A stretch of 64,000 bases of DNA from Lysobacter capsici. Its GTDB lineage: Bacteria > Pseudomonadota > Gammaproteobacteria > Xanthomonadales > Xanthomonadaceae. A model generated the notes under the pieces. The model made no database searches. It worked only from the letters and a program-made list of their open reading frames with translations, and was not told the DNA's origin. Location of the stretch: NCBI RefSeq assembly GCF_014779555.2, contig NZ_CP094357.1:5394001-5458000 (forward strand). Direction: 5' to 3'. Made by a program: the position numbers and the translations under genes. The first letter of the stretch is position 1, and every line of letters starts with the position of its first letter. Shown piece by piece: positions 1 to 64,000 of the stretch.

Positions 1-1
1 A

Positions 2-469
2 CGCTTGACGATGCCCGACGGCAGCACCATCGACGTGACCATTCCGGCCGGCGTCGTCGACGGACAGATCCTGCGACTCAAAGGCAAGGGCGCGCCGGGC
101 GCGGGCCAAGGCGGTCCCGGCGATGCGCTGGTCGAGATCGAAGTCGTCGCCGATCCGCGCTTCAGCCGCGACGGCGACGATCTCACCCTGGAATTGCCGG
201 TCTCGCTGACCGAGGCGGTGCTCGGCGATCGCATCCGGGTGGCGACGCCGACCGGCGAGGCGACGATGACGATTCCGCCCGGATCCAACAGCGGCACCGT
301 GCTGCGGCTGAAGGGCATGGGCGCGCCGCGCCGCGGCGGCGGACGCGGCGACCAATACGTCCGGCTGACGATCGTGCTGCCCAAGGGTGGCGATCCGGAG
401 CTGACCAAATTCGTTTCGGACTGGAGCGCCGGCAAGGCGTTCAATCCACGCGGGGAGGCCAAGGCATGA
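2..469 (+). CDS. cbpA: CbpA/DnaJ-type co-chaperone, C-terminal part (cut by window edge)
   Basis: This is the end of an Hsp40 co-chaperone. The frame is open to the left edge, so the J-domain and the start lie outside the window, and the TTG at position 5 is only an internal codon. The visible 155 residues form the two-barrel DnaJ C-terminal domain: a repeated pattern of IPAG or IPPG followed by LRLKGxGAP occurs twice, and VEIEVVADPRFSRDGDDL marks the second barrel. No zinc-finger cysteines are seen, which fits CbpA (type II) rather than DnaJ. The stop overlaps the start of the next gene by four bases (ATGA). That neighbour is a CbpM-type modulator, which supports the cbpA assignment. In the family these proteins deliver clients to DnaK and bind curved DNA. 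Confidence 0.88.
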   Translation, partial: RLTMPDGSTIDVTIPAGVVDGQILRLKGKGAPGAGQGGPGDALVEIEVVADPRFSRDGDDLTLELPVSLTEAVLGDRIRVATPTGEATMTIPPGSNSGTVLRLKGMGAPRRGGGRGDQYVRLTIVLPKGGDPELTKFVSDWSAGKAFNPRGEAKA

Positions 470-771
470 AGACCATCGACATGGCGCAGTTCCTCAACGA
501 ATCCACGATCGAGCTGCACACGCTGGAGCGCTGGATCGAACAGCGCTGGATCGTCCCGCTCGATGCCACCGCGCGCGTGGAAATCTCCGAAACCGACGCG
601 GCGCGGGCGATGTTCATCCGCGATCTTACCGGCGACCTCGGCGTCAACGACGAGGGCGTCGCGGTGGTGCTGCATCTGGTCGATCAGTTGCACGGCTTGC
701 GTCGCGCGCTGACCGAATTGCGGATCGAGATGAACGCATCGCGCGGCGACCCCGGCCGCGAGGCCGACTGA
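466..771 (+). CDS. cbpM: CbpM-type chaperone modulator
   Basis: This 101-residue soluble protein resembles CbpM, which binds the J-domain of CbpA and inhibits both its co-chaperone and DNA-binding activities. The MerR-like helix-turn-helix signature is visible at about residues 5-35 (FLNESTIELHTLERWIEQRW), followed by the family segment ending in LHLVDQLHGLRRAL at about residues 68-82. The length matches the family. The start codon overlaps the cbpA stop, so the two are probably translationally coupled and made in similar amounts. Assignment rests on the motif and on the cbpA neighbour. Confidence 0.85.
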   Translation: MKTIDMAQFLNESTIELHTLERWIEQRWIVPLDATARVEISETDAARAMFIRDLTGDLGVNDEGVAVVLHLVDQLHGLRRALTELRIEMNASRGDPGREAD

Positions 772-1005
772 GCCGCATCCGGCACGTCCAGGGCACAGGC
801 CTGCATGCTCATGAACCTGGCGCCAACAGGCCCGATCGGCCCCGTCCCAGGCGACCCTCCCAGTCATGCCCCGGCACGGCCGCTGAACGGCCACGGCCCG
901 GTCCCGCCGAAACCGGTCTTTGGCGCTAAGCTCTGGCCACGACGCGTGGGCGGTTGCCCCGCGATCGCCGTTCCTGCCCTGACGCACTACGACGAGGTGC
1001 CCGCG

Positions 1006-1713
1006 ATGAAATCCCTGAAGCGTTCCGCTCAGTGCCTGATGCTCGGCCTGAGCTTGTCCCTGGCCTTGTCGGCACAGGCCCAGACCGTCGGCTACAACAT
1101 CCGCACCGGCGACGTCTGGGTCGACACGCGGCTGGGCGAGATCAACGATTACGGCCGCCGTTATCCGGAGCCTTTCGTCGACGAAATCAGCGGCTACTAC
1201 GGTGCGCCGCGCTCGTATGTCGAAGAGCTGCTGCAGCGTCGTCGCTGGGCGCCGGGCGATGTCTACTACGCCTGCGCGCTCGCCCGTTCGCTCGGCGTGC
1301 CGTGCCAGAACGTCGTGCGCGAGTACGACCGCAACCCCGGTCAGGGTTGGGGCGCGGTCGCCAAACGCATGGGCATCAAGCCCGGCTCGCCCGCGTTCCA
1401 TGCGCTCAAGCGCGGCGCGGTGACGACCTACGACCGGTGGGGCTATCCGATCCGTGTCGATCAGTCCGTGCACGTGAACTGGGCCGACCACGGTCCCGGC
1501 AAGGGGCACGGCAAATCGAAAGGACCCGATCACCGCTCGTACGACTCGGGCTATCCGTCTTCGCAGGGCCACGGCAAGGGAAAGAGCCACAAGGGCGGCG
1601 AATCGCACGGCAACGGTCACGGTAAAGACAAGGGCCACGGTAAAGGCCACGGCAATGGCAATGGCAATGGCAATGGCAATGGCAAAGGTAACGGCAAGGG
1701 CCATGGGCACTGA
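1006..1713 (+). CDS. Secreted protein with Gly/His/Lys/Asn-rich tail
   Basis: No function recognised. The start is placed at ATG 1006 because it follows a GAGGT ribosome site and opens a good Sec signal peptide (MKSLKR, hydrophobic LMLGLSLSLALS, cleavage near AQAQ). The same frame is open upstream to 805, but that part is proline-rich and not protein-like. The mature part has an acidic/aromatic region with two Cys (about residues 97 and 107 of the precursor). The last 70 or so residues are low-complexity Gly, His, Lys and Asn, including five GN pairs. Such a tail could bind metal ions or polyanions, but this is inference. It stands alone, with a hairpin about 40 bases downstream. Confidence 0.75.
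   Translation: MKSLKRSAQCLMLGLSLSLALSAQAQTVGYNIRTGDVWVDTRLGEINDYGRRYPEPFVDEISGYYGAPRSYVEELLQRRRWAPGDVYYACALARSLGVPCQNVVREYDRNPGQGWGAVAKRMGIKPGSPAFHALKRGAVTTYDRWGYPIRVDQSVHVNWADHGPGKGHGKSKGPDHRSYDSGYPSSQGHGKGKSHKGGESHGNGHGKDKGHGKGHGNGNGNGNGNGKGNGKGHGH
1651..1680 (+). repeat. Five tandem copies of GGCAAT inside a gene
   Basis: Five perfect head-to-tail copies of the hexamer GGCAAT, encoding (Gly-Asn)5 in the tail of the secreted protein. Slippage by one unit would add or remove two residues without a frameshift, so tail length may vary between strains. Confidence 0.9.
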
Positions 1714-2122
1714 GCCAGCGTCGGCCGTGTAAACGACGACGCGTTCGTCTCGATCCGGCCGAGCCGCGAAGCGGTTTCGGCCGGGTCGATTGAGCAAGGT
1801 TCAACCGCGCTTTCGCGCCGGCGCCGTTTCACGATCCAGGGCGTAGCGACCTCGGCATTGTGCTCGGCCGAAATCGGCGGTCATCGCATCACAGTTCGCT
1901 GCCTGCCTACACCGCCTGACGTGGTTCAGCCGCTCGATCGCCCGGGTCGGATGCTGACGGAACCGACAGCCCCAAGATCGATATCCACGGGCCGCGACGC
2001 AAGCGGTATATGTCATATAGGGCGCATGACGGATCGTGCGGAAAGAATGTCCAGGAATTAATTTTGAACGTGGAAGAGCCCCAGGCTTGGTCCGGCGAGC
2101 GATAGGACTTTCGCATACCGTC
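1714..2122. other. Gene-free stretch between convergent genes
   Basis: No convincing gene on either strand. It holds the hairpin at 1755-1784 and an AT-rich palindrome TATATGTCATATA at 2007-2019, which stands out from the GC-rich surroundings and might be a protein-binding site. Short frames here have no family-like features. Confidence 0.5.
1755..1784 (+). terminator. GC-rich hairpin after the secreted protein gene
   Basis: An inverted repeat (CCGGCCGA...TTCGGCCGG plus inner CCGC/GCGG with a GAA loop) lies 41 bases after the stop at 1713. There is no T-run, so it may terminate only weakly or act as a 3' mRNA stabiliser. Confidence 0.4.
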
Positions 2123-2449
2123 TCAATCGCTCGGCGTCGGCGCCTGATGCAGATGAATCGCCAGCCAGATGGCGCCCTGCGAAACCCGCCGCACGGTGTG
2201 GGGCGTGCCGGCGGGCAAGAAGACATAGCCGCCGGCACGAAGCTCGATGGTCTCACCCGCGACCTCCACGGTCGCCTCTCCCTGCAGCAACGCGACCCAC
2301 TCGTCCTGGGCCTGCACGTACTCCATCGGAACCGTCGCGGCGGAGCTGAGGATGCGCTCGACGACAAGGTTCTTGTGCGTGAGCAAGGTCTCGAAGCGCT
2401 CGCCCTGGACAGGCGCATCGGCATCGGCGAACAGGTTTCCAGTCGACAT
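2123..2449 (-). CDS. Small single-domain cupin protein
   Basis: A 108-residue cupin, a one-barrel fold used for metal-dependent enzymes and small-molecule sensors. The barrel runs from about residue 25 to 100. The first cupin box is loosely visible around EWVALLQGEATVEV and the second as GYVFLPAGTPHTV, giving at least one metal-type His. The start at 2449 is supported by a strong GAGAGGAGG ribosome site ten bases upstream. No signal peptide is seen, so it is cytoplasmic. It stands alone between a hypothetical and a methyltransferase gene on the same strand (gap 118 bases). Substrate unknown. Confidence 0.75.
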   Translation of the reverse strand: MSTGNLFADADAPVQGERFETLLTHKNLVVERILSSAATVPMEYVQAQDEWVALLQGEATVEVAGETIELRAGGYVFLPAGTPHTVRRVSQGAIWLAIHLHQAPTPSD

Positions 2450-2567
2450 GCGAACGACCTCCTCTCCAATCGGGCTCGGTCTCGAATCGGCCGCTTCGCG
2501 AAGCCATCGGGCTCGATGCTGTTGTCAGACGCGAGCCTACACGAACAGCGTCGACATCAAGCCGCTT

Positions 2568-3278
2568 CTAGGACGGGTTATACGCAACCCACCCCTTGAA
2601 GGTGAACGCGGCATAGAACAGCTCGACATTGTCGAACCCGGCCTCGCGCAGCAGCGCCACGTCCTGTTCGGGCGAGAGCATGGGCAGTCGAGTGTCGAGC
2701 GCGGCGACTGATTTGCCCGCATCCCACGCGGCGATGCCGCCGGACGCCACCGCGAATGCCGCATAGCGATTGAGCCAATGCAGCTTGCGATCGTCGGGAA
2801 CGCTGTGGTGGGCCACGATCAACGGCGCGCTTGGCTTCAGCCGCCGCCTGAGTTCGATCAGCGTCCGCAGGCGTTCCTCGGCGGGCAGAAAATGCAAGGT
2901 CAGCAGACAGGTCGCGCCGTCGAACGGGCCGACCGGCGCTACGTCGATGTAGCCCTCGCACAGTTCGATACGCGACGCGAGCGCACCCAAGGTTTCGCTC
3001 GCCAGTTTCAGCATCTCGGCTGAGGGATCCACACCGACGAAGCGCCATTCGGGCTGCGCTTCGGCAAAGACCTTCAGTTCCAAGCCGCCGCCAGCGCCGA
3101 GGACGAGGACACTGCCCTCGCGTGGAACAGCTTCGGCAAGCAGCAACGTCGTCATCTGCTGAAGCGCATGGAAGCCCGGAACCTGCCTGACCGGACCTTG
3201 GGCGTAACGGGCAACGGCTTGAGGATCGGAAAACGACGACAAAGCACGGCTCCACGTGAGGACTTCAACGCGGCTCAT
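2568..3278 (-). CDS. SAM-dependent class I methyltransferase
   Basis: A 236-residue Rossmann-fold methyltransferase. Motif I (SVLVLGAGGGLELKVF) is at about residues 56-71, the acidic end of strand beta2 is in FVGVDPSAEMLKLA, and the post-motif region LLTLHFLPAEERLRTL follows. The closing VELFYAAFTFKGWVAY is typical of a group annotated as methyltransferase domain 25. The frame runs open far upstream to 3875, but ATG 3278 (MSRVEVLTW) is the first start that gives family-like sequence. The upstream part would collide with a better-looking plus-strand gene. The substrate cannot be told from sequence. Confidence 0.8.
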   Translation of the reverse strand: MSRVEVLTWSRALSSFSDPQAVARYAQGPVRQVPGFHALQQMTTLLLAEAVPREGSVLVLGAGGGLELKVFAEAQPEWRFVGVDPSAEMLKLASETLGALASRIELCEGYIDVAPVGPFDGATCLLTLHFLPAEERLRTLIELRRRLKPSAPLIVAHHSVPDDRKLHWLNRYAAFAVASGGIAAWDAGKSVAALDTRLPMLSPEQDVALLREAGFDNVELFYAAFTFKGWVAYNPS

Positions 3279-3446
3279 GCTAGCGCAGCGCGTCCATGCG
3301 CAGCCGACCGCCGGCACTTGGGTCTGTTCCATTGATGCGCCGCTTTGGGGTACGCATAGCAACCGGCCCATAATGCCGCAGGCGATCCGCCGCAAGCGGA
3401 TGCCTTCTGCCCCGCTGCAATTCCCACCAACCCCAAAAAGATCCGC

Positions 3447-3806
3447 ATGCCCACTAAAGCACGACCCCGGCTGATGACGATTGGGACGGCTGTGTACTTG
3501 TGGATCGTTCGCTCCATGGACCCTCAGCACGTCGTCCTGAAAGTCTGGTCCAGGCAGCGAGGGCGCAAGGATTTCCCGCTTGAAGTTCGCTTCCGCTTCG
3601 ACGATCCGTGGTTGAACTATGGCCCGATCATCACCACGCCCAGCGAACGGCGCCATGAGTTTTTCGAGCTGGCGCCGGTCACTCCGAAAATGGTGTGCTG
3701 GGCGATCGATGCGGCGATCGCTGCGGGCTGGAATCCGGAGCAACCGCGCGAGCATCGCCTGTTCGAGCGAGGATTGAACGGCGATCTGCTGAGCGCGCAA
3801 GGCTGA
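3447..3806 (+). CDS. Conserved hypothetical protein, 119 aa
   Basis: Not recognised. The protein looks real because of its balanced composition and globular pattern (VLKVWSRQRG, LEVRFRFDDPWLNYGP, CWAIDAAIAAGWNPE). It has a mixed beta start and a helical end and no signal peptide. The start is uncertain: ATG 3447 is the longest, while ATG 3474 and ATG 3516 (MDPQHVVLK) are possible shorter starts, and none has a strong ribosome site. It is divergent from the methyltransferase gene and convergent with lanM. A short GC stem lies in the 93-base gap to lanM. Confidence 0.55.
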   Translation: MPTKARPRLMTIGTAVYLWIVRSMDPQHVVLKVWSRQRGRKDFPLEVRFRFDDPWLNYGPIITTPSERRHEFFELAPVTPKMVCWAIDAAIAAGWNPEQPREHRLFERGLNGDLLSAQG

Positions 3807-3850
3807 AGCACCGAGGCGTTCCTGCTCGGCTCTCGCGCTGACGGAGAGAA

Positions 3851-3868
3851 CCGGCCGTTCAAGGCCGG
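3851..3868. terminator. Short GC stem between convergent genes
   Basis: CCGGCC/GGCCGG with a six-base loop sits between the hypothetical gene and lanM, which converge here. It lacks a T-run on either side, so any termination role is weak inference. Confidence 0.25.
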
Positions 3869-3899
3869 CCGACATCCGCTATCGAGCGACAACGGACAT

Positions 3900-6770
3900 C
3901 TACGAGATCGCCAGCGCGTCCGTATCCATCACCGTCTCGTGCACTTTCGCCGCGGTTTTCCGCCGACATTCGAGCAACAGCGGCGAGGCGAGGTCGCAAT
4001 CGGGATGCATGCGGTTGAGGGCATGAATCGCGCCGGCCAGGCCGGTCATCAGCCCGGGCGTGAACGCCTGGCGGGTGATGCCGCCGACGATGCCATGCTC
4101 CTCGATCGCCGAGACCACTTCGGCGGTCGCCTCATCGAAATCGGTGGCGGCGCCTTGCGGATCGAGCGCCGACGCGCGCACCAATAGTTCCCACAGCGAG
4201 AAATCGCCGTGACAAAGCGTGTGGGTGAAGCCCCATTGGCCGCGCGACGCCGCCACCGCGCGGCGCAGGTCGCGCAGATCGCGCGGATCGCCGTGGCGCG
4301 CATACAGATCGGCCGCGGCCAGGCCGATGCCGACCCCGCCGTTGCACCAGGTCGGAAAATTCACCGTGTCCTTCATGCGCACATCGCGCCAGTTGCCGGC
4401 CGCCGCGTCGAACAACGAATCCTGGAACGCGAACGCGCCCTCGGCGAGCGCATTCCAGCGCCGACGATCGTCTTCGCTGCCGGCACCGGTCCGGGCCAGA
4501 CGCGCCAGCGCCCAGCCGATGCCGTAGCCGCCGTGGGCGAAGCCGCCGATCGGATCGGCGATTCCCGCGGTCAGCCAATAGGTGCCTTGCTCGTCGACCC
4601 GCACCTTCGATTCCAGATGCGACGCCGCGCGCGCGGCGAGCGCCAGCCAACGCGGATCGGCGGTCGCCTCGGCGAGGCCCAGCAGCGGCGCGATGGCGCC
4701 GCCGCTGCCGTCGGTGATGTCCAGGCTGGGATCGTCGTCGAAGCCTTTTTGCTCCAGCGCCGCCGCGCACGCGCAGGCGTTGGCGAGCAAGTGTGGGCGT
4801 CCCAGCAGATCGTGCAACACCAGCCAGGCCCAGATGCGGCTGCCGTCGCCGGTGAACCCGCCGACCGTCGCCGGCGTCTGCGCCGCGACGAAGGTTTGCA
4901 AGGCGAGCAAGGCGCCCTCGAGCGCTTCGTCGACACCGGCGACCGGATCGGCGCGTCCGTGCGCGACTTCATGCCGATAGCCGGCCAAGGTCACCGCCAC
5001 GCCGCCGAGGCCGAAATACGCGTCGGCGCCGAGCGGCTGCACATGCCAGCCCTGGCTGCCGAAACTTTCCGGCGTGATCCAGGTGACCGAGCCGTCTTCG
5101 CCGCGCACGGCGAGCTGCAACAGACGCTGCATCGTTTCGGCGGCCAGCCGGCGGCGGCGTTCGTCGAGCCGGTCTCGATGCGGATGGCGAGCATAGTGCG
5201 AGCGACTGTCGCGTTGGTCCGGGCCATCCGCGCCGCTGTTGAGCTGGGTGACCACCAGCGAACTGCGAATCGTCATTTCCTCCAGTTCGATCCGCATGCC
5301 GCGCCAGTTGGCGAGCGTTCCGGCGATGCGTTCGGGCGACAGCGACAGCGCGAAGATCGGAATATCGCCGTAACGCAGCGCATCGATTTCGCCGGCGATG
5401 TCCTCCGGCGACGGCTGCGCGCCGCCACCGGCGCTGGAGAACAAGACACGGGCGCGCTCGATCGCCTTGGCTTCTTCGTGCAGCGACGCCGGATGCCAGA
5501 GCATGCGGCCGATTTCCACGTAGACCTGGGTGGTGCGGCGCACGTCGCGGGCGCGGCAGCCTTCGAACGCGGCGAGCAACGGCGCGAGCCGGCCGTCCGC
5601 GTCGAGTCGGCGCAGCCGATGCGAGGCGTCGAGAAAGGCCTCGGTGATCTCGTCCCAATAACGCGACACATCCGGGTTCGCACTGGGATGGTTCTGCGAC
5701 CTGTCCATGTCCGCTTCGACCAGTTCCACCCGCGCGGCGGTGGTGCCGTCGTCGGCGATGACCGGAACCTGCAACTGCGGCTGTTCGCCCGGCAAGGAAC
5801 CGGCGGCGGACAAGTCCGCGCGGCCGAAACCCACGCTGCGCGAACGGAACGGCACGATGCCGGTACGCAGCACCGAGTCCTGGATCAGGGTCTGGGCGAG
5901 GTCGTAGGCCTGGCCGTAGTTCGACGATGCGACCGGCCGCGCGGCCGCGAACAAGCTTTCGACATCCACGACCACCGGCACCGGGCCCGACGCGACCAGA
6001 TTCTCCAGATGGATGTCGGTGCCGCCGAGCAGGCGCAGCATCGCCAGCCAATGGCCGAGGCCGCGATAGAAGCGGCGCAGTTCGTCGTCGCCGTCGCAAT
6101 AGCGATGTTCGATGAAAGCCGCCCAGCCGTAGTCGCCGCGATCGAGCACCGCGGGCACGCGGATGCGCTGTTCCTCGTCGAACAACTGGGCAAGGAACGC
6201 ATCGAACACCGCATCGATGCGCAGCGAGCGCGGCTTGTACATCACCTGCCCGGCTTCGAAGGTGAGCCGGGCCACGGTCTGCCCGCCTTCGTGCAGGTCG
6301 CCCTGGCCGAGGCTGAGCTTGATCAGGCGACCGGGCGCGGCGCCCATGAACTCGGCCAGCGCGGCGCGATCGGCGATCAGGCGCGCCACCAGGGTTTCGA
6401 TCGCCGCGCATTGCTGGTCGAGCGCGCGCTGCAAGCGCTCGCGCAGCGGCGGATAGCGATGCTGCAGCAGCTCGGCGAATTGCGGGCTGAGCGCCTTGGC
6501 GACGAACTGGGCGAAACGGCCGGCCTCGTCTTCGGCGGTGAGCTCGCCGCCGAGCTTCGCCGCATGCAGTTCGAGCAGCAGCACGCGATTGAGCTTGAGC
6601 CGCGCGTTCTCGTACAAGGCCTGCGCGAGCGCCGCGCGGATCAGTTCCGATTCGCGCGCGTCGATGCCTGCGGACAAGGCCGCGAGCCGGGTATCGAAGG
6701 CGTCGCGCGCGGCGGCGGTGAAATGGTCGATGATCGGACCGAAGCCCTCGTGGATACGGCTTTCGGTCAT
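3900..6770 (-). CDS. lanM: Class II lanthipeptide synthetase LanM
   Basis: A 956-residue bifunctional enzyme that dehydrates Ser/Thr in a precursor peptide and joins them to Cys as thioether rings. The N-terminal dehydratase (about 1-560) shows the kinase-like motifs YKPRSLRID (179-186), GGTDIHLEN (249-257) and VVVDVES (266-272). The LanC-like cyclase (about 580-956) has GGFAHGGYGIGWA with His746. It also has the zinc ligands Cys809 (TWCNGG) and Cys853-His854 (TLCHGD), all present, so both activities should be intact. Length is normal for LanM. The gene lies 116 bases behind the precursor gene lanA on the same strand, with a hairpin between them that may reduce its expression relative to lanA. 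The ribosome site is weak. Confidence 0.95.
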   Translation of the reverse strand: MTESRIHEGFGPIIDHFTAAARDAFDTRLAALSAGIDARESELIRAALAQALYENARLKLNRVLLLELHAAKLGGELTAEDEAGRFAQFVAKALSPQFAELLQHRYPPLRERLQRALDQQCAAIETLVARLIADRAALAEFMGAAPGRLIKLSLGQGDLHEGGQTVARLTFEAGQVMYKPRSLRIDAVFDAFLAQLFDEEQRIRVPAVLDRGDYGWAAFIEHRYCDGDDELRRFYRGLGHWLAMLRLLGGTDIHLENLVASGPVPVVVDVESLFAAARPVASSNYGQAYDLAQTLIQDSVLRTGIVPFRSRSVGFGRADLSAAGSLPGEQPQLQVPVIADDGTTAARVELVEADMDRSQNHPSANPDVSRYWDEITEAFLDASHRLRRLDADGRLAPLLAAFEGCRARDVRRTTQVYVEIGRMLWHPASLHEEAKAIERARVLFSSAGGGAQPSPEDIAGEIDALRYGDIPIFALSLSPERIAGTLANWRGMRIELEEMTIRSSLVVTQLNSGADGPDQRDSRSHYARHPHRDRLDERRRRLAAETMQRLLQLAVRGEDGSVTWITPESFGSQGWHVQPLGADAYFGLGGVAVTLAGYRHEVAHGRADPVAGVDEALEGALLALQTFVAAQTPATVGGFTGDGSRIWAWLVLHDLLGRPHLLANACACAAALEQKGFDDDPSLDITDGSGGAIAPLLGLAEATADPRWLALAARAASHLESKVRVDEQGTYWLTAGIADPIGGFAHGGYGIGWALARLARTGAGSEDDRRRWNALAEGAFAFQDSLFDAAAGNWRDVRMKDTVNFPTWCNGGVGIGLAAADLYARHGDPRDLRDLRRAVAASRGQWGFTHTLCHGDFSLWELLVRASALDPQGAATDFDEATAEVVSAIEEHGIVGGITRQAFTPGLMTGLAGAIHALNRMHPDCDLASPLLLECRRKTAAKVHETVMDTDALAIS

Positions 6771-6842
6771 TGCGACACCGGAATGGGATTCGGGAGAGCG
6801 GGCCGTGAGCCCGCGATCGATATGGATTCAGTACCGAGACGA

Positions 6843-6866
6843 CGCGCAACCCGGCTGGGTTGCGCG
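6843..6866 (-). terminator. Hairpin between lanA and lanM (attenuator-like)
   Basis: A perfect 10-bp stem (core GCGCAACCC/GGGTTGCGC, loop of four) lies just after the lanA stop at 6887. No clear T-run follows on the minus strand. Partial terminators in this position are common in lanthipeptide operons and keep precursor levels above enzyme levels; that role here is inferred. Confidence 0.55.
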
Positions 6867-6886
6867 CCGACGACCTCGTGAATGCC

Positions 6887-7072
6887 TTACATGCAGCAGT
6901 AGCAGCGGCCGCTCGGGCAGGTCGATATCGAAGTGGAGTGCGTCAACGGGGTCTTCATCGCTTCGTCCATCGCGATCTCCCCTTCGATGTAGAGCGGTCC
7001 CGCCGGATTCTTGTAACCGCCGACGTTGGTGGCGCCGGTGAGCCAGGCGGAGACGATATCGTTGCTTTGCAT
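6887..7072 (-). CDS. lanA: Class II lanthipeptide precursor LanA
   Basis: A 61-residue precursor peptide, the substrate of the adjacent LanM. An acidic leader (about 1-40, including NPAGPLYIEGE and MDEAM) is followed by a core of about 21 residues. The core holds eight Ser/Thr (41, 44, 46, 47, 48, 50, 51, 54) and four Cys (52, 57, 59, 60), so up to four thioether rings are possible. The C-terminus is very Cys-rich (CPSGRCYCCM). The leader has no GG or GA just before the core, unlike most class II leaders; the only GG is at 18-19. The ribosome site AAGGAGGA is excellent. No LanT protease/transporter is in the window, so the removal site and exporter are unknown. The product name and activity cannot be given. 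Confidence 0.88.
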   Translation of the reverse strand: MQSNDIVSAWLTGATNVGGYKNPAGPLYIEGEIAMDEAMKTPLTHSTSISTCPSGRCYCCM

Positions 7073-7224
7073 TGCAGGTCCTCCTTGAGTACTGAATGTC
7101 GCCCGGCAGACGGCGGCTCCGTGTGGCGAAACTCCGTCGCACCGGACATCGATTTCGAGCCTTGCGGCCTCTCACCGCGAGCCGATTTTCATCGGCGACG
7201 TACCTCAAGAGATACCGCCTCGGC

Positions 7225-7254
7225 ACTCTAAACAGCCGTATCGACAACTGTCAA
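7225..7254 (-). promoter_or_regulatory. Candidate lanA promoter
   Basis: On the minus strand a consensus TTGACA (7249-7254) is followed after 18 bases by TAGAGT (7225-7230). The predicted start lies near 7218, leaving a leader of about 145 bases before lanA. The surrounding 7073-7419 region is gene-free and less GC-rich, as expected for a promoter. Confidence 0.5.
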
Positions 7255-7419
7255 ATGAGCGCGGCGCTTAACTTTCGCTCGCGCTGTTCGGCCTCATCGC
7301 AGCGTTATGCGATGGCCCGACGGCATTCGATGAAGCGTTCGAAAAACGCGTCGGCCCGATGTTTGCATCGCTCGCAAGCGTTGCGCAAATCCGCCGATAG
7401 TGACCTAAACCTTATCGGC

Positions 7420-8805
7420 TCAGGCCGAACCGCCGTCACGGATATAACGCCACGACAAACCCGCCGATAACAGCAGCCCGGTCAAGCAAACAACGCATAC
7501 GATCCGCAGGCCGGCATCGATGCCGTCCGCATCGGCCAGCAGCAGGCCGCACAAGGCCACCCCCAGCGCCGCGCCGGTCTGGCGCACCGCGTTGAGCACC
7601 GCGGCGGCCGTCCCCGACCAGGACCGGTCCACGCTGGCCAGGATCATCGTCGTGGTGGCCGGCATGGCCAGCCCCATGCCGGCGGGAACCGCGAGGAACG
7701 CGGGCAATATCCACGCGTAGCTGTCGCCATCGCCGAGCCGGCCCAGCCACGCGAAACCCGACGCGCACAGCATCAGGCCCGAGACGATCGTGACGCGAAA
7801 GCCGTGGCGCGCCAGCAAGCGGCCGCCGAGCAGATTGGCGGCGATGAAAGCCAAGGTAAGCGGCACATAGGCCAGGCCGGCCTGCAGCGGCGTGTAGCCG
7901 GCGAACTGCTGCAGGTACAGGCTCATGACGAAGATCAGGCCGTAGTAGGCCAGGCTGATCGCGATGGCGGACAACAACGCGATGCTGAAGTTGGGCAACC
8001 GGAACAACCCCAGCGGCAACATCGGTTGGGCGATCCGCGACTGCACGACCGCGAAAGCGACGGCGCATAGCGCGGCCAGACCGAACCCACCCAGGACCAC
8101 GGCATGATCGAACCCCAGGCGCGGCATCTCGATGATCGCGCCGATCAATCCACCCAGGCCCGCGATCGTCAGCGCCTGCCCGACAAGATCCAGACGCCTA
8201 TCCGCTTTACGCGGCGTTTCCGCGACCCGCCAGGCCAGCACGATGCCGAGTGCGCACAGCGGCAGGTTGACGAAGAAAATGCTGCGCCATCCGAGCGTTT
8301 GCAACAACACGCCGCCCAGCAGCAAACCCATCGCCGCCGCCGCGGCGCCCGAAGCGGTCCACACCGCCATGGCGCGGGCGCGCAAGCGCGGGTCGTGCGC
8401 GAAGGCGTGATTGAGCACGGCCAGCGAGGACGGCACCATCAAGGCGGCGAACAGCCCTTGACCGGCGCGCGCCGCCACCAGCTGGGTCACGCTCTGGGCG
8501 AGGCCGCACGCCGTTGATGTCAGCAGGAATCCGCTCAGGCCGATCAGGAAACTGCGCCTGGCGCCGAACCGATCGCTGATCGCGCCGGCCGACAGCAACA
8601 GCGAGGCGAACAGCAGCGTGTAGGCGTCCACCACCCACTGCAGGCCGGCGATGTCGGTCGCCAGATCGTTCGCCAGCGTCGGCAGCGCCAGGTTGACGAT
8701 GGTGATGTCGAGCTGGACCACCATGAAGCCGAAACAGGCGGCCAACTGCGTGACGCGCAGGAGACCATCGGTGGATCGAGGCGGCGCTGACGATGGGTCG
8801 GACAT
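7420..8805 (-). CDS. MFS drug-type exporter (DHA2/EmrB-like)
   Basis: A 461-residue inner-membrane proton antiporter. The N-terminal half shows the DHA2 pattern VQLDITIVNLALPTLA (about residues 27-42), GLQWVVDAYTLLFASLLLSAGAI and the MFS motif A-like DRFGARRSFLIG. Motif C-like segments follow, with about 14 hydrophobic helices in all. Start ATG 8805 (MSDPSSAPP) was chosen over an open extension to 8925. It lies 84 bases behind the DUF4442 gene, so it may be the last gene of an operon with it, and it ends 347 bases before lanA on the same strand. A link to lanthipeptide export is conceivable but weak, because class II peptides normally use LanT ABC exporters. Confidence 0.85.
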   Translation of the reverse strand: MSDPSSAPPRSTDGLLRVTQLAACFGFMVVQLDITIVNLALPTLANDLATDIAGLQWVVDAYTLLFASLLLSAGAISDRFGARRSFLIGLSGFLLTSTACGLAQSVTQLVAARAGQGLFAALMVPSSLAVLNHAFAHDPRLRARAMAVWTASGAAAAAMGLLLGGVLLQTLGWRSIFFVNLPLCALGIVLAWRVAETPRKADRRLDLVGQALTIAGLGGLIGAIIEMPRLGFDHAVVLGGFGLAALCAVAFAVVQSRIAQPMLPLGLFRLPNFSIALLSAIAISLAYYGLIFVMSLYLQQFAGYTPLQAGLAYVPLTLAFIAANLLGGRLLARHGFRVTIVSGLMLCASGFAWLGRLGDGDSYAWILPAFLAVPAGMGLAMPATTTMILASVDRSWSGTAAAVLNAVRQTGAALGVALCGLLLADADGIDAGLRIVCVVCLTGLLLSAGLSWRYIRDGGSA

Positions 8806-8888
8806 GGTGTTTCCGTCGACAGGGTGACAAGCGGTCGGTGGATTCGGCAATTGCAGATCCAATCGGTTGCGGGTGTTTTCGCCAGGCT

Positions 8889-9416
8889 TCACAACAAGCC
8901 ATCCGCGCGCGAGGACGAGCGCCACACCACATCCACGTGCCCGCGGATCGGCACCGTGCCGCTTGCATCGACCACCCGCATCGCGATGCGCGCCCTGCCC
9001 TCGGTCGAGCCCGACACGGCGACGATCTGCGCCGCGTCGATGGATGCATGCGCACGGATATCGCCGTGTAACGGTTTGCGGAAATCGGCCTGCACCGCCT
9101 TGACCACGAGCTTCGCGCCGCGCGCCAGATGCTGCGCGACCACCAGCGCGGCGGCGTATTCGCCGGCCAGGCTCGCCGCCATCGAGTGGATACCGCCGGC
9201 GCGATTGCGCAGATGGCGACGATTGCCGGCCAGAATCGAAACCCTGCCCGGTTCGATATCGACGATGCGGAAGCCGTGGGTGCGGAAATAACGGCTTTGC
9301 CGGCCCAGCGCCGCCGATACGATGCGGTAGCGCCAGCCGCGCGGAAGAAACCCGAGCCGGTCCAGCGAACCGGACAGATCGCTCATGATCCGCTCGTGCC
9401 AGATCAGGCTAGGCAT
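8889..9416 (-). CDS. DUF4442 hotdog-fold thioesterase-like protein
   Basis: A 175-residue protein of the DUF4442/PaaI-like hotdog group. The family pattern is seen as RNRAGGIHSMAASLAGEYAAAL (about residues 70-90), the central helix of the hotdog fold, followed by strands KLVVKAVQADFRKP and the closing RGHVDVVWR. Proteins of this kind are thought to hydrolyse or bind acyl-CoA thioesters. Its start overlaps the end of the upstream APH-type gene by eight bases, so the two are translationally coupled and probably act in one pathway. No signal peptide. The exact substrate is unknown. Confidence 0.75.
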   Translation of the reverse strand: MPSLIWHERIMSDLSGSLDRLGFLPRGWRYRIVSAALGRQSRYFRTHGFRIVDIEPGRVSILAGNRRHLRNRAGGIHSMAASLAGEYAAALVVAQHLARGAKLVVKAVQADFRKPLHGDIRAHASIDAAQIVAVSGSTEGRARIAMRVVDASGTVPIRGHVDVVWRSSSRADGLL

Positions 9417-10416
9417 GCCGCATCAACCCGCGGCATTTCCAATGGATGTAATGGGTCAGCACCCAGATGCCGCGGAAAAATTCTTTTTCCTCGCCGCCTT
9501 GCACCGCGTGCCGGTGATGCAGCTCCTGCAAGGTCAGCAGATAACGGAACAGACCGAAGATCCGATAGAACGCCCAGTCTTTCGCACTGCGCGCGGTCGC
9601 GCTCAGGTAGCGATCCAGCAGTTCCTCGCGGCCGAGCATGCCGGGCAGGTGCGAGGGCTGCCACTGATACCTCCGCATGACGAAGTTGTCGCCCGGTTCT
9701 ATCCAGTACGACAGCAGGATGCCCAGGTCCATCAACGGATCGCCCACGCTGGCGAACTCCCAGTCCAGCACCGCGCGTATCCGCGTCGGCCGCGCCGCAT
9801 CGAAGACGATGTTGTCGAGCCGCCAGTCGTTGTGCAGCAAGGCGGCGTGGCGTTGTTCGGGCACGTGATCGATCAGCCACTGGCCTATCGGACGCAGGTC
9901 CGAGCCGTTCCAGGTCTTGAGCCGGGCGTGACGGCTCAACCAGTGGAACAGCAGCTTGCGCAGATGGCTCACGCTGGACGGCGCCAGGGTCAGATCCTGG
10001 GAGGCCAGCGAACGCGGATCGATCCGATGCAGCGCGATCATCTGCTCCAGCAGATTGATGCACACCTGCCGCGCGTCGCCGGCCGACAGGGCGATGCCGC
10101 CAAACGATCGCCGGCGAGGCACGAGGCCCGGGACGTAGCGCATGACATAGAACGGCGTTCCGACGATGGCTTGATCCGCGCACAGGCGAACCATGTCGGC
10201 GACCGGACAATGCGGCCGCAGCGCGGCCTGCAAGGCGAACTCCCGCCGCATCCGCTGCAGCCCGCCCTGCCCCGGCAGCGGCCGGCGCAGCACCAGGTCG
10301 TGAGCGTCGTAGCGCAGGCGGTAGGTCAGATGCGACATGCCGCCGTCGCAACGTCGGATGTCGGGCCGGCCGCGGACATCAACGCCTTCCGACCGCAGCC
10401 AGCTCGTGACCGCCAT
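9409..10416 (-). CDS. APH-family phosphotransferase (ACAD10/11-type kinase-like)
   Basis: A 335-residue small-molecule kinase of the aminoglycoside-phosphotransferase fold. The N-lobe has CDGGMSHLTYRLRYDAHDLVLRR at about residues 20-42. The catalytic loop is HNDWRLDNIVFD (HxDxxxxN) and the metal-binding DWE lies in VLDWEFASVGDP. The end YWIEPGDNF...LFRYLLTLQELHHRH is typical of the group fused to or next to acyl-CoA dehydrogenases, so it may phosphorylate a hydroxyacyl substrate. Start ATG 10416 was chosen because the upstream open frame (to 11937) is not protein-like. It overlaps the DUF4442 gene, which supports a shared role in acyl metabolism. Confidence 0.78.
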   Translation of the reverse strand: MAVTSWLRSEGVDVRGRPDIRRCDGGMSHLTYRLRYDAHDLVLRRPLPGQGGLQRMRREFALQAALRPHCPVADMVRLCADQAIVGTPFYVMRYVPGLVPRRRSFGGIALSAGDARQVCINLLEQMIALHRIDPRSLASQDLTLAPSSVSHLRKLLFHWLSRHARLKTWNGSDLRPIGQWLIDHVPEQRHAALLHNDWRLDNIVFDAARPTRIRAVLDWEFASVGDPLMDLGILLSYWIEPGDNFVMRRYQWQPSHLPGMLGREELLDRYLSATARSAKDWAFYRIFGLFRYLLTLQELHHRHAVQGGEEKEFFRGIWVLTHYIHWKCRGLMRHA

Positions 10417-11240
10417 GACCGTCCCGGACGCTTCCGACAACAGCGGATCGGTGGATCGCGACGGCTCCGGTTCGATGCGCGCGCGTTGTCCGATGAACTG
10501 CCGGTGGCGGATGGAAATTCCAGCGGTGCTTGTCCGATGACGAAACCCGGAGTCCGGATCGGCGAACAGTCGCGCGCGCGTGCCTGAGTCGACCCACGCC
10601 GCCGGACCGAGGCGATGCAACCCGCGCGGCGGTCCGCCGAGGTCGGGCGGCGGCGCAAGCTTCGACGGCCGCTCATACGCGGATGGCCCACCCGTATCGC
10701 CATCGTCCTTGTCGTTCGCCATGGCGCGCCCCTGTCCGACTGCGTCCGCCTTCGAGTGCTCCGCGCAAAACCGGCCGTAGAGCACAGTTCCGCTCGCTCC
10801 AAGCGCAGCGGCAAGCAGCGCCGCTGTCGCGCGAATCGATAGCACGCGGCGGGCCGCATAACCGATACCCGCGGCCACTTTCCCGGCCCCGGACGGGTTG
10901 GCGCGCGCACGCGATCGTGCATATCGGCCGGCGGTCTCAGTTGCGATGCGTGACCCGGTGCCGTGCCTGCGCAGGCGATCGCGAGGCCGCCGCGCGCCGC
11001 GGCCAGCGCGGCATCGCTCGCCGCAACTCAGGCTCCTACAGGCTTTCCGCCAACGCGCGCGCTGAAATCCCCGCTCGCATGCAGCGCCCCGACACAGCGC
11101 CATCGCCTCATGAATGCGCGGGCGCCTCGTCCATGCCGCGACAACATCGTTTCGCGCCATCGCCATGTTGCGCCGCGACAAATAAATCGGCCGAGAAAAC
11201 GCTTTCTGTCGAGTCCGTAGCAGCCCATGTCCTGTTTTAT
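10417..11240. other. Long gene-poor stretch before the first receptor operon
   Basis: More than 800 bases without a convincing gene. All frames on both strands are Arg/Pro-rich, as expected of shadows in GC-rich DNA. One minus-strand frame has a short hydrophobic run (about 10780-10850, RATAALLAAALGASGTVLYG) followed by a disordered-looking part and could hide a small membrane protein, but no start or ribosome site supports it. Confidence 0.4.
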
Positions 11241-11269
11241 TGACAGCGCTGTCAGTCCGCGTGTCAAAT
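11240..11269 (+). promoter_or_regulatory. Promoter with LacI-type operator (motif A, site 1)
   Basis: The perfect palindrome TGACAGCGCTGTCA (11241-11254) shares its left half with a consensus -35 TTGACA (11240-11245). A -10-like TCAAAT (11264-11269) follows after 18 bases. A protein on the palindrome would block RNA polymerase. The same 14-mer occurs at 26643-26656 and, with one change, at 58163-58176. It lies about 90 bases before the receptor start. Confidence 0.75.
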
Positions 11270-11341
11270 CGCCCCGCGGCACTTTCGGGGCATGCAGGAT
11301 GTACCTGCATATCCATCGCAAGATCCTGGGGAGGAGTTTCG

Positions 11342-14300
11342 ATGAAGCAAACGCGTGTTGCCCCGCGGCACACCATGTTGGCGTCCGCACTGTTGTTGGT
11401 GCTCGGCCAGCCGGTGTACGCACAGACGACCACAACGACGCCGGGCACCGCTGCCGACGAGCAGCCCAAGCCCGATGGCGAGCGCGATGCGAGGACGCTC
11501 GACACGGTCGTCGTCACCGGCATCAAGGGAAGCCTGACCTCGTCGATGAACCTCAAGCGCGACGCGCAGGGCGTCGTCGACGGCATCGCCGCCGAGGACA
11601 TCGGCAAGTTCCCCGACACCAACCTGGCCGAGGCGCTGCAGCGCATCAGCGGCGTGTCGATCGACCGCAGCAACGGCGAAGGCTCGCGCGTGACCGTGCG
11701 CGGCGTCGGCCCGGACTTCAACCTCGTGCTGCTCAACGGCCGGCAGATGCCGACCGCGACCGGCGGCCGCGCGTTCGAATTCAGCGACCTGGCGGCCGAA
11801 TCCATTTCGGCGGTCGAGGTGTTCAAGACCAGCCGCGCCGCCACGCCCACCGGCGGCATCGGCGCGACGATCAACATCAAGACCGCGCGGCCGCTGGACA
11901 ATCCCGGCCTGCACGCCAATGCCGGCATCAAGGGCATCTGGGACGGTTCCGACGACGATCTGCCGGGCGCCTACAAGGGCGATTCGGTGACGCCGGACGT
12001 GTCCGGCATTTTCAGCAACACTTCGGCCGATGGGCGCTTCGGCATCGCGCTGAGCGCGAATTACCAGAAGCGTGAATCCGGCTCGGCCTCGGCCTTCGTG
12101 GCCTCGGGCAACGGCTGGCGTCCATTCATCGACACCCCGCGGGACGACGGCGAAGGCGAGGGCTCGGCATTGCCGCTTCCGGGCCAACCCGGCTCGGAGA
12201 ACATCACCAACCGCCCCGGCCCGAACGACGTCTACTCGATGCCGCAAAGCCTGGGCTACAGCGTCAACTCGGTCAAACGCGAACGCATCAACAGCCAGCT
12301 CACCTTCCAGTGGGCACCGACCGACAACCTCACCACGACGCTCGATTACACCTACTCGCAGAACAAGATCGAGCAACTGCGCAACGACATGTCGGTGTGG
12401 TTGAACTTCACCCCGGGCACGAGTTCGTGGACCAAGGGTTCGGGTTCTTCGCCGATTTATTACGACGAGCGCTACAACGGCAATTCCGACTTCGCCAACG
12501 GCGCGAGCAAGACCGCGGTCAAGCGCGAGAACAAGTCGGTCGGCCTCAATGTCGATTGGCGCGTGGCCGATAACTTCAAGCTGAACTTCGACTATCACCG
12601 CTCCACGGCGGATTCCTCGCCCGACAGCCCGTACGGTTCCAGCAACACCCTGGCGAGCTCTGGCTTTTTCCGCGCTGGCAACATCATTGACTTCAGCCGC
12701 GATTTCCCGGTCCTGACCCTCCTGCTGCCGCCTGGAATGACCGCGATCGATCCGGCGGAGATGCTGGTGACCGGTTCGGTGTTCCGCAATGACCGCCAGC
12801 GCGCCAAAATCGAGCAGTTCCAGGCCAGTGGCGAGTTCGAGTTCGAAAACTATTCCAAGCTCAATTTTGGCGTCGCTTCGACCGACTACGAGAACCGCTC
12901 GGCCTTCACCAATGTGCAGCTCGATACCTGGGGTGGCGCGACCAGCGTCGACGACTACCCCGATTCGGTCTGGCAGTTGCGACACATGGGCGATTACTTC
13001 AACGGCGTCGGCGGAAGCCGCGACTCGCGCTTCACCGATTCGTTCTTCCTGTTCGATTTCGACCAGGTGCGTCAATTGGCCGAGAACGCGTGGGTCGCCG
13101 CCGGCAAGGGCACGCGCGAGGACTATCGCGCATCGTTCGACTACAGCGGCGCGGCCGTGCCGGGCAGCGCCGCCAACCGCTCGGTGGGCGACAGCCAGGT
13201 TCGGGAAAAGTCGAGCAGCTTCTATCTCCAATGGAGCGATACGTTCGACTGGAAACTGCCCGTGAACGTAGCCGCCGGGGTGCGCTACGAGCGCACCAAG
13301 GTTAAGGCATCGGCGCTACAGCCGGCGCCATCCGGCATCGATTGGGTCTCCGAGAACGAATTCATAATCCGCTACAACGGCTCGGAGTTCCGCAATCTCG
13401 ATGGCGACTACAAGTACTGGCTGCCCAGCCTCGACGTCTCGGTGGACCTGACCGAGAACATGAAACTACGCGCCAGCTACGGCGAGTCCATCGGCCGGCC
13501 GAACTGGAGCAACCTGAATCCGGCGTTAGGCGTCGGCGGGCAGGCGCGCTTCGACGGCGGCGGCGGCAGCGCGGGCGATCCTGCCCTCAAGCCGCTGGAA
13601 TCGCGCAACTTCGACTTGTCCTACGAGTGGTACTACGGCGAATCGAGTTATTTTTCGATCGGTTACTTCCGCAAGAAGATCGACAACTTCATCGCCGACG
13701 AGGTCAGCCGGCAGACGCCGTACCCCGACTTGCACACGCCAGCGAGTGGCGCGTACTGGAATCAGGCCATCAGCTCCGGTTGCGCCGCTACCGATCGACC
13801 GTGCATCCGCAATTACATTCTCAACACCTTCAACGGCCAACCCGGCGTGGTCAGGACAGGCACCAGCGCCAACGGCTCGCCTACCGGCACGATCAGCGGC
13901 TTGCCCGGCGATCCGGTGCTGACGTTCAATATCACCCACCCGGTCAACAACCGCGCCGATACGCTCGACGGCTGGGAGTTCAACCTGCAGCACGTGTTCG
14001 GCGACTCCGGCTTCGGCCTGGCGGCGAACTACACCATCGTCAATTCCGGTCTGACCTATAACGACGGGCGCCTGGGCACCCAGTTCGCGATGACCGGCCT
14101 GAGCGACTCGGCGAACCTCGTCGCGTTCTACGAAAAAGGCCCGTGGCAGGCGCGCGCGGCCTACAACTGGCGCGACAAGTTCCTGACCTCGCTCGGCGAC
14201 GGCAAGGGCGCCAATCCGATCTACGTGGAGGCTTACGGGCAGCTGGACATGAATGTCAGCTACGCGGTCAACGACAATCTGGTGCTGTCGCTGGAGGGCA

Positions 14301-14410
14301 TCAACATCACCGACGAGACCATGCGCACCCACGGGCGCAATACGCGCCAGTTGTACTCCTACGATCAGTCCGGGCCGCGCTACATGTTCGGGGTGCGCTA
14401 CAAGTTCTGA
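11342..14410 (+). CDS. TonB-dependent outer-membrane receptor (Xanthomonas/Caulobacter type)
   Basis: A 1022-residue outer-membrane receptor that imports a large substrate using TonB energy. It has a signal peptide (MKQTRVAPRH... cleaved near VYAQ). The TonB box/early plug is TLDTVVVTGIKGSL at about 51-64. The plug has the hallmark KFPDTNLAEALQRISGVSID and VTVRGVGPDFNLVLLNGRQ, and the 22-strand barrel ends in a terminal Phe (YMFGVRYKF). The plug wording matches the TonB-Xanth-Caul family linked to plant-glycan uptake. ATG 11342 follows a GGGGAGGAG ribosome site; the open frame to 11240 upstream is only the promoter. Downstream genes (SapC, cupin, halogenase-like, GH5, glucokinase) and the operator in front point to beta-glucan oligosaccharide uptake. 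Confidence 0.93.
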   Translation: MKQTRVAPRHTMLASALLLVLGQPVYAQTTTTTPGTAADEQPKPDGERDARTLDTVVVTGIKGSLTSSMNLKRDAQGVVDGIAAEDIGKFPDTNLAEALQRISGVSIDRSNGEGSRVTVRGVGPDFNLVLLNGRQMPTATGGRAFEFSDLAAESISAVEVFKTSRAATPTGGIGATINIKTARPLDNPGLHANAGIKGIWDGSDDDLPGAYKGDSVTPDVSGIFSNTSADGRFGIALSANYQKRESGSASAFVASGNGWRPFIDTPRDDGEGEGSALPLPGQPGSENITNRPGPNDVYSMPQSLGYSVNSVKRERINSQLTFQWAPTDNLTTTLDYTYSQNKIEQLRNDMSVWLNFTPGTSSWTKGSGSSPIYYDERYNGNSDFANGASKTAVKRENKSVGLNVDWRVADNFKLNFDYHRSTADSSPDSPYGSSNTLASSGFFRAGNIIDFSRDFPVLTLLLPPGMTAIDPAEMLVTGSVFRNDRQRAKIEQFQASGEFEFENYSKLNFGVASTDYENRSAFTNVQLDTWGGATSVDDYPDSVWQLRHMGDYFNGVGGSRDSRFTDSFFLFDFDQVRQLAENAWVAAGKGTREDYRASFDYSGAAVPGSAANRSVGDSQVREKSSSFYLQWSDTFDWKLPVNVAAGVRYERTKVKASALQPAPSGIDWVSENEFIIRYNGSEFRNLDGDYKYWLPSLDVSVDLTENMKLRASYGESIGRPNWSNLNPALGVGGQARFDGGGGSAGDPALKPLESRNFDLSYEWYYGESSYFSIGYFRKKIDNFIADEVSRQTPYPDLHTPASGAYWNQAISSGCAATDRPCIRNYILNTFNGQPGVVRTGTSANGSPTGTISGLPGDPVLTFNITHPVNNRADTLDGWEFNLQHVFGDSGFGLAANYTIVNSGLTYNDGRLGTQFAMTGLSDSANLVAFYEKGPWQARAAYNWRDKFLTSLGDGKGANPIYVEAYGQLDMNVSYAVNDNLVLSLEGINITDETMRTHGRNTRQLYSYDQSGPRYMFGVRYKF

Positions 14411-14441
14411 TCGCGGCGATCGCCACGGCTTGTCGTCGGCG

Positions 14442-14473
14442 CGCACGGGCCACCGCTTCGGCGGACCCGTGCG
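14442..14473 (+). terminator. UUCG-capped hairpin between receptor and SapC genes
   Basis: CGCACGGG/CCCGTGCG enclose an inner CCGC-TTCG-GCGG stem, a very stable tetraloop hairpin 31 bases after the receptor stop. No T-run follows. It probably stabilises the receptor mRNA end or cuts readthrough, giving more receptor than downstream proteins. Confidence 0.55.
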
Positions 14474-14687
14474 ACGTCGACGGCGAGTGCGCGGCGGACC
14501 GCGTCCTCGGTCGGGGTTCGCCGTCCGATACGCCGACGAGGCTCGGGCCTTCCCCTCGCTGCGCCGCGGGTACATCCTGCCCGGGTGCGACCTGCGCGGA
14601 AGCCTGCGCCGCGACCGCTGTTGCGCGGACGTCCGGACCGGGCGGGCGACACGATCCCGATGGCCCGCACCGATCCTGGAAACCGCG

Positions 14688-15434
14688 ATGCCCCAAGCCG
14701 TCCTGCTCAATAACATCGACCATCACGACCTGCGCGTGATCACCGCCCGCGGCGCGCGCTACGGCGACGACACGATGCTGGCGCCGACCTTCTTCCGCGA
14801 ATTCCGCGACTTGCAGGCGCACTATCCGGTGGTGTTCCAGAAGACCGCCGACGGCGGTTTCCAGCCGATGGCGCTGCTCGGCCTGCGCGCGGACGAAAAC
14901 CTGTTTCTCAGTGAGCCGCTCCTCGACGGCAATCGCCACGAGCGCCAACGCTGGGACGCGCATTACCTGCCGATCGCGGTCGAGCGTTTGCCGTTCCTGA
15001 TCGGCATCGCCGACGACGAACCGATGATCCATATCGACCTGGCTCACCCGCGCGTAGTCCGCGGCGATGCGGCCGAAGGCGAGCCGCTGTTCCTCGAGCA
15101 CGGCGGCACCACCGCGTTCCTGGAGCACATGGCTTCGATGCTGCGCACGCTGCACGACGGGCTGCGCGACAACGCGGGCTTCATCGCCGCGCTGCTGCGC
15201 CATCGTCTGCTGGAGCCGTTCGCGCTCGAGATCCGCTTGGTCGACCGATCCGAACTGCGCCTGAGCGGATTCCACACCATCGACGAACAGCGCCTGAGCG
15301 AGCTCGACGCCGCGGCGCTGCACGAGCTGTCGCAAACCGGTTATCTGCAAGCCGCGTACATGGCGCTGGCGTCGATGTCGCATTTGCGCGATCTGATCGA
15401 ACGAATGAACCGCCGCCATGCCGCCGATCGCTGA
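14688..15434 (+). CDS. SapC-like protein of carbohydrate-utilisation loci
   Basis: A 248-residue SapC family protein. Family features are the opening MPQAVLLNNIDHHDLRVI, HYPVVFQKTADGGFQPMALLGL (about 43-64), LPFLIGI and the closing YMALASMSHLRDLIERMNR. The name comes from an S-layer-linked gene, but the biochemical role is unknown. In Xanthomonadales and Caulobacterales it recurs between a TonB receptor and a halogenase-like gene. No signal peptide. Start ATG 14688 was preferred to the open frame back to 14253 because family sequence begins here. Its last 17 bases overlap the next gene, suggesting coupled translation. Confidence 0.85.
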   Translation: MPQAVLLNNIDHHDLRVITARGARYGDDTMLAPTFFREFRDLQAHYPVVFQKTADGGFQPMALLGLRADENLFLSEPLLDGNRHERQRWDAHYLPIAVERLPFLIGIADDEPMIHIDLAHPRVVRGDAAEGEPLFLEHGGTTAFLEHMASMLRTLHDGLRDNAGFIAALLRHRLLEPFALEIRLVDRSELRLSGFHTIDEQRLSELDAAALHELSQTGYLQAAYMALASMSHLRDLIERMNRRHAADR

Positions 15435-16443
15435 AGCCATCGAGGAACTGCAGGGCATCGACGCGGCGGCGCTGCCCGAGGCCTTGCTGCGGCCCGCCCG
15501 GCCGTACGTCTTGCGCGGTCTCGCCGCGCACTGGCCGATCGCCCGCGCCGGCACTACCTCGGCGCAGGAGGCGATCGCCTACCTCAAGCGGTTCGCGCGC
15601 GATACGCCGGTGACGGTCAGCGTGGCGCCGCCGCAGGCCGAAGGCCGGATCAGCTATCGCAAGGACCTGCTCGGTTTCGGCTTCACCCAGGAGAAGGCGA
15701 CGCTGCCGGTCGTGCTCGACGGCTTGCTGCAACAACTCAACGATCCGGCGGCGTCCACGATCTACGTCGGCTCGACCACAATCGATACCTGGCTGCCGGG
15801 TTTTCGCGAACACAACGACCTCGGCTTCGGCGCGGTGCAGCCGCTGGCGAGCATCTGGATCGGCAATCGCAGCCGCATCCCCGCCCATCAGGACGTCCCC
15901 GACAACATCGCCTGCGTGGTCGCCGGCCGACGCCGGGTGACGCTGTTTCCGCCCGACCAGTTGCAGAACCTGTACATCGGGCCGCTCGATCGCACCCCGG
16001 CCGGGCAAGCAGTCAGCCTGGTCGATTTCACCGCGCCGGATTACCGGCACGACCGCGAACGCTTTCCCCGATTCGCCGAGGCCTTGCGCCACGCGCTTAG
16101 CGCCGAACTCGGACCCGGCGACGCGGTGCTGATTCCGAGCATGTGGTGGCATCACATGCAGGCGCTGGAGCCGTTCAATGTGCTGGTCAACTACTGGTGG
16201 CGGCAATCGCCGAAGTGGATGGACACGCCGATGAACGCGTTGCTGCTCGCGATCATGAGCGTGCGCGATCTGCCGCCGGAGCAGCGCGAGATCTGGCGCG
16301 AGGTGTTCCGCCACTACGTCTTCGATGCCGACGATCAGACCGCGGCGCATATTCCCGAAGCGGTGCGCGGCCTGCTCGCGCCGATCGACGAACTTCGCGC
16401 GCGCGAACTGCGCGCGCGCCTGCTACACGGCCTGAACCGTTGA
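15418..16443 (+). CDS. JmjC/cupin_8 Fe(II)/2-oxoglutarate-type oxygenase
   Basis: A 341-residue cupin-like protein of the JmjC/FIH-like group, enzymes that usually hydroxylate a protein or small molecule with iron and 2-oxoglutarate. The iron-binding HxD is seen in RIPAHQDVPDN (about residues 155-165) and the distal His in IPSMWWHHMQAL (about 239-250). GRRRVTLFPPDQLQNLYIGPLD between them is a family signature. The C-terminal helical part (KWMDTPMNALLLAIMSVRDLP) also fits. It overlaps the SapC gene by 17 bases and ends eight bases before the halogenase-like gene. Its substrate in glycan-uptake loci is not known. Confidence 0.85.
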   Translation: MPPIAEAIEELQGIDAAALPEALLRPARPYVLRGLAAHWPIARAGTTSAQEAIAYLKRFARDTPVTVSVAPPQAEGRISYRKDLLGFGFTQEKATLPVVLDGLLQQLNDPAASTIYVGSTTIDTWLPGFREHNDLGFGAVQPLASIWIGNRSRIPAHQDVPDNIACVVAGRRRVTLFPPDQLQNLYIGPLDRTPAGQAVSLVDFTAPDYRHDRERFPRFAEALRHALSAELGPGDAVLIPSMWWHHMQALEPFNVLVNYWWRQSPKWMDTPMNALLLAIMSVRDLPPEQREIWREVFRHYVFDADDQTAAHIPEAVRGLLAPIDELRARELRARLLHGLNR

Positions 16444-16451
16444 GAGACGCC

Positions 16452-17990
16452 ATGCATAACGATGCCGAGCGCGGTGCGAGCGCAACCAGACCGATCAAGC
16501 GCGTGGTGATCGCCGGCGGCGGCACCGCGGGCTGGATGGCCGCGGCCGCGATTTCCAAGATCTTCGGCGCAACCTTGCAGATCAGCCTGATCGAGTCGGA
16601 GGAAATCGGCACCGTCGGCGTCGGCGAAGCCACCATCCCGACCCTGAGCACGTTCCACCGCTTGCTCGACATCGACGAGCGCGAGTTCATGGCCGCCACC
16701 CAGGGCACGATCAAGCTCGGCATCTCGTTCGAGAACTGGACCACCGAGCAGCACCGCTACATCCATTCCTTCGGCAGCACCGGCAAGGATCACTGGAGCG
16801 CCGGGTTCCAGCATTTCTGGCGCCGGGGCCGCGAACTCGGTCTGGCCGGCAGCTACGACGACTACTGCGTCGAGCTGCAGGCCGCGTTGCAGGGCAAGTT
16901 CGCGCATCTGAAGAACAATCGGATGAACTACGCCTACCATCTGGACGCCAGCTTGTACGCGCGGTTCCTGCGCACGATGAGCGAGGGCAACGGCTGCCGG
17001 CGCATCGAAGGCAAGATCGTCGAAGTGCTAACCGACGCGGATTCGGGCTACATCACCGCCTTGCGCCTGGAGCGCGGCGAAGTGATCGAAGGCGACCTGT
17101 TCATCGACTGCACCGGCTTCCGCGCGCTGTTGATCGACAAAACCCTCGGCGTGGGCTTCGAGGACTGGTCGCACTGGCTGCTCAACGACAGCGCCATCGC
17201 CGTGCAGACCACCTCGGTATGCGATCCGGTGCCGTACACCCGCGCGATCGCCGAGCAATGGGGCTGGCAGTGGCGGATCGCGCTGCAGCACCGCGTCGGC
17301 AACGGCATTGTCTATTCCAGCCGTCACGTCGGCGACGACGAAGCCAAGCAGGCGCTGCTGGACAGCGTCGACGGCGAGATCCTCAAGAACCCCTGGCCGG
17401 TACGGTTCCGTCCGGGTCGGCGCCTGCGGTGCTGGAGCCATAACTGCATCGCGCTCGGCCTGGCCGGAAGTTTCATCGAGCCGCTGGAATCGACCACCAT
17501 CCATCTGATCCAGCGCGGCATCACTCACCTGATCCGTTCGTTCCCGCAGGTCATCAGCCAGGCCGGCGTGGACGAATACAACACCCAGATGGCCGACGAG
17601 TTGCAGCACGTGCGCGACTTCGTGGTCCTGCACTACCACGCCACGCAGCGCCGCGATTCGCCGTATTGGGAATACGTGTCGAGCATGACCTTGCCCGATA
17701 CGCTGCGCCGTCGCATCGAATTGTTCCGCGAGACCGGCACGGTGTTTCATGTGCCCGGCGAGTTGTTCGCCGAGAACTCGTGGATCCAGGTGATGATGGG
17801 ACAAGGCATCACGCCCAAAACCCATCATCCGACCGCCGACACCATGAGCGAGGCCGATCTGCGTCGGTTCCTCGACGATATCCGCAACCACGTCGACACA
17901 ATCGTGCGCGCGCTGCCTTCGCATCAGGCCTACCTCAGCCAGTACTGCCCCAGCGCGCCGCGCGCGACGGTGCCCGCCCATGTCGCGTGA
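16452..17990 (+). CDS. Tryptophan-halogenase-family flavoprotein
   Basis: A 512-residue member of the flavin-dependent tryptophan halogenase family. The FAD-binding GGGTAGW is at 22-28 and VGVGEATIPTL at 55-65. Lys88 sits in GTIKLGISFENW at the position of the catalytic Lys of PrnA, and EPLESTTIHLI carries the matching Glu/Ser. The WxWxIP motif is WQWRIA, with the Pro replaced by Ala. Members next to TonB receptors and SapC are a distinct branch not shown to halogenate tryptophan, so the reaction is unknown. No signal peptide, so cytoplasmic. It overlaps the GH5 gene by 11 bases. Confidence 0.85.
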   Translation: MHNDAERGASATRPIKRVVIAGGGTAGWMAAAAISKIFGATLQISLIESEEIGTVGVGEATIPTLSTFHRLLDIDEREFMAATQGTIKLGISFENWTTEQHRYIHSFGSTGKDHWSAGFQHFWRRGRELGLAGSYDDYCVELQAALQGKFAHLKNNRMNYAYHLDASLYARFLRTMSEGNGCRRIEGKIVEVLTDADSGYITALRLERGEVIEGDLFIDCTGFRALLIDKTLGVGFEDWSHWLLNDSAIAVQTTSVCDPVPYTRAIAEQWGWQWRIALQHRVGNGIVYSSRHVGDDEAKQALLDSVDGEILKNPWPVRFRPGRRLRCWSHNCIALGLAGSFIEPLESTTIHLIQRGITHLIRSFPQVISQAGVDEYNTQMADELQHVRDFVVLHYHATQRRDSPYWEYVSSMTLPDTLRRRIELFRETGTVFHVPGELFAENSWIQVMMGQGITPKTHHPTADTMSEADLRRFLDDIRNHVDTIVRALPSHQAYLSQYCPSAPRATVPAHVA

Positions 17991-19725
17991 TCGCATGAAC
18001 ACTCGCTGCGCCGCCGCGCTGGCTTCGGTTGGCCTGTGCGTGGCGATGACGCTCGCGCCGAAAGCGGTTCAGGCCGAAGGTTTTCTGCGCGCGCAGGGCC
18101 AGCAGATCGTCGACGAACGCAACCGTCCGGTGATTCTGCGCGGCGTGGGCCTGGGCGGCTGGATGCTGCAGGAGGGCTATATGCTGGGGCTCAGCGGCCC
18201 GGGCATGCAGCACACGATTCGGCAGCGCATCGTGGACCTGATCGGCGAGCAGGACACGCAGGCGTTCTACAACGCCTGGCTGGACAACTACGTCAGCAAG
18301 GACGACATCGACACGCTCGCGGCCTGGGGATTCAACTCCATCCGCCTGCCGATGCATTACGCGCTCTACACCCTGCCGGTATCGAAAGAGCCGGTGCCGG
18401 GCCAGCAGACCTGGCTGGAGGACGGCTTTCGTCGCACCGACGAACTGATCGCCTGGGCCAAGGCCAACGGCGTGTACGTGATTCTCGACCTGCACGCGGC
18501 GCCCGGCGGACAGGGCAACGACCTCAACATCTCCGATCGCGATCCGTCCGCGCCCTCGCTGTGGGACGACGCCGCCAACCGCGACAAGATGGTCGCGCTG
18601 TGGCGCAAGCTGGCCCAGCGTTATCGCGACGAACCCGCGGTCGCCGGTTACGACATCATCAACGAACCCAACTGGGGCTTCGCCAGCGCCAAGGACAAGA
18701 ACGGCTGCGAGGAAACCGGCAACGCGCCGCTGCGCGAGCTGCTGGTGCGCACCACGGCGGCGATCCGCGAGGTCGACACGCGCCACATCGTCATCATCGA
18801 AGGCAACTGCTGGGGCAACAACTACCGCGGCGTGCTCGATGCCGGTTTGTGGGACGACAACCTCGTACTGAGCTTCCATAAATACTGGAACGGCACCGGC
18901 CGCGACAGCATCAAGGATCAGCTGGCCCTGCGCGCGCGCTGGAACATTCCGCTGTGGCTCGGCGAGACCGGCGAGAACTCCAACGACTGGTTCGCCCGCA
19001 CCGTCGAAACCATGGAAGGCGAAGGCATCGGCTGGGCCAACTGGCCGGTGAAGAAGCTGCGCTACAACAACCCGCTGCAGGTGATCGCCAACCCGGGCTA
19101 TGAGCGGGTGCTGGCGTATTGGGAAGGCAAGGGCCCGCGGCCGAGCCGCGAACAGGCGCGCGAGGCGCTGCTGACCCTGGCCAACCACGACATCCGCCTG
19201 CACAACAACGCGCGCCATCCCGACGTGGTCGATGCCTGGCTGCGCGCGCCGCGCGACGACCGCAGCCTGCCGTTCAAGCGCAATGCGATCGCGCCCGGCG
19301 GCGGCGAGGTGGCCGCGGTCGATTTCGACCTGGGCCGCAACGGCGTGGCCTATTTCGATCTGACCGCGGCGAACGAGAGCGGCAAGCCGAGCGGCGACTG
19401 GAACCGGTCGCAGTTGTATCGCAACGACGGCGTGGATCTGGTTCGCGAAGGCGACGGCCTGCGCGTGGCCGCGATGCAGAACGGCGAATGGCTCAAGTAC
19501 ACGATCGAGGTCGAGGCCGCCGGCCACTACACGTTGACGGTGCGCGGCACGACCGGCCGGGTGCGGATGAAGGTCAACGGCGACGCATTGGCGCCGACCG
19601 AGTTGAATCGATCGCAGCCGGTGGCGCTGCCGCGCGGCCGCAACACGCTGGTGGTCGAAGCGGTATCGGGCACGCCTGACCTCACATCGCTGCAATTGCA
19701 CGCCGTTGCGGGAGACGCTCGCTGA
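17980..19725 (+). CDS. Secreted GH5 beta-glucanase with C-terminal CBM6-like domain
   Basis: A 581-residue secreted glycoside hydrolase. A signal peptide covers about residues 1-32 (cleavage near VQAEG). The GH5 TIM barrel follows (about 36-385), with GVGLGGWMLQEGY resembling exo-1,3-beta-glucanase-like members, the acid/base Glu229 in IINEPNW, His300/Tyr302 and the nucleophile Glu329 in WLGETGE. A C-terminal beta-sandwich (about 430-577) contains the carbohydrate-module signature NGEWLKYTIEVEAAGHYTL. It probably cleaves beta-glucan for uptake by the upstream receptor. ATG 17980 overlaps the halogenase gene; ATG 17995 is an equally good start. The stop overlaps the glucokinase start by one base. 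Confidence 0.9.
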   Translation: MSRDRMNTRCAAALASVGLCVAMTLAPKAVQAEGFLRAQGQQIVDERNRPVILRGVGLGGWMLQEGYMLGLSGPGMQHTIRQRIVDLIGEQDTQAFYNAWLDNYVSKDDIDTLAAWGFNSIRLPMHYALYTLPVSKEPVPGQQTWLEDGFRRTDELIAWAKANGVYVILDLHAAPGGQGNDLNISDRDPSAPSLWDDAANRDKMVALWRKLAQRYRDEPAVAGYDIINEPNWGFASAKDKNGCEETGNAPLRELLVRTTAAIREVDTRHIVIIEGNCWGNNYRGVLDAGLWDDNLVLSFHKYWNGTGRDSIKDQLALRARWNIPLWLGETGENSNDWFARTVETMEGEGIGWANWPVKKLRYNNPLQVIANPGYERVLAYWEGKGPRPSREQAREALLTLANHDIRLHNNARHPDVVDAWLRAPRDDRSLPFKRNAIAPGGGEVAAVDFDLGRNGVAYFDLTAANESGKPSGDWNRSQLYRNDGVDLVREGDGLRVAAMQNGEWLKYTIEVEAAGHYTLTVRGTTGRVRMKVNGDALAPTELNRSQPVALPRGRNTLVVEAVSGTPDLTSLQLHAVAGDAR

Positions 19726-20711
19726 TGCGGGTATTGGTCAGCGACATCGGCGGCACCAACGCGCGTTTCGCCATGGCGGAACTCAAGCGAAGCGCACCGC
19801 TGCTGCATGACAGCGTGCGCGAGTACCCGGCGGCGGATTTCGCGGGCGCGGCCGATGCCGCGCGACACTTCCTCGACGAGCTGGGCGAACGCGCCGAGGC
19901 CGCGGTGTTCGCCGTGGCCGGCCGCGTGCGCTTCGAGGAAGCGCAAATCACCAACCATCCCTGGCAGATCCGCGCGCCCGAGATCGGCGCCGCGCTGGGG
20001 ACGCCGCGGGTGGCGCTGATCAACGATTTCGCCGCGCAGGCGATGGCGATCTCGCGGCTGCGCGCGGACGACGTGGTCGCGATCGGTGCGGCCGGCTGGC
20101 CGGGCTTCGACACGCGCGCCACGCAAACTTACGCCGTCATCGGCCCGGGCACCGGCTTGGGCGTGGGCGGTCTGCTGGTCCGCAACGGCCGCTGCTTTCC
20201 GCTGGAGACCGAAGGCGGCCATGCCGGTTTCGCGCCGTCGCAGCCGCGGGACCTTCGCACCTTGGAATGCCTGATGCGCCGGTTCGGTCGGGTGTCGTGC
20301 GAGCGGCTGGTGTCCGGGCCCGGCCTGGTGAATCTGTATTTGTCGGTGTGCGAGGTCGAGGGCGTGGCCGCGGACGCTTTGTCGCCCGCGCAGATCAACA
20401 CGCGCGCGGCGGCCGGGGATGCCCATTGCCAGCAAGCCGTGGATTTGTTCTGCGCGGCATTCGGCTCGATGGCCGGCGATCTCGTACTGACCCTCGGCGC
20501 CTGGGACGGCGTGTTCCTCGCCGGCGGCGTGGTGCCGAAACTGCTGGATGCGTTGCGCACGCGCGGCTTTCGCGAAGCGTTCGAAGCCAAGGGCCGCTTT
20601 TCGCCGGCGATGGCCGACGTCCCGTCGTTGGCGGTCGTGCATGCCTGCTCAGGCCTGCTGGGCGCGGCGGCGTATGCGGCGGAAACCTACGAACCGGCGG
20701 CGATCGCTTAG
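19725..20711 (+). CDS. glk: Glucokinase
   Basis: A 328-residue cytoplasmic glucokinase that makes glucose 6-phosphate from glucose and ATP. Visible motifs are the phosphate loop DIGGTNARF (7-15), INDFAAQ (glucose-site Asn/Asp) at about 104, the adenosine-site GPGTGLGVGG and ETEGGHAGFAP, all typical of the bacterial Glk group. The ATG shares one base with the GH5 stop (TGATG), so translation is coupled. It closes the receptor operon by phosphorylating glucose released from the imported glucan. It ends four bases inside the convergent AraC gene. Confidence 0.92.
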   Translation: MRVLVSDIGGTNARFAMAELKRSAPLLHDSVREYPAADFAGAADAARHFLDELGERAEAAVFAVAGRVRFEEAQITNHPWQIRAPEIGAALGTPRVALINDFAAQAMAISRLRADDVVAIGAAGWPGFDTRATQTYAVIGPGTGLGVGGLLVRNGRCFPLETEGGHAGFAPSQPRDLRTLECLMRRFGRVSCERLVSGPGLVNLYLSVCEVEGVAADALSPAQINTRAAAGDAHCQQAVDLFCAAFGSMAGDLVLTLGAWDGVFLAGGVVPKLLDALRTRGFREAFEAKGRFSPAMADVPSLAVVHACSGLLGAAAYAAETYEPAAIA

Positions 20712-21625
20712 CGGTTGTCGCTGGTTTCAGGCTGCGCTCGCGCGTACCGGCTCGGCGATCGTCCCACCTGCCTGCTGAAGGCGATGCTGAAAGCACTGGC
20801 CGAACCGTAGCCGACGCGTTCGGCGATTTCCGACACGCTCAGCTCGTCGCGCCGGAGCAAGTCCTTGGCGATTTCCATGCGCCACGCGAGCAGGTATTCC
20901 ATCGGCGCGACGCCGACCGCGCGGGTGAAGCGATCGAAGAACGCCGATCGCGACAGCGCCGCCTCCTTCGCCAACTGCGCCACCGTCCAGGAACGGTCGA
21001 TGTGCGCATGCATCTGCTTGAGGGCAACCGCCAATCGTTCGTCGCCTAGGCCGCGCAGCAGCCCCGGCGGCGCGGTCACCGCCGTGCCCGAACGCAGCGC
21101 TTCGACCAGCAGCATTTCGACCAACCGGCTCAGCATGAACTCGCTTCCGGGTTTCCGCTCCGCGTACTCCTCGCCGACCATCCGCACCAACTGGACGAGC
21201 CGCTGCGATCCCCGCACATGCACCACCGCCGGCAGCAGCGATACCAGCAGCCCGGAATCGGCGCCATCGAACACGAACGCGCCGCCGAGCGAACGCATGT
21301 CGGGCGGTCCGTCCTGATCGCCATGCCTCAGCTCGCCCTGCCCGCCCGGAACGAGATCGGGATCGATGAACACCGGCGGCGCGGGCACGAAGCTCGACAT
21401 GGTGAAGGCCGGCGTGGTCGGCAACAGGACGAAATCGCCGGCGGCGATGGCGATCGGCGCATGCCCGTCCACCGCCAGCAGCGCGCCGCCTTCCAGCACG
21501 ATGCAGAAACCCGGCCGGCCGTACCGCGCGTAGCGCACGGCCCAGTTGCCCTTGCCGCTGATGAGGTTGGCGAACACCGCGCGTGGCTGCAGCAGCCGGA
21601 CCACTTCGGTAAGCGGGTCGCTCAT
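20708..21625 (-). CDS. AraC-family regulator with cupin sensor domain
   Basis: A 305-residue transcription factor. The N-terminal cupin domain of the AraC_binding/cupin_6 kind (about 20-190: PGFCIVLEGGALLAVDG, GDFVLLPTTPAF) senses an unknown ligand. The C-terminal AraC DNA-binding domain (about 205-298) has both helix-turn-helices: WTVAQLAKEAALSRSAFFDRF and LSVSEIAERVGYGSASAF. It is divergent from an SDR gene 99 bases away. This pairing is common where the regulator controls the SDR. Its end overlaps glk, but glk belongs to the other operon. Confidence 0.9.
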   Translation of the reverse strand: MSDPLTEVVRLLQPRAVFANLISGKGNWAVRYARYGRPGFCIVLEGGALLAVDGHAPIAIAAGDFVLLPTTPAFTMSSFVPAPPVFIDPDLVPGGQGELRHGDQDGPPDMRSLGGAFVFDGADSGLLVSLLPAVVHVRGSQRLVQLVRMVGEEYAERKPGSEFMLSRLVEMLLVEALRSGTAVTAPPGLLRGLGDERLAVALKQMHAHIDRSWTVAQLAKEAALSRSAFFDRFTRAVGVAPMEYLLAWRMEIAKDLLRRDELSVSEIAERVGYGSASAFSIAFSRQVGRSPSRYARAQPETSDNR

Positions 21626-21724
21626 TGGACGCTCGCTAAATTAAAACGGACTTCCCATTATCGCCCATCCTGACGGGCTTCCCTATCGTTCGCTCCGAGT
21701 CATTCACTTCACCGGAGCCGCCCC

Positions 21725-22489
21725 ATGAACAACGCAACCAAGACCGTACTGATCACCGGCTGTTCCTCCGGCTACGGCCTGGAAACCGCCCGCCATTTCC
21801 TCACCCAGGGCTGGAACGTCGTCGCCACGATGCGCACGCCGCGCGAGGACGTGCTGCCCGCCTCCGAGCGCCTGCGCGTCCTCGCGCTCGACGTTACCGA
21901 CCCCGCCAGCATCACCCAGGCGCTGGACGTCGCCGGGCCCATCGACGTGCTGGTGAACAACGCCGGGATCGGCCTGTTCGGCGCGTTCGAGGCCACGCCC
22001 ATGCCGACCGTGCGCGAGGTCTTCGAGACCAACACGTTCGCGGTCATGGCGATGTGTCAGGCGATCATTCCGCGGTTCAGGGCGCGCCGCGCCGGCACCA
22101 TCGTCAATGTCACCTCCAGCGCCACTTTGGCCGCGTTTGCGCTGGTGGCGGCCTACACCGCCAGCAAGACCGCGATCGAGGGATTCACCGCTTCGCTGCA
22201 ACACGAACTGCGGGCCTTCGAGGTCCGGGTCAAACTGATCGAGCCCGGCTACGGCCCGTCGACCCGTTTCACTTCCAACGGCCAGCAACGCATGCAGGGT
22301 CTGATTCCCGAGGCGTATGCGCCGTTCGCGCACAGCGTGTTCGCCGGCCTGGCCGACAACAGCGCGGTCACCCGCGAGAGCGATGTGGCCGAAGCGGTCT
22401 GGCGCGCGGCCAACGATGCGTCGGATAGATTGCATTTCCCGGCCGGCGCCGACGCGGTGGCGCTGGCGGATCAGCGTCGACTCGCCTGA
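21725..22489 (+). CDS. Short-chain dehydrogenase/reductase
   Basis: A 254-residue classical SDR. The NAD(P) site is TGCSSGYGLE (residues 11-20), NNAG lies at about 78-81, and the catalytic residues are Ser in TSSATLAAF and Tyr/Lys in YTASK (about 144-148). The missing basic residue in the glycine motif leaves coenzyme preference open. It is transcribed away from the AraC gene, which probably regulates it in response to its substrate. Substrate unknown. It ends 12 bases before the convergent secreted protein gene. Confidence 0.88.
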   Translation: MNNATKTVLITGCSSGYGLETARHFLTQGWNVVATMRTPREDVLPASERLRVLALDVTDPASITQALDVAGPIDVLVNNAGIGLFGAFEATPMPTVREVFETNTFAVMAMCQAIIPRFRARRAGTIVNVTSSATLAAFALVAAYTASKTAIEGFTASLQHELRAFEVRVKLIEPGYGPSTRFTSNGQQRMQGLIPEAYAPFAHSVFAGLADNSAVTRESDVAEAVWRAANDASDRLHFPAGADAVALADQRRLA

Positions 22490-22501
22490 AGGGCGTCGCC
22501 G

Positions 22502-23824
22502 TCAGCAACTGAAAAAGAACGGCTTGCCCTGCGTGCCCTTGCCCAAGGCACGGGTGTTGACGTCGAGCGAATACCACAGCCCCCCACGCCGCAACGAAAC
22601 CGGCACGGCGCCGCAACCCGGCGCCGCTTCCTCGAACTCGTCGCCGAACGGCGTTCGGCCGGCCGCGTCGATCACCGCATAAGCCGCGCCACGCTTGAGA
22701 ACGATGAAGTCGCTGGCCTGCATATAAAGCTGGCCGGCAAAACGCCCCACCAGGCTTGGCTCGCCACGTGCGTTGAAGCGAAACAACTGGGTGTCGGCGT
22801 GGTCGCCCGGCACGGCCAGCATTCCCGACCCGGTAACCGCGCCACGACATCCGTTTACGCCGCGCGGCGTGTTCGCGAACGCGGCCAGGCGCGCGTCGAG
22901 ATAGACGCAGCGACCGTCCTGCTGCGACTCCAACGCGATCCCCACCAACGTATTCCATGGCCACAACTGCGACGGCCCGTCGTTCAGCGCGCGCAGTTCG
23001 ACTAACTTGGCGACTGCGTCGGCTTCATGGCGCTGCCCGCACTCGCTCAGCAGTTCGACGTGATGTCCTGCTGTCGCCAGCCACAGCCCCGCATCGGCTC
23101 CGGGACGTCGCCGCAGGTCCGGACACCCCTCGATACCACCGATCGCGGTAGTGATGAATTTGATCGAATCGAACCGGGGCGGCAGCACTTCGCTCAAGTC
23201 CGGGGCGAGCAGGCCGATCGCCCCGACCGCGGCCTGTGCCGTACTCCAGTAAGCCCCCGCGCCGTTTCTGTCCCGATAGCGGGACAGGCGGACATAGTGT
23301 CCGGAACGCTGCACGGCATGCCGGCCGCCGGCCGCGATCCGGATCAGCTGCATGCCCTGCTTATCGCCGCCGATGAGCACGACGCTGTCGCGTTCGCCGG
23401 CGTAATCCACCTCGAGGGTCGAATAGGCCAGCGGCAACACCGACGCGCCGTGGATATCGATCACGCCCTGGCAACTCCCGCGCGCGACCTGGATCAGGCT
23501 GTCGCCGATCAGTTGCAGGTTGTCGAAGATCGGCGGCGTCAGGCGGCGTCCGTTTTGTTCCAGACCGAAACGCGGTGTCGCGCCTGCATCCGTCGCATAT
23601 CGACGAATGCCCTTGTCCGGTGCGATTTCGTCGGCGCCGTCGAAAAAAAGCGAATTGACCGAAACGCGGTCGGGTTCGTCGTCGAAACTGCAGGACTGCG
23701 CCGCGTCCGACACGACGCCGACCGTGGAAGCGTCGGCGCCTGTCCCGGCATGCACCTTGGTTTCGCTGCCGACGGCCGTCGCCGACCACGACAGGCAGAA
23801 CGCCACGACCCACGCCTTCTTCAT
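22502..23824 (-). CDS. Secreted protein of unknown function, WG-repeat-like
   Basis: A 440-residue protein with a Sec signal peptide (MKKAWVVAFCLSWSATAVGS). The mature part has repeating short units of the type xVIDxxGxxxxP: GVIDIHGASVLPLAYSTLEV (about 125), APDLSEVLPPRFDSI and AYAVIDAAGRTPFGDEF (about 390). These resemble degenerate WG beta-propeller repeats. Several Cys may form disulfides. Start ATG 23824 gives the signal peptide; the frame is open ten codons further. Function unknown. A 250-base gap separates it from the next gene on the same strand. Confidence 0.65.
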   Translation of the reverse strand: MKKAWVVAFCLSWSATAVGSETKVHAGTGADASTVGVVSDAAQSCSFDDEPDRVSVNSLFFDGADEIAPDKGIRRYATDAGATPRFGLEQNGRRLTPPIFDNLQLIGDSLIQVARGSCQGVIDIHGASVLPLAYSTLEVDYAGERDSVVLIGGDKQGMQLIRIAAGGRHAVQRSGHYVRLSRYRDRNGAGAYWSTAQAAVGAIGLLAPDLSEVLPPRFDSIKFITTAIGGIEGCPDLRRRPGADAGLWLATAGHHVELLSECGQRHEADAVAKLVELRALNDGPSQLWPWNTLVGIALESQQDGRCVYLDARLAAFANTPRGVNGCRGAVTGSGMLAVPGDHADTQLFRFNARGEPSLVGRFAGQLYMQASDFIVLKRGAAYAVIDAAGRTPFGDEFEEAAPGCGAVPVSLRRGGLWYSLDVNTRALGKGTQGKPFFFSC

Positions 23825-24074
23825 TCCCTGACTCCGCTTTCCTTGAGTACCCACGCCAAGCCTGGGTCATGACACCGGCCATCGCCGATAACGCAATCGT
23901 CCATGCAGGCGACAAAATAGCATCGGGAACGCCGATACGGACAAAGCCGCCGCTCACGCGGCCGGCTCGGCGAGGTGGATGGCCATGCGCAGTCGGGTCG
24001 GTCCCGCGTCGTCCAGTGTTTGCGTCATCGACGCTCGAATGCAGCCACGCCGCGCAGCCGCTTCGGCGGCAGGG

Positions 24075-24359
24075 TCAGATACCGGCGGAGGCGCTGGATG
24101 AAACGGCGATGGTAATGGCTTCTTGCAGATGCTCGTGACGCCAGGTGCTGGGTCCGCGAGCGTGCGCGGTAACGCGGACAGCGCCATGCGTCCGGTCTTG
24201 CCAGGTGACCAGCAACTCGATCCCGATCGGCTCGCCGTCGACTTCAACGATGCGCTCCGACGCCGCCTGCCCCACCAAGGCGAGTAGCTCAGGCTCAGGC
24301 AGATCGCGGATGGCCTCCAGTTCCCTGAGCAGCAGTGCGTAGGCATCCGTAGTCTTCAT
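24075..24359 (-). CDS. Hypothetical protein, 94 aa
   Basis: Not recognised. A small soluble protein with an amphipathic helical start (YALLLRELEAIRDLPEPELLALVG) and a beta-rich end (IGIELLVTWQDRTHGAVRVTAHARG). No signal peptide or Cys. ATG 24359 is the first ATG; a TTG two codons upstream is less likely. It lies 36 bases before the HAD-like gene's end, on the same strand but upstream of no obvious partner. Confidence 0.55.
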   Translation of the reverse strand: MKTTDAYALLLRELEAIRDLPEPELLALVGQAASERIVEVDGEPIGIELLVTWQDRTHGAVRVTAHARGPSTWRHEHLQEAITIAVSSSASAGI

Positions 24360-24395
24360 CGGCAAGCGCCAGTGGATGTAACGGCGGAATTCATC

Positions 24396-24881
24396 TCAGA
24401 CACGCGGCGACTCGGGAGGCGGTGAACTTTCAGCCTGCACCTGACAGGCCGCCTTTACCTTGCAAGCCCAATGCACATCATCCGGGTCGATCGTGACGAC
24501 ACGGAAGCCGTGTCTGGCGCCTTCCGCTTCGACTCCCGCGGAATCATCGATCAGCAAGTCGATCCCGAATGCCGGAGGGTACTTGGACGGACTGATCGCC
24601 CTGCCGCGCAAGGCGTTCGCATGAACGGCTCCATTCACCACGCCGCCGAGACGAATTCCCGCGCATAACAACCATAAATACAAGTAGCGCTTCGACCTCA
24701 GCGAGGAAGTGTAGATCCAAAGATCATGCCCATCGGCCTGCAGTTCGCGCATGAGCGCGACCGTGCCTTCGCGCAATGGTTCGCGGAACAGCAGCCGCAT
24801 CGGAAACGCCAGCGAGGCAGAACGGAATTGCCCTTTGCCCAGTGGCGTCAAAGTGCCGTCGATATCGAAGGCGATCCGCAT
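24396..24881 (-). CDS. HAD-superfamily phosphatase-like protein
   Basis: A 161-residue protein with the HAD motif I FDIDGTLTP (about residues 5-13), in which the first Asp is the usual nucleophile. WIYTSSLRSKRYL stands in the motif II region (about 60) and the acidic motif IV is LLIDDSAGVE (about 112-121). It resembles short HAD proteins with no large cap. ATG 24881 places motif I at the usual distance from the N-terminus. Whether it acts on a nucleotide, sugar phosphate or other substrate is unknown. Confidence 0.75.
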   Translation of the reverse strand: MRIAFDIDGTLTPLGKGQFRSASLAFPMRLLFREPLREGTVALMRELQADGHDLWIYTSSLRSKRYLYLWLLCAGIRLGGVVNGAVHANALRGRAISPSKYPPAFGIDLLIDDSAGVEAEGARHGFRVVTIDPDDVHWACKVKAACQVQAESSPPPESPRV

Positions 24882-25003
24882 CCGAAAGTTTCGCCCCGGG
24901 CCTCGGCCGATCATGTCATGCCGCGAACGTATCGTGCCGCGGAATCGGCGGCGGCCGCATGCGACGGCCGCCGCCAGAGTCCGCACTGACTAAGGCAGAA
25001 CGC

Positions 25004-25321
25004 TTATTGCGCGCTGCGTTCGGTCGGCGGGGTCTGCGCCTGGGCGATCTGGATCGACCGCGGCAACGGATTTTCCACGATCGGCCGCAGCAGATCGGTG
25101 AACGGCGTGGCGATCGGATTGGTGCAGAAGGTTTCTTCGCACAGCGCGCGCGCGTCTTCGCAAACCTGTTCCTGCTCCGGCGTGTCCGCGTGGCTCATGC
25201 AGCGCACGAACAGCCAGGGACAATCGCTACAGGCCGCGAACGCGCTGGAGACAGGCAGCAGCGCCGCGACGACGGTGATCGAGCCAAACAGCAATGGGGT
25301 CAGCAAGCGAGACTTGAACAT
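25004..25321 (-). CDS. Small secreted Cys-rich protein
   Basis: A 105-residue protein with a clear signal peptide (MFKSRLLTPLLFGSITVVAA, cleavage near AFAA). The mature part begins with a cluster of six Cys (ACSDCPWLFVRCMSH, QVCEDARALCEETFC), which could form disulfides or bind metal. It ends with a polar tail. No family recognised. It stands 253 bases downstream of the GH16 stop, on the same strand. Confidence 0.65.
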   Translation of the reverse strand: MFKSRLLTPLLFGSITVVAALLPVSSAFAACSDCPWLFVRCMSHADTPEQEQVCEDARALCEETFCTNPIATPFTDLLRPIVENPLPRSIQIAQAQTPPTERSAQ

Positions 25322-25579
25322 GACGATCCTTCCCATGGGTGGCGCCGACTCATTCGGCCCGATCAGACTATCACTTGGTCGCGCCCGCCGAAGGCTCATG
25401 GCGCAGCGCGGGAGCGACCGGTGACTGGATCGAAATCCGGACGCAGCGCGCACTCAGCGTCTGACCGCCGTCGACAAAACCCGACGGCATCAAGGCCTGG
25501 TTTCATGTCGATCCTAACCGCGACGCGACAGCATGACGCCGCCCCAGGCAGCGCCAAGCCGTCGCATTCGTGTCTTCGC

Positions 25580-26344
<765 letters not shown>

Positions 26345-26951
26345 GACGTCTTATCCTCGTGGAGAAGGGTGTGAATACCGATTCGAGCGGACACGGCGCG
26401 ACCGCTCGCGCGCAACGACGCGAGGTGTTCGGCGACATCCGACTGGCGGCGATGAAGCCCGGCTTGTTCGGCCCGGCTGCTTCGGTCCTTGATGCGATTG
26501 CGCCGCGCCGCCGACCTTGAGCGCGCGCCGCAAGCGACGCGCTCGAGCGTCAGGCGACCGGCCGCGACGGTGGATCGATCGGCGCATGCACCGAGGTTTC
26601 CCGCCATTGCGCATCAGGCCCGCGATCGACGCTGGCTTGCCATGACAGCGCTGTCAACCGCTGTTTTGCCGGCTGATTCTTTGCGCGGACGGGTTCACAT
26701 TCCGGATGTGGGCTGGTTGGTACTAAGCCTGGGCGTTCGCATGCGCCGTGCTGCACGACAGCACGAGGCTGCGCCCGCATCGGCAAGGCAAGCCGCGCGT
26801 CCATGTGCGCGGTCGCTTGCCTCGATACAAAATTTGCCGAGTCTGCCCGGCTCGCGATTTTGCGCGGCAGTGCCGATCGGGCCCGTCGCGCAACGCGTAG
26901 AAGCGAGGTTCCGGCGTGGGCCGGAATCCCAAGGCGCTAAGGAGAGTTCCG
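26345..26951. other. Long divergent intergenic region
   Basis: About 600 bases between GH16 and a divergent small secreted protein. It holds the motif A operator and presumably both promoters. No convincing gene is seen; the long plus-strand frame here is Arg/Pro-rich and has no ribosome site. Confidence 0.45.
26643..26656 (-). promoter_or_regulatory. LacI-type operator, motif A site 2
   Basis: A perfect copy of TGACAGCGCTGTCA. Read on the minus strand it again creates a consensus TTGACA (26652-26657), but the hexamer 17 bases on (CAGCGT) is a poor -10. It lies 299 bases upstream of the GH16 start and 296 upstream of the divergent small gene, so position alone does not decide the target. GH16 is favoured by function. 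Confidence 0.6.
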
Positions 26952-27215
26952 ATGTTCCAATTGCACAGCTTGTCCAGGAAGAAGGTGTCGCTCGCGTTGT
27001 TCGCCGTCGGCGTGGTCGTGTCGTTCGCCGCGGCCGCCCTGCCCTATCCGAATCCGGGCGAGGGCTATATCCAGACCTATTACTCCGACGCGGCGCGCAC
27101 CCAGGTGGTCGGTGAGCGCTCTTACGGCAACTGCGGCGAGAATTTTTCCTGGGGTGTGCTGAAGGGCTATTTCACCCTCACCAAGATCACCTGCGGCAGC
27201 GGCGGCCCGGACTGA
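26952..27215 (+). CDS. Small secreted protein, DUF6289-like
   Basis: An 87-residue protein with a signal peptide or N-terminal anchor (hydrophobic VSLALFAVGVVVSFAAAAL, about 13-31). The mature part is short, GYIQTYYSDAARTQVVGERSYGN and then CGENFSWG...ITC, with two Cys. The YYSD...VVGE...C...WG pattern resembles the DUF6289 group of small secreted proteins of unknown function; this match is from memory. ATG 26952 follows an AAGGAGAG ribosome site. A strong terminator follows, so it is probably a single-gene transcript and may be highly expressed. Confidence 0.65.
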   Translation: MFQLHSLSRKKVSLALFAVGVVVSFAAAALPYPNPGEGYIQTYYSDAARTQVVGERSYGNCGENFSWGVLKGYFTLTKITCGSGGPD

Positions 27216-27255
27216 GTCGACCGTCGCGGCGCTCCTCGCCGCGAGCCGGAACCGA

Positions 27256-27284
27256 GCCCACCGCATGCGGTGGGCTTTTCTTTG
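27256..27284 (+). terminator. Rho-independent terminator
   Basis: A perfect GCCCACCGC/GCGGTGGGC stem with a two-base centre, followed by TTTTCTTT, 40 bases after the small secreted protein gene. The best intrinsic terminator in the window. Confidence 0.9.
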
Positions 27285-27522
27285 TCGATCCATGCATGAC
27301 GTATTGCAATCGACCTGTGCCGTTTGAAATGTTCGGCATCGGTGGTCGTCGGCGATCGGCCCAGGCCAGCCTCGATCGTGACGTAGACCGCAGTTTTCAC
27401 TAGCATGTAACCGTTTCCAAGGGTAAGCCCTAGCTGGTCCTGTGCCATCGCGGCACCTGTAATGAGCCACGACCGCGTTCACCGCCGCATACCCGGCGGC
27501 ACACAGCACAGGAGACCGACTC

Positions 27523-28548
27523 ATGGACAGCGTCAACGGCAGCTCCGGCACCGCAGGCACTTCGGGCACTCACGACAGCCAATCAGCCTCGCTCGGCGCG
27601 CAGTCCACGCCGACCCAGGCCGAGACCCAGGAACAGGAACTGCGCGATGCGCTGGCCGAAAACCCGCAGGCGGTGGCCGCGTTGTCGGCGCTGACCGCGA
27701 ACACCCACTACGCCCAGCTCAGCGTCGAACAGCAGGTGCAGGCGCTGACGGCGTTCAACGCCGCGCCCAACCTCGCCACCGCGACCTATCTGCAAGGCGT
27801 CGCCGAACAGACCTTGAACCCGCAGGCCACGCCCACCGCGCTGACGCCCGATGCCGGCACCCTGACCCTGGACGGGCAGACCTACAGCATTCAGAACGGC
27901 AACCTGATCGGCGCCGACGGCCAGGTCGCCGGCACGATCCGCAACGACGGCCAGGTGCAGCTCAACACCGAAACCACCACGCGCAGCGTCTACGACGACA
28001 TCAATACCCGCGTGCAGTTGCGCGAGACCAACGCGGCCCAGGAGTTGCAGGATCTGGTCAACCTGCACGCCGCCGATCCCAACGCGCGCCTGGACAACGT
28101 CAACATCAACCGCGAAATGGCCCGCCTGGCCACCGACGTGATTTCGCGCGCGCGCATGGAAGGCATGGACATGCGCGTGGTCAGCGATTTCCGCAGCGTC
28201 GAGGAGCAGAACGCGCTGTTCGCGCAAGGCCGCACCGCGCCGGGCCGGGTGGTGACCAACGCCACCGGCGGCAGCTCCTGGCATAACTACGGGCTGGCGG
28301 TGGACGTGGCCTTCAACAACGCCAACGGTCAGCCGAGCTGGCCGGAAAACGCCAACTGGGATCGCTACGGCGAGATCGCGGTGCAGCGCGGACTGGAATG
28401 GGGCGGCAACTGGCGCGGGATCAACGATCGTCCGCATATCGAATACCACCCCGGGCTCGGCGCCGGCGAGGCGCGCACCATGCTGCCGGCGTATCGCCAG
28501 GGCGGACTGGATCAGGTCTGGAACAACCTCGGGCTCGGCGGACGTTGA
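27523..28548 (+). CDS. M15-family peptidoglycan peptidase
   Basis: A 341-residue zinc peptidase of the M15 D-Ala-D-Ala/L-Ala-D-Glu type. The N-terminal 160 residues are low-complexity and Gln/Ala/Thr-rich, with a beta-like TLTLDGQTYSIQNGNLIGADG segment. The catalytic domain (about 165-330) has GGSSWHNYGLAVDVAF (His254, Asp261) and the third ligand in RPHIEYH (His305). The wording is closest to endolysin-type M15C enzymes. There is no signal peptide, so secretion would need another route. It starts after an AGGAG site and is followed 81 bases later by a lipoprotein gene that may be co-transcribed. It could act in cell-wall turnover or lysis of competitors. Confidence 0.85.
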   Translation: MDSVNGSSGTAGTSGTHDSQSASLGAQSTPTQAETQEQELRDALAENPQAVAALSALTANTHYAQLSVEQQVQALTAFNAAPNLATATYLQGVAEQTLNPQATPTALTPDAGTLTLDGQTYSIQNGNLIGADGQVAGTIRNDGQVQLNTETTTRSVYDDINTRVQLRETNAAQELQDLVNLHAADPNARLDNVNINREMARLATDVISRARMEGMDMRVVSDFRSVEEQNALFAQGRTAPGRVVTNATGGSSWHNYGLAVDVAFNNANGQPSWPENANWDRYGEIAVQRGLEWGGNWRGINDRPHIEYHPGLGAGEARTMLPAYRQGGLDQVWNNLGLGGR

Positions 28549-28629
28549 CGTGCATCGCCGCCGATGTCTGGCGGTCGCGGCGTTGGCGTGGATACTGACG
28601 TCATCCGCGCCGGCCGGGACCGCATCGCC

Positions 28630-29316
28630 ATGAGCACCGCATCGCTTCGCCATCGTCGTCTTCGCCTGGCCGTCGCCGCCTGCTTTGTGATCGCGACCGC
28701 GGCCTGCGCCGCGCCGCCGCGCGCGACGGCGCCCGTGGCCGATGCCATCGCGGTCCAGCTGCCTGCGCAAGGCGCGCTGTCGTTTCATCCACGGCGCGAT
28801 GAACTGTCCTGGGCGCAGGGCCGCGACTGGCACCGGCTGGATCTGAGCAGCGGCCGCAGCGAACGTTTCCAGGCCGATGCCGACATCGCCGATCTCGCTT
28901 ACGCCGACGACGGTGCGCTGTGGCTCGCCGCCGGCGCGCCGCAGCGTTGGCTGCAAGGCCGGCGCACCTGCCGCGGCGACAACGCCGATCTGAGCCGCGC
29001 GTTCGGCGCCGACCGCGACGGCATGCGCATGGCCAGCTACGGTCATGACGACGCGCAGGGGCCGATCCGTCATCAATACTGGTTCGATCCGCAATGCCGC
29101 GTGCGTCGCGACAGCCTCGCGCCGTTGCCGGCCGGCATCACCGACAGCGCCGCCGATCCGGGCGAAGCGTCCGGCCCCGACGACGCGCGCGCGGCCAAGC
29201 TGCGCAGCGCCGCGCAACCGAGCGCGGACGGCACCGTCGCCGTATCGCGCGATGGCCGCTGGCGCGTGGTCGAACGCGGCGACGAACGAAAGCTCGAGCG
29301 CACCGCGCCGCGTTGA
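28630..29316 (+). CDS. Predicted lipoprotein, 228 aa
   Basis: Not recognised. The N-terminus has a lipoprotein signal: basic RHRRLRLA, hydrophobic AACFVIAT, then the lipobox-like TAAC at about residue 22. The mature part reads like a small beta-propeller or repeat protein with pairs such as LSWAQGRDWHRLDL and LWLAAGAPQRWL and a few Cys. ATG 28630 was chosen over the longer frame from 28564 because it places the lipobox correctly. It follows the M15 peptidase by 81 bases. An accessory or immunity role for that enzyme is possible but only a guess. Confidence 0.55.
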   Translation: MSTASLRHRRLRLAVAACFVIATAACAAPPRATAPVADAIAVQLPAQGALSFHPRRDELSWAQGRDWHRLDLSSGRSERFQADADIADLAYADDGALWLAAGAPQRWLQGRRTCRGDNADLSRAFGADRDGMRMASYGHDDAQGPIRHQYWFDPQCRVRRDSLAPLPAGITDSAADPGEASGPDDARAAKLRSAAQPSADGTVAVSRDGRWRVVERGDERKLERTAPR

Positions 29317-29949
29317 AGCCGCGCGCAGTTGTCGCAAGCCGCAGCGGCGCGACGCGATCGACTGCATTCGCGGCGGGTGCGACGCGTTCGGGCAACACTC
29401 AAGGCCCGCACCAACACAGGGTTGGAATTTCGCGCAATTTGAACGATCGCGTTCGCCATCGCGACCCGCTGCCGCACGCCGGTTCACGCCGATATCTCTT
29501 CCGCCTTGCCTGTCCTCGGCCGTATGCGGGCGCCGGGCGCGAGTCTCCCGGCGTGCACGGCGCAGCCGAAACCCGCGAATGAAATCGCGACTTAGCCGTT
29601 GATCGAGAACCCGATCACACGCAAGAACGACGGCCGTTGAACTTTTCGCCTGGGCGGCAACGCGAGCGAAGCGAGCATTCGTCGCCTCGGCGAATGCCGC
29701 GCGCGACGCCGATGCACAACACGCGCGTCTCGTCGCTCGGGATCAGACCTGATTGATCGCAGCGACCGTTATCGTCGTATCGGCCGTCGCCATTCAAGCG
29801 CGCGACGGTCGCCGAGAGGTTGAGCACGCGCGCACGCCCCGGCGCCAAGCCTTGGTCACGGACGGTTCCGGCACAGGCATTCGATGGGTGACTGACGCCC
29901 GGCTCGACTCGATGTCATCGCTACTCAAACCACAGGATGGACCACCGAC
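29317..29949. other. Gene-free stretch of about 630 bases
   Basis: No gene supported. It contains an imperfect hairpin around 29675-29697 (GCATTCG/CGAATGC) and short Arg-rich frames only. The promoter of the next gene is presumably near its right end. Confidence 0.45.
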
Positions 29950-31269
29950 ATGAAGATCGATTCGCCACAATCGTCTTGTCCCCGCAACCACGTCGATATC
30001 GACCAGTTCTGGAAACTCGCCGACGATCTGCAAGGCAGGACCGTCGAGCACGCGCGGGACATGTTCGCCTTCGTCGAAACCGCCAGCCCGCAGCGCCTGT
30101 TCTCGCTGCTGGTGCAGTACCGGTATTTCACCGTCTATTACATCTCCGACATCGCCCTGCTGATCGCGCGCCTGCAACCGGGCCGGATGCGTAGTTTTCT
30201 CGCCGACATTCTGCTCGACGAACTCGGCGGCGGCGACCACACCCAGGCCCATCCGGAGTTGTACGACCGCTTTCTGGCCAGCCTCGGCATCGAACATTCC
30301 GCGCTCGACGGCATGGCGCTCGCCGACAATATCGCCTTGCTGGAAACCGCGCGGGCGAAACTGATCGCGCCGGAAAACACCACGGCTTACGGCATCGGCC
30401 TTCGCGGAATGGGCGGCGAGTGCGTATGCCAGATCTATCTGGCCCGCTTGTACGAGCATTTGATCCTGAATCCGTACATCCGCGAACGCACCGCGAGCAT
30501 CGACTGGACGTTCTGGGAGCTGCATATCGGCGAGCACGACATCGCGCACCGCGAGAACCTTCGCAAACTCATCAGCGACGAAGTCGCCGGCATGGACGGC
30601 GACAGCGTGGCGGCGCTCGAAGCGGGCTTCCGCGACAGCATGAGCGCGTGGTCGGCGTTCTGGCAGAACATCCACGACGATGCGACCAAGCCCTCGGGCC
30701 AGGAATCGAACCAGCGCGCGGCCGTCAGCGACGTGGTTCTGGGCCCGGTCGAAGGCGGTCGGAACGCGGACACCGACATCAAGCAGTTCCATCTCGCGAT
30801 CGGCGTGCACGACCTGCAGCAGGCGCGGCAGTTCTATTGCGATGTGCTGGGCGCCAAACAGGGACGCTCGACCAGGAACCTGATCGATCTGGATTTCTAC
30901 GGCCATCACCTGGTGATCCATCAAACGCCTCAAGGCGCGGACAACACCGACAACGCCTTCGGATCGGCGTTCTATGGCGAAACCGTACGCGTCCCGCACT
31001 TCGGCATGAACCTCAACTGGCGCGACTGGAGTTCGCTGGCGGATCGGATCAAGTCGAAGGACTACGCCTTCATCGACCCGCCGCACGTGCGCATGCGCGA
31101 CCTGCCCGGCGAACACGCGACGATGTTCCTCAACGACCCCAGCGGCAATTCGCTGGAGTTCAAGGCGTTCCGCAATCACGACGAGGTGTTCTCGGTGATC
31201 TTCTCGAACAGCACGCGCGACATCTTCGGGCTGGATTCGCTGGTGGAGAAGGCCGCCGCGGCGGCTTGA
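29950..31269 (+). CDS. Two-domain protein: haem-oxygenase-like (HDO) plus VOC dioxygenase-like
   Basis: A 439-residue fusion. Residues about 15-245 form an all-helical haem-oxygenase-like/PqqC-TenA-like domain. Candidate metal ligands typical of diiron oxidases of this fold are Glu91, His97 or His101, Glu157 and the cluster ELHIGEHDIAH (190-200). Residues about 278-407 form a VOC (glyoxalase/extradiol dioxygenase) domain of the COG3565 kind: FHLAIGVHDLQQARQFYCDV, VPHFGMNLNWRDW and NDPSGNSLEFKAF. His281, His350 and Glu403 make a complete 2-His-1-carboxylate iron site. Both halves thus look active. No signal peptide. A good terminator follows. The substrate is unknown; successive oxidation of one compound is the simplest idea. 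Confidence 0.8.
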   Translation: MKIDSPQSSCPRNHVDIDQFWKLADDLQGRTVEHARDMFAFVETASPQRLFSLLVQYRYFTVYYISDIALLIARLQPGRMRSFLADILLDELGGGDHTQAHPELYDRFLASLGIEHSALDGMALADNIALLETARAKLIAPENTTAYGIGLRGMGGECVCQIYLARLYEHLILNPYIRERTASIDWTFWELHIGEHDIAHRENLRKLISDEVAGMDGDSVAALEAGFRDSMSAWSAFWQNIHDDATKPSGQESNQRAAVSDVVLGPVEGGRNADTDIKQFHLAIGVHDLQQARQFYCDVLGAKQGRSTRNLIDLDFYGHHLVIHQTPQGADNTDNAFGSAFYGETVRVPHFGMNLNWRDWSSLADRIKSKDYAFIDPPHVRMRDLPGEHATMFLNDPSGNSLEFKAFRNHDEVFSVIFSNSTRDIFGLDSLVEKAAAAA

Positions 31270-31293
31270 CGCAGGACGCACCGATGCATCGCG

Positions 31294-31327
31294 GAGGCCC
31301 CGAGCACCTCGGGGCCTCTTCGTTTCC
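31294..31327 (+). terminator. Rho-independent terminator
   Basis: A perfect 11-bp stem GAGGCCCCGAG/CTCGGGGCCTC with a three-base loop, followed by TTCGTTT. It lies between the HDO-VOC gene and the convergent aminotransferase gene, serving mainly the former. Confidence 0.85.
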
Positions 31328-31362
31328 GCTGTCAGACAGGCCTCGGCTTGCGCACGGATCGG

Positions 31363-32739
31363 CTACGCCACCGCGTATCGATCCGTCACGGTCAACGCCT
31401 CATCAATGATGGCCAAGCCCTTGCGCAGGTCGTCTTCGCTGATCGTCAGCGGCGGCACGACATGGGTTCGATTGAAATGGGTGAACGGCCACAGGCCGCC
31501 TTGCTTGCACGCGGCGGCGAACTCGGCCATCGGCCGGTTGTCGGCGCCGGCCGCGTTGTACGGCACCAGTGGCTCGCGGCTGGCGCGGTCGCGGACCAGT
31601 TCGATCGCCCAGAACATGCCGACGCCGCGCACCTCGCCCACCGATGGATGGCGCTGCTTGATCGCATCCAGCGCCGGCGCGATGAGTTCGTCGCCGAGGC
31701 GGCGAACGCGCTCGATGATGCCTTCGTCCTTGTAAACGTTGATGCAGGCCACCGCGGCCGCGCAGGCCAGCGGATGCCCGGAGTAGGTCAGCCCGCCCGG
31801 GAACACCTTGCTGGCGAAACTCTCGGCGATGCGCTCGCTGATGATCACGCCGCCCAGCGGCACGTAGCCGCAGTTCACGCCCTTGGCGAAGGCGATGAGG
31901 TCCGGCACCACGCGCCAGCGGTCGATCGCGAACCATTCGCCGCAGCGGCCGAACCCCGCCATCACTTCGTCGGCGACCATGACGATGCCGTAGCGGTCGC
32001 ACAACGCGCGAACGCCCTGCAGATAGCCGTCGGGCGGCACCAGGATGCCGTTGCCGCCGACGACGGTCTCGAGCACGATCGCCGCCACGCTGTGCGGGCC
32101 TTCGACCATCAGCACATCGGCCAGATGCGCCAGCGCGCGTTCGCATTCCTGCTCGGGCGAGGACGCATGGAAGGCCGACCGGTACGGATACGGCCCCCAG
32201 AATTTGACCGCACCGGACATCCCCGGCTCTGCGCCCCATCGACGCGGATCTCCGGTCAGGGAAATCGCACCGGCGGTAGCGCCGTGATAACTGCGGTAGG
32301 CCGACAGCACCTTGTGCCGGCCGGTGTGATGGCGGGCGATGCGCACCGCGTTCTCGATCGCCTCGGCGCCGCCGCTGGTGAAGAACACCTTGTTCAAATC
32401 GCCAGGCGCGACCTGCGCGATCGCACGCGCGGCTTCGGCGGTGGCCTCGTTGGCGTGATACGGCGCGACCGTGCACAGCTTGTCGGCTTGCGTCTTGATC
32501 GCCTCGATCAATTTTGGATGTTGATGCCCCAGATTGACGTTGACCAACTGGCTGGAGAAATCCAGCCAGCTCTTGCCGCTTTCGTCCCAGAAGTAGGAAC
32601 CGCTCGCGCCGGCGACCACGACCGGATCCAGCGAGGCCTGCGCCGACCACGAGTGGAAGACGTGCGCCCGGTCGTTGCGATAAGCGGCCGACCTGGCCTG
32701 AGTAGAAGTCTGCGCGTCGTGCTCGGTGTCTGTCGTCAT
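31363..32739 (-). CDS. Class III PLP-dependent aminotransferase
   Basis: A 458-residue fold-type I aminotransferase. Visible are the phosphate-binding TSGGAEAIENAVRIAR (121-136), YHGAT (151-155), the cofactor Asp257 in VADEVMAGFGR, and the PLP lysine Lys286 in LIAFAKGVNCGYVPLGG. The FTSGG/SYHGAT/TYSGHPLACAAAVA wording is close to taurine-pyruvate or beta-alanine-pyruvate aminotransferases, so an omega-amino acid or amine donor is likely. ATG 32739 starts the protein; no signal peptide. It converges on the HDO-VOC gene and is followed upstream by an acyltransferase gene 106 bases away on the same strand. The exact amino donor is not known. Confidence 0.88.
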   Translation of the reverse strand: MTTDTEHDAQTSTQARSAAYRNDRAHVFHSWSAQASLDPVVVAGASGSYFWDESGKSWLDFSSQLVNVNLGHQHPKLIEAIKTQADKLCTVAPYHANEATAEAARAIAQVAPGDLNKVFFTSGGAEAIENAVRIARHHTGRHKVLSAYRSYHGATAGAISLTGDPRRWGAEPGMSGAVKFWGPYPYRSAFHASSPEQECERALAHLADVLMVEGPHSVAAIVLETVVGGNGILVPPDGYLQGVRALCDRYGIVMVADEVMAGFGRCGEWFAIDRWRVVPDLIAFAKGVNCGYVPLGGVIISERIAESFASKVFPGGLTYSGHPLACAAAVACINVYKDEGIIERVRRLGDELIAPALDAIKQRHPSVGEVRGVGMFWAIELVRDRASREPLVPYNAAGADNRPMAEFAAACKQGGLWPFTHFNRTHVVPPLTISEDDLRKGLAIIDEALTVTDRYAVA

Positions 32740-32845
32740 ACCGTCGCTCCGGATGGGCGGAATGGATTGGTGTCGGGGCCGATCGTCGACGCGCCGCGGC
32801 CGGTCCGCTTGCGCGGCGACAACCGATCCATGCCCGCGGCCACGA

Positions 32846-34087
32846 TTACAACGTACGCTGCGGCGCGCAAGCCGGGGCGGACGCGACCGACGCGGCTTGA
32901 TCGCCGTGCTGATCGATGCGCGCCGCCACGCGCTTGCGGGCCAGCAGCCGATCGCGCAACCGCAGGAACGGCCGCTCCACGCCGTAATGCAGCAGCGCGG
33001 CGGCGGCCACGGCGGCGAGACCGTAAGCGGCGAAGGCGACGATGCCGCGCCCGGCCAATGCCTCGCCGAAGGCCTCGTCGACCACATGGAACATCGCCTT
33101 GTGCACCAGGTACAGACTGTACGAGGTGGCCGCGAGCCAACCGGCGCCGGGAATCGCCCAGCGTCCGATCCAGCCGCCGCGGCTCGCGCCGGCGAACACC
33201 AGCAAGGCCAGGCCGGCCGACAGCACCGGCCAGCCGATCGCATTGCCGAGCAAGCCGGTGCGAACCCGAAACAGCCAGAACGCAAGCGCGACCACGCCCA
33301 ATCCAAGCAACAAGGCGGCGTTGGCATGCGCCTGCGCGCGCTGCCAGGCATGCGGGCGGAAGGTCTTGAGGGTCGCAAGCACCACGCCCGCGAGCAAGCC
33401 GTCGAGCCGGTTCCAGGTCGGGTAATAAATGTCCTCGACGAACCAGTTGCGCCGCGCGGTGTCGACCGATCCTTCGACCGAGGCATCGTGCAGCCAGACA
33501 CCGGCGCGCAACGCCACCCCGGCCAGCACCACGCCGATGCAGATCGCGACGAACGCCGCCTTCGAAGGCCGGCGCGTCAGCCACCACGCCAGCAGCGGGA
33601 ACAACAGGTAGAAATGTTCTTCCACGCACAGCGACCAGGCGTGCGAGAACGCCTTGTTGTCGCCGTAGTCGATCAGCACATTGAGGGTGAAGCTCAGGAA
33701 CTTCCACGCCGGCTCCAGGCCCGGCGCCTCGCGGAATCCCGGCACCCAGATGTAGACCGCCAATACCGCCAGGAACGCCGGCAGGATGCGGAACGCGCGC
33801 CGCAGATAGAAACCGCCGAAGGACAGGCGCTCGCCGCGCGCGAGCGGCGCCAGCACCTGCGAGCCGATCAGATAGCCGCTGAGCACGAAGAACAGGTCCA
33901 CGCCCATCCAGCCGTAGCGCGACAGCCAGGCGTAGTCCTCGCCCAGGCCGCCGACCACGTAGGAATGAAACAGCATCACCCAAACCACGGCGATCGCCCG
34001 CAGCAGATCCAGTCCGGGCAGGCGCGTCGCCTCGCCGGCCAGCGTCGGTGTTTGCAGGCGCGCTGCATCGATGGGTGCGTCTGCCAC
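32846..34087 (-). CDS. Membrane acyltransferase 3 family protein
   Basis: A 413-residue inner-membrane acyltransferase with about ten transmembrane helices. The family opening LPGLDLLRAIAVVWVMLFHS (about 23-42) contains the catalytic-type His41. GWMGVDLFFVLSGYLIG (59-75) and the Arg-rich FYLRRAFRILPAF (93-105) follow, and AWSLCVEEHFYLLFP is another hallmark. Members O-acylate surface polysaccharides or lipids, and which one cannot be told. It lies 106 bases upstream of the aminotransferase gene on the same strand, but the functions do not obviously link. ATG 34087. Confidence 0.88.
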   Translation of the reverse strand: MADAPIDAARLQTPTLAGEATRLPGLDLLRAIAVVWVMLFHSYVVGGLGEDYAWLSRYGWMGVDLFFVLSGYLIGSQVLAPLARGERLSFGGFYLRRAFRILPAFLAVLAVYIWVPGFREAPGLEPAWKFLSFTLNVLIDYGDNKAFSHAWSLCVEEHFYLLFPLLAWWLTRRPSKAAFVAICIGVVLAGVALRAGVWLHDASVEGSVDTARRNWFVEDIYYPTWNRLDGLLAGVVLATLKTFRPHAWQRAQAHANAALLLGLGVVALAFWLFRVRTGLLGNAIGWPVLSAGLALLVFAGASRGGWIGRWAIPGAGWLAATSYSLYLVHKAMFHVVDEAFGEALAGRGIVAFAAYGLAAVAAAALLHYGVERPFLRLRDRLLARKRVAARIDQHGDQAASVASAPACAPQRTL

Positions 34088-34340
34088 GTGGGTCGTCCTG
34101 GGTATGGATCAGGGCGGAACTGTAACGGACCCGGCGCGGGTCCGAACCGGCGCATCGCCGAATCGTGCGTGCGCTGCGGCGAAACGGTGGCTCCGCTTTC
34201 GAAACCATCCGCGCTCCGGGCCGCGCCGCCTGGCGTCCCCGGCTCGCCGCATCCAGCCACCGGTTGGCCGCAGCGCGCATGCCCGCCGCGGCGCGCGCCG
34301 CTTACATTCTGCGGCACCTTTCCAAACTGTCGAGGTTCGG

Positions 34341-34862
34341 ATGAAACCGTTGGGGATTCTGCTCGCCTGCCTGCTGTCGCTGCCTGCATCCGCGTCCACT
34401 GCCGTGCAACCGCTGTCGGCCCGGCACGAGGCGGGCATCCGCTCGGTGATCGAATCGTTCCGGGCTTCCATCGTCGAAAAGGACAAGGCGCGCTTCGTCG
34501 CCTTGTTCGTGCCCGGGCCGGTCACCTGGCAATCGGTCGACAGCGACGAGGCGCTCGAGCGCCGGCGCAAGACGCAGCCGCAGGCGTCCAAGACCCGTTT
34601 CGACCCGGACAGCACCCATCTGAGCTTCATCGACAACATCGTCAACGACCCCAAGCGGGTCGAGGAAACCTTCGACCGCATCCGCATCGACAGCGACGGC
34701 GACATCGCATCGGTCGCCTTCGACTACCGGTTCATTGCCGGCGGCGTCGAAAGCCACCACGGCCAGGAAAGCTGGCAACTGCTGCGCACCGAGCAGGGCT
34801 GGCGGATCGCCTCGGTGGTCTGGTCCATGCGTCCGTCGCACGTGGCGAGGAGCGGCCGATGA
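34341..34862 (+). CDS. Secreted NTF2/SnoaL-like protein
   Basis: A 173-residue protein with a signal peptide (MKPLGILLACLLSLPASAS) and one NTF2-like cone fold of the SnoaL/DUF4440 type (about 25-165). Features are ARHEAGIRSVIESFRASIVEKDKARFVALF at the start and FDYRFIAGGVESHHGQESWQLLRTEQGWRIASVVWS at the end. Some such proteins are enzymes, others simply bind small molecules; no catalytic residues are evident. ATG 34341 follows a GAGG site. The two-component genes start 72 bases after it and may be in the same transcript. Confidence 0.75.
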   Translation: MKPLGILLACLLSLPASASTAVQPLSARHEAGIRSVIESFRASIVEKDKARFVALFVPGPVTWQSVDSDEALERRRKTQPQASKTRFDPDSTHLSFIDNIVNDPKRVEETFDRIRIDSDGDIASVAFDYRFIAGGVESHHGQESWQLLRTEQGWRIASVVWSMRPSHVARSGR

Positions 34863-34934
34863 GCCGCTTGCGGCCTGGATCGGCTGGCCCGATGGCATCA
34901 TGATTCCGAACCCAGCGCGCGAGACGCCGAGTCG

Positions 34935-36032
34935 ATGACACCAGCCGCCGATAGCGACATCGAAGCGCTGTCGTCGCCGCCCTTCTGGTTGCCCATCCTG
35001 GCGGGGCTGCCGATCGGCCTGTGCCTGATCGTGATGGCGCTGCCGGTCCTGGGCCACGGCCACGCCACCGCCTACCGGACCTTGTACCTGCTGGCGTTCC
35101 TGATGTGGATCGTGCCGCTGACCGCATTGCAGCGCGGCTTGTGGCGCCGTCGCACGCCGCTGTGGGCGATGGCCCTCGTGCTGCTGGCGACGACCTATCT
35201 GATGTCGCTGGCGAACAACGCCCTGGGCGCCGCCCTGGCGGTGATCGCCGGCTGGCAGCCGGCGTCGGAATTCGAATGGACCGGGCTGTTCAGCGGCCTG
35301 GATGGCTGCTGGCTGGCCTTGATCGCGTTCTGCGCGATCCACGCGGTGGTGGCGTACTACGCCCAGCTCAAACAGGAACAACACCGGCGCCTGCACATGA
35401 CCGCGCTGGTGCGCGACGCCGAATTGCGCGCGCTTCGTTACCAGTTGCGCCCGCACTTCCTGTTCAACACCCTCAATGCGATCTCGGCCCTGGTCGCCGA
35501 GAATCGCAATCGCGAGGCCAGCGACATGATCGTCCGGCTCGGCGATTTCCTGCGCGCCACGCTCGACGGATCGCAGGGCCACGAGGTCGCCTTGGCCGAC
35601 GAACTGGCGTTGACCGAGACCTATCTGGAGATCGAGAAAGCGCGCCTGGGCGAGCGACTGCGCCTGAAATGGCAGCTGGGGCCGGATCTGCTGAGCGCGC
35701 GCGTGCCCTGCCTGCTGCTGCAGCCATTGGTCGAGAACGCCATCCATCACGGGATCGCGCGCCGGACCGCGGCCGGCGAACTCGCAATCCGCATCGTCCG
35801 CGAGGGCGACCGGCTATGCCTGCGCCTGAGCAACGACACCGAACCGGCGTCGTCGGCCGATGCCGCGCCGCGGGCCAGCGCGATCGGGTTGCGCAATATC
35901 CGCGAACGCCTGCAAAAGCTTTACCCCGGCGAACACGGCTTCGAGGCGGGCCCGCGTCCGGACGGCGGTTTCGAAGTGCGCGTGAGCCTGCCCTTTCGTG
36001 AGGCTTCCGGCTTGCAGGACGCGTCCGCATGA
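34935..36032 (+). CDS. LytS/AlgZ-type sensor histidine kinase
   Basis: A 365-residue membrane kinase. Four hydrophobic helices span about residues 15-142. The HisKA_7TM-less His_kinase domain follows, with the phospho-acceptor His174 in YQLRPHFLFNTLNAIS and the N-box LLQPLVENAIHHGI (about 260). A C-terminal ATPase part ends with GIGLRNIRERLQKLY-like sequence. The last bases overlap the response-regulator start (ATGA), so the pair is made together. The short sensor portion suggests it detects a membrane or small-molecule signal, which is unknown. Confidence 0.9.
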   Translation: MTPAADSDIEALSSPPFWLPILAGLPIGLCLIVMALPVLGHGHATAYRTLYLLAFLMWIVPLTALQRGLWRRRTPLWAMALVLLATTYLMSLANNALGAALAVIAGWQPASEFEWTGLFSGLDGCWLALIAFCAIHAVVAYYAQLKQEQHRRLHMTALVRDAELRALRYQLRPHFLFNTLNAISALVAENRNREASDMIVRLGDFLRATLDGSQGHEVALADELALTETYLEIEKARLGERLRLKWQLGPDLLSARVPCLLLQPLVENAIHHGIARRTAAGELAIRIVREGDRLCLRLSNDTEPASSADAAPRASAIGLRNIRERLQKLYPGEHGFEAGPRPDGGFEVRVSLPFREASGLQDASA

Positions 36033-36826
36033 TCCGGGTCGCGGTGATCGACGACGAACCCCTCGCCCGCAGCGGCGTGATCGTGCGGCTGGCGCGGCAA
36101 GCCGATGTGACGGTGATCGGCGAATACGGCGATGGCGCCGCCGCGCTCTCGGGCTTGCGCGAACTGCGGCCCGATCTGGTGTTCATCGACGTGCGCATGC
36201 CCGGGATGTCCGGACTCGACGTGCTCGCCGCCCTGCCCGCGCACGAGCGCCCGATGGCGATCCTGCTGACCGCCTACGACAGCTTCGCCGTGCGCGCCTT
36301 CGAGCTGCGGGCCGTCGATTACCTGCTCAAACCCATCGACGACGAACGCTTCGCCGAAGCGCTCGATCGCGCTCGTCAGGCCCTGGCGTGGCGAAGGTCG
36401 GTGCCGCCGGCACCTGTGGCCGCTCCGGACGAGCCCGCCCGCTGGCTGAACCGTTTCTGCGTGCGCGTGGGCCGCAAGACCGTCTACCTCGCCGCCACCG
36501 AGGTGGAGTGGATCGAGGCCGACGGCGACTACGCCACCCTGCATGTCGGCGACAAGACCCATCTGCTGCGCGAGTCGCTGCAGCGACTGTGCGAGCGCCT
36601 CGATCCCGCGTTGTTCCTGCGCGTGCATCGCTCCGCGATCGTGCGTATCGACTGCGTGACCGAGCTGCAGCCGCTGGCCAACCGCGACGCCATGCTGCGA
36701 CTGCGCAGCGGTACGCCGCTGCGCGCCAGCCGCACCTACATCGAGCCGTTGCTCGGGCGATTGCGTGGTGAGTCAGTCGCGCAATCGTATCTACACGATT
36801 GCGTCGGTAAGACAAGCCGGGACTAG
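36029..36826 (+). CDS. LytTR-family response regulator
   Basis: A 265-residue response regulator. The receiver domain (1-120) has the acidic pair IDDEP (7-11), the phospho-acceptor Asp54 in VFIDVRMPG and the Lys of YLLKPIDDE. A LytTR DNA-binding domain follows (about 145-250): YLAATEVEWIEADGDYATLHV, LRESLQRLCERLDPALFLRVHRS. This is the AlgR/LytR architecture. It is translationally coupled to the kinase gene. LytTR proteins bind paired 9-base sites; no candidate was found near the operon. Target genes unknown. Confidence 0.92.
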   Translation: MIRVAVIDDEPLARSGVIVRLARQADVTVIGEYGDGAAALSGLRELRPDLVFIDVRMPGMSGLDVLAALPAHERPMAILLTAYDSFAVRAFELRAVDYLLKPIDDERFAEALDRARQALAWRRSVPPAPVAAPDEPARWLNRFCVRVGRKTVYLAATEVEWIEADGDYATLHVGDKTHLLRESLQRLCERLDPALFLRVHRSAIVRIDCVTELQPLANRDAMLRLRSGTPLRASRTYIEPLLGRLRGESVAQSYLHDCVGKTSRD

Positions 36827-36887
36827 TCGTCGTGACGGATGACTCATGCGGCATTCCGACAGATCGAAATCACGTTCGTGTCGACCG

Positions 36888-36925
36888 GTGTTCGGCCGAT
36901 GCCGGTTATCGCGGTTGCCGAACAC
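36888..36925. terminator. Stem-loop between convergent genes
   Basis: GTGTTCGGC and GCCGAACAC form a perfect 9-bp stem around a 20-base loop, between the response regulator and the convergent VOC gene. No T-run on either side; possible bidirectional terminator. Confidence 0.35.
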
Positions 36926-37014
36926 AGCGTCCCATGACCCATTAACGTCGTGTGGCAGCGCTGGTTCCGGCCTGTTCACGATTGAGGCCGACCATCAGCC
37001 CAGGCGGCTTGCGC

Positions 37015-37419
37015 CTAATCGTGCGTCGCCTCGGGCGCGGTAAGCGCGCTGACCATGACGTAATAGCCATCGGGATCGCGCAGCGCGAACTCCAGGGTTC
37101 CGGTGGCGGGATTCAAGTGGGGCTCCTCTTCCAGGCGTGGCGCGAGCGCACGGCTCCTGAGCAAGCTCTGGTCGAAATCGTCCACGCGGAAGAACAGCAG
37201 CAGCCCGTTGCCCGGCTGCGCATGATCGGGACTGGCCAGGGGCGGATGCTCATGCGCTCCCCATCGATGCAGGCACAGCAGCACCGTTCCGTCGCTGTCC
37301 AGAATCTGCCCGAAGTAGTCGTGGGCCGGCGCGGTCCGGGTCTGGCCGAACAAGGACTGATACCAGGCGAAGCTGCGAGCGACATCCGCGACGCCGATGA
37401 TGGTCCAGGTACGTTTCAT
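37015..37419 (-). CDS. Small VOC/glyoxalase-fold protein
   Basis: A 134-residue single VOC domain. The opening TIIGVADVARSFAWYQSLFGQ (about 6-26) and closing GTLEFALRDPDGYYVMVSA (about 106-124) are the two beta-alpha-beta-beta-beta modules. The metal-binding pattern is incomplete: the first strand lacks the usual His and the second carries Glu. It could therefore be a binding or antibiotic-resistance protein (bleomycin-resistance-like) rather than an enzyme. ATG 37419 follows a GGGAGGAG site. Single-gene unit, 108 bases downstream of the beta-lactamase gene's end. Confidence 0.75.
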   Translation of the reverse strand: MKRTWTIIGVADVARSFAWYQSLFGQTRTAPAHDYFGQILDSDGTVLLCLHRWGAHEHPPLASPDHAQPGNGLLLFFRVDDFDQSLLRSRALAPRLEEEPHLNPATGTLEFALRDPDGYYVMVSALTAPEATHD

Positions 37420-37527
37420 GAGCTCCTCCCGTGGGCTGGCGGCCGAGGCGTGCCGCGGCCGGCGAAACTGCGTGCAGCTTAGTACCCTTCGCGCCCCGCG
37501 TGCCCACCGCTCGGCGGCATGTCCGCG

Positions 37528-39030
37528 CTATCTGGTCCGGGTCGCCGGATAGGTGTTCGCGCCGCGAACCAGGCTGAATCCGATGATCGCGCCGTCGCCG
37601 CCGCGGTCGAAACGGATCGAAATGTCCTGCGCGGTCATGAAGAACGCGCTCTTCGATTGCGCGAACAACTGCATGCGCCGGCTGCCGAACAATTCGCTCT
37701 GGAAATACAGGCGTTCGCCTTCGGCGACGATATGCGCGGGCCGATCCAGCAACCGATACTCGCCCGCGAGCCGACGGTTGACCGCCGCGTCCCCGCCGAT
37801 CGCGGTCTTTTCGATCACGGCGAACTCGGGCCAGCCGTACTCGGCGGCGATGCTGCTCAAGAGTTCGTCGATCAACGCCGCGCCGTTGTCGCTGTTGGTC
37901 ATCACCACCACGCCCTGGCCGGAACGGGTGTAGCCGTAAAGCTGCGCGCGGAAGCCTTCGGTGCCGCCGCTGTGGCTGAAGCTGGTGCGATCACCCAGGT
38001 TCTCGACGAAGAAGCCCAGGCCGTACTCGCCCAGGCCGCGCGTCAGCATGGTCGAGGCCATGCCGCGCGACACGACCTTGTCGGACTGTCCGGCTTCGGC
38101 CTGCTGCACTTCGAGCACCACGCGCGCCAGATCGCTCGGCGTGGTCCACAGCCCGGCCGCGGCGGACTCCGGATAAACATGCGACGAACCCGCGACGGCC
38201 CGGCCATCGCCGTCGTATGCGGTCGCCGCGCGCGCGCTCAGGCTGTCCGGCAACGGCGCGGCGAAGGTGCTGTGGGTCATTCCGAGCGGGTCGAGCACCG
38301 CGTCCTTCATGTAGCGATCGAACGCTTGCCCGCTGGCTTCGGTCATCATCAACTGGACGATGCTGTAACCGCCGCCCGAATAGCGCCAGGCGCTTGCGGG
38401 GATCGCATCGACGCGAACCGGCGCCGAGTTGGCCGGCGCGACACCGTCGAGCACCTGCAGCAGGCTCGGCAACGGCTGCCCCGGTGCATACCCGTTATAG
38501 CCATGCACCGTCGTGCCGGCGCCGTGGTTGAGCAGCATGCGCAGGCTGACCGCCTGGCGCCGGGTGAACTCGTTCTGCGGGATCTTCCACGACGCGAGCT
38601 GACGATTCGCATCGCCGTCCAGCGCGAGCTTGCCTTGTTCGACCAGATGCAAGGCGCCCATGGCGCTGAGCGCCTTGCTGATCGAAGCGGCCTGAAACAA
38701 GGTCGAGGTCGTCGCCGGCCGCCGCCCGGCGACATCGGCCAGGCCGTAGGCGCGTGCCCACTCGATCCGGCCGTCGTTGATGAGGGCGATGCTGACCGCC
38801 GGAACCCGATGAAAGGCCATGCGCTCGGCCAGATTCATCCGCCGATCCGGCGAACCCTTGACCACGACCCGGGTGGACAGGCCCTGCTCGACCCGGGCGA
38901 TCCGCGCCGCGAGCGCCGTCGCTTCGGACGACGCTGCCTCGACCGGCGAGGCTTGCGACGCCGGCCGGGCCTGCGCGGACAGGCTGCACAGCAGGAGCAT
39001 CGCGCAGGACAGGAGCAGGCATGGCTTCAT
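37528..39030 (-). CDS. Secreted class C-type serine beta-lactamase-family hydrolase
   Basis: A 500-residue periplasmic serine hydrolase of the beta-lactamase/PBP-like family. The signal peptide is about residues 1-22. The catalytic SxxK is Ser116-Ile-Ser-Lys119 in FQAASISKAL. The tyrosine motif is Tyr217-Ser-Gly, with Gly where class C enzymes have Asn, and the KTG position is HSGG in SFSHSGGTEGF. A C-terminal extension of about 120 residues (from VVVMTNSDNGAAL onward) is lipocalin-like. These changes point to an esterase or D-aminopeptidase-like enzyme rather than a proven resistance beta-lactamase. A LysR-type remnant starts just upstream on the other strand. Confidence 0.82.
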   Translation of the reverse strand: MKPCLLLSCAMLLLCSLSAQARPASQASPVEAASSEATALAARIARVEQGLSTRVVVKGSPDRRMNLAERMAFHRVPAVSIALINDGRIEWARAYGLADVAGRRPATTSTLFQAASISKALSAMGALHLVEQGKLALDGDANRQLASWKIPQNEFTRRQAVSLRMLLNHGAGTTVHGYNGYAPGQPLPSLLQVLDGVAPANSAPVRVDAIPASAWRYSGGGYSIVQLMMTEASGQAFDRYMKDAVLDPLGMTHSTFAAPLPDSLSARAATAYDGDGRAVAGSSHVYPESAAAGLWTTPSDLARVVLEVQQAEAGQSDKVVSRGMASTMLTRGLGEYGLGFFVENLGDRTSFSHSGGTEGFRAQLYGYTRSGQGVVVMTNSDNGAALIDELLSSIAAEYGWPEFAVIEKTAIGGDAAVNRRLAGEYRLLDRPAHIVAEGERLYFQSELFGSRRMQLFAQSKSAFFMTAQDISIRFDRGGDGAIIGFSLVRGANTYPATRTR

Positions 39031-39084
39031 GAGAGGCGGGTCATCGTGAGTGGAGTCCGGGACTCGGATGCGCGACCGGGCGAT

Positions 39085-39366
39085 TTGGTTTGGAGCGGCC
39101 CCTGGACGGCCGCTCCAGGCCGATCCGACCGGCCCGCTGCTGGTGCGGATCGGCGCGGCCACCGGTCTGGTCGTCGACGCCGCGATCGCCGGCGCCGGCA
39201 TCGTGTGTCTGCTCGAAGATTGGCTACGCCCATATCGCGACAGCGGCGCGCGGGAACCGATGCTGGAATCGTGGTGGCCGCCGTTTTCCGAGGCATTTCT
39301 CTACTGCCCCGGCCAACGCCGGCTACCTACGCCGCTGCGCGCGTTCGTGGATTTCATCCGGGCATG
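39085..39366 (+). pseudogene. LysR-family regulator remnant (C-terminal third)
   Basis: One frame reads as the end of a LysR-type effector domain: DPTGPLLVRIGAATGLVVDA, AIAGAGIVCLLEDWLRPY, PMLESWWPPFSEAFLYCPG, then RRLPTPLRAFVDFIRA. About 94 residues remain of the usual 300. The DNA-binding N-terminus is absent. The fragment begins about 55 bases from the beta-lactamase start, so some 600 bases appear lost. No start codon in good context is seen. The frame continues past the LysR end into non-LysR residues before a stop. Confidence 0.6.
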
Positions 39367-39609
39367 GTCGCGCGAGCAATCCGTACTCACATGCCCAGTA
39401 ACCGTGACGAAGCGACAAGCGCACGACTTTCGTCGCAGTGCCGGCAATTACGACTGGCACACATCCTGTGCTAGCGTCGCCTTTCCCGATAATTCCGGAG
39501 GCCGCCGCCGCGTCCGGAGGGGTCGCGTCATCGCGATACGCGAGGGTTGCGCGTGCTGTCCGACCGATGAGGGGAACGACCGGGGCGGCTTTCAACGGAG
39601 GGATAAAGC

Positions 39610-39873
39610 ATGAAGGGATGGATTGCAAAAGGGGCCATGTTGGCGGTGTTCGCCGGTGCGATGGTGTCGGCCATGCCGGTCGCGGCGGAACCGACCTACG
39701 AATGCACGCTCGCGCACGAAGGCGAGTTGTTCCAGGTCGCGTACGATCATCCGGTCGATCCGGGCTACCTATACCAATGCCGCGGCGCCAACTGGCGCCT
39801 GGTCGGAATCTGCAGCCAGAGCCAGGGTTGCCCGCCGGCGCCGGATCCGGGTGGTCCGATCGTAGAGATGTAA
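39610..39873 (+). CDS. Small secreted protein, 87 aa
   Basis: A small protein with a signal peptide (MKGWIAKGAMLAVFAGAMVSA, cleavage near VAAEP). The mature part of about 62 residues has four Cys (ECTLAHEG, QCRGANW, GICSQSQGC) and ends Pro-rich, PPAPDPGG. An AACGGAGGG ribosome site precedes ATG 39610 and a terminator follows, so the gene stands alone. The two-Cys-pair pattern may form disulfides. No family recognised. It resembles in size and layout the other small secreted protein at 26952-27215 but has no clear sequence kinship. Confidence 0.65.
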   Translation: MKGWIAKGAMLAVFAGAMVSAMPVAAEPTYECTLAHEGELFQVAYDHPVDPGYLYQCRGANWRLVGICSQSQGCPPAPDPGGPIVEM

Positions 39874-39907
39874 GGATTCGCCGCGTCCGCTGGACGTTGC
39901 TGTTCGA

Positions 39908-39937
39908 GGCGGGGCCCAGGCATGGGCTCCGCCTTTT
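39908..39937 (+). terminator. Rho-independent terminator
   Basis: GGCGGGGCCCA and TGGGCTCCGCC pair with one G-T wobble around GGCA, followed by TTTT, 35 bases after the small secreted gene. Confidence 0.8.
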
Positions 39938-40127
39938 CATGTCCCTTCGACGGCGATGCATCGCGCATGCGCAGCGTCCGATCATGAATCGCCGAGCGCA
40001 CGCACGCTCAGCGCAAGTTGGCAGCAAGAACGCGGGCAACACCGCGCGGCCCGCCCCATGAGCCTGGACCACGCTGAAGTTCTTCCCGCTCGCCTTGTCG
40101 CAATGGCGTCCGCCGCGATCCCCAGCC

Positions 40128-40469
40128 CTACTTTTTCCCGGCCGACAGCGGCTCGCCTTCACTGTCATAGGCGGGCGGCGAATAGAAATTGACCGTCTTC
40201 AGCGCGGTCCGCCCGGTATTTCGTATCTCATGTCGCTCGCCGCGTTCGATCACGATAAGACTGCCGGGGCCGAGTCGCTGGCGATGGCCTTCGACGATCG
40301 CCACACCGCTGCCCGCGACCACATACAGCCATTGGTCGGCGCCGCGATGGCGATTATCGGGTCCGCCCTCGCTGTCGCCCGGTGCGATCACCATTTCCGC
40401 CGCCTGCACCCGGCGCACCTGGAACGCAACCCGAAAGCCTTTTCCGAAACGAAATCGCTTGTGCTTCAT
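40128..40469 (-). CDS. Cupin-fold protein, 113 aa
   Basis: A single cupin barrel of about 113 residues. The first box carries HRGADQWLYVVAGSGVAIVEG (His and Glu/Gln region at about 40-60). The second is GSLIVIERGERHEIRNTG (His at about 79). The metal-site residues are mostly present, so it could bind a metal and a small ligand. It is likely a mannose-6-phosphate-isomerase-like or ethanolamine-utilisation-like cupin, but the ligand is unknown. ATG 40469 (MKHKRFRFGKG) was preferred to the ATG four codons upstream; neither has a strong ribosome site. Confidence 0.7.
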   Translation of the reverse strand: MKHKRFRFGKGFRVAFQVRRVQAAEMVIAPGDSEGGPDNRHRGADQWLYVVAGSGVAIVEGHRQRLGPGSLIVIERGERHEIRNTGRTALKTVNFYSPPAYDSEGEPLSAGKK

Positions 40470-40718
40470 GCCCGGCTCCATCGGTCGTGGATCGCGAACC
40501 AGAATGCGCGGCGCGGCGTTAACGTCGCACGCAGGCGGTGTGAAGAAGCGCGGGGACGATTTTCATGATGGGCTTGGACGATGCCAACCTCTTCGCTCGC
40601 AAGGCCGCATGTCCCGCGAGTCAGTTATCCGCCGCGGATGGGCAGGTCTTGCGTTCAAGGCTGATGCCGCACTCGAAGCGGACCCAATAGCGGCGCCAGC
40701 CTGATCGATCTGCAGACC

Positions 40719-41045
40719 TCACTTGACGAACTGCATCTCAAGCAACGCCCCGGTCTTTGTATCGACTCTGGCGATATAGCCCACATCGAGGTAGAAGCTC
40801 AAAGGATCCTCGCCCGCGATGCTGTACATGACCAGATGGTCGTCATCGCGTGGAAAATGCGCCAGCTCGAGGTCGCTCCAAAGCGTCTTGCGATCCAGGT
40901 CCAGCGCGAGGATGGAAGGCTCTCCTTCGTCAGGGACGAACGTCACGATCACCGTATCGTCGATCAGCGCTGCATCGTGAATGGTCCGACCGAAGTCCCA
41001 TTCGTTGCCGTTGACGATGATCGTTCTTCTGATGGGGATTTTCAT
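40719..41045 (-). CDS. Hypothetical protein, 108 aa
   Basis: Not recognised. A beta-rich acidic protein: IIVNGNEWDFGRTIHDAALIDDTVIV, EGEPSILALDLDRKTLWSDLE and LSFYLDVGYIARVDTKTGALLEMQF. These repeating short strands suggest part of a beta-propeller or barrel. No signal peptide. ATG 41045 was chosen; the frame is open to 41210 but the extra part is Arg-rich. Confidence 0.55.
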   Translation of the reverse strand: MKIPIRRTIIVNGNEWDFGRTIHDAALIDDTVIVTFVPDEGEPSILALDLDRKTLWSDLELAHFPRDDDHLVMYSIAGEDPLSFYLDVGYIARVDTKTGALLEMQFVK

Positions 41046-41262
41046 GCGGGACCTGTCCCTGGTGGATCGACGCGGGAACCGAGTCGCCGACGAATGCGTT
41101 CGGCCATCGTAATTCACTGACAGCGTAAGTCCGGCTATTTCGATCGAACTCGCCACACGAACCTCGCGCGCGGCGACATCCCGCAGCGCCCGCCGGTCCA
41201 CGCGACCCAAGCCGCACGCCGCGTGCTACAAATATCCATCATCCGGCGCAAAGGACCCCGCC

Positions 41263-41724
41263 ATGGCCCGCTACCCCAGGATCGACCAACCCTGTCCGCT
41301 CGACGCGGCGGCGCGCCAGCGCATCGACGGCCACTGCGGCCAGTGCGGCAAGACCGTGCATTGCCTGGACGGAAGCAGCGACGCCGAGCGTACGGCGCTG
41401 TTGCGGCAGGCCAACGGCCCGATCTGCGTCTCGTACCGATTGGCGATGGGCACGGCCTTGGCCCTCGCGATCGCCGGGCCCGCCGCCGCCGGTCCGGTGG
41501 ACGCCGCCACCGCGGCCGCCGCACCATCGCAGACGACGGCGCTGACGCCGTCCAACACCGCGTCGCAGGCGCAAACGCCGATAGCGCCCGAAAATCTGCT
41601 CGAGCCCGACATGCAATTAGTGTTCGTCGGCGGCATCAGCCGGCCCGGCGACGCCGAATGGGTCGACGACGACCACGACCTGCCGGAGCTGCCGATGCGG
41701 CGCGAACCGCCGCCGCGCGAATAG
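41263..41724 (+). CDS. Hypothetical protein with N-terminal zinc-ribbon-like motif
   Basis: A 153-residue protein. The N-terminus has PCPLDAA and HCGQCGKTVHCLDG (about 24-37), a Cys/His-rich knuckle that may bind zinc. One hydrophobic segment follows (LAMGTALALAIAGPAAA, about 60-76), then a low-complexity Ala/Thr/Pro stretch and an acidic tail. The layout suggests a cytoplasmic knuckle and a periplasmic tail across one helix. Similar Cys-motif starts are known from hypothetical Xanthomonadaceae proteins. Function unknown. Convergent with the transglutaminase-like gene, gap 14 bases. Confidence 0.6.
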   Translation: MARYPRIDQPCPLDAAARQRIDGHCGQCGKTVHCLDGSSDAERTALLRQANGPICVSYRLAMGTALALAIAGPAAAGPVDAATAAAAPSQTTALTPSNTASQAQTPIAPENLLEPDMQLVFVGGISRPGDAEWVDDDHDLPELPMRREPPPRE

Positions 41725-41738
41725 GCGCTGACGACGGC

Positions 41739-42575
41739 TCAGTTCGTGGCGCGTTCCTCGTTCACTACTCCGAACGCATCCTCGATACGCAGCCCGGCGA
41801 TTGCCTGCATCGCGCCACGCAGACTGTCCGGGCTGCCGTCGCCGACAGCCAAGGCAAGATGACCGGCGTCGAATTCGCCCATGCCGGCGTCGTAACTGAC
41901 CCAGCGCTCTGCGTTCCAGACCTGTACCCACATGTGCGGCCCGAACGCGTGCGCTTGACCGACGAAGCGGCTGCCGTAGGCCAGGCCGGCGACTACCCGG
42001 GCCGGCATGCCGCGCGCCCGTGCGGCGGCGGCGAGCAACAACGCGTACTCGGTGCAATCGCCTTCGCGCCGCGCCAAAGCCTCGCGTGCGCTGTGGTAAC
42101 CGCTGTAGACCACAGGCCCGGATAGCCGCGCCTGCACCGCCGCGACCAGACGGCGCATGCGTGCATCGACACTGCCACTGCCGGCGGCACGAGCGAATCC
42201 AATCACCGCGCGGTCGTCGCTCTGCAGCCACGGCGTGGGCGCGAGGTAGCGCTGCAGCGTTTCCGCGTCGGGCGCGGTTTCACGGCCGCACTGCTTGCAG
42301 ACCGTCAATTCCAGACCATCGGACGTGCGCACCGCGGATTGCTCGCCGGTCTGCGGCCAAATCCAGCCCACCGCTCCATCGCGTTCACCGAGCCGATAAC
42401 GGATGGTGCCTTGGCGCGCGGCTGGCGACAGTCGGTACGGCGACGGCACCAGCGCCGCCCGTATCTGCGCCTTGAGTTCGACTTCGGGCGCAACACCATC
42501 CATTGCGTCTGCTTCGCGCACTTGACCCGAAGCCAGAACCAGCAACGCGCATAGCAGAATTCGTTTCGACTTCAT
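41739..42575 (-). CDS. Secreted transglutaminase-like cysteine protease
   Basis: A 278-residue protein with a signal peptide (MKSKRILLCALLVLASG). The transglutaminase core has a full catalytic triad: Cys174 in EGDCTEYALL, His214 in FGPHMWVQVW and Asp229 in VSYDAG. A CKQCGRE pair (93-96) near the middle may bind metal or form a disulfide. Bacterial members of this kind usually act as periplasmic proteases or amidases. Only 9 bases separate it from the end of the upstream LacI gene on the same strand, so it may be co-transcribed with that regulator, though no functional link is evident. Confidence 0.82.
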   Translation of the reverse strand: MKSKRILLCALLVLASGQVREADAMDGVAPEVELKAQIRAALVPSPYRLSPAARQGTIRYRLGERDGAVGWIWPQTGEQSAVRTSDGLELTVCKQCGRETAPDAETLQRYLAPTPWLQSDDRAVIGFARAAGSGSVDARMRRLVAAVQARLSGPVVYSGYHSAREALARREGDCTEYALLLAAAARARGMPARVVAGLAYGSRFVGQAHAFGPHMWVQVWNAERWVSYDAGMGEFDAGHLALAVGDGSPDSLRGAMQAIAGLRIEDAFGVVNEERATN

Positions 42576-42584
42576 GCGCCCGCC

Positions 42585-43589
42585 TTACGCCGCCGGCGCA
42601 GCCGTCGACCCGCGCAGCATCAAGCTGAAATCCAGTGTCTGTTGATGCGGCGCGTCCACCGACTCGATGATGGCGAGCAGGAGGTTGACGGCGCGCACGC
42701 CGATCTCGCGCATGGGCTGGCTGATCGTCGTCAGCGGTGGGGTGAGATAGCGCGACGACTCCAGATCGTCGAAACCGACGATCGAAAAATCCCGCGGCAC
42801 GCGGATCGCCAGATCCCGGCACGCGGCCAGAACGCCCAGCGCCATCTGATCGCTGAAACAGAACGCGGCGGTCGGCGCGGATGCCTGGCTCAGCAGTTTT
42901 TTCGCGGCCACATAGCCCGATTCAACCGAAAAGTCGCCCGGCGCGATCGTCAGAAGACGCAAGCGACCTTTCGCCCTGGCCGCGGCCTTGGCCCCTTCCA
43001 GCCGTTGTCGATGCAAGGGATTGTCGGGTGGGCCGCCCACCACGGCGATCCGCTCGTGCCCCAATCCATACAGATGCTCCATCGCGGTGCGCGCGGCTGC
43101 GGCGTTGTCGATGTGGACGCTGGGAATGCCCAGCGCCGGGTCGAATTCGCAGCCGTTGACCACCGGCGCGCCGACGCCAAGCCGCTTGACGATCTCCTGC
43201 GCCGTCGGCGGAAGCCGATGGCCCAGGACGATCAGCCCGTCGGCTTCGTTGCGGGGAAGCATCTGCGCATAGCGTTCTTCGCGATCGGGTCGGTTCTGGG
43301 TATCGCCGAGCAGCACCGCGTAGTCGGCGGCCTGCGCGGCTTCCTCCGCGCCCTGAAGAATCTGCGCGAAGAACGGATTGGCGATGTCCGGAACCGTGAC
43401 CAGGATCTTGCCGCTGCGCTGGGTCTTGAGCGTCCTGGCCACCGTGTTGGGGACGTAGGCCAACGCGGCGGCCGCCTCCTCGATGCGCTTGCGCGTGGCC
43501 GGCAACACCTTGTCCGGGCGGGACAGCGCGCGCGATACGGTGCCCGCCGAGACGCCGACGTGTTTTGCGATGTCGTAGATGGTCGCCAT
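42585..43589 (-). CDS. LacI-family repressor of the sugar-oxidation island
   Basis: A 334-residue LacI/GalR regulator. The helix-turn-helix and hinge helix are MATIYDIAKHVGVSAGTVSR (1-20) and VPNTVARTLKTQRSG (about 46-60), followed by a periplasmic-binding-protein-like sensor (about 61-330: ILVTVPDIANPFFAQIL, FSIVGFDDLESSRYLTPPLTTI). It is divergent from the TIM-barrel gene at 43681. The 91-base gap holds the palindrome TGCAATCGATTGCA. A second copy at 52556 precedes the facing operon. It most likely represses both operons and itself, with a sugar or keto-sugar as inducer. Confidence 0.9.
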   Translation of the reverse strand: MATIYDIAKHVGVSAGTVSRALSRPDKVLPATRKRIEEAAAALAYVPNTVARTLKTQRSGKILVTVPDIANPFFAQILQGAEEAAQAADYAVLLGDTQNRPDREERYAQMLPRNEADGLIVLGHRLPPTAQEIVKRLGVGAPVVNGCEFDPALGIPSVHIDNAAAARTAMEHLYGLGHERIAVVGGPPDNPLHRQRLEGAKAAARAKGRLRLLTIAPGDFSVESGYVAAKKLLSQASAPTAAFCFSDQMALGVLAACRDLAIRVPRDFSIVGFDDLESSRYLTPPLTTISQPMREIGVRAVNLLLAIIESVDAPHQQTLDFSLMLRGSTAAPAA

Positions 43590-43643
43590 GACTCAGCCGC
43601 GGGTTCTCCGATGCAGTGCACAACGCGTGTCCCGGGGACCCCA

Positions 43644-43666
43644 TGCTAGGATTGCAATCGATTGCA
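43644..43666 (+). promoter_or_regulatory. Promoter with LacI-type operator (motif B, site 1)
   Basis: An extended -10, TGCTAGGAT (43644-43652), runs straight into the perfect palindrome TGCAATCGATTGCA (43653-43666), 14 bases before the GTG start at 43681. A repressor there would cover the transcription start. Confidence 0.72.
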
Positions 43667-43680
43667 TTGGGCGGATTACC

Positions 43681-44733
43681 GTGAAAACACTCAAGGGTCC
43701 AGCGCTGTTCCTCGCGCAGTTCATCGATGACAAGCCTCCGTTCGATCGTTTGGACACTTTGGCCGAGTGGGCGGCCGGACTTGGCTATTCTGGGGTACAA
43801 GTGCCGACCAGCGCGCCCCACATCTTCGATCTCGTCCAAGCCGCGCGCAGCCAGGCCTACTGCGACGATATCGCCGCCACGCTGGCGCGGCACGGCATCC
43901 AGATCACCGAGCTGTCCACGCACCTGCAGGGGCAGCTGGTCGCCGTCCATCCAGCCTACGACATCTTGTTCGACGGTTTCGCGCCGCAGGAAAAACGTGG
44001 CGATCCGGCCGCGCGCCAGGCCTGGGCCGTCGAGCAGCTGATGCTGGCGGCCAAAGCCAGTCAGCGCCTGGGACTGACGGCGCACGCCACGTTTTCCGGC
44101 GCGCTGGCCTGGCCTTATTTCTATCCCTGGCCGCAACGGCCGGCCGGTCTGGTGGAAACCGCCTTCGCCGAACTCGGTCGCCGCTGGCGCCCCATCCTCG
44201 ACGCCTTCGACGAGTGCGGCGTGGACCTGTGCTACGAGATCCATCCGGGCGAAGACCTGCACGACGGCGCGACCTTCGAGCGATTTCTCGATGTCGTCGA
44301 TCACCACCGGCGCGCGAAGATTCTGTACGACCCCAGTCATCTGCTGCTGCAGCAGATGGATTACCTGGGCTTTATCGACCGCTATCACCAGCGGATCGGC
44401 ATCTTCCACGTCAAGGACGCCGAATACCGCGCCAGCGCGCGCAGCGGCGTGTATGGCGGCTACGAGAACTGGATCGATCGTCCCGGACGATTCCGCTCGC
44501 TGGGCGATGGCCAGATCGATTTCAAGGCGATCTTCTCCAAGCTGGCCCAGTACGACTTCCCGGGCTGGGCGGTACTGGAATGGGAGTGCTGCCTGAAGCA
44601 TCCGCAGGACGGCGCGCGCGAGGGAGCCGTCTTCATCCGCGACCACCTCATCCGCGTCACCGAGCGCGCCTTCGACGATTTCGCCGACAGCGGCGCCAGT
44701 GCGGACACGATGCGCGGCATGCTGGGGATTTGA
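43681..44733 (+). CDS. Cytoplasmic TIM-barrel sugar isomerase/epimerase
   Basis: A 350-residue xylose-isomerase-like TIM-barrel protein (AP_endonuc_2 fold). Likely metal ligands lie in YEIHPGEDLHDG (Glu and His, about 181-192), ILYDPSHLLLQ (Asp and His, about 217-227), IFHVKDAEY and LEWEC. No signal peptide, so cytoplasmic. The GTG start at 43681 lies just past the operator, and the in-frame ATG at 43588 is outside the promoter's reach. It is the first gene of a five-gene operon (27 bases to the MFS gene). In 3-keto-glycoside pathways such proteins act as lyases, hydratases or isomerases of 3-keto sugars; its precise reaction is inferred. Confidence 0.82.
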   Translation: MKTLKGPALFLAQFIDDKPPFDRLDTLAEWAAGLGYSGVQVPTSAPHIFDLVQAARSQAYCDDIAATLARHGIQITELSTHLQGQLVAVHPAYDILFDGFAPQEKRGDPAARQAWAVEQLMLAAKASQRLGLTAHATFSGALAWPYFYPWPQRPAGLVETAFAELGRRWRPILDAFDECGVDLCYEIHPGEDLHDGATFERFLDVVDHHRRAKILYDPSHLLLQQMDYLGFIDRYHQRIGIFHVKDAEYRASARSGVYGGYENWIDRPGRFRSLGDGQIDFKAIFSKLAQYDFPGWAVLEWECCLKHPQDGAREGAVFIRDHLIRVTERAFDDFADSGASADTMRGMLGI

Positions 44734-44760
44734 TCCGACACTTACCTGGGAGGGGAAGTC

Positions 44761-45990
44761 ATGACGTCCACCATGTCGCGCCTGAGCGCGATGATGTTTC
44801 TTCAGTTCTTCATCTGGGGTGCGTGGTTCGTGACCCTGGGTACCTACCTGGTGCAGGGTCCGTTGCAGGCCAGCGCGAGCCAGGTGGCGACGGCGTTCCT
44901 CAGCCAGTCCATCGGCGCCATCGTCGCGCCGTTTCTGGTCGGGCTGATCGCCGACCGCTACTTCGCCGCGCAGCGCATCCTGGCGGTGCTGCATCTGGCC
45001 GGCGCGGCGTTGATGTGGATGGCGTCCACCGCGACCAGCTTCGGCGTGTTCTCGGCCTGCGTCATGATCTATATGCTGCTGTTCATGCCCACGCTGGCTC
45101 TGGCCAACAGCATCGCGATGCGGCACATGCAGGCGCCCGAAAAGCAGTTCCCGCCGGTGCGCGTCGCCGGCAGCATCGGCTGGATCGTCGCAGGCGTGCT
45201 GATCGGCTGGCTGGGTTGGGAGCAGGCCCATCGGCTCGAACTCACGTTCCGCATGGCCGCGGCGGCCTCGCTGGCGCTCGGCCTGTATGCGCTGACCCTT
45301 CCGAACACGCCGCCGCTGGAACAGCAACGCAACGCGACGCTCGGGCAGATCCTGGGTCTGGACGCACTGCGCCTGTTGAAGTCGCGTTCGTACCTGGTGT
45401 TCTTCCTGGCCTCGATCGCGATCTGCATTCCGCTGTCGTTCTACTACAACTTCACCAACCCTTATCTCAACGACCTCGGCGTGCGTGGCGCGGCCGGATT
45501 GCAATCGCTCGGCCAGGTGTCGGAGGTGCTGCTGATGCTGGCCATGCCGTTCCTGTTCGCGCGGCTAGGCGTCAAGACCATGCTGGCGCTGGGCATGGCG
45601 GCGTGGGTGCTGCGCTATGTCCTGTTCGCCTATGGCGATGCCGGCGCCGGGTTCGCGCTGCTGGTGAGCGGCATCGTGCTGCATGGCATCTGCTACGACT
45701 TCTTTTTCGTCACCGGCCAGATCTATACCGATGCGCATGCGGGTCCCGCCTCGCGCAGCAGCGCGCAAGGTTTCATCACGCTGGCGACCTACGGCGTCGG
45801 CATGTTGATCGGCAGCTTCCTGTCCGGCGCGGTGGTGGAGCACTACACCACGGCGGCGGGCCGCGACTGGCAACAGATCTGGCTGTTCCCGGCGGGCGTC
45901 GCCCTGGCCGTGCTGGTGGCCTTCGTGTTCCTGTTCCGCGAACGGCCGGTCGCGTCTGCCGCGCCATCGTCCGCATCATCCGCGCACTGA
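44761..45990 (+). CDS. MFS sugar/nucleoside-type importer
   Basis: A 409-residue permease with about 12 transmembrane helices. It reads like the nucleoside:H+ symporter (NupG/XapB-like) branch: LSAMMFLQFFIWGAWFVTLGTYL (about 8-30), VGLIADRYFAAQRILAVLHL (60-79), PVRVAGSIGWIVAGVLIG and FHDF-like CYDFFFVTGQIYTDAHA. This branch is often found with sugar-phosphate-isomerase and Gfo/Idh genes, where it is thought to take up oxidised or rare sugars. GGGAGGGGA ribosome site before ATG 44761; 12 bases to the next gene. It would carry the periplasmic cleavage product inwards. Confidence 0.85.
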   Translation: MTSTMSRLSAMMFLQFFIWGAWFVTLGTYLVQGPLQASASQVATAFLSQSIGAIVAPFLVGLIADRYFAAQRILAVLHLAGAALMWMASTATSFGVFSACVMIYMLLFMPTLALANSIAMRHMQAPEKQFPPVRVAGSIGWIVAGVLIGWLGWEQAHRLELTFRMAAAASLALGLYALTLPNTPPLEQQRNATLGQILGLDALRLLKSRSYLVFFLASIAICIPLSFYYNFTNPYLNDLGVRGAAGLQSLGQVSEVLLMLAMPFLFARLGVKTMLALGMAAWVLRYVLFAYGDAGAGFALLVSGIVLHGICYDFFFVTGQIYTDAHAGPASRSSAQGFITLATYGVGMLIGSFLSGAVVEHYTTAAGRDWQQIWLFPAGVALAVLVAFVFLFRERPVASAAPSSASSAH

Positions 45991-46002
45991 GGACCCAGAC
46001 CG

Positions 46003-47127
46003 ATGAGCAAGCTTGGCGTCGCCATCGTGGGTACCGGGATGATCGGCGAGGTGCATCGCCGCGCGGCGATCCTCGCGGGCGCCATCGTCAGGGGCGTAAG
46101 CGCATCGTCGCCTGAGCGCGCCAGCGAAGTGGCGCTGGCCTGGGATGTTCCGCGCGCCTGTCGCGATATCGAAGAAGCCGTCGCGGACCCGCAGGTGCAG
46201 GTCGTGCATGTATGCACGCCGAATCATCTGCATCGGGCGATGGCGCAGGCGGCGCTGGAGGCCGGCAAGCACGTGATCTGCGAAAAGCCGCTGGCCACCA
46301 CGCTGGAAGATGCCAAGGCCCTGGCGGCATTGGCCGCGTCCACCGGCTTGGTGGCCACGGTGCCCTTCGTCTACCGCTATCACCCGGTCGTACGCGAGGC
46401 ACGCGCACGCATCGCCCAGGGCGAACTGGGGCCGCTGCGCCTGATTCACGGCAGCTACCTGCAGGACTGGCTGATGGATCCCGCCAGCAATAACTGGCGC
46501 GTCGATCCGAAGCTGGGCGGCGCCTCGCGCGTGTTCGCCGACATCGGCTCGCATTGGTGCGATCTGGTCGAATGGGTGGCCGGGGAGCGATTCGCCGAAG
46601 TCAGCGCCGCATTCGCAACCGTGATCGCCGAGCGAAGCGCGGCCAGCAGCCGGAGCTTCGCGACCGCGACGACAGACGCCGGAATGCACGCGGTATCGAG
46701 CGAAGACGTCGCGGCGGCCATGTTCAAGACCGCGGGCGGCACCCTGGCCTCGTTGACCGTCAGCCAGGTCTCGGCGGGGCGCAGGAATCGCCTGTGGTTC
46801 GAGATCGACGGCGCCAAGGCCAGCGTGGCCTTCGACCAGGAGGACAGCGAGCGATTGTGGATCGGTTTGCCCGACCAGCGCGAAGAGATTTTCGTGCGCG
46901 GCCCGGGCGCGGGCAGTTCCGAGCAGCGCAGGCTCTCGGTGCTGCCGGCCGGCCACGCACAAGGCTACGGCAACTGCTTCGATGCCTTTGTCGCCGATAC
47001 CTATCGCGCGATCAAGGCCGAACGACCGGAAGGGCTGCCGACGTTCGACGACGGGTTGCGCTCGGCTCTGATCGTCGATCGCGTCATCGCGTCGGCGCGA
47101 ACACTCGCCTGGACATCCATCGGTTGA
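46003..47127 (+). CDS. Gfo/Idh/MocA-family sugar oxidoreductase
   Basis: A 374-residue cytoplasmic NAD(P)-dependent oxidoreductase. The Rossmann motif is VAIVGTGMIGEVH (6-18), the signature EKPLA is at about 96-100 with its catalytic-type Lys, and the second half has ADIGSHWCDLVEW (about 181-193), with the Asp/His pair of the family. There is no Tat signal, so it works inside the cell. It could reduce a 3-keto sugar to the hydroxy sugar or oxidise a hydroxy sugar. It sits between the MFS and the periplasmic TIM-barrel gene of the same operon. Confidence 0.87.
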   Translation: MSKLGVAIVGTGMIGEVHRRAAILAGAIVRGVSASSPERASEVALAWDVPRACRDIEEAVADPQVQVVHVCTPNHLHRAMAQAALEAGKHVICEKPLATTLEDAKALAALAASTGLVATVPFVYRYHPVVREARARIAQGELGPLRLIHGSYLQDWLMDPASNNWRVDPKLGGASRVFADIGSHWCDLVEWVAGERFAEVSAAFATVIAERSAASSRSFATATTDAGMHAVSSEDVAAAMFKTAGGTLASLTVSQVSAGRRNRLWFEIDGAKASVAFDQEDSERLWIGLPDQREEIFVRGPGAGSSEQRRLSVLPAGHAQGYGNCFDAFVADTYRAIKAERPEGLPTFDDGLRSALIVDRVIASARTLAWTSIG

Positions 47128-47222
47128 GCGACAACGAGGCGCCTTGGTCCGCCGACGCCGCAGGTACAACGACACTTAAGCCACCACCCTGTCCGTAGTC
47201 ATCACCATCCCGTAAGGAAATC

Positions 47223-48080
47223 ATGATGATCGCCATCCCGCGCAGCATCGCGGCCGCCGCGCTTCTTCTCTTCAGCGCCTTGCCCGCCTTCGCCCAGACC
47301 ACCGACGCACAAGCCAAGCCCATCGCGGTGCAGATGTACACACTGCGCAACGTCGCCTCGCTCGAGGAACAGCTGAAGATCGTCCACGACGCCGGCATCC
47401 ACGCCGTGGAGACCGTCGGTACGCAGAATGCATCGGCCGCTGATCTCAAGCGGCTTCTGGACAAGTATTCGATCAAGGTCGTTTCGACCCACGTGCAGTT
47501 GTCCGATCTGCGCAGCGATCTCGACAAGGTGGTGGCGTTCAACAAGTCGATCGGCAACAGCGTGCTGGTGGTGCCCTACCTGAAAAAGGAGGAGCGTCCG
47601 ACCGATGCCGCCGGCTGGACCGCATTGGGCAAGGAACTCGGCGAGATTTCCAAGCAGGTCCAGGCCAAGGGCATGACGCTTGCCTACCACAATCACGACT
47701 TCGAGATCGTCGATTTCAACGGCAAGACCGGCCTTGAGCTGATGTTCGAGGGTGCCGGTCCCAAGCTCGAAGCCGAGCTCGATCTGGCCTGGATCGCGCG
47801 CGCTGGGTACGACCCGGCGGCGTTGCTCGGCAAGTTCCGCGGGCGTGTGTTCGCGGTGCACGCCAAGGACAACGCTCCGACCGGCCAAGCCAAGGAGGAG
47901 GATGGTTTCGCCGCCTTGGGCAAGGGCGTGCTGAACTGGAATGCGATTCTTCCCGCCGCCGCGCGCGCGGGCGTGCGGTGGTACATCATCGAGCACGACC
48001 ATCCGCTCGATCCGGCCGCCGTCGTCAAGACCGGCGCGGCCTATCTCAACGAACACCTGCCCGCGGGCGCGGGTCGCTAG
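47223..48080 (+). CDS. Periplasmic TIM-barrel sugar isomerase/epimerase-like protein
   Basis: A 285-residue xylose-isomerase-like barrel with a Sec signal peptide (MMIAIPRSIAAAALLLFSALPAFAQ). Likely metal ligands are in AVETVG (Glu), YHNHDFEI (His/Asp), ELDLAWIARAG (Asp) and FAVHAKDN (His/Asp), with a last one in YIIEHDHP. Unlike the family member at 43681 it is exported. A TAAGGAA ribosome site precedes it. It is followed 15 bases later by cytochrome c, in the same operon. In analogous loci such secreted barrels are candidates for 3-keto-glycoside lyase or isomerase steps. Confidence 0.82.
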   Translation: MMIAIPRSIAAAALLLFSALPAFAQTTDAQAKPIAVQMYTLRNVASLEEQLKIVHDAGIHAVETVGTQNASAADLKRLLDKYSIKVVSTHVQLSDLRSDLDKVVAFNKSIGNSVLVVPYLKKEERPTDAAGWTALGKELGEISKQVQAKGMTLAYHNHDFEIVDFNGKTGLELMFEGAGPKLEAELDLAWIARAGYDPAALLGKFRGRVFAVHAKDNAPTGQAKEEDGFAALGKGVLNWNAILPAAARAGVRWYIIEHDHPLDPAAVVKTGAAYLNEHLPAGAGR

Positions 48081-48095
48081 TAGCGAGGAACGCCA

Positions 48096-48395
48096 ATGTT
48101 GAAATACCTTCCGATAGCGGCCCTGTCCTTGTTCGCCGCGGCGCTTACGGCCGCGCCCGCCAGCGCGCAGGACGCCGCGGCAGGCGCCAAGCTCTATGCC
48201 AGCAACTGCTCGGCCTGCCACGGTCCCGACCGCGCAGGCATGCCGGGAACCTTCCCTGCCCTGACCGACGTGAACAAGCGGCTCGATCCGAAGCAGATCA
48301 AGGAAAAGATCCAGAAAGGCGGCGGACTGATGCCGCCGTTCGGGCAACTGTCGCAGAAGGATGTCGAAGACATCGCGGCCTTCCTGAAACAGTAG
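48096..48395 (+). CDS. Periplasmic class I cytochrome c
   Basis: A 99-residue monohaem cytochrome with a signal peptide (about 1-24, near ASAQ). The haem-binding Cys38-Ser-Ala-Cys41-His42 and a distal Met in GGLMPPFGQ (about 78) are present. It is the last gene of the operon, 15 bases after the periplasmic TIM-barrel gene. It probably accepts electrons from the GMC dehydrogenase coded by the facing operon and passes them to the respiratory chain. GAGGAA ribosome site. Confidence 0.9.
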
Positions 48396-48401
48396 CCAGC
48401 G

Positions 48402-48424
48402 GGCGCGGAGATTCGCTCCGCGCC
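48402..48424. terminator. Bidirectional hairpin between the facing operons
   Basis: A perfect 9-bp stem (GGCGCGGAG/CTCCGCGCC) with a five-base loop fills the 35-base gap between cytochrome c and the convergent DUF1080 gene. No T-run on either side, so it may end transcripts by Rho or stabilise both ends. Confidence 0.5.
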
Positions 48425-48430
48425 GGTCGC

Positions 48431-49177
48431 TTAAAGCTCGCGCACCCAGACGTTGCGGAAGCTGACCTTCGCGTCGTGATCCTGAAGATAGATCGGCGCG
48501 CAGCCATGCGGCGAGTACGAAGGCGCGCCGATGTATTCGGTCTTGCCCGACAAGACGGTGTCGTTCTGCACGAGAACGCCGTTGTGCAGCACGGTGATGC
48601 GGGCGGGCGAGGCAAGACCGCCGCCTTCCGAGAAGCGCGGCGCCTTCCAGACGACGTCGTACGTCTGCCACTGGCCCGGCGCGCGCGAGGCATTCACCAG
48701 CGGGATGGCCTGCTTGTAGATCGAAGCCGCCTGGCCGTTGGAATAAGTCGTGTTGTCGTAACTGTCGAGCACCTGCAGCTCGTAGATCTCCTGCAGGAAG
48801 ACGCCGCTGTTGCCGCGATTCTGGCCGCTAAACCCGCGGGTTTCGGCGGGGCTGCGCCATTCGATATGCAGCTGGATATCGCAAAAGCGCTGCTTCGTGC
48901 GGATCCCCTTGCTGCCCGGCACCACGGTGAACGCGCCATCGGCCACGGACCAGGGCGCTTTGCCGCCCTGCTCGCTCTCCCAGGCCGACAGGTCCTTGCC
49001 GTCGAACAACACCACCGCGTCGGATGGCGCGGCATCCCGGGGCGTAGCCACCGCCGCGGGAATCGGTTTCCAGACTTCTGTTTTGGCCGGATCGCGCGGC
49101 GTCTCGCCCTGTGCCCGCGCGAACGCGGGGGCGGCGGCCAGCACACACAAAGCCATCAGGATCGGTTTGGTCATCAT
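48431..49177 (-). CDS. Secreted DUF1080 protein (3-keto-disaccharide hydrolase family)
   Basis: A 248-residue secreted protein with a signal peptide (MMTKPILMALCVLAAAPAFARAQ). The DUF1080 beta-sandwich (about 50-245) shows VVLFDGKDLSAWES, FCDIQLHIEWRSP, GNSGVFLQEIYELQVLDSYDN and the closing ISFRNVWVREL-like strand (VSFRNVWV). Members are annotated as 3-keto-disaccharide hydrolases, and several are known to cleave 3-keto-glycosides. It is the last gene of the four-gene minus operon, 35 bases after the dehydrogenase small subunit. ATG 49177 follows a GAGGGA site; the frame is open 18 codons further. Confidence 0.87.
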   Translation of the reverse strand: MMTKPILMALCVLAAAPAFARAQGETPRDPAKTEVWKPIPAAVATPRDAAPSDAVVLFDGKDLSAWESEQGGKAPWSVADGAFTVVPGSKGIRTKQRFCDIQLHIEWRSPAETRGFSGQNRGNSGVFLQEIYELQVLDSYDNTTYSNGQAASIYKQAIPLVNASRAPGQWQTYDVVWKAPRFSEGGGLASPARITVLHNGVLVQNDTVLSGKTEYIGAPSYSPHGCAPIYLQDHDAKVSFRNVWVREL

Positions 49178-49212
49178 TCCCTCAGCAAGAGCGACTCGAG
49201 CGAGTCGGTGCT

Positions 49213-49794
49213 TTATAAATTTCCCGCCCACGCGGGCGTGCCCGGTTCGTAGGCCAGGTTGCCGTCATAGCGGCCCGGCACGGCGACGAAGCGCAGCGCC
49301 TGGGTCGCTCCCGCCTTGGAGGTGAAATAGCCGAACAGAACGAGCTGCTTGATCATCGCGAAGTAGTGCAGCTTCACCGACTTCGGATTGGCTCCGCCGG
49401 TGGCCACTTCCGTCGCGCCGCGCTGCTTTTCGGCTTCGGCATCCAGGGCGCGCAGCAATTCGGTACGGGCCTGGGGAGTCAACGACATGAAGTCGCCGCC
49501 CGCGCGCTGGTCGATCTCGGCCAGCCCCTTGCGGAAAATCTTCTGATACTCAGGCGTGTAGCAATCGCTCACGAATTGCGCCATGAACAGGCCAACGCCC
49601 GCATCCTTCGCGCCGGGCGTCTTGGTCCGGGGCAGGATGGTGTCCGCGATTTCGTCCAGCTTGGCCACTTCGCTGTCGGAGAACGCAGGCTTGCCGCTCG
49701 GAACCGGCGCCTGCCCGAAGACAAACGCCGGCATGCCGACCATTGCCGCGCCGGTGGCCGCGGCGATCATCTTCAAAAGCTCGCGACGTTCCAT
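49213..49794 (-). CDS. Gluconate-2-dehydrogenase-type small subunit (Tat)
   Basis: A 193-residue subunit 3 protein. It begins with a twin-arginine signal (ERRELLKMIAAATGAAMVGM). The mature domain has KLDEIADTILPRTKTPGAKDAGVG (about 46-69) and LFGYFTSKAGATQALRFVAVPGRYDGN at the end. This family chaperones and carries the FAD subunit of GMC dehydrogenases through the Tat pore. ATG 49794 shares one base with the GMC stop, so translation is coupled. It lies between the GMC and DUF1080 genes. Confidence 0.88.
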   Translation of the reverse strand: MERRELLKMIAAATGAAMVGMPAFVFGQAPVPSGKPAFSDSEVAKLDEIADTILPRTKTPGAKDAGVGLFMAQFVSDCYTPEYQKIFRKGLAEIDQRAGGDFMSLTPQARTELLRALDAEAEKQRGATEVATGGANPKSVKLHYFAMIKQLVLFGYFTSKAGATQALRFVAVPGRYDGNLAYEPGTPAWAGNL

Positions 49795-51479
49795 TACAGG
49801 TTCCCCGCCTTGAGTTCCCGCACCGCATGGTCCGCCGCGCGCGCCGTCAGCGCCATATACGTCAGCGACGGATTCACGCAGGCACTGGAGGTCATGCAGG
49901 CGCCGTCGGTCACGTAGACGTTCGGCGCATCCCAGACCTGGTTGTGCATGTTCAACACCGAATTCTTGCGATCGCGGCCCATGCGCGCGGTGCCCATTTC
50001 GTGGATGCCCATGCCGGGAGCATAGTCGCTCTGCTGCACCTTGACGTTCTTGACCCCGGCGGCCTCCAGCATTTCGGCGGCGTCCGCGCCCATGTCCTTG
50101 CGCATGGCCAGTTCGTTCTTCCGCAGGCTCACATCCATCGCCAGCACCGGCAGCCCCCACTTGTCCTTGCGCTCCGGATCGAGGCTGATCGTGTTGTCGT
50201 GGTACGGCAGCATCTCGCCGAAACCGGTCATGCCGATGGTCCAGTCGCCCGGCAGGCTCAGCGCGTCCTTCAGATCGGCGCCGATGCTGAGTTCGGCGAT
50301 GTCGCGCGACCATCCCGTGCGACTGGCCGAACCTTGATAGCCGAACCCACGCACGTAGTCGCGCCTGTCGCCGCCGAGGTTGCGGAAACGCGGAATGTAG
50401 AAGCCGCACGGGCGGCGGCCGAAGTAGTACTTGTCGTCGTAACCCTCGACCGTGCCGGCCGCGCCGACGCGGAAGTGATGGTCCATGACGTTATGTCCCA
50501 GTTCGCCCGAAGACGAACCCAGCCCGCCGTCCCACACATCGGTGGCCGAATTCATCAGCAGCCAGGTCGAATTGAAGGTCGATGCGTTGAGGAAGATGAC
50601 GTCGGCGGTGTATTGATAAGTCTGGCCGTTCTCGGCATCGATGATCTCGACCCCGCGTGCCCGCTTGCGGTCCTTGTCGTACAGCACTTCCTTGACGATC
50701 GAGAACGGACGCAAGGTCAGGTTGCCGGTCTTCATCGCCGCCGGCAGCGTCGCCGACTGGGTCGAGAAGTACGCGCCGTACGGACAACCCAGGATGCACT
50801 TGTTGCGATACTGGCAATTGACGCGGCCCTGTTCGAGCTTGGGCTGGGTGATGTTCGCGGTGCGCGAGTGGATCAGATGGCGCGTGCCGCCGAAGGCTTT
50901 CTTGATCCGCGCCGCCACGTCCTTTTCGACGACGTTCAACGGGACCGGCGGCAGAAACTGGCCGTCGGGCAGAACATCCAGCCCCTCGACGGTGCCGGCG
51001 ATGCCCGCGAATTTCTCGACATGGTCGTACCACGGCGCGATGTCGGCGTAACGGATCGGCCAGTCGGTGGCGATGCCGTCCTTGAGGTTCGCTTCGAAAT
51101 CCAGATCCGAAAAGCGATAACTCTGCCGGCCCCACAGCAGCGAGCGGCCGCCGACGTGATAGCCGCGAAACCAGTCGAAGCGCTTGATTTCGGTGTAGGG
51201 GCTGTCCTTCTCGTCGGCCCACATCCCCATCGTGCTTTCAGCCAGACCGTAGTCGCGCATCAGCACCGGAAAGTCCGCCTTCATCGCCTGGGTCGGCCAG
51301 TTGCGGTGCGGGAAGTCCCACGACTCCTTCATCGCATTGACGTAGTCCTTGACGTGTTCGATGTTGCGGCCGCGTTCCAGCATCAGGACCTTGAGCCCCT
51401 TTTCGGTCAGCTCCTTGGCAGCCCAACCGCCACTGATTCCCGATCCAACGACAATGGCGTCGTAGTGATTGTCTGCCAT
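49794..51479 (-). CDS. GMC-family FAD sugar dehydrogenase (glycoside 3-dehydrogenase-like)
   Basis: A 561-residue GMC oxidoreductase. The FAD motif is VVGSGISGGWAAKEL (10-24) and GYHVGGRSLLWGR is at about 103-115. The catalytic pair is His493 (GIHEMGTARMG) and Asn536 (CVNPSLTYMAL). A Cys cluster, CQYRNKCILGC (about 242-252), resembles the iron-sulfur site of membrane-linked sugar dehydrogenases. No signal peptide of its own, so it is likely exported with the Tat subunit next to it. With that subunit and cytochrome c it would oxidise sugar hydroxyls, most likely at C3 of glucosides. That position is inferred from neighbours, above all DUF1080. Confidence 0.87.
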   Translation of the reverse strand: MADNHYDAIVVGSGISGGWAAKELTEKGLKVLMLERGRNIEHVKDYVNAMKESWDFPHRNWPTQAMKADFPVLMRDYGLAESTMGMWADEKDSPYTEIKRFDWFRGYHVGGRSLLWGRQSYRFSDLDFEANLKDGIATDWPIRYADIAPWYDHVEKFAGIAGTVEGLDVLPDGQFLPPVPLNVVEKDVAARIKKAFGGTRHLIHSRTANITQPKLEQGRVNCQYRNKCILGCPYGAYFSTQSATLPAAMKTGNLTLRPFSIVKEVLYDKDRKRARGVEIIDAENGQTYQYTADVIFLNASTFNSTWLLMNSATDVWDGGLGSSSGELGHNVMDHHFRVGAAGTVEGYDDKYYFGRRPCGFYIPRFRNLGGDRRDYVRGFGYQGSASRTGWSRDIAELSIGADLKDALSLPGDWTIGMTGFGEMLPYHDNTISLDPERKDKWGLPVLAMDVSLRKNELAMRKDMGADAAEMLEAAGVKNVKVQQSDYAPGMGIHEMGTARMGRDRKNSVLNMHNQVWDAPNVYVTDGACMTSSACVNPSLTYMALTARAADHAVRELKAGNL

Positions 51480-51506
51480 GGGTGTCTACCTAGGTGGATA
51501 TCGATT

Positions 51507-52385
<879 letters not shown>

Positions 52386-52937
52386 CGCGGCATCCTCGAA
52401 CCACAAACGAAAGTTTTCCCGAGCGAATCTTTCGATGCATCGCCTCTGTCGCGCAATACGCAACAGCCACCGATTCGTTGCCACGCTTCGATCGAATAGA
52501 TACCCATCTATCTCCCGGCCTCCCAACCGGCACGAAACCGTTAAATTCGCCAAGATGCAATCGATTGCACCATAGAACAACGGAGCGCGTCACCGCAAGG
52601 CTTCCGGCCCCGAATTCTATGCTGCAAGGCACAACGAAACGGCGCAGTATCCGCGCCAAAAAATTTAATTTTTTCTAATGGTCGTCCACGCGGAAGGCAA
52701 GGTACACCGCTGCGGAGGTCTTGTTCGCCGAGCGTCACATGCCGAGCGGATCCTGTCGACCAGTCGCGAGGAAGGGCGGCATAAGGCTGAAATTTAATTC
52801 GTTGTGCTGCGTGCCCGAATTTTGTGAGTACTCAGACATGGGCCGAGCACACGCCGGAAGCTATGACCAGCACGCAGAAAAACCCCCATGCATCGATGGA
52901 CTGCGCGTCGAAGCTCGGGAAAATCGCTGATTCCCGT
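52386..52937. other. Intergenic region between the sugar-oxidation island and GH3
   Basis: About 550 bases with no convincing gene. It holds motif B site 2 and its promoter, an unusual AT-rich spot around 52660-52680 and the 3' side of the GH3 gene. Confidence 0.45.
52556..52598 (-). promoter_or_regulatory. Promoter with LacI-type operator (motif B, site 2)
   Basis: On the minus strand TTGCGG (52593-52598) and TATGGT (52569-52574) are spaced by 18 bases. The perfect palindrome TGCAATCGATTGCA (52556-52569) overlaps the end of the -10 by one base. This repeats the geometry at 43653. Confidence 0.7.
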
Positions 52938-55529
52938 TTACTTGCTTGCCCTGCATCCCAACGTCCGCTCGGCTTCGCCTTGCGGAGCCAGCGCGATGCG
53001 CGAGAACGACAGCTGCAAAGGCGCGGAGGTTTCGATCGCCAACAGGCCGGACACCTTCGACAGATTCGCGCCGGCCAGCGCGAAGCACTTCAGCGGTATC
53101 CCGAGCGTGGTCCATTGCCCGACCGGCAGCGACGCCAACGACTCGCGCAGCGGCAGCGTCGCGCCGCACCCTTCGCCGCAGGCGAGGCTCATGGCCACCT
53201 CGCCTTCCGGTGGAGCGTCCACGCGAAGCGCCAGCAACAGCTGCACGTCGCCGTTGGCCTCCCGCGTCAGGTCCTTCGTCGCGTCCGCGAGCAACGACAG
53301 GCGCGCGGGCGCCGAGCCTGACCAGGTCACGCGTCGCGCGTCCTCCTGACGTCGATGATCGACCGCGGCGATGCGAATGCTGCCGTCGTCCAAGGCCGCG
53401 GGCAGCGTTTTGATGCCGACGGCGCGCTGATCGCCGGCTTGCAGCGTCAACGACAGTCCCGGCGCCAACATGCCGAGCCCGTAGTACTGGCCCGGCTGCG
53501 CTTGCGCGAGCGATACGCCGGCGGTTTCCGGAAGCGGCGCGAGATCGCCCTTGCTGGCATAGGTCAGACCATAGCCATAGGGAAACTGCGGACGGTAATT
53601 CTTCTGGCCGACGTTATTGGCGTACTGATCGGCGCGGCGCGGCCAGGAGTAGCCGAGCTTGCCCTTGAAGTCGTAACCGATGCGCTCGTCGGGCCTGCGC
53701 AGCAGAACATCGGCGATGCCGCCGCCCTCGCTGCCCGGAAGCCAGGCCGCGACGAAGGCATCGGACGCGTTGATCTCGCGGTTCACCCACAGCGGCCGGC
53801 CGCTGAGGAACACCGTCACCACGGGAATACCGTCGGCCCTCAGTTTGCCGATCAGCTCACGTTCGCTGTCGTCGCCGGGCTTGTACAGCAGCGTCGGCAG
53901 ATCGCCCTGGAACTCGGCGTATGGATTCTCGCCGATCACCACGATGGCGGCGTCGGGTTTGATTCGATACCGGCCATCGAGCGCGAGCTCGGCGCTGCCG
54001 CCGGCGGCCTGCACCGCGGCCTTCAGCCCTTCCCAGATCGTCTCGCCGTTCGGGAAATCGGCGCGCGTGGTGCCGGTGCCCTGCCAGGTCAAGGTCCAGC
54101 CGCCGCTCTGCTTGGCCATGCTGTCGGCGCCGTCGCCGGCGACCAACAGCTTCTTCTTCGGGTCCAGCGGCAGCACGCCGCGTTGATTCTTCAACAACAC
54201 CAACGATTCGCGCACCGCCTGGCGCGCGATCGCGCGATGCTCGGGCGCGCCCAGCAGTTCGAACTTGCCGCCAAACTCGCGCTGCGACGGCTTGCCGGCA
54301 TCGAACAGGCCGAGCCGGAATTTCACCCGCAGCAGGCGTCGCACCGCATCGTCCAGCCTGGCCATCGGAATCGTGCCGGCCTTCGCCGCGGCCAGCGTGC
54401 TCTCGTAAAACGGTTTCCAGCTGTCGGGCGCCATCACCAGGTCGACACCGGCGTTCACCGTCGCCGGGCACTGCGTGTTGTCACAGCCGGCGACCTGGCC
54501 ATGCGCGTTCCAGTCGGTGACGACGAAACCGCCGAAATTCATGCGCCCCTTCAGCACGTCGGTGATCAGCGGCTTGTGACCCGCGAGCTTCACGCCTCGA
54601 TAGCTGCTGAAGGAAATCATCACCGCCTGCGCGCCGGCGGCGATGGCCGGAGGGTATCCGGCGTTGTGCACGTCGCGCAGCTCGGCCTCGTCGACTTGGG
54701 TATCACCCTGGTCCTTGCCGTCGGCGGTGCCGCCGTCGCCCAGGTAATGCTTGACCGAGGACACCACGTGCGCGCCGTCGAGGAACGCCTTGTCGCCGAC
54801 CTTGCCCTGCAGTCCTTCGACCATCGCGCCGGCGTAGCTCGCGACCAGCCGCGGATCTTCCGAATAACCTTCGTAGCTGCGGCCCCAGCGATCGTCGCGC
54901 GGCACCGCGACGGTCGGCGCGAACGCCCATTCCATGCCGGTGGTCCGCGTCTCGATGGCGGTGATGCGGCCGATCTCACGAATGAGATCCGGATTGCGCG
55001 TCGCGCCCAGGCCGATGTTGTGCGGGAACACGGTGGCACCGACCACGTTGCTCTGGCCGTGCACCGCATCGATGCCGTACAGGATCGGGATCGCCTTGCC
55101 GCCGCCGCGGGTGTCCATCGACGCTTCGTAGAACGCATCGGCTTGCGCCAGCCATTGCGCCGGCGCCGCGTTGTACTTGCCGCCCGGATCCGAGCCGCCG
55201 CCGGCCAGTACCGAACCCAGGCGATACTTGCGCACATCATCGGGCGTGAGACTGGAAGTGTCGCCCTGCACGATCTGACCGACCTTTTCCTCCAGCGTCA
55301 TCGTTGCCAGCAGCGCATCGACGCGCGCTTCCAGCGCCGGATCGGCCGGTAACGGCCAGGCCGGCGCCGGCCAGCGCTCGGGCTGGATCGTGCCGCCTGC
55401 CGGCGCGTTGCCGGCGACGCCGGGGCCGACGGTCAAACTAAGCGCGACCGCCATGACCAGCCCGCCCCGACGCAGCGCCGCCGAGGGTCGCCGAAGAGTC
55501 TTCGATACGATCTTCAAACCGTGCTCCAA
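52938..55529 (-). CDS. Secreted GH3 beta-glucosidase/exo-glucanase
   Basis: An 863-residue GH3 enzyme of the exo-1,3/1,4-beta-glucan glucohydrolase (ExoP/ExoI) kind. A signal or anchor lies around residues 20-45. The GH3 N-domain has LYGIDAVHGQSNV and the nucleophile Asp339 in FGGFVVTDWNAHG. The C-domain carries GENPYAE (533-539), the position of the acid/base Glu of barley ExoI. An extra C-terminal beta domain (about 690-860) is present. It releases glucose from beta-glucan oligomers in the periplasm or outer face. The gene follows the receptor at 55620-58067 with a hairpin between them and is presumably co-transcribed under the motif A operators. Confidence 0.9.
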   Translation of the reverse strand: MEHGLKIVSKTLRRPSAALRRGGLVMAVALSLTVGPGVAGNAPAGGTIQPERWPAPAWPLPADPALEARVDALLATMTLEEKVGQIVQGDTSSLTPDDVRKYRLGSVLAGGGSDPGGKYNAAPAQWLAQADAFYEASMDTRGGGKAIPILYGIDAVHGQSNVVGATVFPHNIGLGATRNPDLIREIGRITAIETRTTGMEWAFAPTVAVPRDDRWGRSYEGYSEDPRLVASYAGAMVEGLQGKVGDKAFLDGAHVVSSVKHYLGDGGTADGKDQGDTQVDEAELRDVHNAGYPPAIAAGAQAVMISFSSYRGVKLAGHKPLITDVLKGRMNFGGFVVTDWNAHGQVAGCDNTQCPATVNAGVDLVMAPDSWKPFYESTLAAAKAGTIPMARLDDAVRRLLRVKFRLGLFDAGKPSQREFGGKFELLGAPEHRAIARQAVRESLVLLKNQRGVLPLDPKKKLLVAGDGADSMAKQSGGWTLTWQGTGTTRADFPNGETIWEGLKAAVQAAGGSAELALDGRYRIKPDAAIVVIGENPYAEFQGDLPTLLYKPGDDSERELIGKLRADGIPVVTVFLSGRPLWVNREINASDAFVAAWLPGSEGGGIADVLLRRPDERIGYDFKGKLGYSWPRRADQYANNVGQKNYRPQFPYGYGLTYASKGDLAPLPETAGVSLAQAQPGQYYGLGMLAPGLSLTLQAGDQRAVGIKTLPAALDDGSIRIAAVDHRRQEDARRVTWSGSAPARLSLLADATKDLTREANGDVQLLLALRVDAPPEGEVAMSLACGEGCGATLPLRESLASLPVGQWTTLGIPLKCFALAGANLSKVSGLLAIETSAPLQLSFSRIALAPQGEAERTLGCRASK

Positions 55530-55580
55530 AAGTCCGTGCGAGCGGCGCGCAAGGGCGAACGCGATGCGCGCGGCAACGCC

Positions 55581-55605
55581 GCCTCGCCCGCGGTGCGGGC
55601 GAGGC
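55581..55605 (-). terminator. Strong hairpin between receptor and GH3 genes
   Basis: A perfect 11-bp stem GCCTCGCCCGC/GCGGGCGAGGC with a three-base loop, 15 bases after the receptor stop on the minus strand. No T-run follows. It parallels the UUCG hairpin after the first receptor gene. Confidence 0.6.
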
Positions 55606-55619
55606 AGGCCCGACGTCGA

Positions 55620-58067
55620 TCAGAAATTCAGACCGATGCTCATGCCGTAGGTGAGCGGCGGCAGATACTGCGACACCCACAGGTACTGACCGTCGCCGGC
55701 GTTGAAACGGCCCGCCGCGGTGCGGGTCTTTTCATCGGTGACGTTCTGCACGTACGCGCTGGCCCACCAGCGCCGCTCGGGCTCCTCGTAACGCAGCGAG
55801 ATATCGCCGCGGCCGTAGGCTTTCTGCCGGTCTTCGTTGCCGAGGTTGAACACGCTCAACCACGATTCGGTCTCGTAATGAGCGGTGAAGCGCGGCGTCA
55901 AGGTGCCGCCGTTGCCGAGATGGAAATCGTGCTCCCACATCAAGGTCAGCGCGAAGTCGGGCGCATGCGGCAATTCGTTGCCGCTGACGTTCATGCAATT
56001 GCTGATGCCCGACACCGGCGGGCACGCGGGCAGGCCCTGGTAGTCGTTGCTGCCGGCGTAAAGCAGCGTGCCCAGTTCTTTTTTCGGAATGCCCGACACG
56101 GTGAGATTCAGGCGATCGTTCCCTCCGATCAGCGCGGACAATTCGCTCTCGTAGCCCCACACCTTGGTGCTGCCGGCGACATTGTTGAAGCCCAGGCCGC
56201 GGTTGCCGTCGGGAAAGGTCACCGGCGCGGACAACTGGAAGTCCTTGAAGTCCATGTAATACAGCGCGCTGTTCCAGACCAGCCGCCCTTCCATGAAGCT
56301 GAACTTTCCGCCGACTTCGTAGTTGGTGAGTTCCTCGTGCCCGAAGGTGGCGCCGCCGTCCTGAAGGCCGCCGGATTTGTAGCCGGTCGATACGCTCGCG
56401 TAAACCAGGCCGTTCTTGCCGACGTCGAAATCGGTCCGCAACAGCCACGTGGTCTGGTTATGGCTGTACTTGCCGTCGTTGACGGTGGAGACATTGAAGC
56501 CGTTGCCCGGGCCGGGGATCGTCCCGGTGGAGATCGGCACTTGCGGCACGGCCGGGTTATAGGCCCAGCCCCAACCTCGGCCGCCGACGTTCTGCTTCTG
56601 ATCGTCGGTGTAGCGCGCGCCGGCCGTCAGGCGCCAGGCGTCGTTGACATTCCAGGTGAGCTGGCCGAATCCGGCGTAGGAATCCACCGTTTCCTTGGGC
56701 TGGATGAACGAGCCTTGCCAACCGACCGTGCCCTGCTGGGTGCCGTTGAACAGGGGAATATCGAAGCGCATCGAATTGTTTTCGGTGGCGTAATACAGGC
56801 CGACGATCCAATCGAGGGTGTTGGTTCCAGTCGACGCCAGATTGAACTCATGCGAACTGCTTTTGTATTTCGAGCCGTTCGTGCGGTCTTCCTGGAACGT
56901 GGCGCCGGTGGTGAAACTGGTCGGCACCTGCACACCGCTGTCCTGGTCGTAGGTGGACGCACCGTCGAGCCTGGAAAAACCCGCGATATAGCTCAGGCGC
57001 ATGCCGTCGTTGAGGTCCCAGTCCATGCGGCTGCGCAGCGCGTAGCCATCGCGCTCGATGTAAGGCGCGGTGTCGATCAGCGCCGACCAGAAGTCCTGGC
57101 CCGCCCTGGGCTTCTGCATCAGGTTCATGCTCGGCGTGCCGCGATCGCGGAAGTATTCGAGCGCCAGGTTCCAGCTGAACGCCTCGTTCGGCTGCCACAG
57201 CGCGCTGACGCGCGCGGCCGACTGATCCTGCGCGTTGTACTTGTCGCCACGGGTGACGAACAGATTCGGATTGATCGGTTGGAACAAGGCCGGGTCGCCA
57301 CCCGATGCGGCGTAGGCGGCCCGCTGCGCGTCCACCGACGGCAGTTGGCCGGTCGGGTTTTGATAGTCGACATAGCCGTCGTGTTGTTCCTGCACGAACG
57401 CCACGCGCATCGCGAAGGTGTCGCTGATCGGCAGATTGACCGCGGCGCGCGCGCCGATGGCGTTGTAGTTGCCGACGGACAACTGCGCATTGCCGAAATA
57501 GCTGCCGATCTCGGGCTTCGTGGTCTGGAAGTTGACCGCGCCGACGGTCGAATTGCGGCCCCACAGCGTGCCCTGCGGGCCGCGCAGGACTTCCGCGCTT
57601 TCGATATCCAGCAGCAGGCCGGCGGCGGCTTCGGCGCGCGGCGAGTAGACCCCGTCGACGAAGATCGCCACTTCCGGATCCGCGTATTCGGTCTTGGCCT
57701 GGTCGTTGCCGATGCCGCGCAAGGTCACGGTGATGACATCGTGGTCGCCCTGACGGGTGGCCTGCATGCTCGGCACCAGCTTGGTGATGTCCTGCACGGT
57801 CATCACCCGTTCCTTGCCGAGCGTCTCGGCATTGATCGCGCTGATGGCCACCGGCGTCTTCTGCAAGGGCGTGACGCGCTTGGTGCCGGTGACGACGACC
57901 GCGTCGAGCGTCTTGGCCGCGCTTGCCTGCGGCGCGGCTGCCGCGGGCGTCTTCGGCTGCGCGGAATCCGCGGCTTGCGCCTGACCGGCGGGTCCGGCCA
58001 GCGCGTCGGTTGATGAAACGAGCACAACAAGAATCGCGCCATACAGCGCGTGCAAGCGGTACGCCAT
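55620..58067 (-). CDS. TonB-dependent receptor for glycans
   Basis: An 815-residue outer-membrane receptor. A signal peptide (near TDALAGPA) and the TonB box/plug ALDAVVVTG-like sequence (KTLDAVVVTGTKRV, about 52-65) start the protein. The plug continues with MTVQDITKLVPSMQATRQGDHD and ITVTLRGIGND, then ILFVDGVYSPR-like IFVDGVYSPRAEA. The barrel ends in a terminal Phe (YGMSIGLNF). It is shorter than the receptor at 11342 and belongs to a different branch (closer to siderophore-receptor-like wording), so specificity is not given by sequence. The LacI/GH3/MFS neighbourhood and the operators point to beta-glucan oligosaccharides. Confidence 0.9.
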   Translation of the reverse strand: MAYRLHALYGAILVVLVSSTDALAGPAGQAQAADSAQPKTPAAAAPQASAAKTLDAVVVTGTKRVTPLQKTPVAISAINAETLGKERVMTVQDITKLVPSMQATRQGDHDVITVTLRGIGNDQAKTEYADPEVAIFVDGVYSPRAEAAAGLLLDIESAEVLRGPQGTLWGRNSTVGAVNFQTTKPEIGSYFGNAQLSVGNYNAIGARAAVNLPISDTFAMRVAFVQEQHDGYVDYQNPTGQLPSVDAQRAAYAASGGDPALFQPINPNLFVTRGDKYNAQDQSAARVSALWQPNEAFSWNLALEYFRDRGTPSMNLMQKPRAGQDFWSALIDTAPYIERDGYALRSRMDWDLNDGMRLSYIAGFSRLDGASTYDQDSGVQVPTSFTTGATFQEDRTNGSKYKSSSHEFNLASTGTNTLDWIVGLYYATENNSMRFDIPLFNGTQQGTVGWQGSFIQPKETVDSYAGFGQLTWNVNDAWRLTAGARYTDDQKQNVGGRGWGWAYNPAVPQVPISTGTIPGPGNGFNVSTVNDGKYSHNQTTWLLRTDFDVGKNGLVYASVSTGYKSGGLQDGGATFGHEELTNYEVGGKFSFMEGRLVWNSALYYMDFKDFQLSAPVTFPDGNRGLGFNNVAGSTKVWGYESELSALIGGNDRLNLTVSGIPKKELGTLLYAGSNDYQGLPACPPVSGISNCMNVSGNELPHAPDFALTLMWEHDFHLGNGGTLTPRFTAHYETESWLSVFNLGNEDRQKAYGRGDISLRYEEPERRWWASAYVQNVTDEKTRTAAGRFNAGDGQYLWVSQYLPPLTYGMSIGLNF

Positions 58068-58148
58068 GTCCTATTCCCTCCGGTTCGGACGCTCCCCTCT
58101 CCCGGCGCTCGTGGCGATATCGTCGCCGGCCGGCGTGGAGCGGGCCGA

Positions 58149-58199
58149 GTGATACGCCCGAATGGCAGCGCTGTCAATCGCGAAATGGAAGCGCTACCA
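58149..58199 (-). promoter_or_regulatory. Promoter with two motif A operators
   Basis: On the minus strand TTGACA (58172-58177) and TATCAC (58149-58154) are spaced by 17 bases. The near-perfect operator TGGCAGCGCTGTCA (58163-58176) covers the -35, and a second site TGGAAGCGCTACCA (58186-58199) lies 23 bases upstream, centre to centre. Two helical turns apart would allow cooperative binding. It serves the receptor at 58067 and possibly the divergent LacI gene. Confidence 0.75.
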
Positions 58200-58388
58200 A
58201 TTTGCTCTTACGGCGTCACGTCATGGCTTCCGTCAGCGCCTGGATGCCGCACCGCAGCAACGGATTTGCGCGACGTTCCTCGCCGGGCCCGAGGCCTACG
58301 CAATCGCGTTCCTCGCGGCGATCCCGCCCGCCGGCATCGCGGTGTGCGATAACATGATTCGCCCCACCCGCCCCTCGGAAACGCATTG

Positions 58389-59423
58389 ATGCGCGCCAGA
58401 ATCGAAGACGTCGCCCAGGCCGCCGGTGTCTCCATGACCACCGTCTCGCGCGTCTTCAACAAGGAGCCGAACGTGCGCGAGAAGACGCGACTGAAGGTCG
58501 AGGCGGCGGCGCAGGCGCTCGACTACCGTCCGAATCCGTCGGCGCGCAGCCTGGCCGGCAATCGTTCCTACCTGATCTCGCTGGTGTACGACGATCCCGC
58601 CGCGGCATCGAGCTACATCATGGAGATCATCGTCGGCATGCTGGTCGCCTGCGAACGCCAGCGTTACAGCGCCATGCTGCGTCCGCTCGAGTATTCCAAC
58701 GCCGACCATGTCCGCGCGGTGGAGGAATCGATCGCCCAGTACCGTCCGGACGGCCTGATCCTGGTGCCGCCGTTCGCCGACGACCTCAAGCTGCTGCGGC
58801 GTCTCGACGCTCTGGGCGTGCGCTACGCCACGATCTCCGCGAAGGCGAAGCTCGGTCACGCGCGCATCGGCACGATCCTCGACGAGCGCAAGGCGGCTGC
58901 GGAAATGATCGCGCACGCGGTCGAGCTCGGTCATCGCCGCATCGCCCACATCGCCGGCCCCCCGCTGCATGGCGGGCGCGCCTGGCGCCTGGCCGGTTAT
59001 CGCGACGGCTTGCGCCGCGCGGGCATCGCTTACGACGCCAAGCTGGTCGTCGATGGCGGTTTCACCTTCGACGACGGCGTCGCCGGCACTAGGCAACTAC
59101 TCGACCTGAAGCATCCGCCCACCGCGATCTTCGCCGCCAACGACGACAGCGCCTGCGGCGTCATGCACGAGGCGTTCGAACGCGGCCTGCGCGTTCCGCA
59201 GGACGTGTCCGTGTTCGGTTTCGACGACACGCCGGCCTCGCGCCAGATCTGGCCCAGCCTGACGACGGTGCGACAGCCGTGCCGCGAGATGGGCCGCATC
59301 GCCGCCGAACAGCTGCTCGCCGCGATCCGCGATCCGCAGGCGGGCGCGCTCGTGCGCGTGCCGTATGAACTGATGATCCGCCAGTCCGGCGGGCCCGCGC
59401 CCGCCGCGGCGAAGCGGCGCTGA
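58389..59423 (+). CDS. LacI-family repressor of the beta-glucan genes
   Basis: A 344-residue LacI/GalR regulator. The DNA-binding part is RARIEDVAQAAGVSMTTVSR (2-21), with the hinge helix PNPSARSLAGNRS (about 49-61), then the sugar-binding domain (YLISLVYDDPAAASSYIMEII and VFGFDDTPASRQIWPSLTTV). ATG 58389 gives the standard LacI N-terminus; the TTG one codon upstream is less likely. It is divergent from the receptor gene, and the gap contains two motif A sites, so autoregulation is likely. It is the best candidate to bind the motif A sites at 11241 and 26643 too. MFS permease gene 16 bases downstream. Confidence 0.9.
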   Translation: MRARIEDVAQAAGVSMTTVSRVFNKEPNVREKTRLKVEAAAQALDYRPNPSARSLAGNRSYLISLVYDDPAAASSYIMEIIVGMLVACERQRYSAMLRPLEYSNADHVRAVEESIAQYRPDGLILVPPFADDLKLLRRLDALGVRYATISAKAKLGHARIGTILDERKAAAEMIAHAVELGHRRIAHIAGPPLHGGRAWRLAGYRDGLRRAGIAYDAKLVVDGGFTFDDGVAGTRQLLDLKHPPTAIFAANDDSACGVMHEAFERGLRVPQDVSVFGFDDTPASRQIWPSLTTVRQPCREMGRIAAEQLLAAIRDPQAGALVRVPYELMIRQSGGPAPAAAKRR

Positions 59424-59439
59424 GCGACGCCGCCGCCGA

Positions 59440-60933
59440 ATGTCCACGTCCGCCACGACGAACAGGCCTCCGGTCGGCTTCTGGCAGATCTGGAACATGT
59501 GCTTCGGCTTCGTGGGGCTGCAGTTCGGTCTCGCGCTGCAGAATGCGAACGTCAGCCGCATCTTCCACACCCTCGGCGCCAGCATCGACGATATTCCCGC
59601 GCTGTGGATCGCGGCGCCGCTGACCGGATTGCTCGTGCAGCCGATCGTCGGCTATTGCTCCGATCGCACCTGGGGTTGGCTCGGCCGACGCCGGCCGTAC
59701 TTGCTCGCTGGCGCGATCATCGCCGCATTGGCGCTGATCGCGATGCCGAATTCGCCGACGCTGTGGAGCGCGGCGGCGCTGCTGTGGATCCTCGACGCCG
59801 CGATCAACGTCTCGATGGGACCGTTGCGGTCGCTGGTAGGCGATCAGCTGCCGTCGTCGCAGCGGCCGGCCGGTTTCGCGATGCAGACATTGTTCATCGC
59901 GGCGGGCGCCGTCGTCGCCAGCCTGCTGCCCTGGCTGCTCGCGCAATGCGGGGTCAGCAACCTCTCCGCCGCCGGAGAAATGCCGGACACGGTGAAGCTG
60001 GCGTTCTACCTCGGCGCGGCCGTCCTGTTCGGCACGCTCGCCTGGACCGTGCTGTCGACGCGCGAGTATCCGCCCGATGCGCTCGCCGCGTTCGAGGACA
60101 CGACGCCGACAACGCCGCCGCCGCTGCCCGCGCGGGTGCGCTACAAAGGCATGCTTTGGTGCGCGGCCGGATTGGCCGCGTTCCTCACCATCCACCTGAG
60201 CCGGACCGATCCGCGCCTGTACCTGCTCGCCGCCGGCCTGTTCGCCTACGGCGCGATCCAACTGATCGCCGGCTACAGTCGCGCGCGCAATCCGATCACC
60301 GCGATCATCGCCGACCTGCTGAAGATGCCCACGATCATGCGTCAGCTCGTGCCCGTGCAGTGTTTTTCCTGGTTCGCGCTGTTCGCCATGTGGATTTACA
60401 CGACGGCGGCCGTCACCGGCGTGCATTTCGCCGCGACCGACACAGGCTCGGCCGCCTACAACGACGGGGCGAACTGGGCCGGCGTGCTGTTCGCCGCTTA
60501 CAACGGTTTCGCCGTACCCGCGGCGATGCTGATTCCCTGGATGACGCGCCGGCTCGGCCTGCGCCTGAGCCACCTGATCAATCTCATCCTGGGCGGCTGC
60601 GGCCTGCTGTCCTTCCTGCTGATCCGCGATCCGCACTGGTTGCTGCTGTCGATGGTCGGCGTCGGCTTCGCCTGGGCATCGATCCTGTCCCTGCCCTACG
60701 CGATGCTGTCCGACAGCGTGCCGGCAGGAAAGATGGGCGTGTACATGGGCATCTTCAACCTGTTTATCGTCATCCCGCAATTGCTCGCCGCCAGCGCGCT
60801 CGGCTTCTTGCTGAAGACGTTCTTCGGCAATGCGCCGATCTATGCGTTGCTGATCGGCGGCGTCAGTCTGTTGCTGGCGGCGCTTTGTGTCCTGCGCGTC
60901 GGCGATGTTGCTGGAAAAAATCGCCTGCCATGA
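59440..60933 (+). CDS. MFS sugar permease (SLC45/GPH-like)
   Basis: A 497-residue inner-membrane sugar carrier of the MFS. The family opening FWQIWNMCFGFVGLQFGLALQNANVSRIF (about 14-42) and IVGYCSDRTWGWLGRRRPYLLAGA (70-93) match the maltose/sucrose-type permeases of Xanthomonas and Caulobacter. About 12 hydrophobic helices; no signal peptide. It is 16 bases behind the LacI gene, so they form one transcript. It would import the glucose or short oligosaccharide released by GH3. The substrate is inferred from context. Confidence 0.87.
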   Translation: MSTSATTNRPPVGFWQIWNMCFGFVGLQFGLALQNANVSRIFHTLGASIDDIPALWIAAPLTGLLVQPIVGYCSDRTWGWLGRRRPYLLAGAIIAALALIAMPNSPTLWSAAALLWILDAAINVSMGPLRSLVGDQLPSSQRPAGFAMQTLFIAAGAVVASLLPWLLAQCGVSNLSAAGEMPDTVKLAFYLGAAVLFGTLAWTVLSTREYPPDALAAFEDTTPTTPPPLPARVRYKGMLWCAAGLAAFLTIHLSRTDPRLYLLAAGLFAYGAIQLIAGYSRARNPITAIIADLLKMPTIMRQLVPVQCFSWFALFAMWIYTTAAVTGVHFAATDTGSAAYNDGANWAGVLFAAYNGFAVPAAMLIPWMTRRLGLRLSHLINLILGGCGLLSFLLIRDPHWLLLSMVGVGFAWASILSLPYAMLSDSVPAGKMGVYMGIFNLFIVIPQLLAASALGFLLKTFFGNAPIYALLIGGVSLLLAALCVLRVGDVAGKNRLP

Positions 60934-61080
60934 CGGCGATGAAGTATCTGCGCATGCGGTGAGCGGGCCACGCTGCATGCCGGGTCGAGCAGTCGAGTGC
61001 CGTTCGAACTGCAGCGAGGCGGCGAGCGATCAATCAAGCCGAGCCAAGAAGCGGCTTGTGACTGAACAAAGGCGCAGCCT

Positions 61081-61108
61081 GGCCCGGAAGCGCGAACGCT
61101 TCCGGGCC
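61081..61108. terminator. Bidirectional terminator-like hairpin
   Basis: A perfect 12-bp stem (GGCCCGGAAGCG/CGCTTCCGGGCC) with a CGAA loop between the MFS gene and the convergent lipoprotein gene. The minus side leads into CCTTTGTT, the plus side has no T-run. Confidence 0.6.
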
Positions 61109-61118
61109 CGCGCACTGT

Positions 61119-62882
61119 CTAATAGACCAGATATTCCAGACGTTTCGCGCTCAACTCCGCGGACGATTCGTTGCGCACGTCGGCACTGAAGCCTTGCCCC
61201 GTCAGGGTGCCCTGACTGATCAGGAAACTGAAGATACTCGGCCCCTTGCCTGTTGTTTTGTCCCTGGGGTATTGCGCGTTGCCGTGGCAGCCCATGCATC
61301 CGCCCATCACCAGCTGGTCGGTATTCGAAGGCAACTTCTTCACGCCCAGGATGCTCGGCAGCCCGCGCTTGGCAAGCAGAGTGAATTGCTTCTGGTCGGG
61401 GTTGGGATCCTTGACGCCGCCCTTGAACAACTGGATGCCCGGCTGGCTGCTCTCGATCACGATATTCGCCAGATAAAAATCCTGGGTAAGCGGATCGGGC
61501 TTGGCCGGCGTGACCGAGCTGTCCTCGCTCGTCGGCAACACCTGCAGCCCCACGAGACGGTAATACCGCCACACCGAATCCTTGAACGCGGGCGAGCTGG
61601 CCATGGCTTGCTGGACTTCGGTGTTGATGTCAAAGACAGCGCTTGTCGCCACCGGTGGATTCTGGACCTTGATCGGGCCCGAAAATCCGTCAGGCAAAGT
61701 GTATTTTCCGGGAATGACATCGTAGCCGTGGGCGCTGTCTATCGCGCCCGCCGAAGGCAGCGTGACCGCTGTCCGATTGGGGCCCGAATTGAGGATCGCC
61801 GTCGGCCGCGTCCCTGGCGGCACCGATGCATCGTATTGCAGTTGGTCATACAGATTGATGAGATACAAGCCGGTGTCTTTGCTGTCCGGCGTGGTCAGGC
61901 TGTCCACCTGTTCGAAGGTGGTGTAGACGAACGTCGGGTAGTTTTCCATCTTGCGCAGGATGTGCAGGCCGACCAGACCGAAGGTGGCCACCCGAGCCTG
62001 GGTCACGCCATTTTCCTTGTAGTAGTACAAGGCCTCGGCGGTGTGATAGCGGCCGGACGCGATCAACTCGGGCGTCATTTCCCGCCATGCCGACTTGACC
62101 TCCACCGATTCGCTCTGGCTCGTCGCGTTGGGCGGCAATTCGAGCGAAGCCGGCGGATTTCCGGCGTTGTAGATGGATTTTATATAGTCGTATTCGACCG
62201 GATTCACCTTGGCCTGGAACAAGATGATGTGATCGTCCTGAGGATTGGCCGACGGCGTGTTGCCGTTTTTAGGGAAGAAGATCTGGTTCTGGCCGATCTG
62301 GGTGTTTTCGTCGAGATTGTTGAATCGGGCATCGGTCGAGGCGACCTTCAAATTCGCCTGGAACACGTACTCGGGATCCAGGGCCGCCAGGTTCCCTTTG
62401 GGCGCCGATCCCGCGGGGAACAGCTCGGACCGGTGAGCGAAGGTCTCCCAGACCAGCTGATTGCTGCTGAAGTTGGAAGCGGCGGTTCTGCCGCTTTCGT
62501 AAAAGTCGCTGGCGCCGGACGCGGCGAAGTTGCGGCTCGGATCGATGCTTCCCCGCACGACCGGCGACTTGCCGGCGGCATCGACGCCATTCTTCTGCGC
62601 GGGGGAATTGAAGTGTATGAACTGCCGCCAGGCAAAGCGAGCGTATTCGGCATGGGTGATGTTGGGGTTGTAGGGGTCGTAGTTGTACGCCGGCGGGGCG
62701 GCGGGCAGAGCCGCCGGGGTCGCGGTCAAATCAGCCGCCGTGATCGGTGCGCCGCCCGGAAACGGTGTTTCCTGATCCTTGGACACCGATGAAACAGCGG
62801 CAGTGGGTTCGGTTTTCGTACACGATGCGGACATCGCCAGCACACTGGCGAGTGCGCCGAACATAATGATCCTGGTCTTCAT
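61119..62882 (-). CDS. Lipoprotein with a c-type haem motif
   Basis: A 587-residue protein. The N-terminus is a lipoprotein signal (MKTRIIMFGALASVLAMSASC, lipid Cys at about 21). A long middle region (about 60-500) has no recognised domain but many Tyr/Asn-rich segments such as YNYDPYNPNITHAEYARFAWRQ. Near the end GGCMGCHGNAQY (about residues 530-541) is a single CxxCH haem site. It would be membrane-anchored on the periplasmic or outer side and could pass electrons. It follows the lectin gene by 119 bases on the same strand and is probably co-transcribed with it. Function unknown. Confidence 0.7.
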   Translation of the reverse strand: MKTRIIMFGALASVLAMSASCTKTEPTAAVSSVSKDQETPFPGGAPITAADLTATPAALPAAPPAYNYDPYNPNITHAEYARFAWRQFIHFNSPAQKNGVDAAGKSPVVRGSIDPSRNFAASGASDFYESGRTAASNFSSNQLVWETFAHRSELFPAGSAPKGNLAALDPEYVFQANLKVASTDARFNNLDENTQIGQNQIFFPKNGNTPSANPQDDHIILFQAKVNPVEYDYIKSIYNAGNPPASLELPPNATSQSESVEVKSAWREMTPELIASGRYHTAEALYYYKENGVTQARVATFGLVGLHILRKMENYPTFVYTTFEQVDSLTTPDSKDTGLYLINLYDQLQYDASVPPGTRPTAILNSGPNRTAVTLPSAGAIDSAHGYDVIPGKYTLPDGFSGPIKVQNPPVATSAVFDINTEVQQAMASSPAFKDSVWRYYRLVGLQVLPTSEDSSVTPAKPDPLTQDFYLANIVIESSQPGIQLFKGGVKDPNPDQKQFTLLAKRGLPSILGVKKLPSNTDQLVMGGCMGCHGNAQYPRDKTTGKGPSIFSFLISQGTLTGQGFSADVRNESSAELSAKRLEYLVY

Positions 62883-63001
62883 TGCCGCACTCCGTCATTG
62901 TTGCGCCGCGCGGCGAATCCACGCGATCCATCGCGGCAGCCATGGGAATTCATGAGTTGTCATGCTGCCCCGCTTCAATCGGAAGCGGGGGCGGAAGCGG
63001 G

Positions 63002-63424
63002 TCAGCCCACGTACTGGTACCACTGGATTACGAAGCTGGTGTCGTTGTAATCATTATCGGTACCGTCTTCCGTAACGTATAAGGTGCCGCCACCGAAGAT
63101 CTTGTTGATGAAGAACACGACCGGCGTGCCCGCCGAGACCTTAGGAACGTAGGGCCCGCTGCTGCCGAACTGGACCTGCATCCCGGACGCCATGGTGAAC
63201 CTGCCGGCTCCGTTCTGAAGGAAGCCGACATTGACGCCGCTGCCCGAGATCGGGAACGTCGCCTGGCTGCCATCGAGGCAATAGAAACTGATGGGGTTGC
63301 CGTCGGCGTCGATGATCTGGACGTATTGCGTGTACTCGGCCTGATGCATCGCCGTGAACGTCACGAGCTTGCCGTCGGGGATGTAGGCCAGGGATTGAGC
63401 GGCCGACCATTGGACGTCTGCCAT
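63002..63424 (-). CDS. LecB-like (PA-IIL) calcium-dependent lectin
   Basis: A 140-residue protein. The C-terminal segment TEDGTDNDYND (118-128) is the double-calcium sugar-binding loop of PA-IIL/LecB-type lectins. The ligands Glu119, Asp123, Asp125, Asn127 and Asp128 are all kept, and the chain ends in Gly140. In LecB the C-terminal Gly carboxylate completes the calcium site of the partner subunit. The N-terminal part is diverged. No signal peptide, as in LecB. An AAGGAGA ribosome site fits ATG 63424. It would bind fucose or mannose-like sugars; specificity is inferred. It precedes the haem-motif lipoprotein gene. Confidence 0.75.
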   Translation of the reverse strand: MADVQWSAAQSLAYIPDGKLVTFTAMHQAEYTQYVQIIDADGNPISFYCLDGSQATFPISGSGVNVGFLQNGAGRFTMASGMQVQFGSSGPYVPKVSAGTPVVFFINKIFGGGTLYVTEDGTDNDYNDTSFVIQWYQYVG

Positions 63425-64000
63425 AACGGAATCTCCTTATATCTGTTTGGCTTTCAGGACTGGGTGAGGTGGCGCTGCCGCCTTCACCGGCGGTGATGCC
63501 ATTGGCTCCGTTGAACCGGTGTTGCATGGCACATGCTTACCGGAACAGCGTCGTCGAGCAGTTTGTGGATCATGAAGTTTTCTTCCACCGGCTCACGTCG
63601 ACAGCGTCGTGGGTGACGGTGCGGAACTGTTGCAAGCACACTTCGAATGGGCGCTACCGCTCTGGCGATAGCTCTCCATTTCAAAGGAACATCGTTCTCT
63701 ACTCCCCTCCCAACCCAGCCAGACGCCCGTCAAAACATGCGGACTTAACTAGGGTCTAGTGCTTCGCGCGGCGACTTTCCTTGATCAACGACACAGGGCG
63801 ATAAGCGACGAAATAGCCTTAACGCCCATGCATAGCCTTCCTGTGAGACGGAAGCACCGTCGTCTTGGGTTCAAGCATCTGCGTCTTGGCGTATCACCAG
63901 CTACTACGCTGTTAAGCGGAAGCTGCGGCCAGTTCTTTTGATCGATGCTTGATTGAGCTCACAAAATTTGGCTTCTATTTCGCACCAATGCGACTTAAAT
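63425..64000. other. Gene-poor, less GC-rich end of the window
   Basis: No complete gene recognised. The stretch appears less GC-rich than the rest by eye. At the right edge a minus-strand frame is open from beyond the window to a double stop at about 63901-63906 (last residues RTGRSFRLTA), possibly the end of a gene outside. The lectin promoter should lie in the left part. Confidence 0.4.

Follow-up and report, generated by a model that had tools for sequence, protein, structure and literature searches.

Peptides of the DUF6229 family are already in print as lanthipeptide precursors, in the 2022 description of rhodanocin (PMC9576775) and in a survey of Lysobacter (PMC11451712). Rhodanocin, LanII of Dyella sp. 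333MFSha, is a DUF6229 peptide with four dehydrations and three rings; LahT150 failed to cut it despite a possible double-Gly motif, and the core was released with AspN (PMC9576775). The Lysobacter survey, a 2024 preprint, sorts 27 unique class II precursors into six similarity families, with 21 of the 27 belonging to DUF6229 (PMC11451712), and one DUF6229 precursor was deposited with the lysobactin cluster (PMC9576775). The available text of these two sources names no native leader protease for DUF6229 peptides (PMC9576775, PMC11451712). In the mersacidin system, which also relies on a class II LanM, a general extracellular protease takes off the final six residues of the leader (PMC8581636, PMC9127955).

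We analyzed a 64,000-nt window of the soil bacterium Lysobacter capsici (GCF_014779555.2, contig NZ_CP094357.1, positions 5,394,001-5,458,000 of the forward strand) that contains a lanA-lanM pair. In our assessment the two genes very probably make up a class II lanthipeptide operon with a DUF6229 precursor, the leader being removed by a protease encoded outside the cluster and most likely not of the C39/LanT type. The elements of the locus, in window coordinates, are:

3900-6770, minus strand: lanM, encoding a 956-aa class II lanthipeptide synthetase with a DUF4135 dehydratase and a LanC-like cyclase
6798-6814, minus strand: second stem-loop, 7-bp and GC-rich, before lanM
6840-6869, minus strand: stem-loop with a 13-bp stem, past the lanA stop and before lanM; it covaries in relatives and lacks a U tract
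6887-7072, minus strand: lanA, 61-aa precursor, Pfam DUF6229 (PF19740)
6890-6943, minus strand: putative core, residues 44-61 (THSTSISTCPSGRCYCCM)
6944-7072, minus strand: putative leader, residues 1-43, boundary drawn from conservation
7080-7086, minus strand: AAGGAGG, ribosome-binding site of lanA
7225-7254, minus strand: sigma-70-like site upstream of lanA, TTGACA-18-TAGAGT; a weak match, as 0.5 such sites would arise at random in the region

LanM is a class II synthetase by its domains, a dehydratase-cyclase fusion with matches over curated cut-offs (PF13575, 1.3e-90; PF05147, 7e-34; TIGR03897, 526.6 bits where the cut-off is 304). Alignment with CylM matched all 12 catalytic and zinc residues of a set taken from PMC4550811 (D158, H160, K179, D252, H254, N257, D269, R408, T414, C809, C853 and H854 in LanM), including the kinase/eliminase residues and the three zinc ligands. 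The cyclase part aligns weakly to CylM (3.0 bits), and LicM2 aligns to the same zinc motifs in a second stretch (31.3 bits). LanA matches PF19740 at 1.7e-16 (60.3 bits, cut-off 25) over residues 2-60 of 61, and its four Cys lie at positions 52, 57, 59 and 60. The 116-bp gap between the two genes holds the hairpin at 6840-6869, which was rejected as an intrinsic terminator since it has no U tract and the terminator scan gave no call; we take it for a stem-loop that serves in processing, stabilisation or attenuation. A hairpin with z < -2 was found in 26 of 51 distinct DUF6229 genes, among them 6/10 genes of the LanA core type, and the idea that it is common to all members was rejected because the other 25 genes are not below this value.

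DUF6229 was found in 16 of 20 genomes of the genus, and the host itself has three DUF6229/LanM pairs. Since LanM lies just downstream of DUF6229 at 34/34 places in these 20 genomes, the lanA-lanM pairing is not due to chance; a LanM also lies beside DUF6229 at all 19 loci in a separate set of genome contigs. The LanA core type comprises 10 distinct sequences, distributed over 11 of the 20 genus genomes, one of which is the host, and over two Luteimonas. In an alignment of 32 of the 51 distinct DUF6229 peptides, W, NPAG, L and the G of YIEG in the leader are invariant, and every member has a tail of 3-5 Cys that includes CC. A terminal CC was nevertheless rejected as a strict rule of the family: L070, outside the 32-row alignment, ends in VCR. 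In L038, L039/L051 and L049 one extra Cys follows the CC.

Within the 22 residues after NPAG, LanA has no GG, GA or GS; a GG does occur at residues 18-19, in the middle of the leader, where the first Gly varies between members. Among 50 distinct DUF6229 members, such a G[GAS] is absent from the 22 residues in 28 and confined to a conserved FIGG/YIGG/EGA stretch in 16, leaving 44 of 50 with none at the putative leader end. The remaining six (L036, L053, L054, which reads ALGG, L070, L071 and L073) carry one near that end, and a missing GG was thus rejected as a strict rule of the family; in these six peptides a C39 cut is conceivable. The earlier note, made from this sequence, had described a 61-residue LanA ending in CPSGRCYCCM with four Cys, a leader end without GG or GA and a lanM with complete dehydratase and cyclase motifs, and all of this was borne out. 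Its emphasis on the Cys-dense tail and missing GG was misplaced, as both are usual in DUF6229 (32/32 and 44/50 members, respectively) and not peculiar to this locus. The locus is an ordinary, further member of an already recognised lanthipeptide precursor family.

Conservation in the DUF6229 alignment drops sharply past the AAL/EAM stretch, which suggests a true leader/core boundary; judged from the sequence, the leader is probably cut at about residues 39-43. The LanA core is under purifying selection and is better conserved than the leader, with pN/pS of 0.20 over residues 43-61 and 0.42 over residues 1-42 (12 orthologous genes). The W...NPAG part of the leader presumably resembles mersacidin-type leaders. 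Matches to the mersacidin/lichenicidin NCBIfam models were absent from all 32 DUF6229 members at E up to 10, with filters that discard weak matches, and the NCBIfam matches that these members did give were to linaridin_rel, in four members with a best value of 0.0072, and to choice_anch_E, in a single member at 0.077. The TIGR03898 profile gave no match in 299 genomes of the phylum, nor in its positive control.

Rhodanocin and LanA share a DUF6229 precursor and a class II LanM but differ in the layout of the core. The rings of rhodanocin are Thr6-Cys11, Cys8-Ser14 and Thr12-Cys23, whereas LanA has its four Cys in the last ten residues, after six Ser/Thr; none of these ten positions varies among the core type's 10 sequences. 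The ring spacing of the rhodanocin subgroup was not found in LanA, in which no invariant Ser/Thr follows any Cys. In members with Asn at position 54, all core Ser/Thr precede all Cys, so that any two rings would be nested or crossing and never side by side. The Lysobacter precursors already described (PMC11451712, PMC9576775) resemble LanA in genus, precursor family and LanM partner, and the survey's 21 DUF6229 precursors may well include the LanA core (PMC11451712). A weak search of the main text of available papers found no match to GRCYCCM, GRCYCCI, CPSGRCYCC or CPNGRCYCC.

We propose the following route. LanM would bind the conserved leader through W10, NPAG and YIEG together with a short acidic run just past YIEG, phosphorylate and then eliminate the core Ser/Thr, and add the four tail Cys, closing a predicted maximum of four thioether rings in a putative order. 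The leader would be removed by a protease encoded outside the cluster, most likely not a C39/LanT enzyme, at a putative cut site and with a putative export route. A multiply cross-linked product is a sensible prediction and, by analogy with rhodanocin, its role is probably antimicrobial.

Neighbouring genes were rejected as cluster members. The MFS transporter (7420-8925) and seven of the nine other non-lanM neighbours taken as queries match closely in Lysobacter sp. Root690 (L045) alone; the remaining 18 genome-contig loci gave just two weak MFS matches at 29-30% identity (L046, L051). Conserved tailoring, protease or export genes were likewise rejected, with no such family in more than 3 of 22 loci: LanM, LanM antisense frames and the precursor are all that recur beyond that number. 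The greedy ORF choice took antisense frames at some LanM loci, and the flanks of L056 and L057 are shorter than others. In a family comparison over 23 loci, the top 26 families listed all lie inside lanM or the precursor.

No C39 gene is in the window, which agrees with the earlier claim that it lacks a LanT; the host's two C39 genes are at 5.28 Mb and 0.04 Mb. The claim that the window has no protease gene at all was too broad, since a VanY/M15-type D-Ala-D-Ala carboxypeptidase, by family a wall enzyme, lies at 27523-28548 (the Pfam scan covered 26 of the window's ORFs). With neither a GG/GA/GS leader end nor a C39-ABC transporter in the cluster, the locus departs from the canonical double-Gly/LanT type, and also from mersacidin, which retains a GA site along with a dedicated LanT, MrsT. 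The suggested search for a LanT elsewhere in the genome does lead to one PCAT, the host's only one, about 120 kb away, but this gene adjoins a match to TIGR04187 (ATP-grasp ribosomal peptide maturase) and is a probable part of a graspetide locus. PCAT-sized C39 proteins (a C39 match over the cut-off in a frame of at least 690 aa, a size proxy, with full domains read for the host alone) are missing from 12 of the 33 genomes in the host's family that have DUF6229. They are present in the other 21, host included, where a C39 role is conceivable.

That the host PCAT cuts and exports the LanA peptide in trans is a slim prospect. The enzyme has C39, ABC_membrane and ABC_tran in a single open frame, and in one study about a third of more than 20,000 lanthipeptide clusters lacked a protease, with out-of-cluster proteases known (PMC10885120). 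Against it stand the TIGR04187 neighbour, the leader without a GG/GA/GS end, the resistance of rhodanocin to LahT150 (PMC9576775) and 4 of the 11 genus genomes with the LanA core (G004, G011 from strain Root76, G017 and G019) that have no PCAT-sized C39 frame. We regard post-export trimming of the leader by a standalone, FapD-like C39 enzyme as very improbable: although any C39 match occurs in 20/20 genus genomes and the host's second C39 protein is FapD-like (212 bits, under the family cut-off of 330), C39 is also found in the LanM-less G009, G013 and G018, 4 of 17 further DUF6229 genomes (four of 33 overall) lack any C39 match at E 1e-3 or better, and the FapD annotation is maturation of amyloid fibres.

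Leader removal may need no dedicated cut, general exported or cytosolic peptidases trimming to mixed ends or the peptide working with its leader on. The recurrence of only LanM and precursor families fits this, as do the finishing of mersacidin by AprE, a general extracellular protease that acts after MrsT (PMC8581636), and the AplP-type peptidases that can cut and trim class III/IV leaders from outside the cluster (PMC10885120), but the conservation drop past AAL/EAM speaks for a real boundary, and we consider this reading unlikely. We give hardly any credence to a decayed or silent locus without a product. A report of a native product was not found in the literature listings and text passages searched, and lanthipeptides are stated not to have been isolated from Lysobacter (PMC10380237); however, the pN/pS values and the intact LanM catalytic residues argue otherwise, and in one transcriptome three L. 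capsici LanM genes, which may not include the ortholog, went up 1.7- to 5.2-fold (PMC10380237). The earlier note had left a choice between an unusual cut site or protease and an enzyme elsewhere. We favour the enzyme elsewhere, given the four same-core genomes: a protease encoded outside the cluster probably frees the LanA product and is probably not a LanT/C39. Its non-C39 nature is probable because PCAT-sized C39 proteins are missing from 12 of 33 DUF6229 genomes and the host PCAT sits in a probable graspetide locus.

More tentatively, and with somewhat less than even confidence, DUF6229 lanthipeptides could be a class II group that has abandoned the C39/LanT route, with a lone lanA-lanM, a host protease that frees the product and nested or crossing rings in the LanA core type; the six peptides with G[GAS] near the leader end weaken this reading. 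DUF6229 is common in Lysobacter, occurring in 16 of 20 genomes, and the family has one characterised product. The genome counts point away from C39 enzymes as the first place to seek its leader protease, and the same-core relatives without a PCAT make the protease question directly testable.

The locus pairs a precursor gene of 61 amino acids with a class II lanthipeptide synthetase gene that follows it on the minus strand after a gap of 116 bp:

3900-6770, minus strand: lanM, 956 aa (PF13575, 1.3e-90; PF05147, 7e-34; TIGR03897, 526.6 bits)
6840-6869, minus strand: stem-loop between lanA and lanM, with a 13-bp stem
6887-7072, minus strand: precursor gene lanA, 61 aa (PF19740, 60.3 bits)

Both LanM domains were recovered by Pfam profile search, and the protein passes TIGR03897 well above the cut-off of 304 bits. 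The only solved structures related to it by sequence search (E <= 0.001) are LicM2 (6st5, 3.3e-47) and CylM (5dzt, 2e-27). Key CylM residues, as named in the portion of PMC4550811 available, were mapped by sequence alignment and are identical in LanM at 12 of 12 places (D158, H160, K179, D252, H254, N257, D269, R408, T414 and the zinc ligands C809, C853 and H854); the cyclase stretch of this alignment is weak (3.0 bits), and alignment to LicM2 recovers the zinc motifs as well, within a stretch of 31.3 bits. The earlier reading of a lanM with complete dehydratase and cyclase motifs beside a 61-residue LanA is borne out, and the locus is real, conserved and probably functional.

Elsewhere in the window, a tryptophan-halogenase family protein (16143-17990, plus strand; PF04820, 2.3e-184) adjoins a Cupin_8 protein (15418-16443), and a single protein at 29950-31269 (plus strand) carries a PF14518 iron-containing redox enzyme domain followed by a PF00903 glyoxalase domain. 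The long ORF at 11240-14410 may encode a TonB-dependent receptor.

The precursor matches Pfam DUF6229 (PF19740) over residues 2-60 (cut-off 25 bits). The host genome (6.24 Mb, one contig, including the window) contains three DUF6229 genes and four strong DUF4135 places, plus weaker ones; three of the four have a DUF6229 partner. No DUF6229 gene was found near the fourth LanM (L016:9527-12253; G000:C1, ~4.14 Mb), which shares 28.6% identity with the window's LanM. Within the genus group, which takes in Lysobacter sp. Root690 (G010, matching locus L045 by position) and Root76 (G011, matching L046), 16 of 20 genomes have DUF6229, and each of the 34 DUF6229 places is followed on its own strand, within 3 kb, by a LanM gene. 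Of 43 strong LanM places, 31 lie next to a DUF6229 gene and 12 lack such a neighbour. Across the family, DUF6229 occurs in at least 33 of 395 genomes and at least 5 of 54 genera, both lower bounds with at most 15 candidates scored per genome. A contig-level search of relatives found LanM directly downstream in 19 of 19 DUF6229 loci, including one in Streptomyces sp. NBC_01481, an actinomycete, whose precursor scores 78.9 bits on PF19740 and for which horizontal transfer is possible. The other 18 loci are from Lysobacter, Luteimonas, Dyella, Rhodanobacter or Rhodanobacteraceae.

Precursors of this kind are already known, since DUF6229 lanthipeptides are named in the accessible parts of PMC9576775, in which rhodanocin, the LanII peptide of Dyella sp., was produced, and of PMC11451712. 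The latter, as far as its accessible text goes, describes 72 class II clusters in Lysobacter; their 27 unique precursors, of which 21 are DUF6229, are sorted into six similarity families. The window's locus is an unremarkable member of this published precursor family.

The core type THSTS[IV]STCP[SNT]GRC[YIV]CC[MI] occurs in ten distinct sequences, which come from 11 of the 20 genus genomes, counting the host, and from two Luteimonas. An alignment of 32 of the 51 distinct DUF6229 peptides shows no variation at W, NPAG, L, the Gly of YIEG or a CC close to the C-terminus. Over 12 orthologs with the window's core type (10 distinct peptides), pN/pS averages 0.42 in residues 1-42 and 0.20 in residues 43-61. 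At position 54 the ten sequences have Ser, Thr or Asn; the three with Asn have no Ser/Thr after any Cys, so that, if four rings form, every ring pair in these cores would be nested or crossing.

Starting at the lanA stop, a stretch of 119 nt has a folding energy of -53.3 kcal/mol, whereas its shuffles give -40.4 (z -3.72; none of 200 shuffles folds as well). Across 8 orthologs (7 distinct rows) 98.9% of cells in the 13-bp stem pair, and 3 of 13 stem pairs show compensatory changes on both sides, versus 0-1 in slid versions of the stem; in shuffles the mean was 1.0, and 3 was reached in 8 of 500. This count covers the orthologs other than the distant G004, G005 and G015, in which the region did not align. 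These three and G017, where the stem lies further downstream, each fold into a strong stem of their own. Within 90 nt of the stop, z is below -2 in 26 of 51 distinct DUF6229 genes (25 are not) and in 6 of 10 genes with the window's core type. Of three tandem pairs, two (L102, L104) have z below -2 solely in the second gene, the one adjoining lanM (-6.34 and -2.94, versus -0.24 and +0.88 for the other genes), and the third (L050) has it in both. We infer an intercistronic stem-loop that may stabilise lanA mRNA or damp lanM.

The earlier note had treated the missing GG as unusual. It is indeed absent from the window's leader, but this is no peculiarity of the locus: DUF6229 leaders usually lack a double-Gly-like end. 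The 22 residues after NPAG lack G[GAS] altogether in 28 of 50 distinct peptides; in 16 it occurs solely inside the conserved FIGG/YIGG/EGA stretch, and in 6 it lies close to the putative leader end. The search for a LanT gene elsewhere in the genome, which the note had proposed, did find one C39 peptidase-ABC transporter (PCAT), but in another setting:

L117:8119-12513 (G000:C1, ~5.278-5.283 Mb): host PCAT and ATP-grasp site, from domain and TIGR04187 matches

This protein (C39, ABC_membrane and ABC_tran domains), one of two PF03412 (C39) matches in the host, adjoins a protein with a match to TIGR04187, the model for ATP-grasp ribosomal peptide maturases (192 bits, under the cut-off of 350), and therefore probably belongs to a graspetide locus. 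The second match, a protein of 247 aa, is a FapD-like protease whose 212 bits fall short of the cut-off of 330.

Of the 33 DUF6229 genomes of the family scan (16 + 17, each 99-100% complete), 21 have at least one C39 match in a frame no shorter than 690 aa, frame length being a proxy for a PCAT, whose domain make-up was read in the host. No C39 match at E <= 1e-3 was found in four of the 33 (G038, G133, G342, G369); in G304 the sole match is under cut-off, in a 1195-aa frame; and in seven (G004, G011, G017, G019, G088, G114, G331) matches lie solely in frames under 600 aa. G004, G011, G017 and G019 carry the window's core, and the short C39 protein of G011 has 236 aa. C39 also occurs in three genus genomes without LanM (G009, G013, G018). 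Given these counts and the failure of LahT150 on rhodanocin, reported in the available text of PMC9576775, a C39 enzyme is unlikely as the general leader protease of DUF6229 peptides; in the host itself a C39 enzyme may still play a role. Proteases encoded outside lanthipeptide clusters have precedent (PMC10885120, in the part available), as with mersacidin and AprE (PMC8581636, likewise). The genome counts of C39 narrow the question of which protease frees the peptide.
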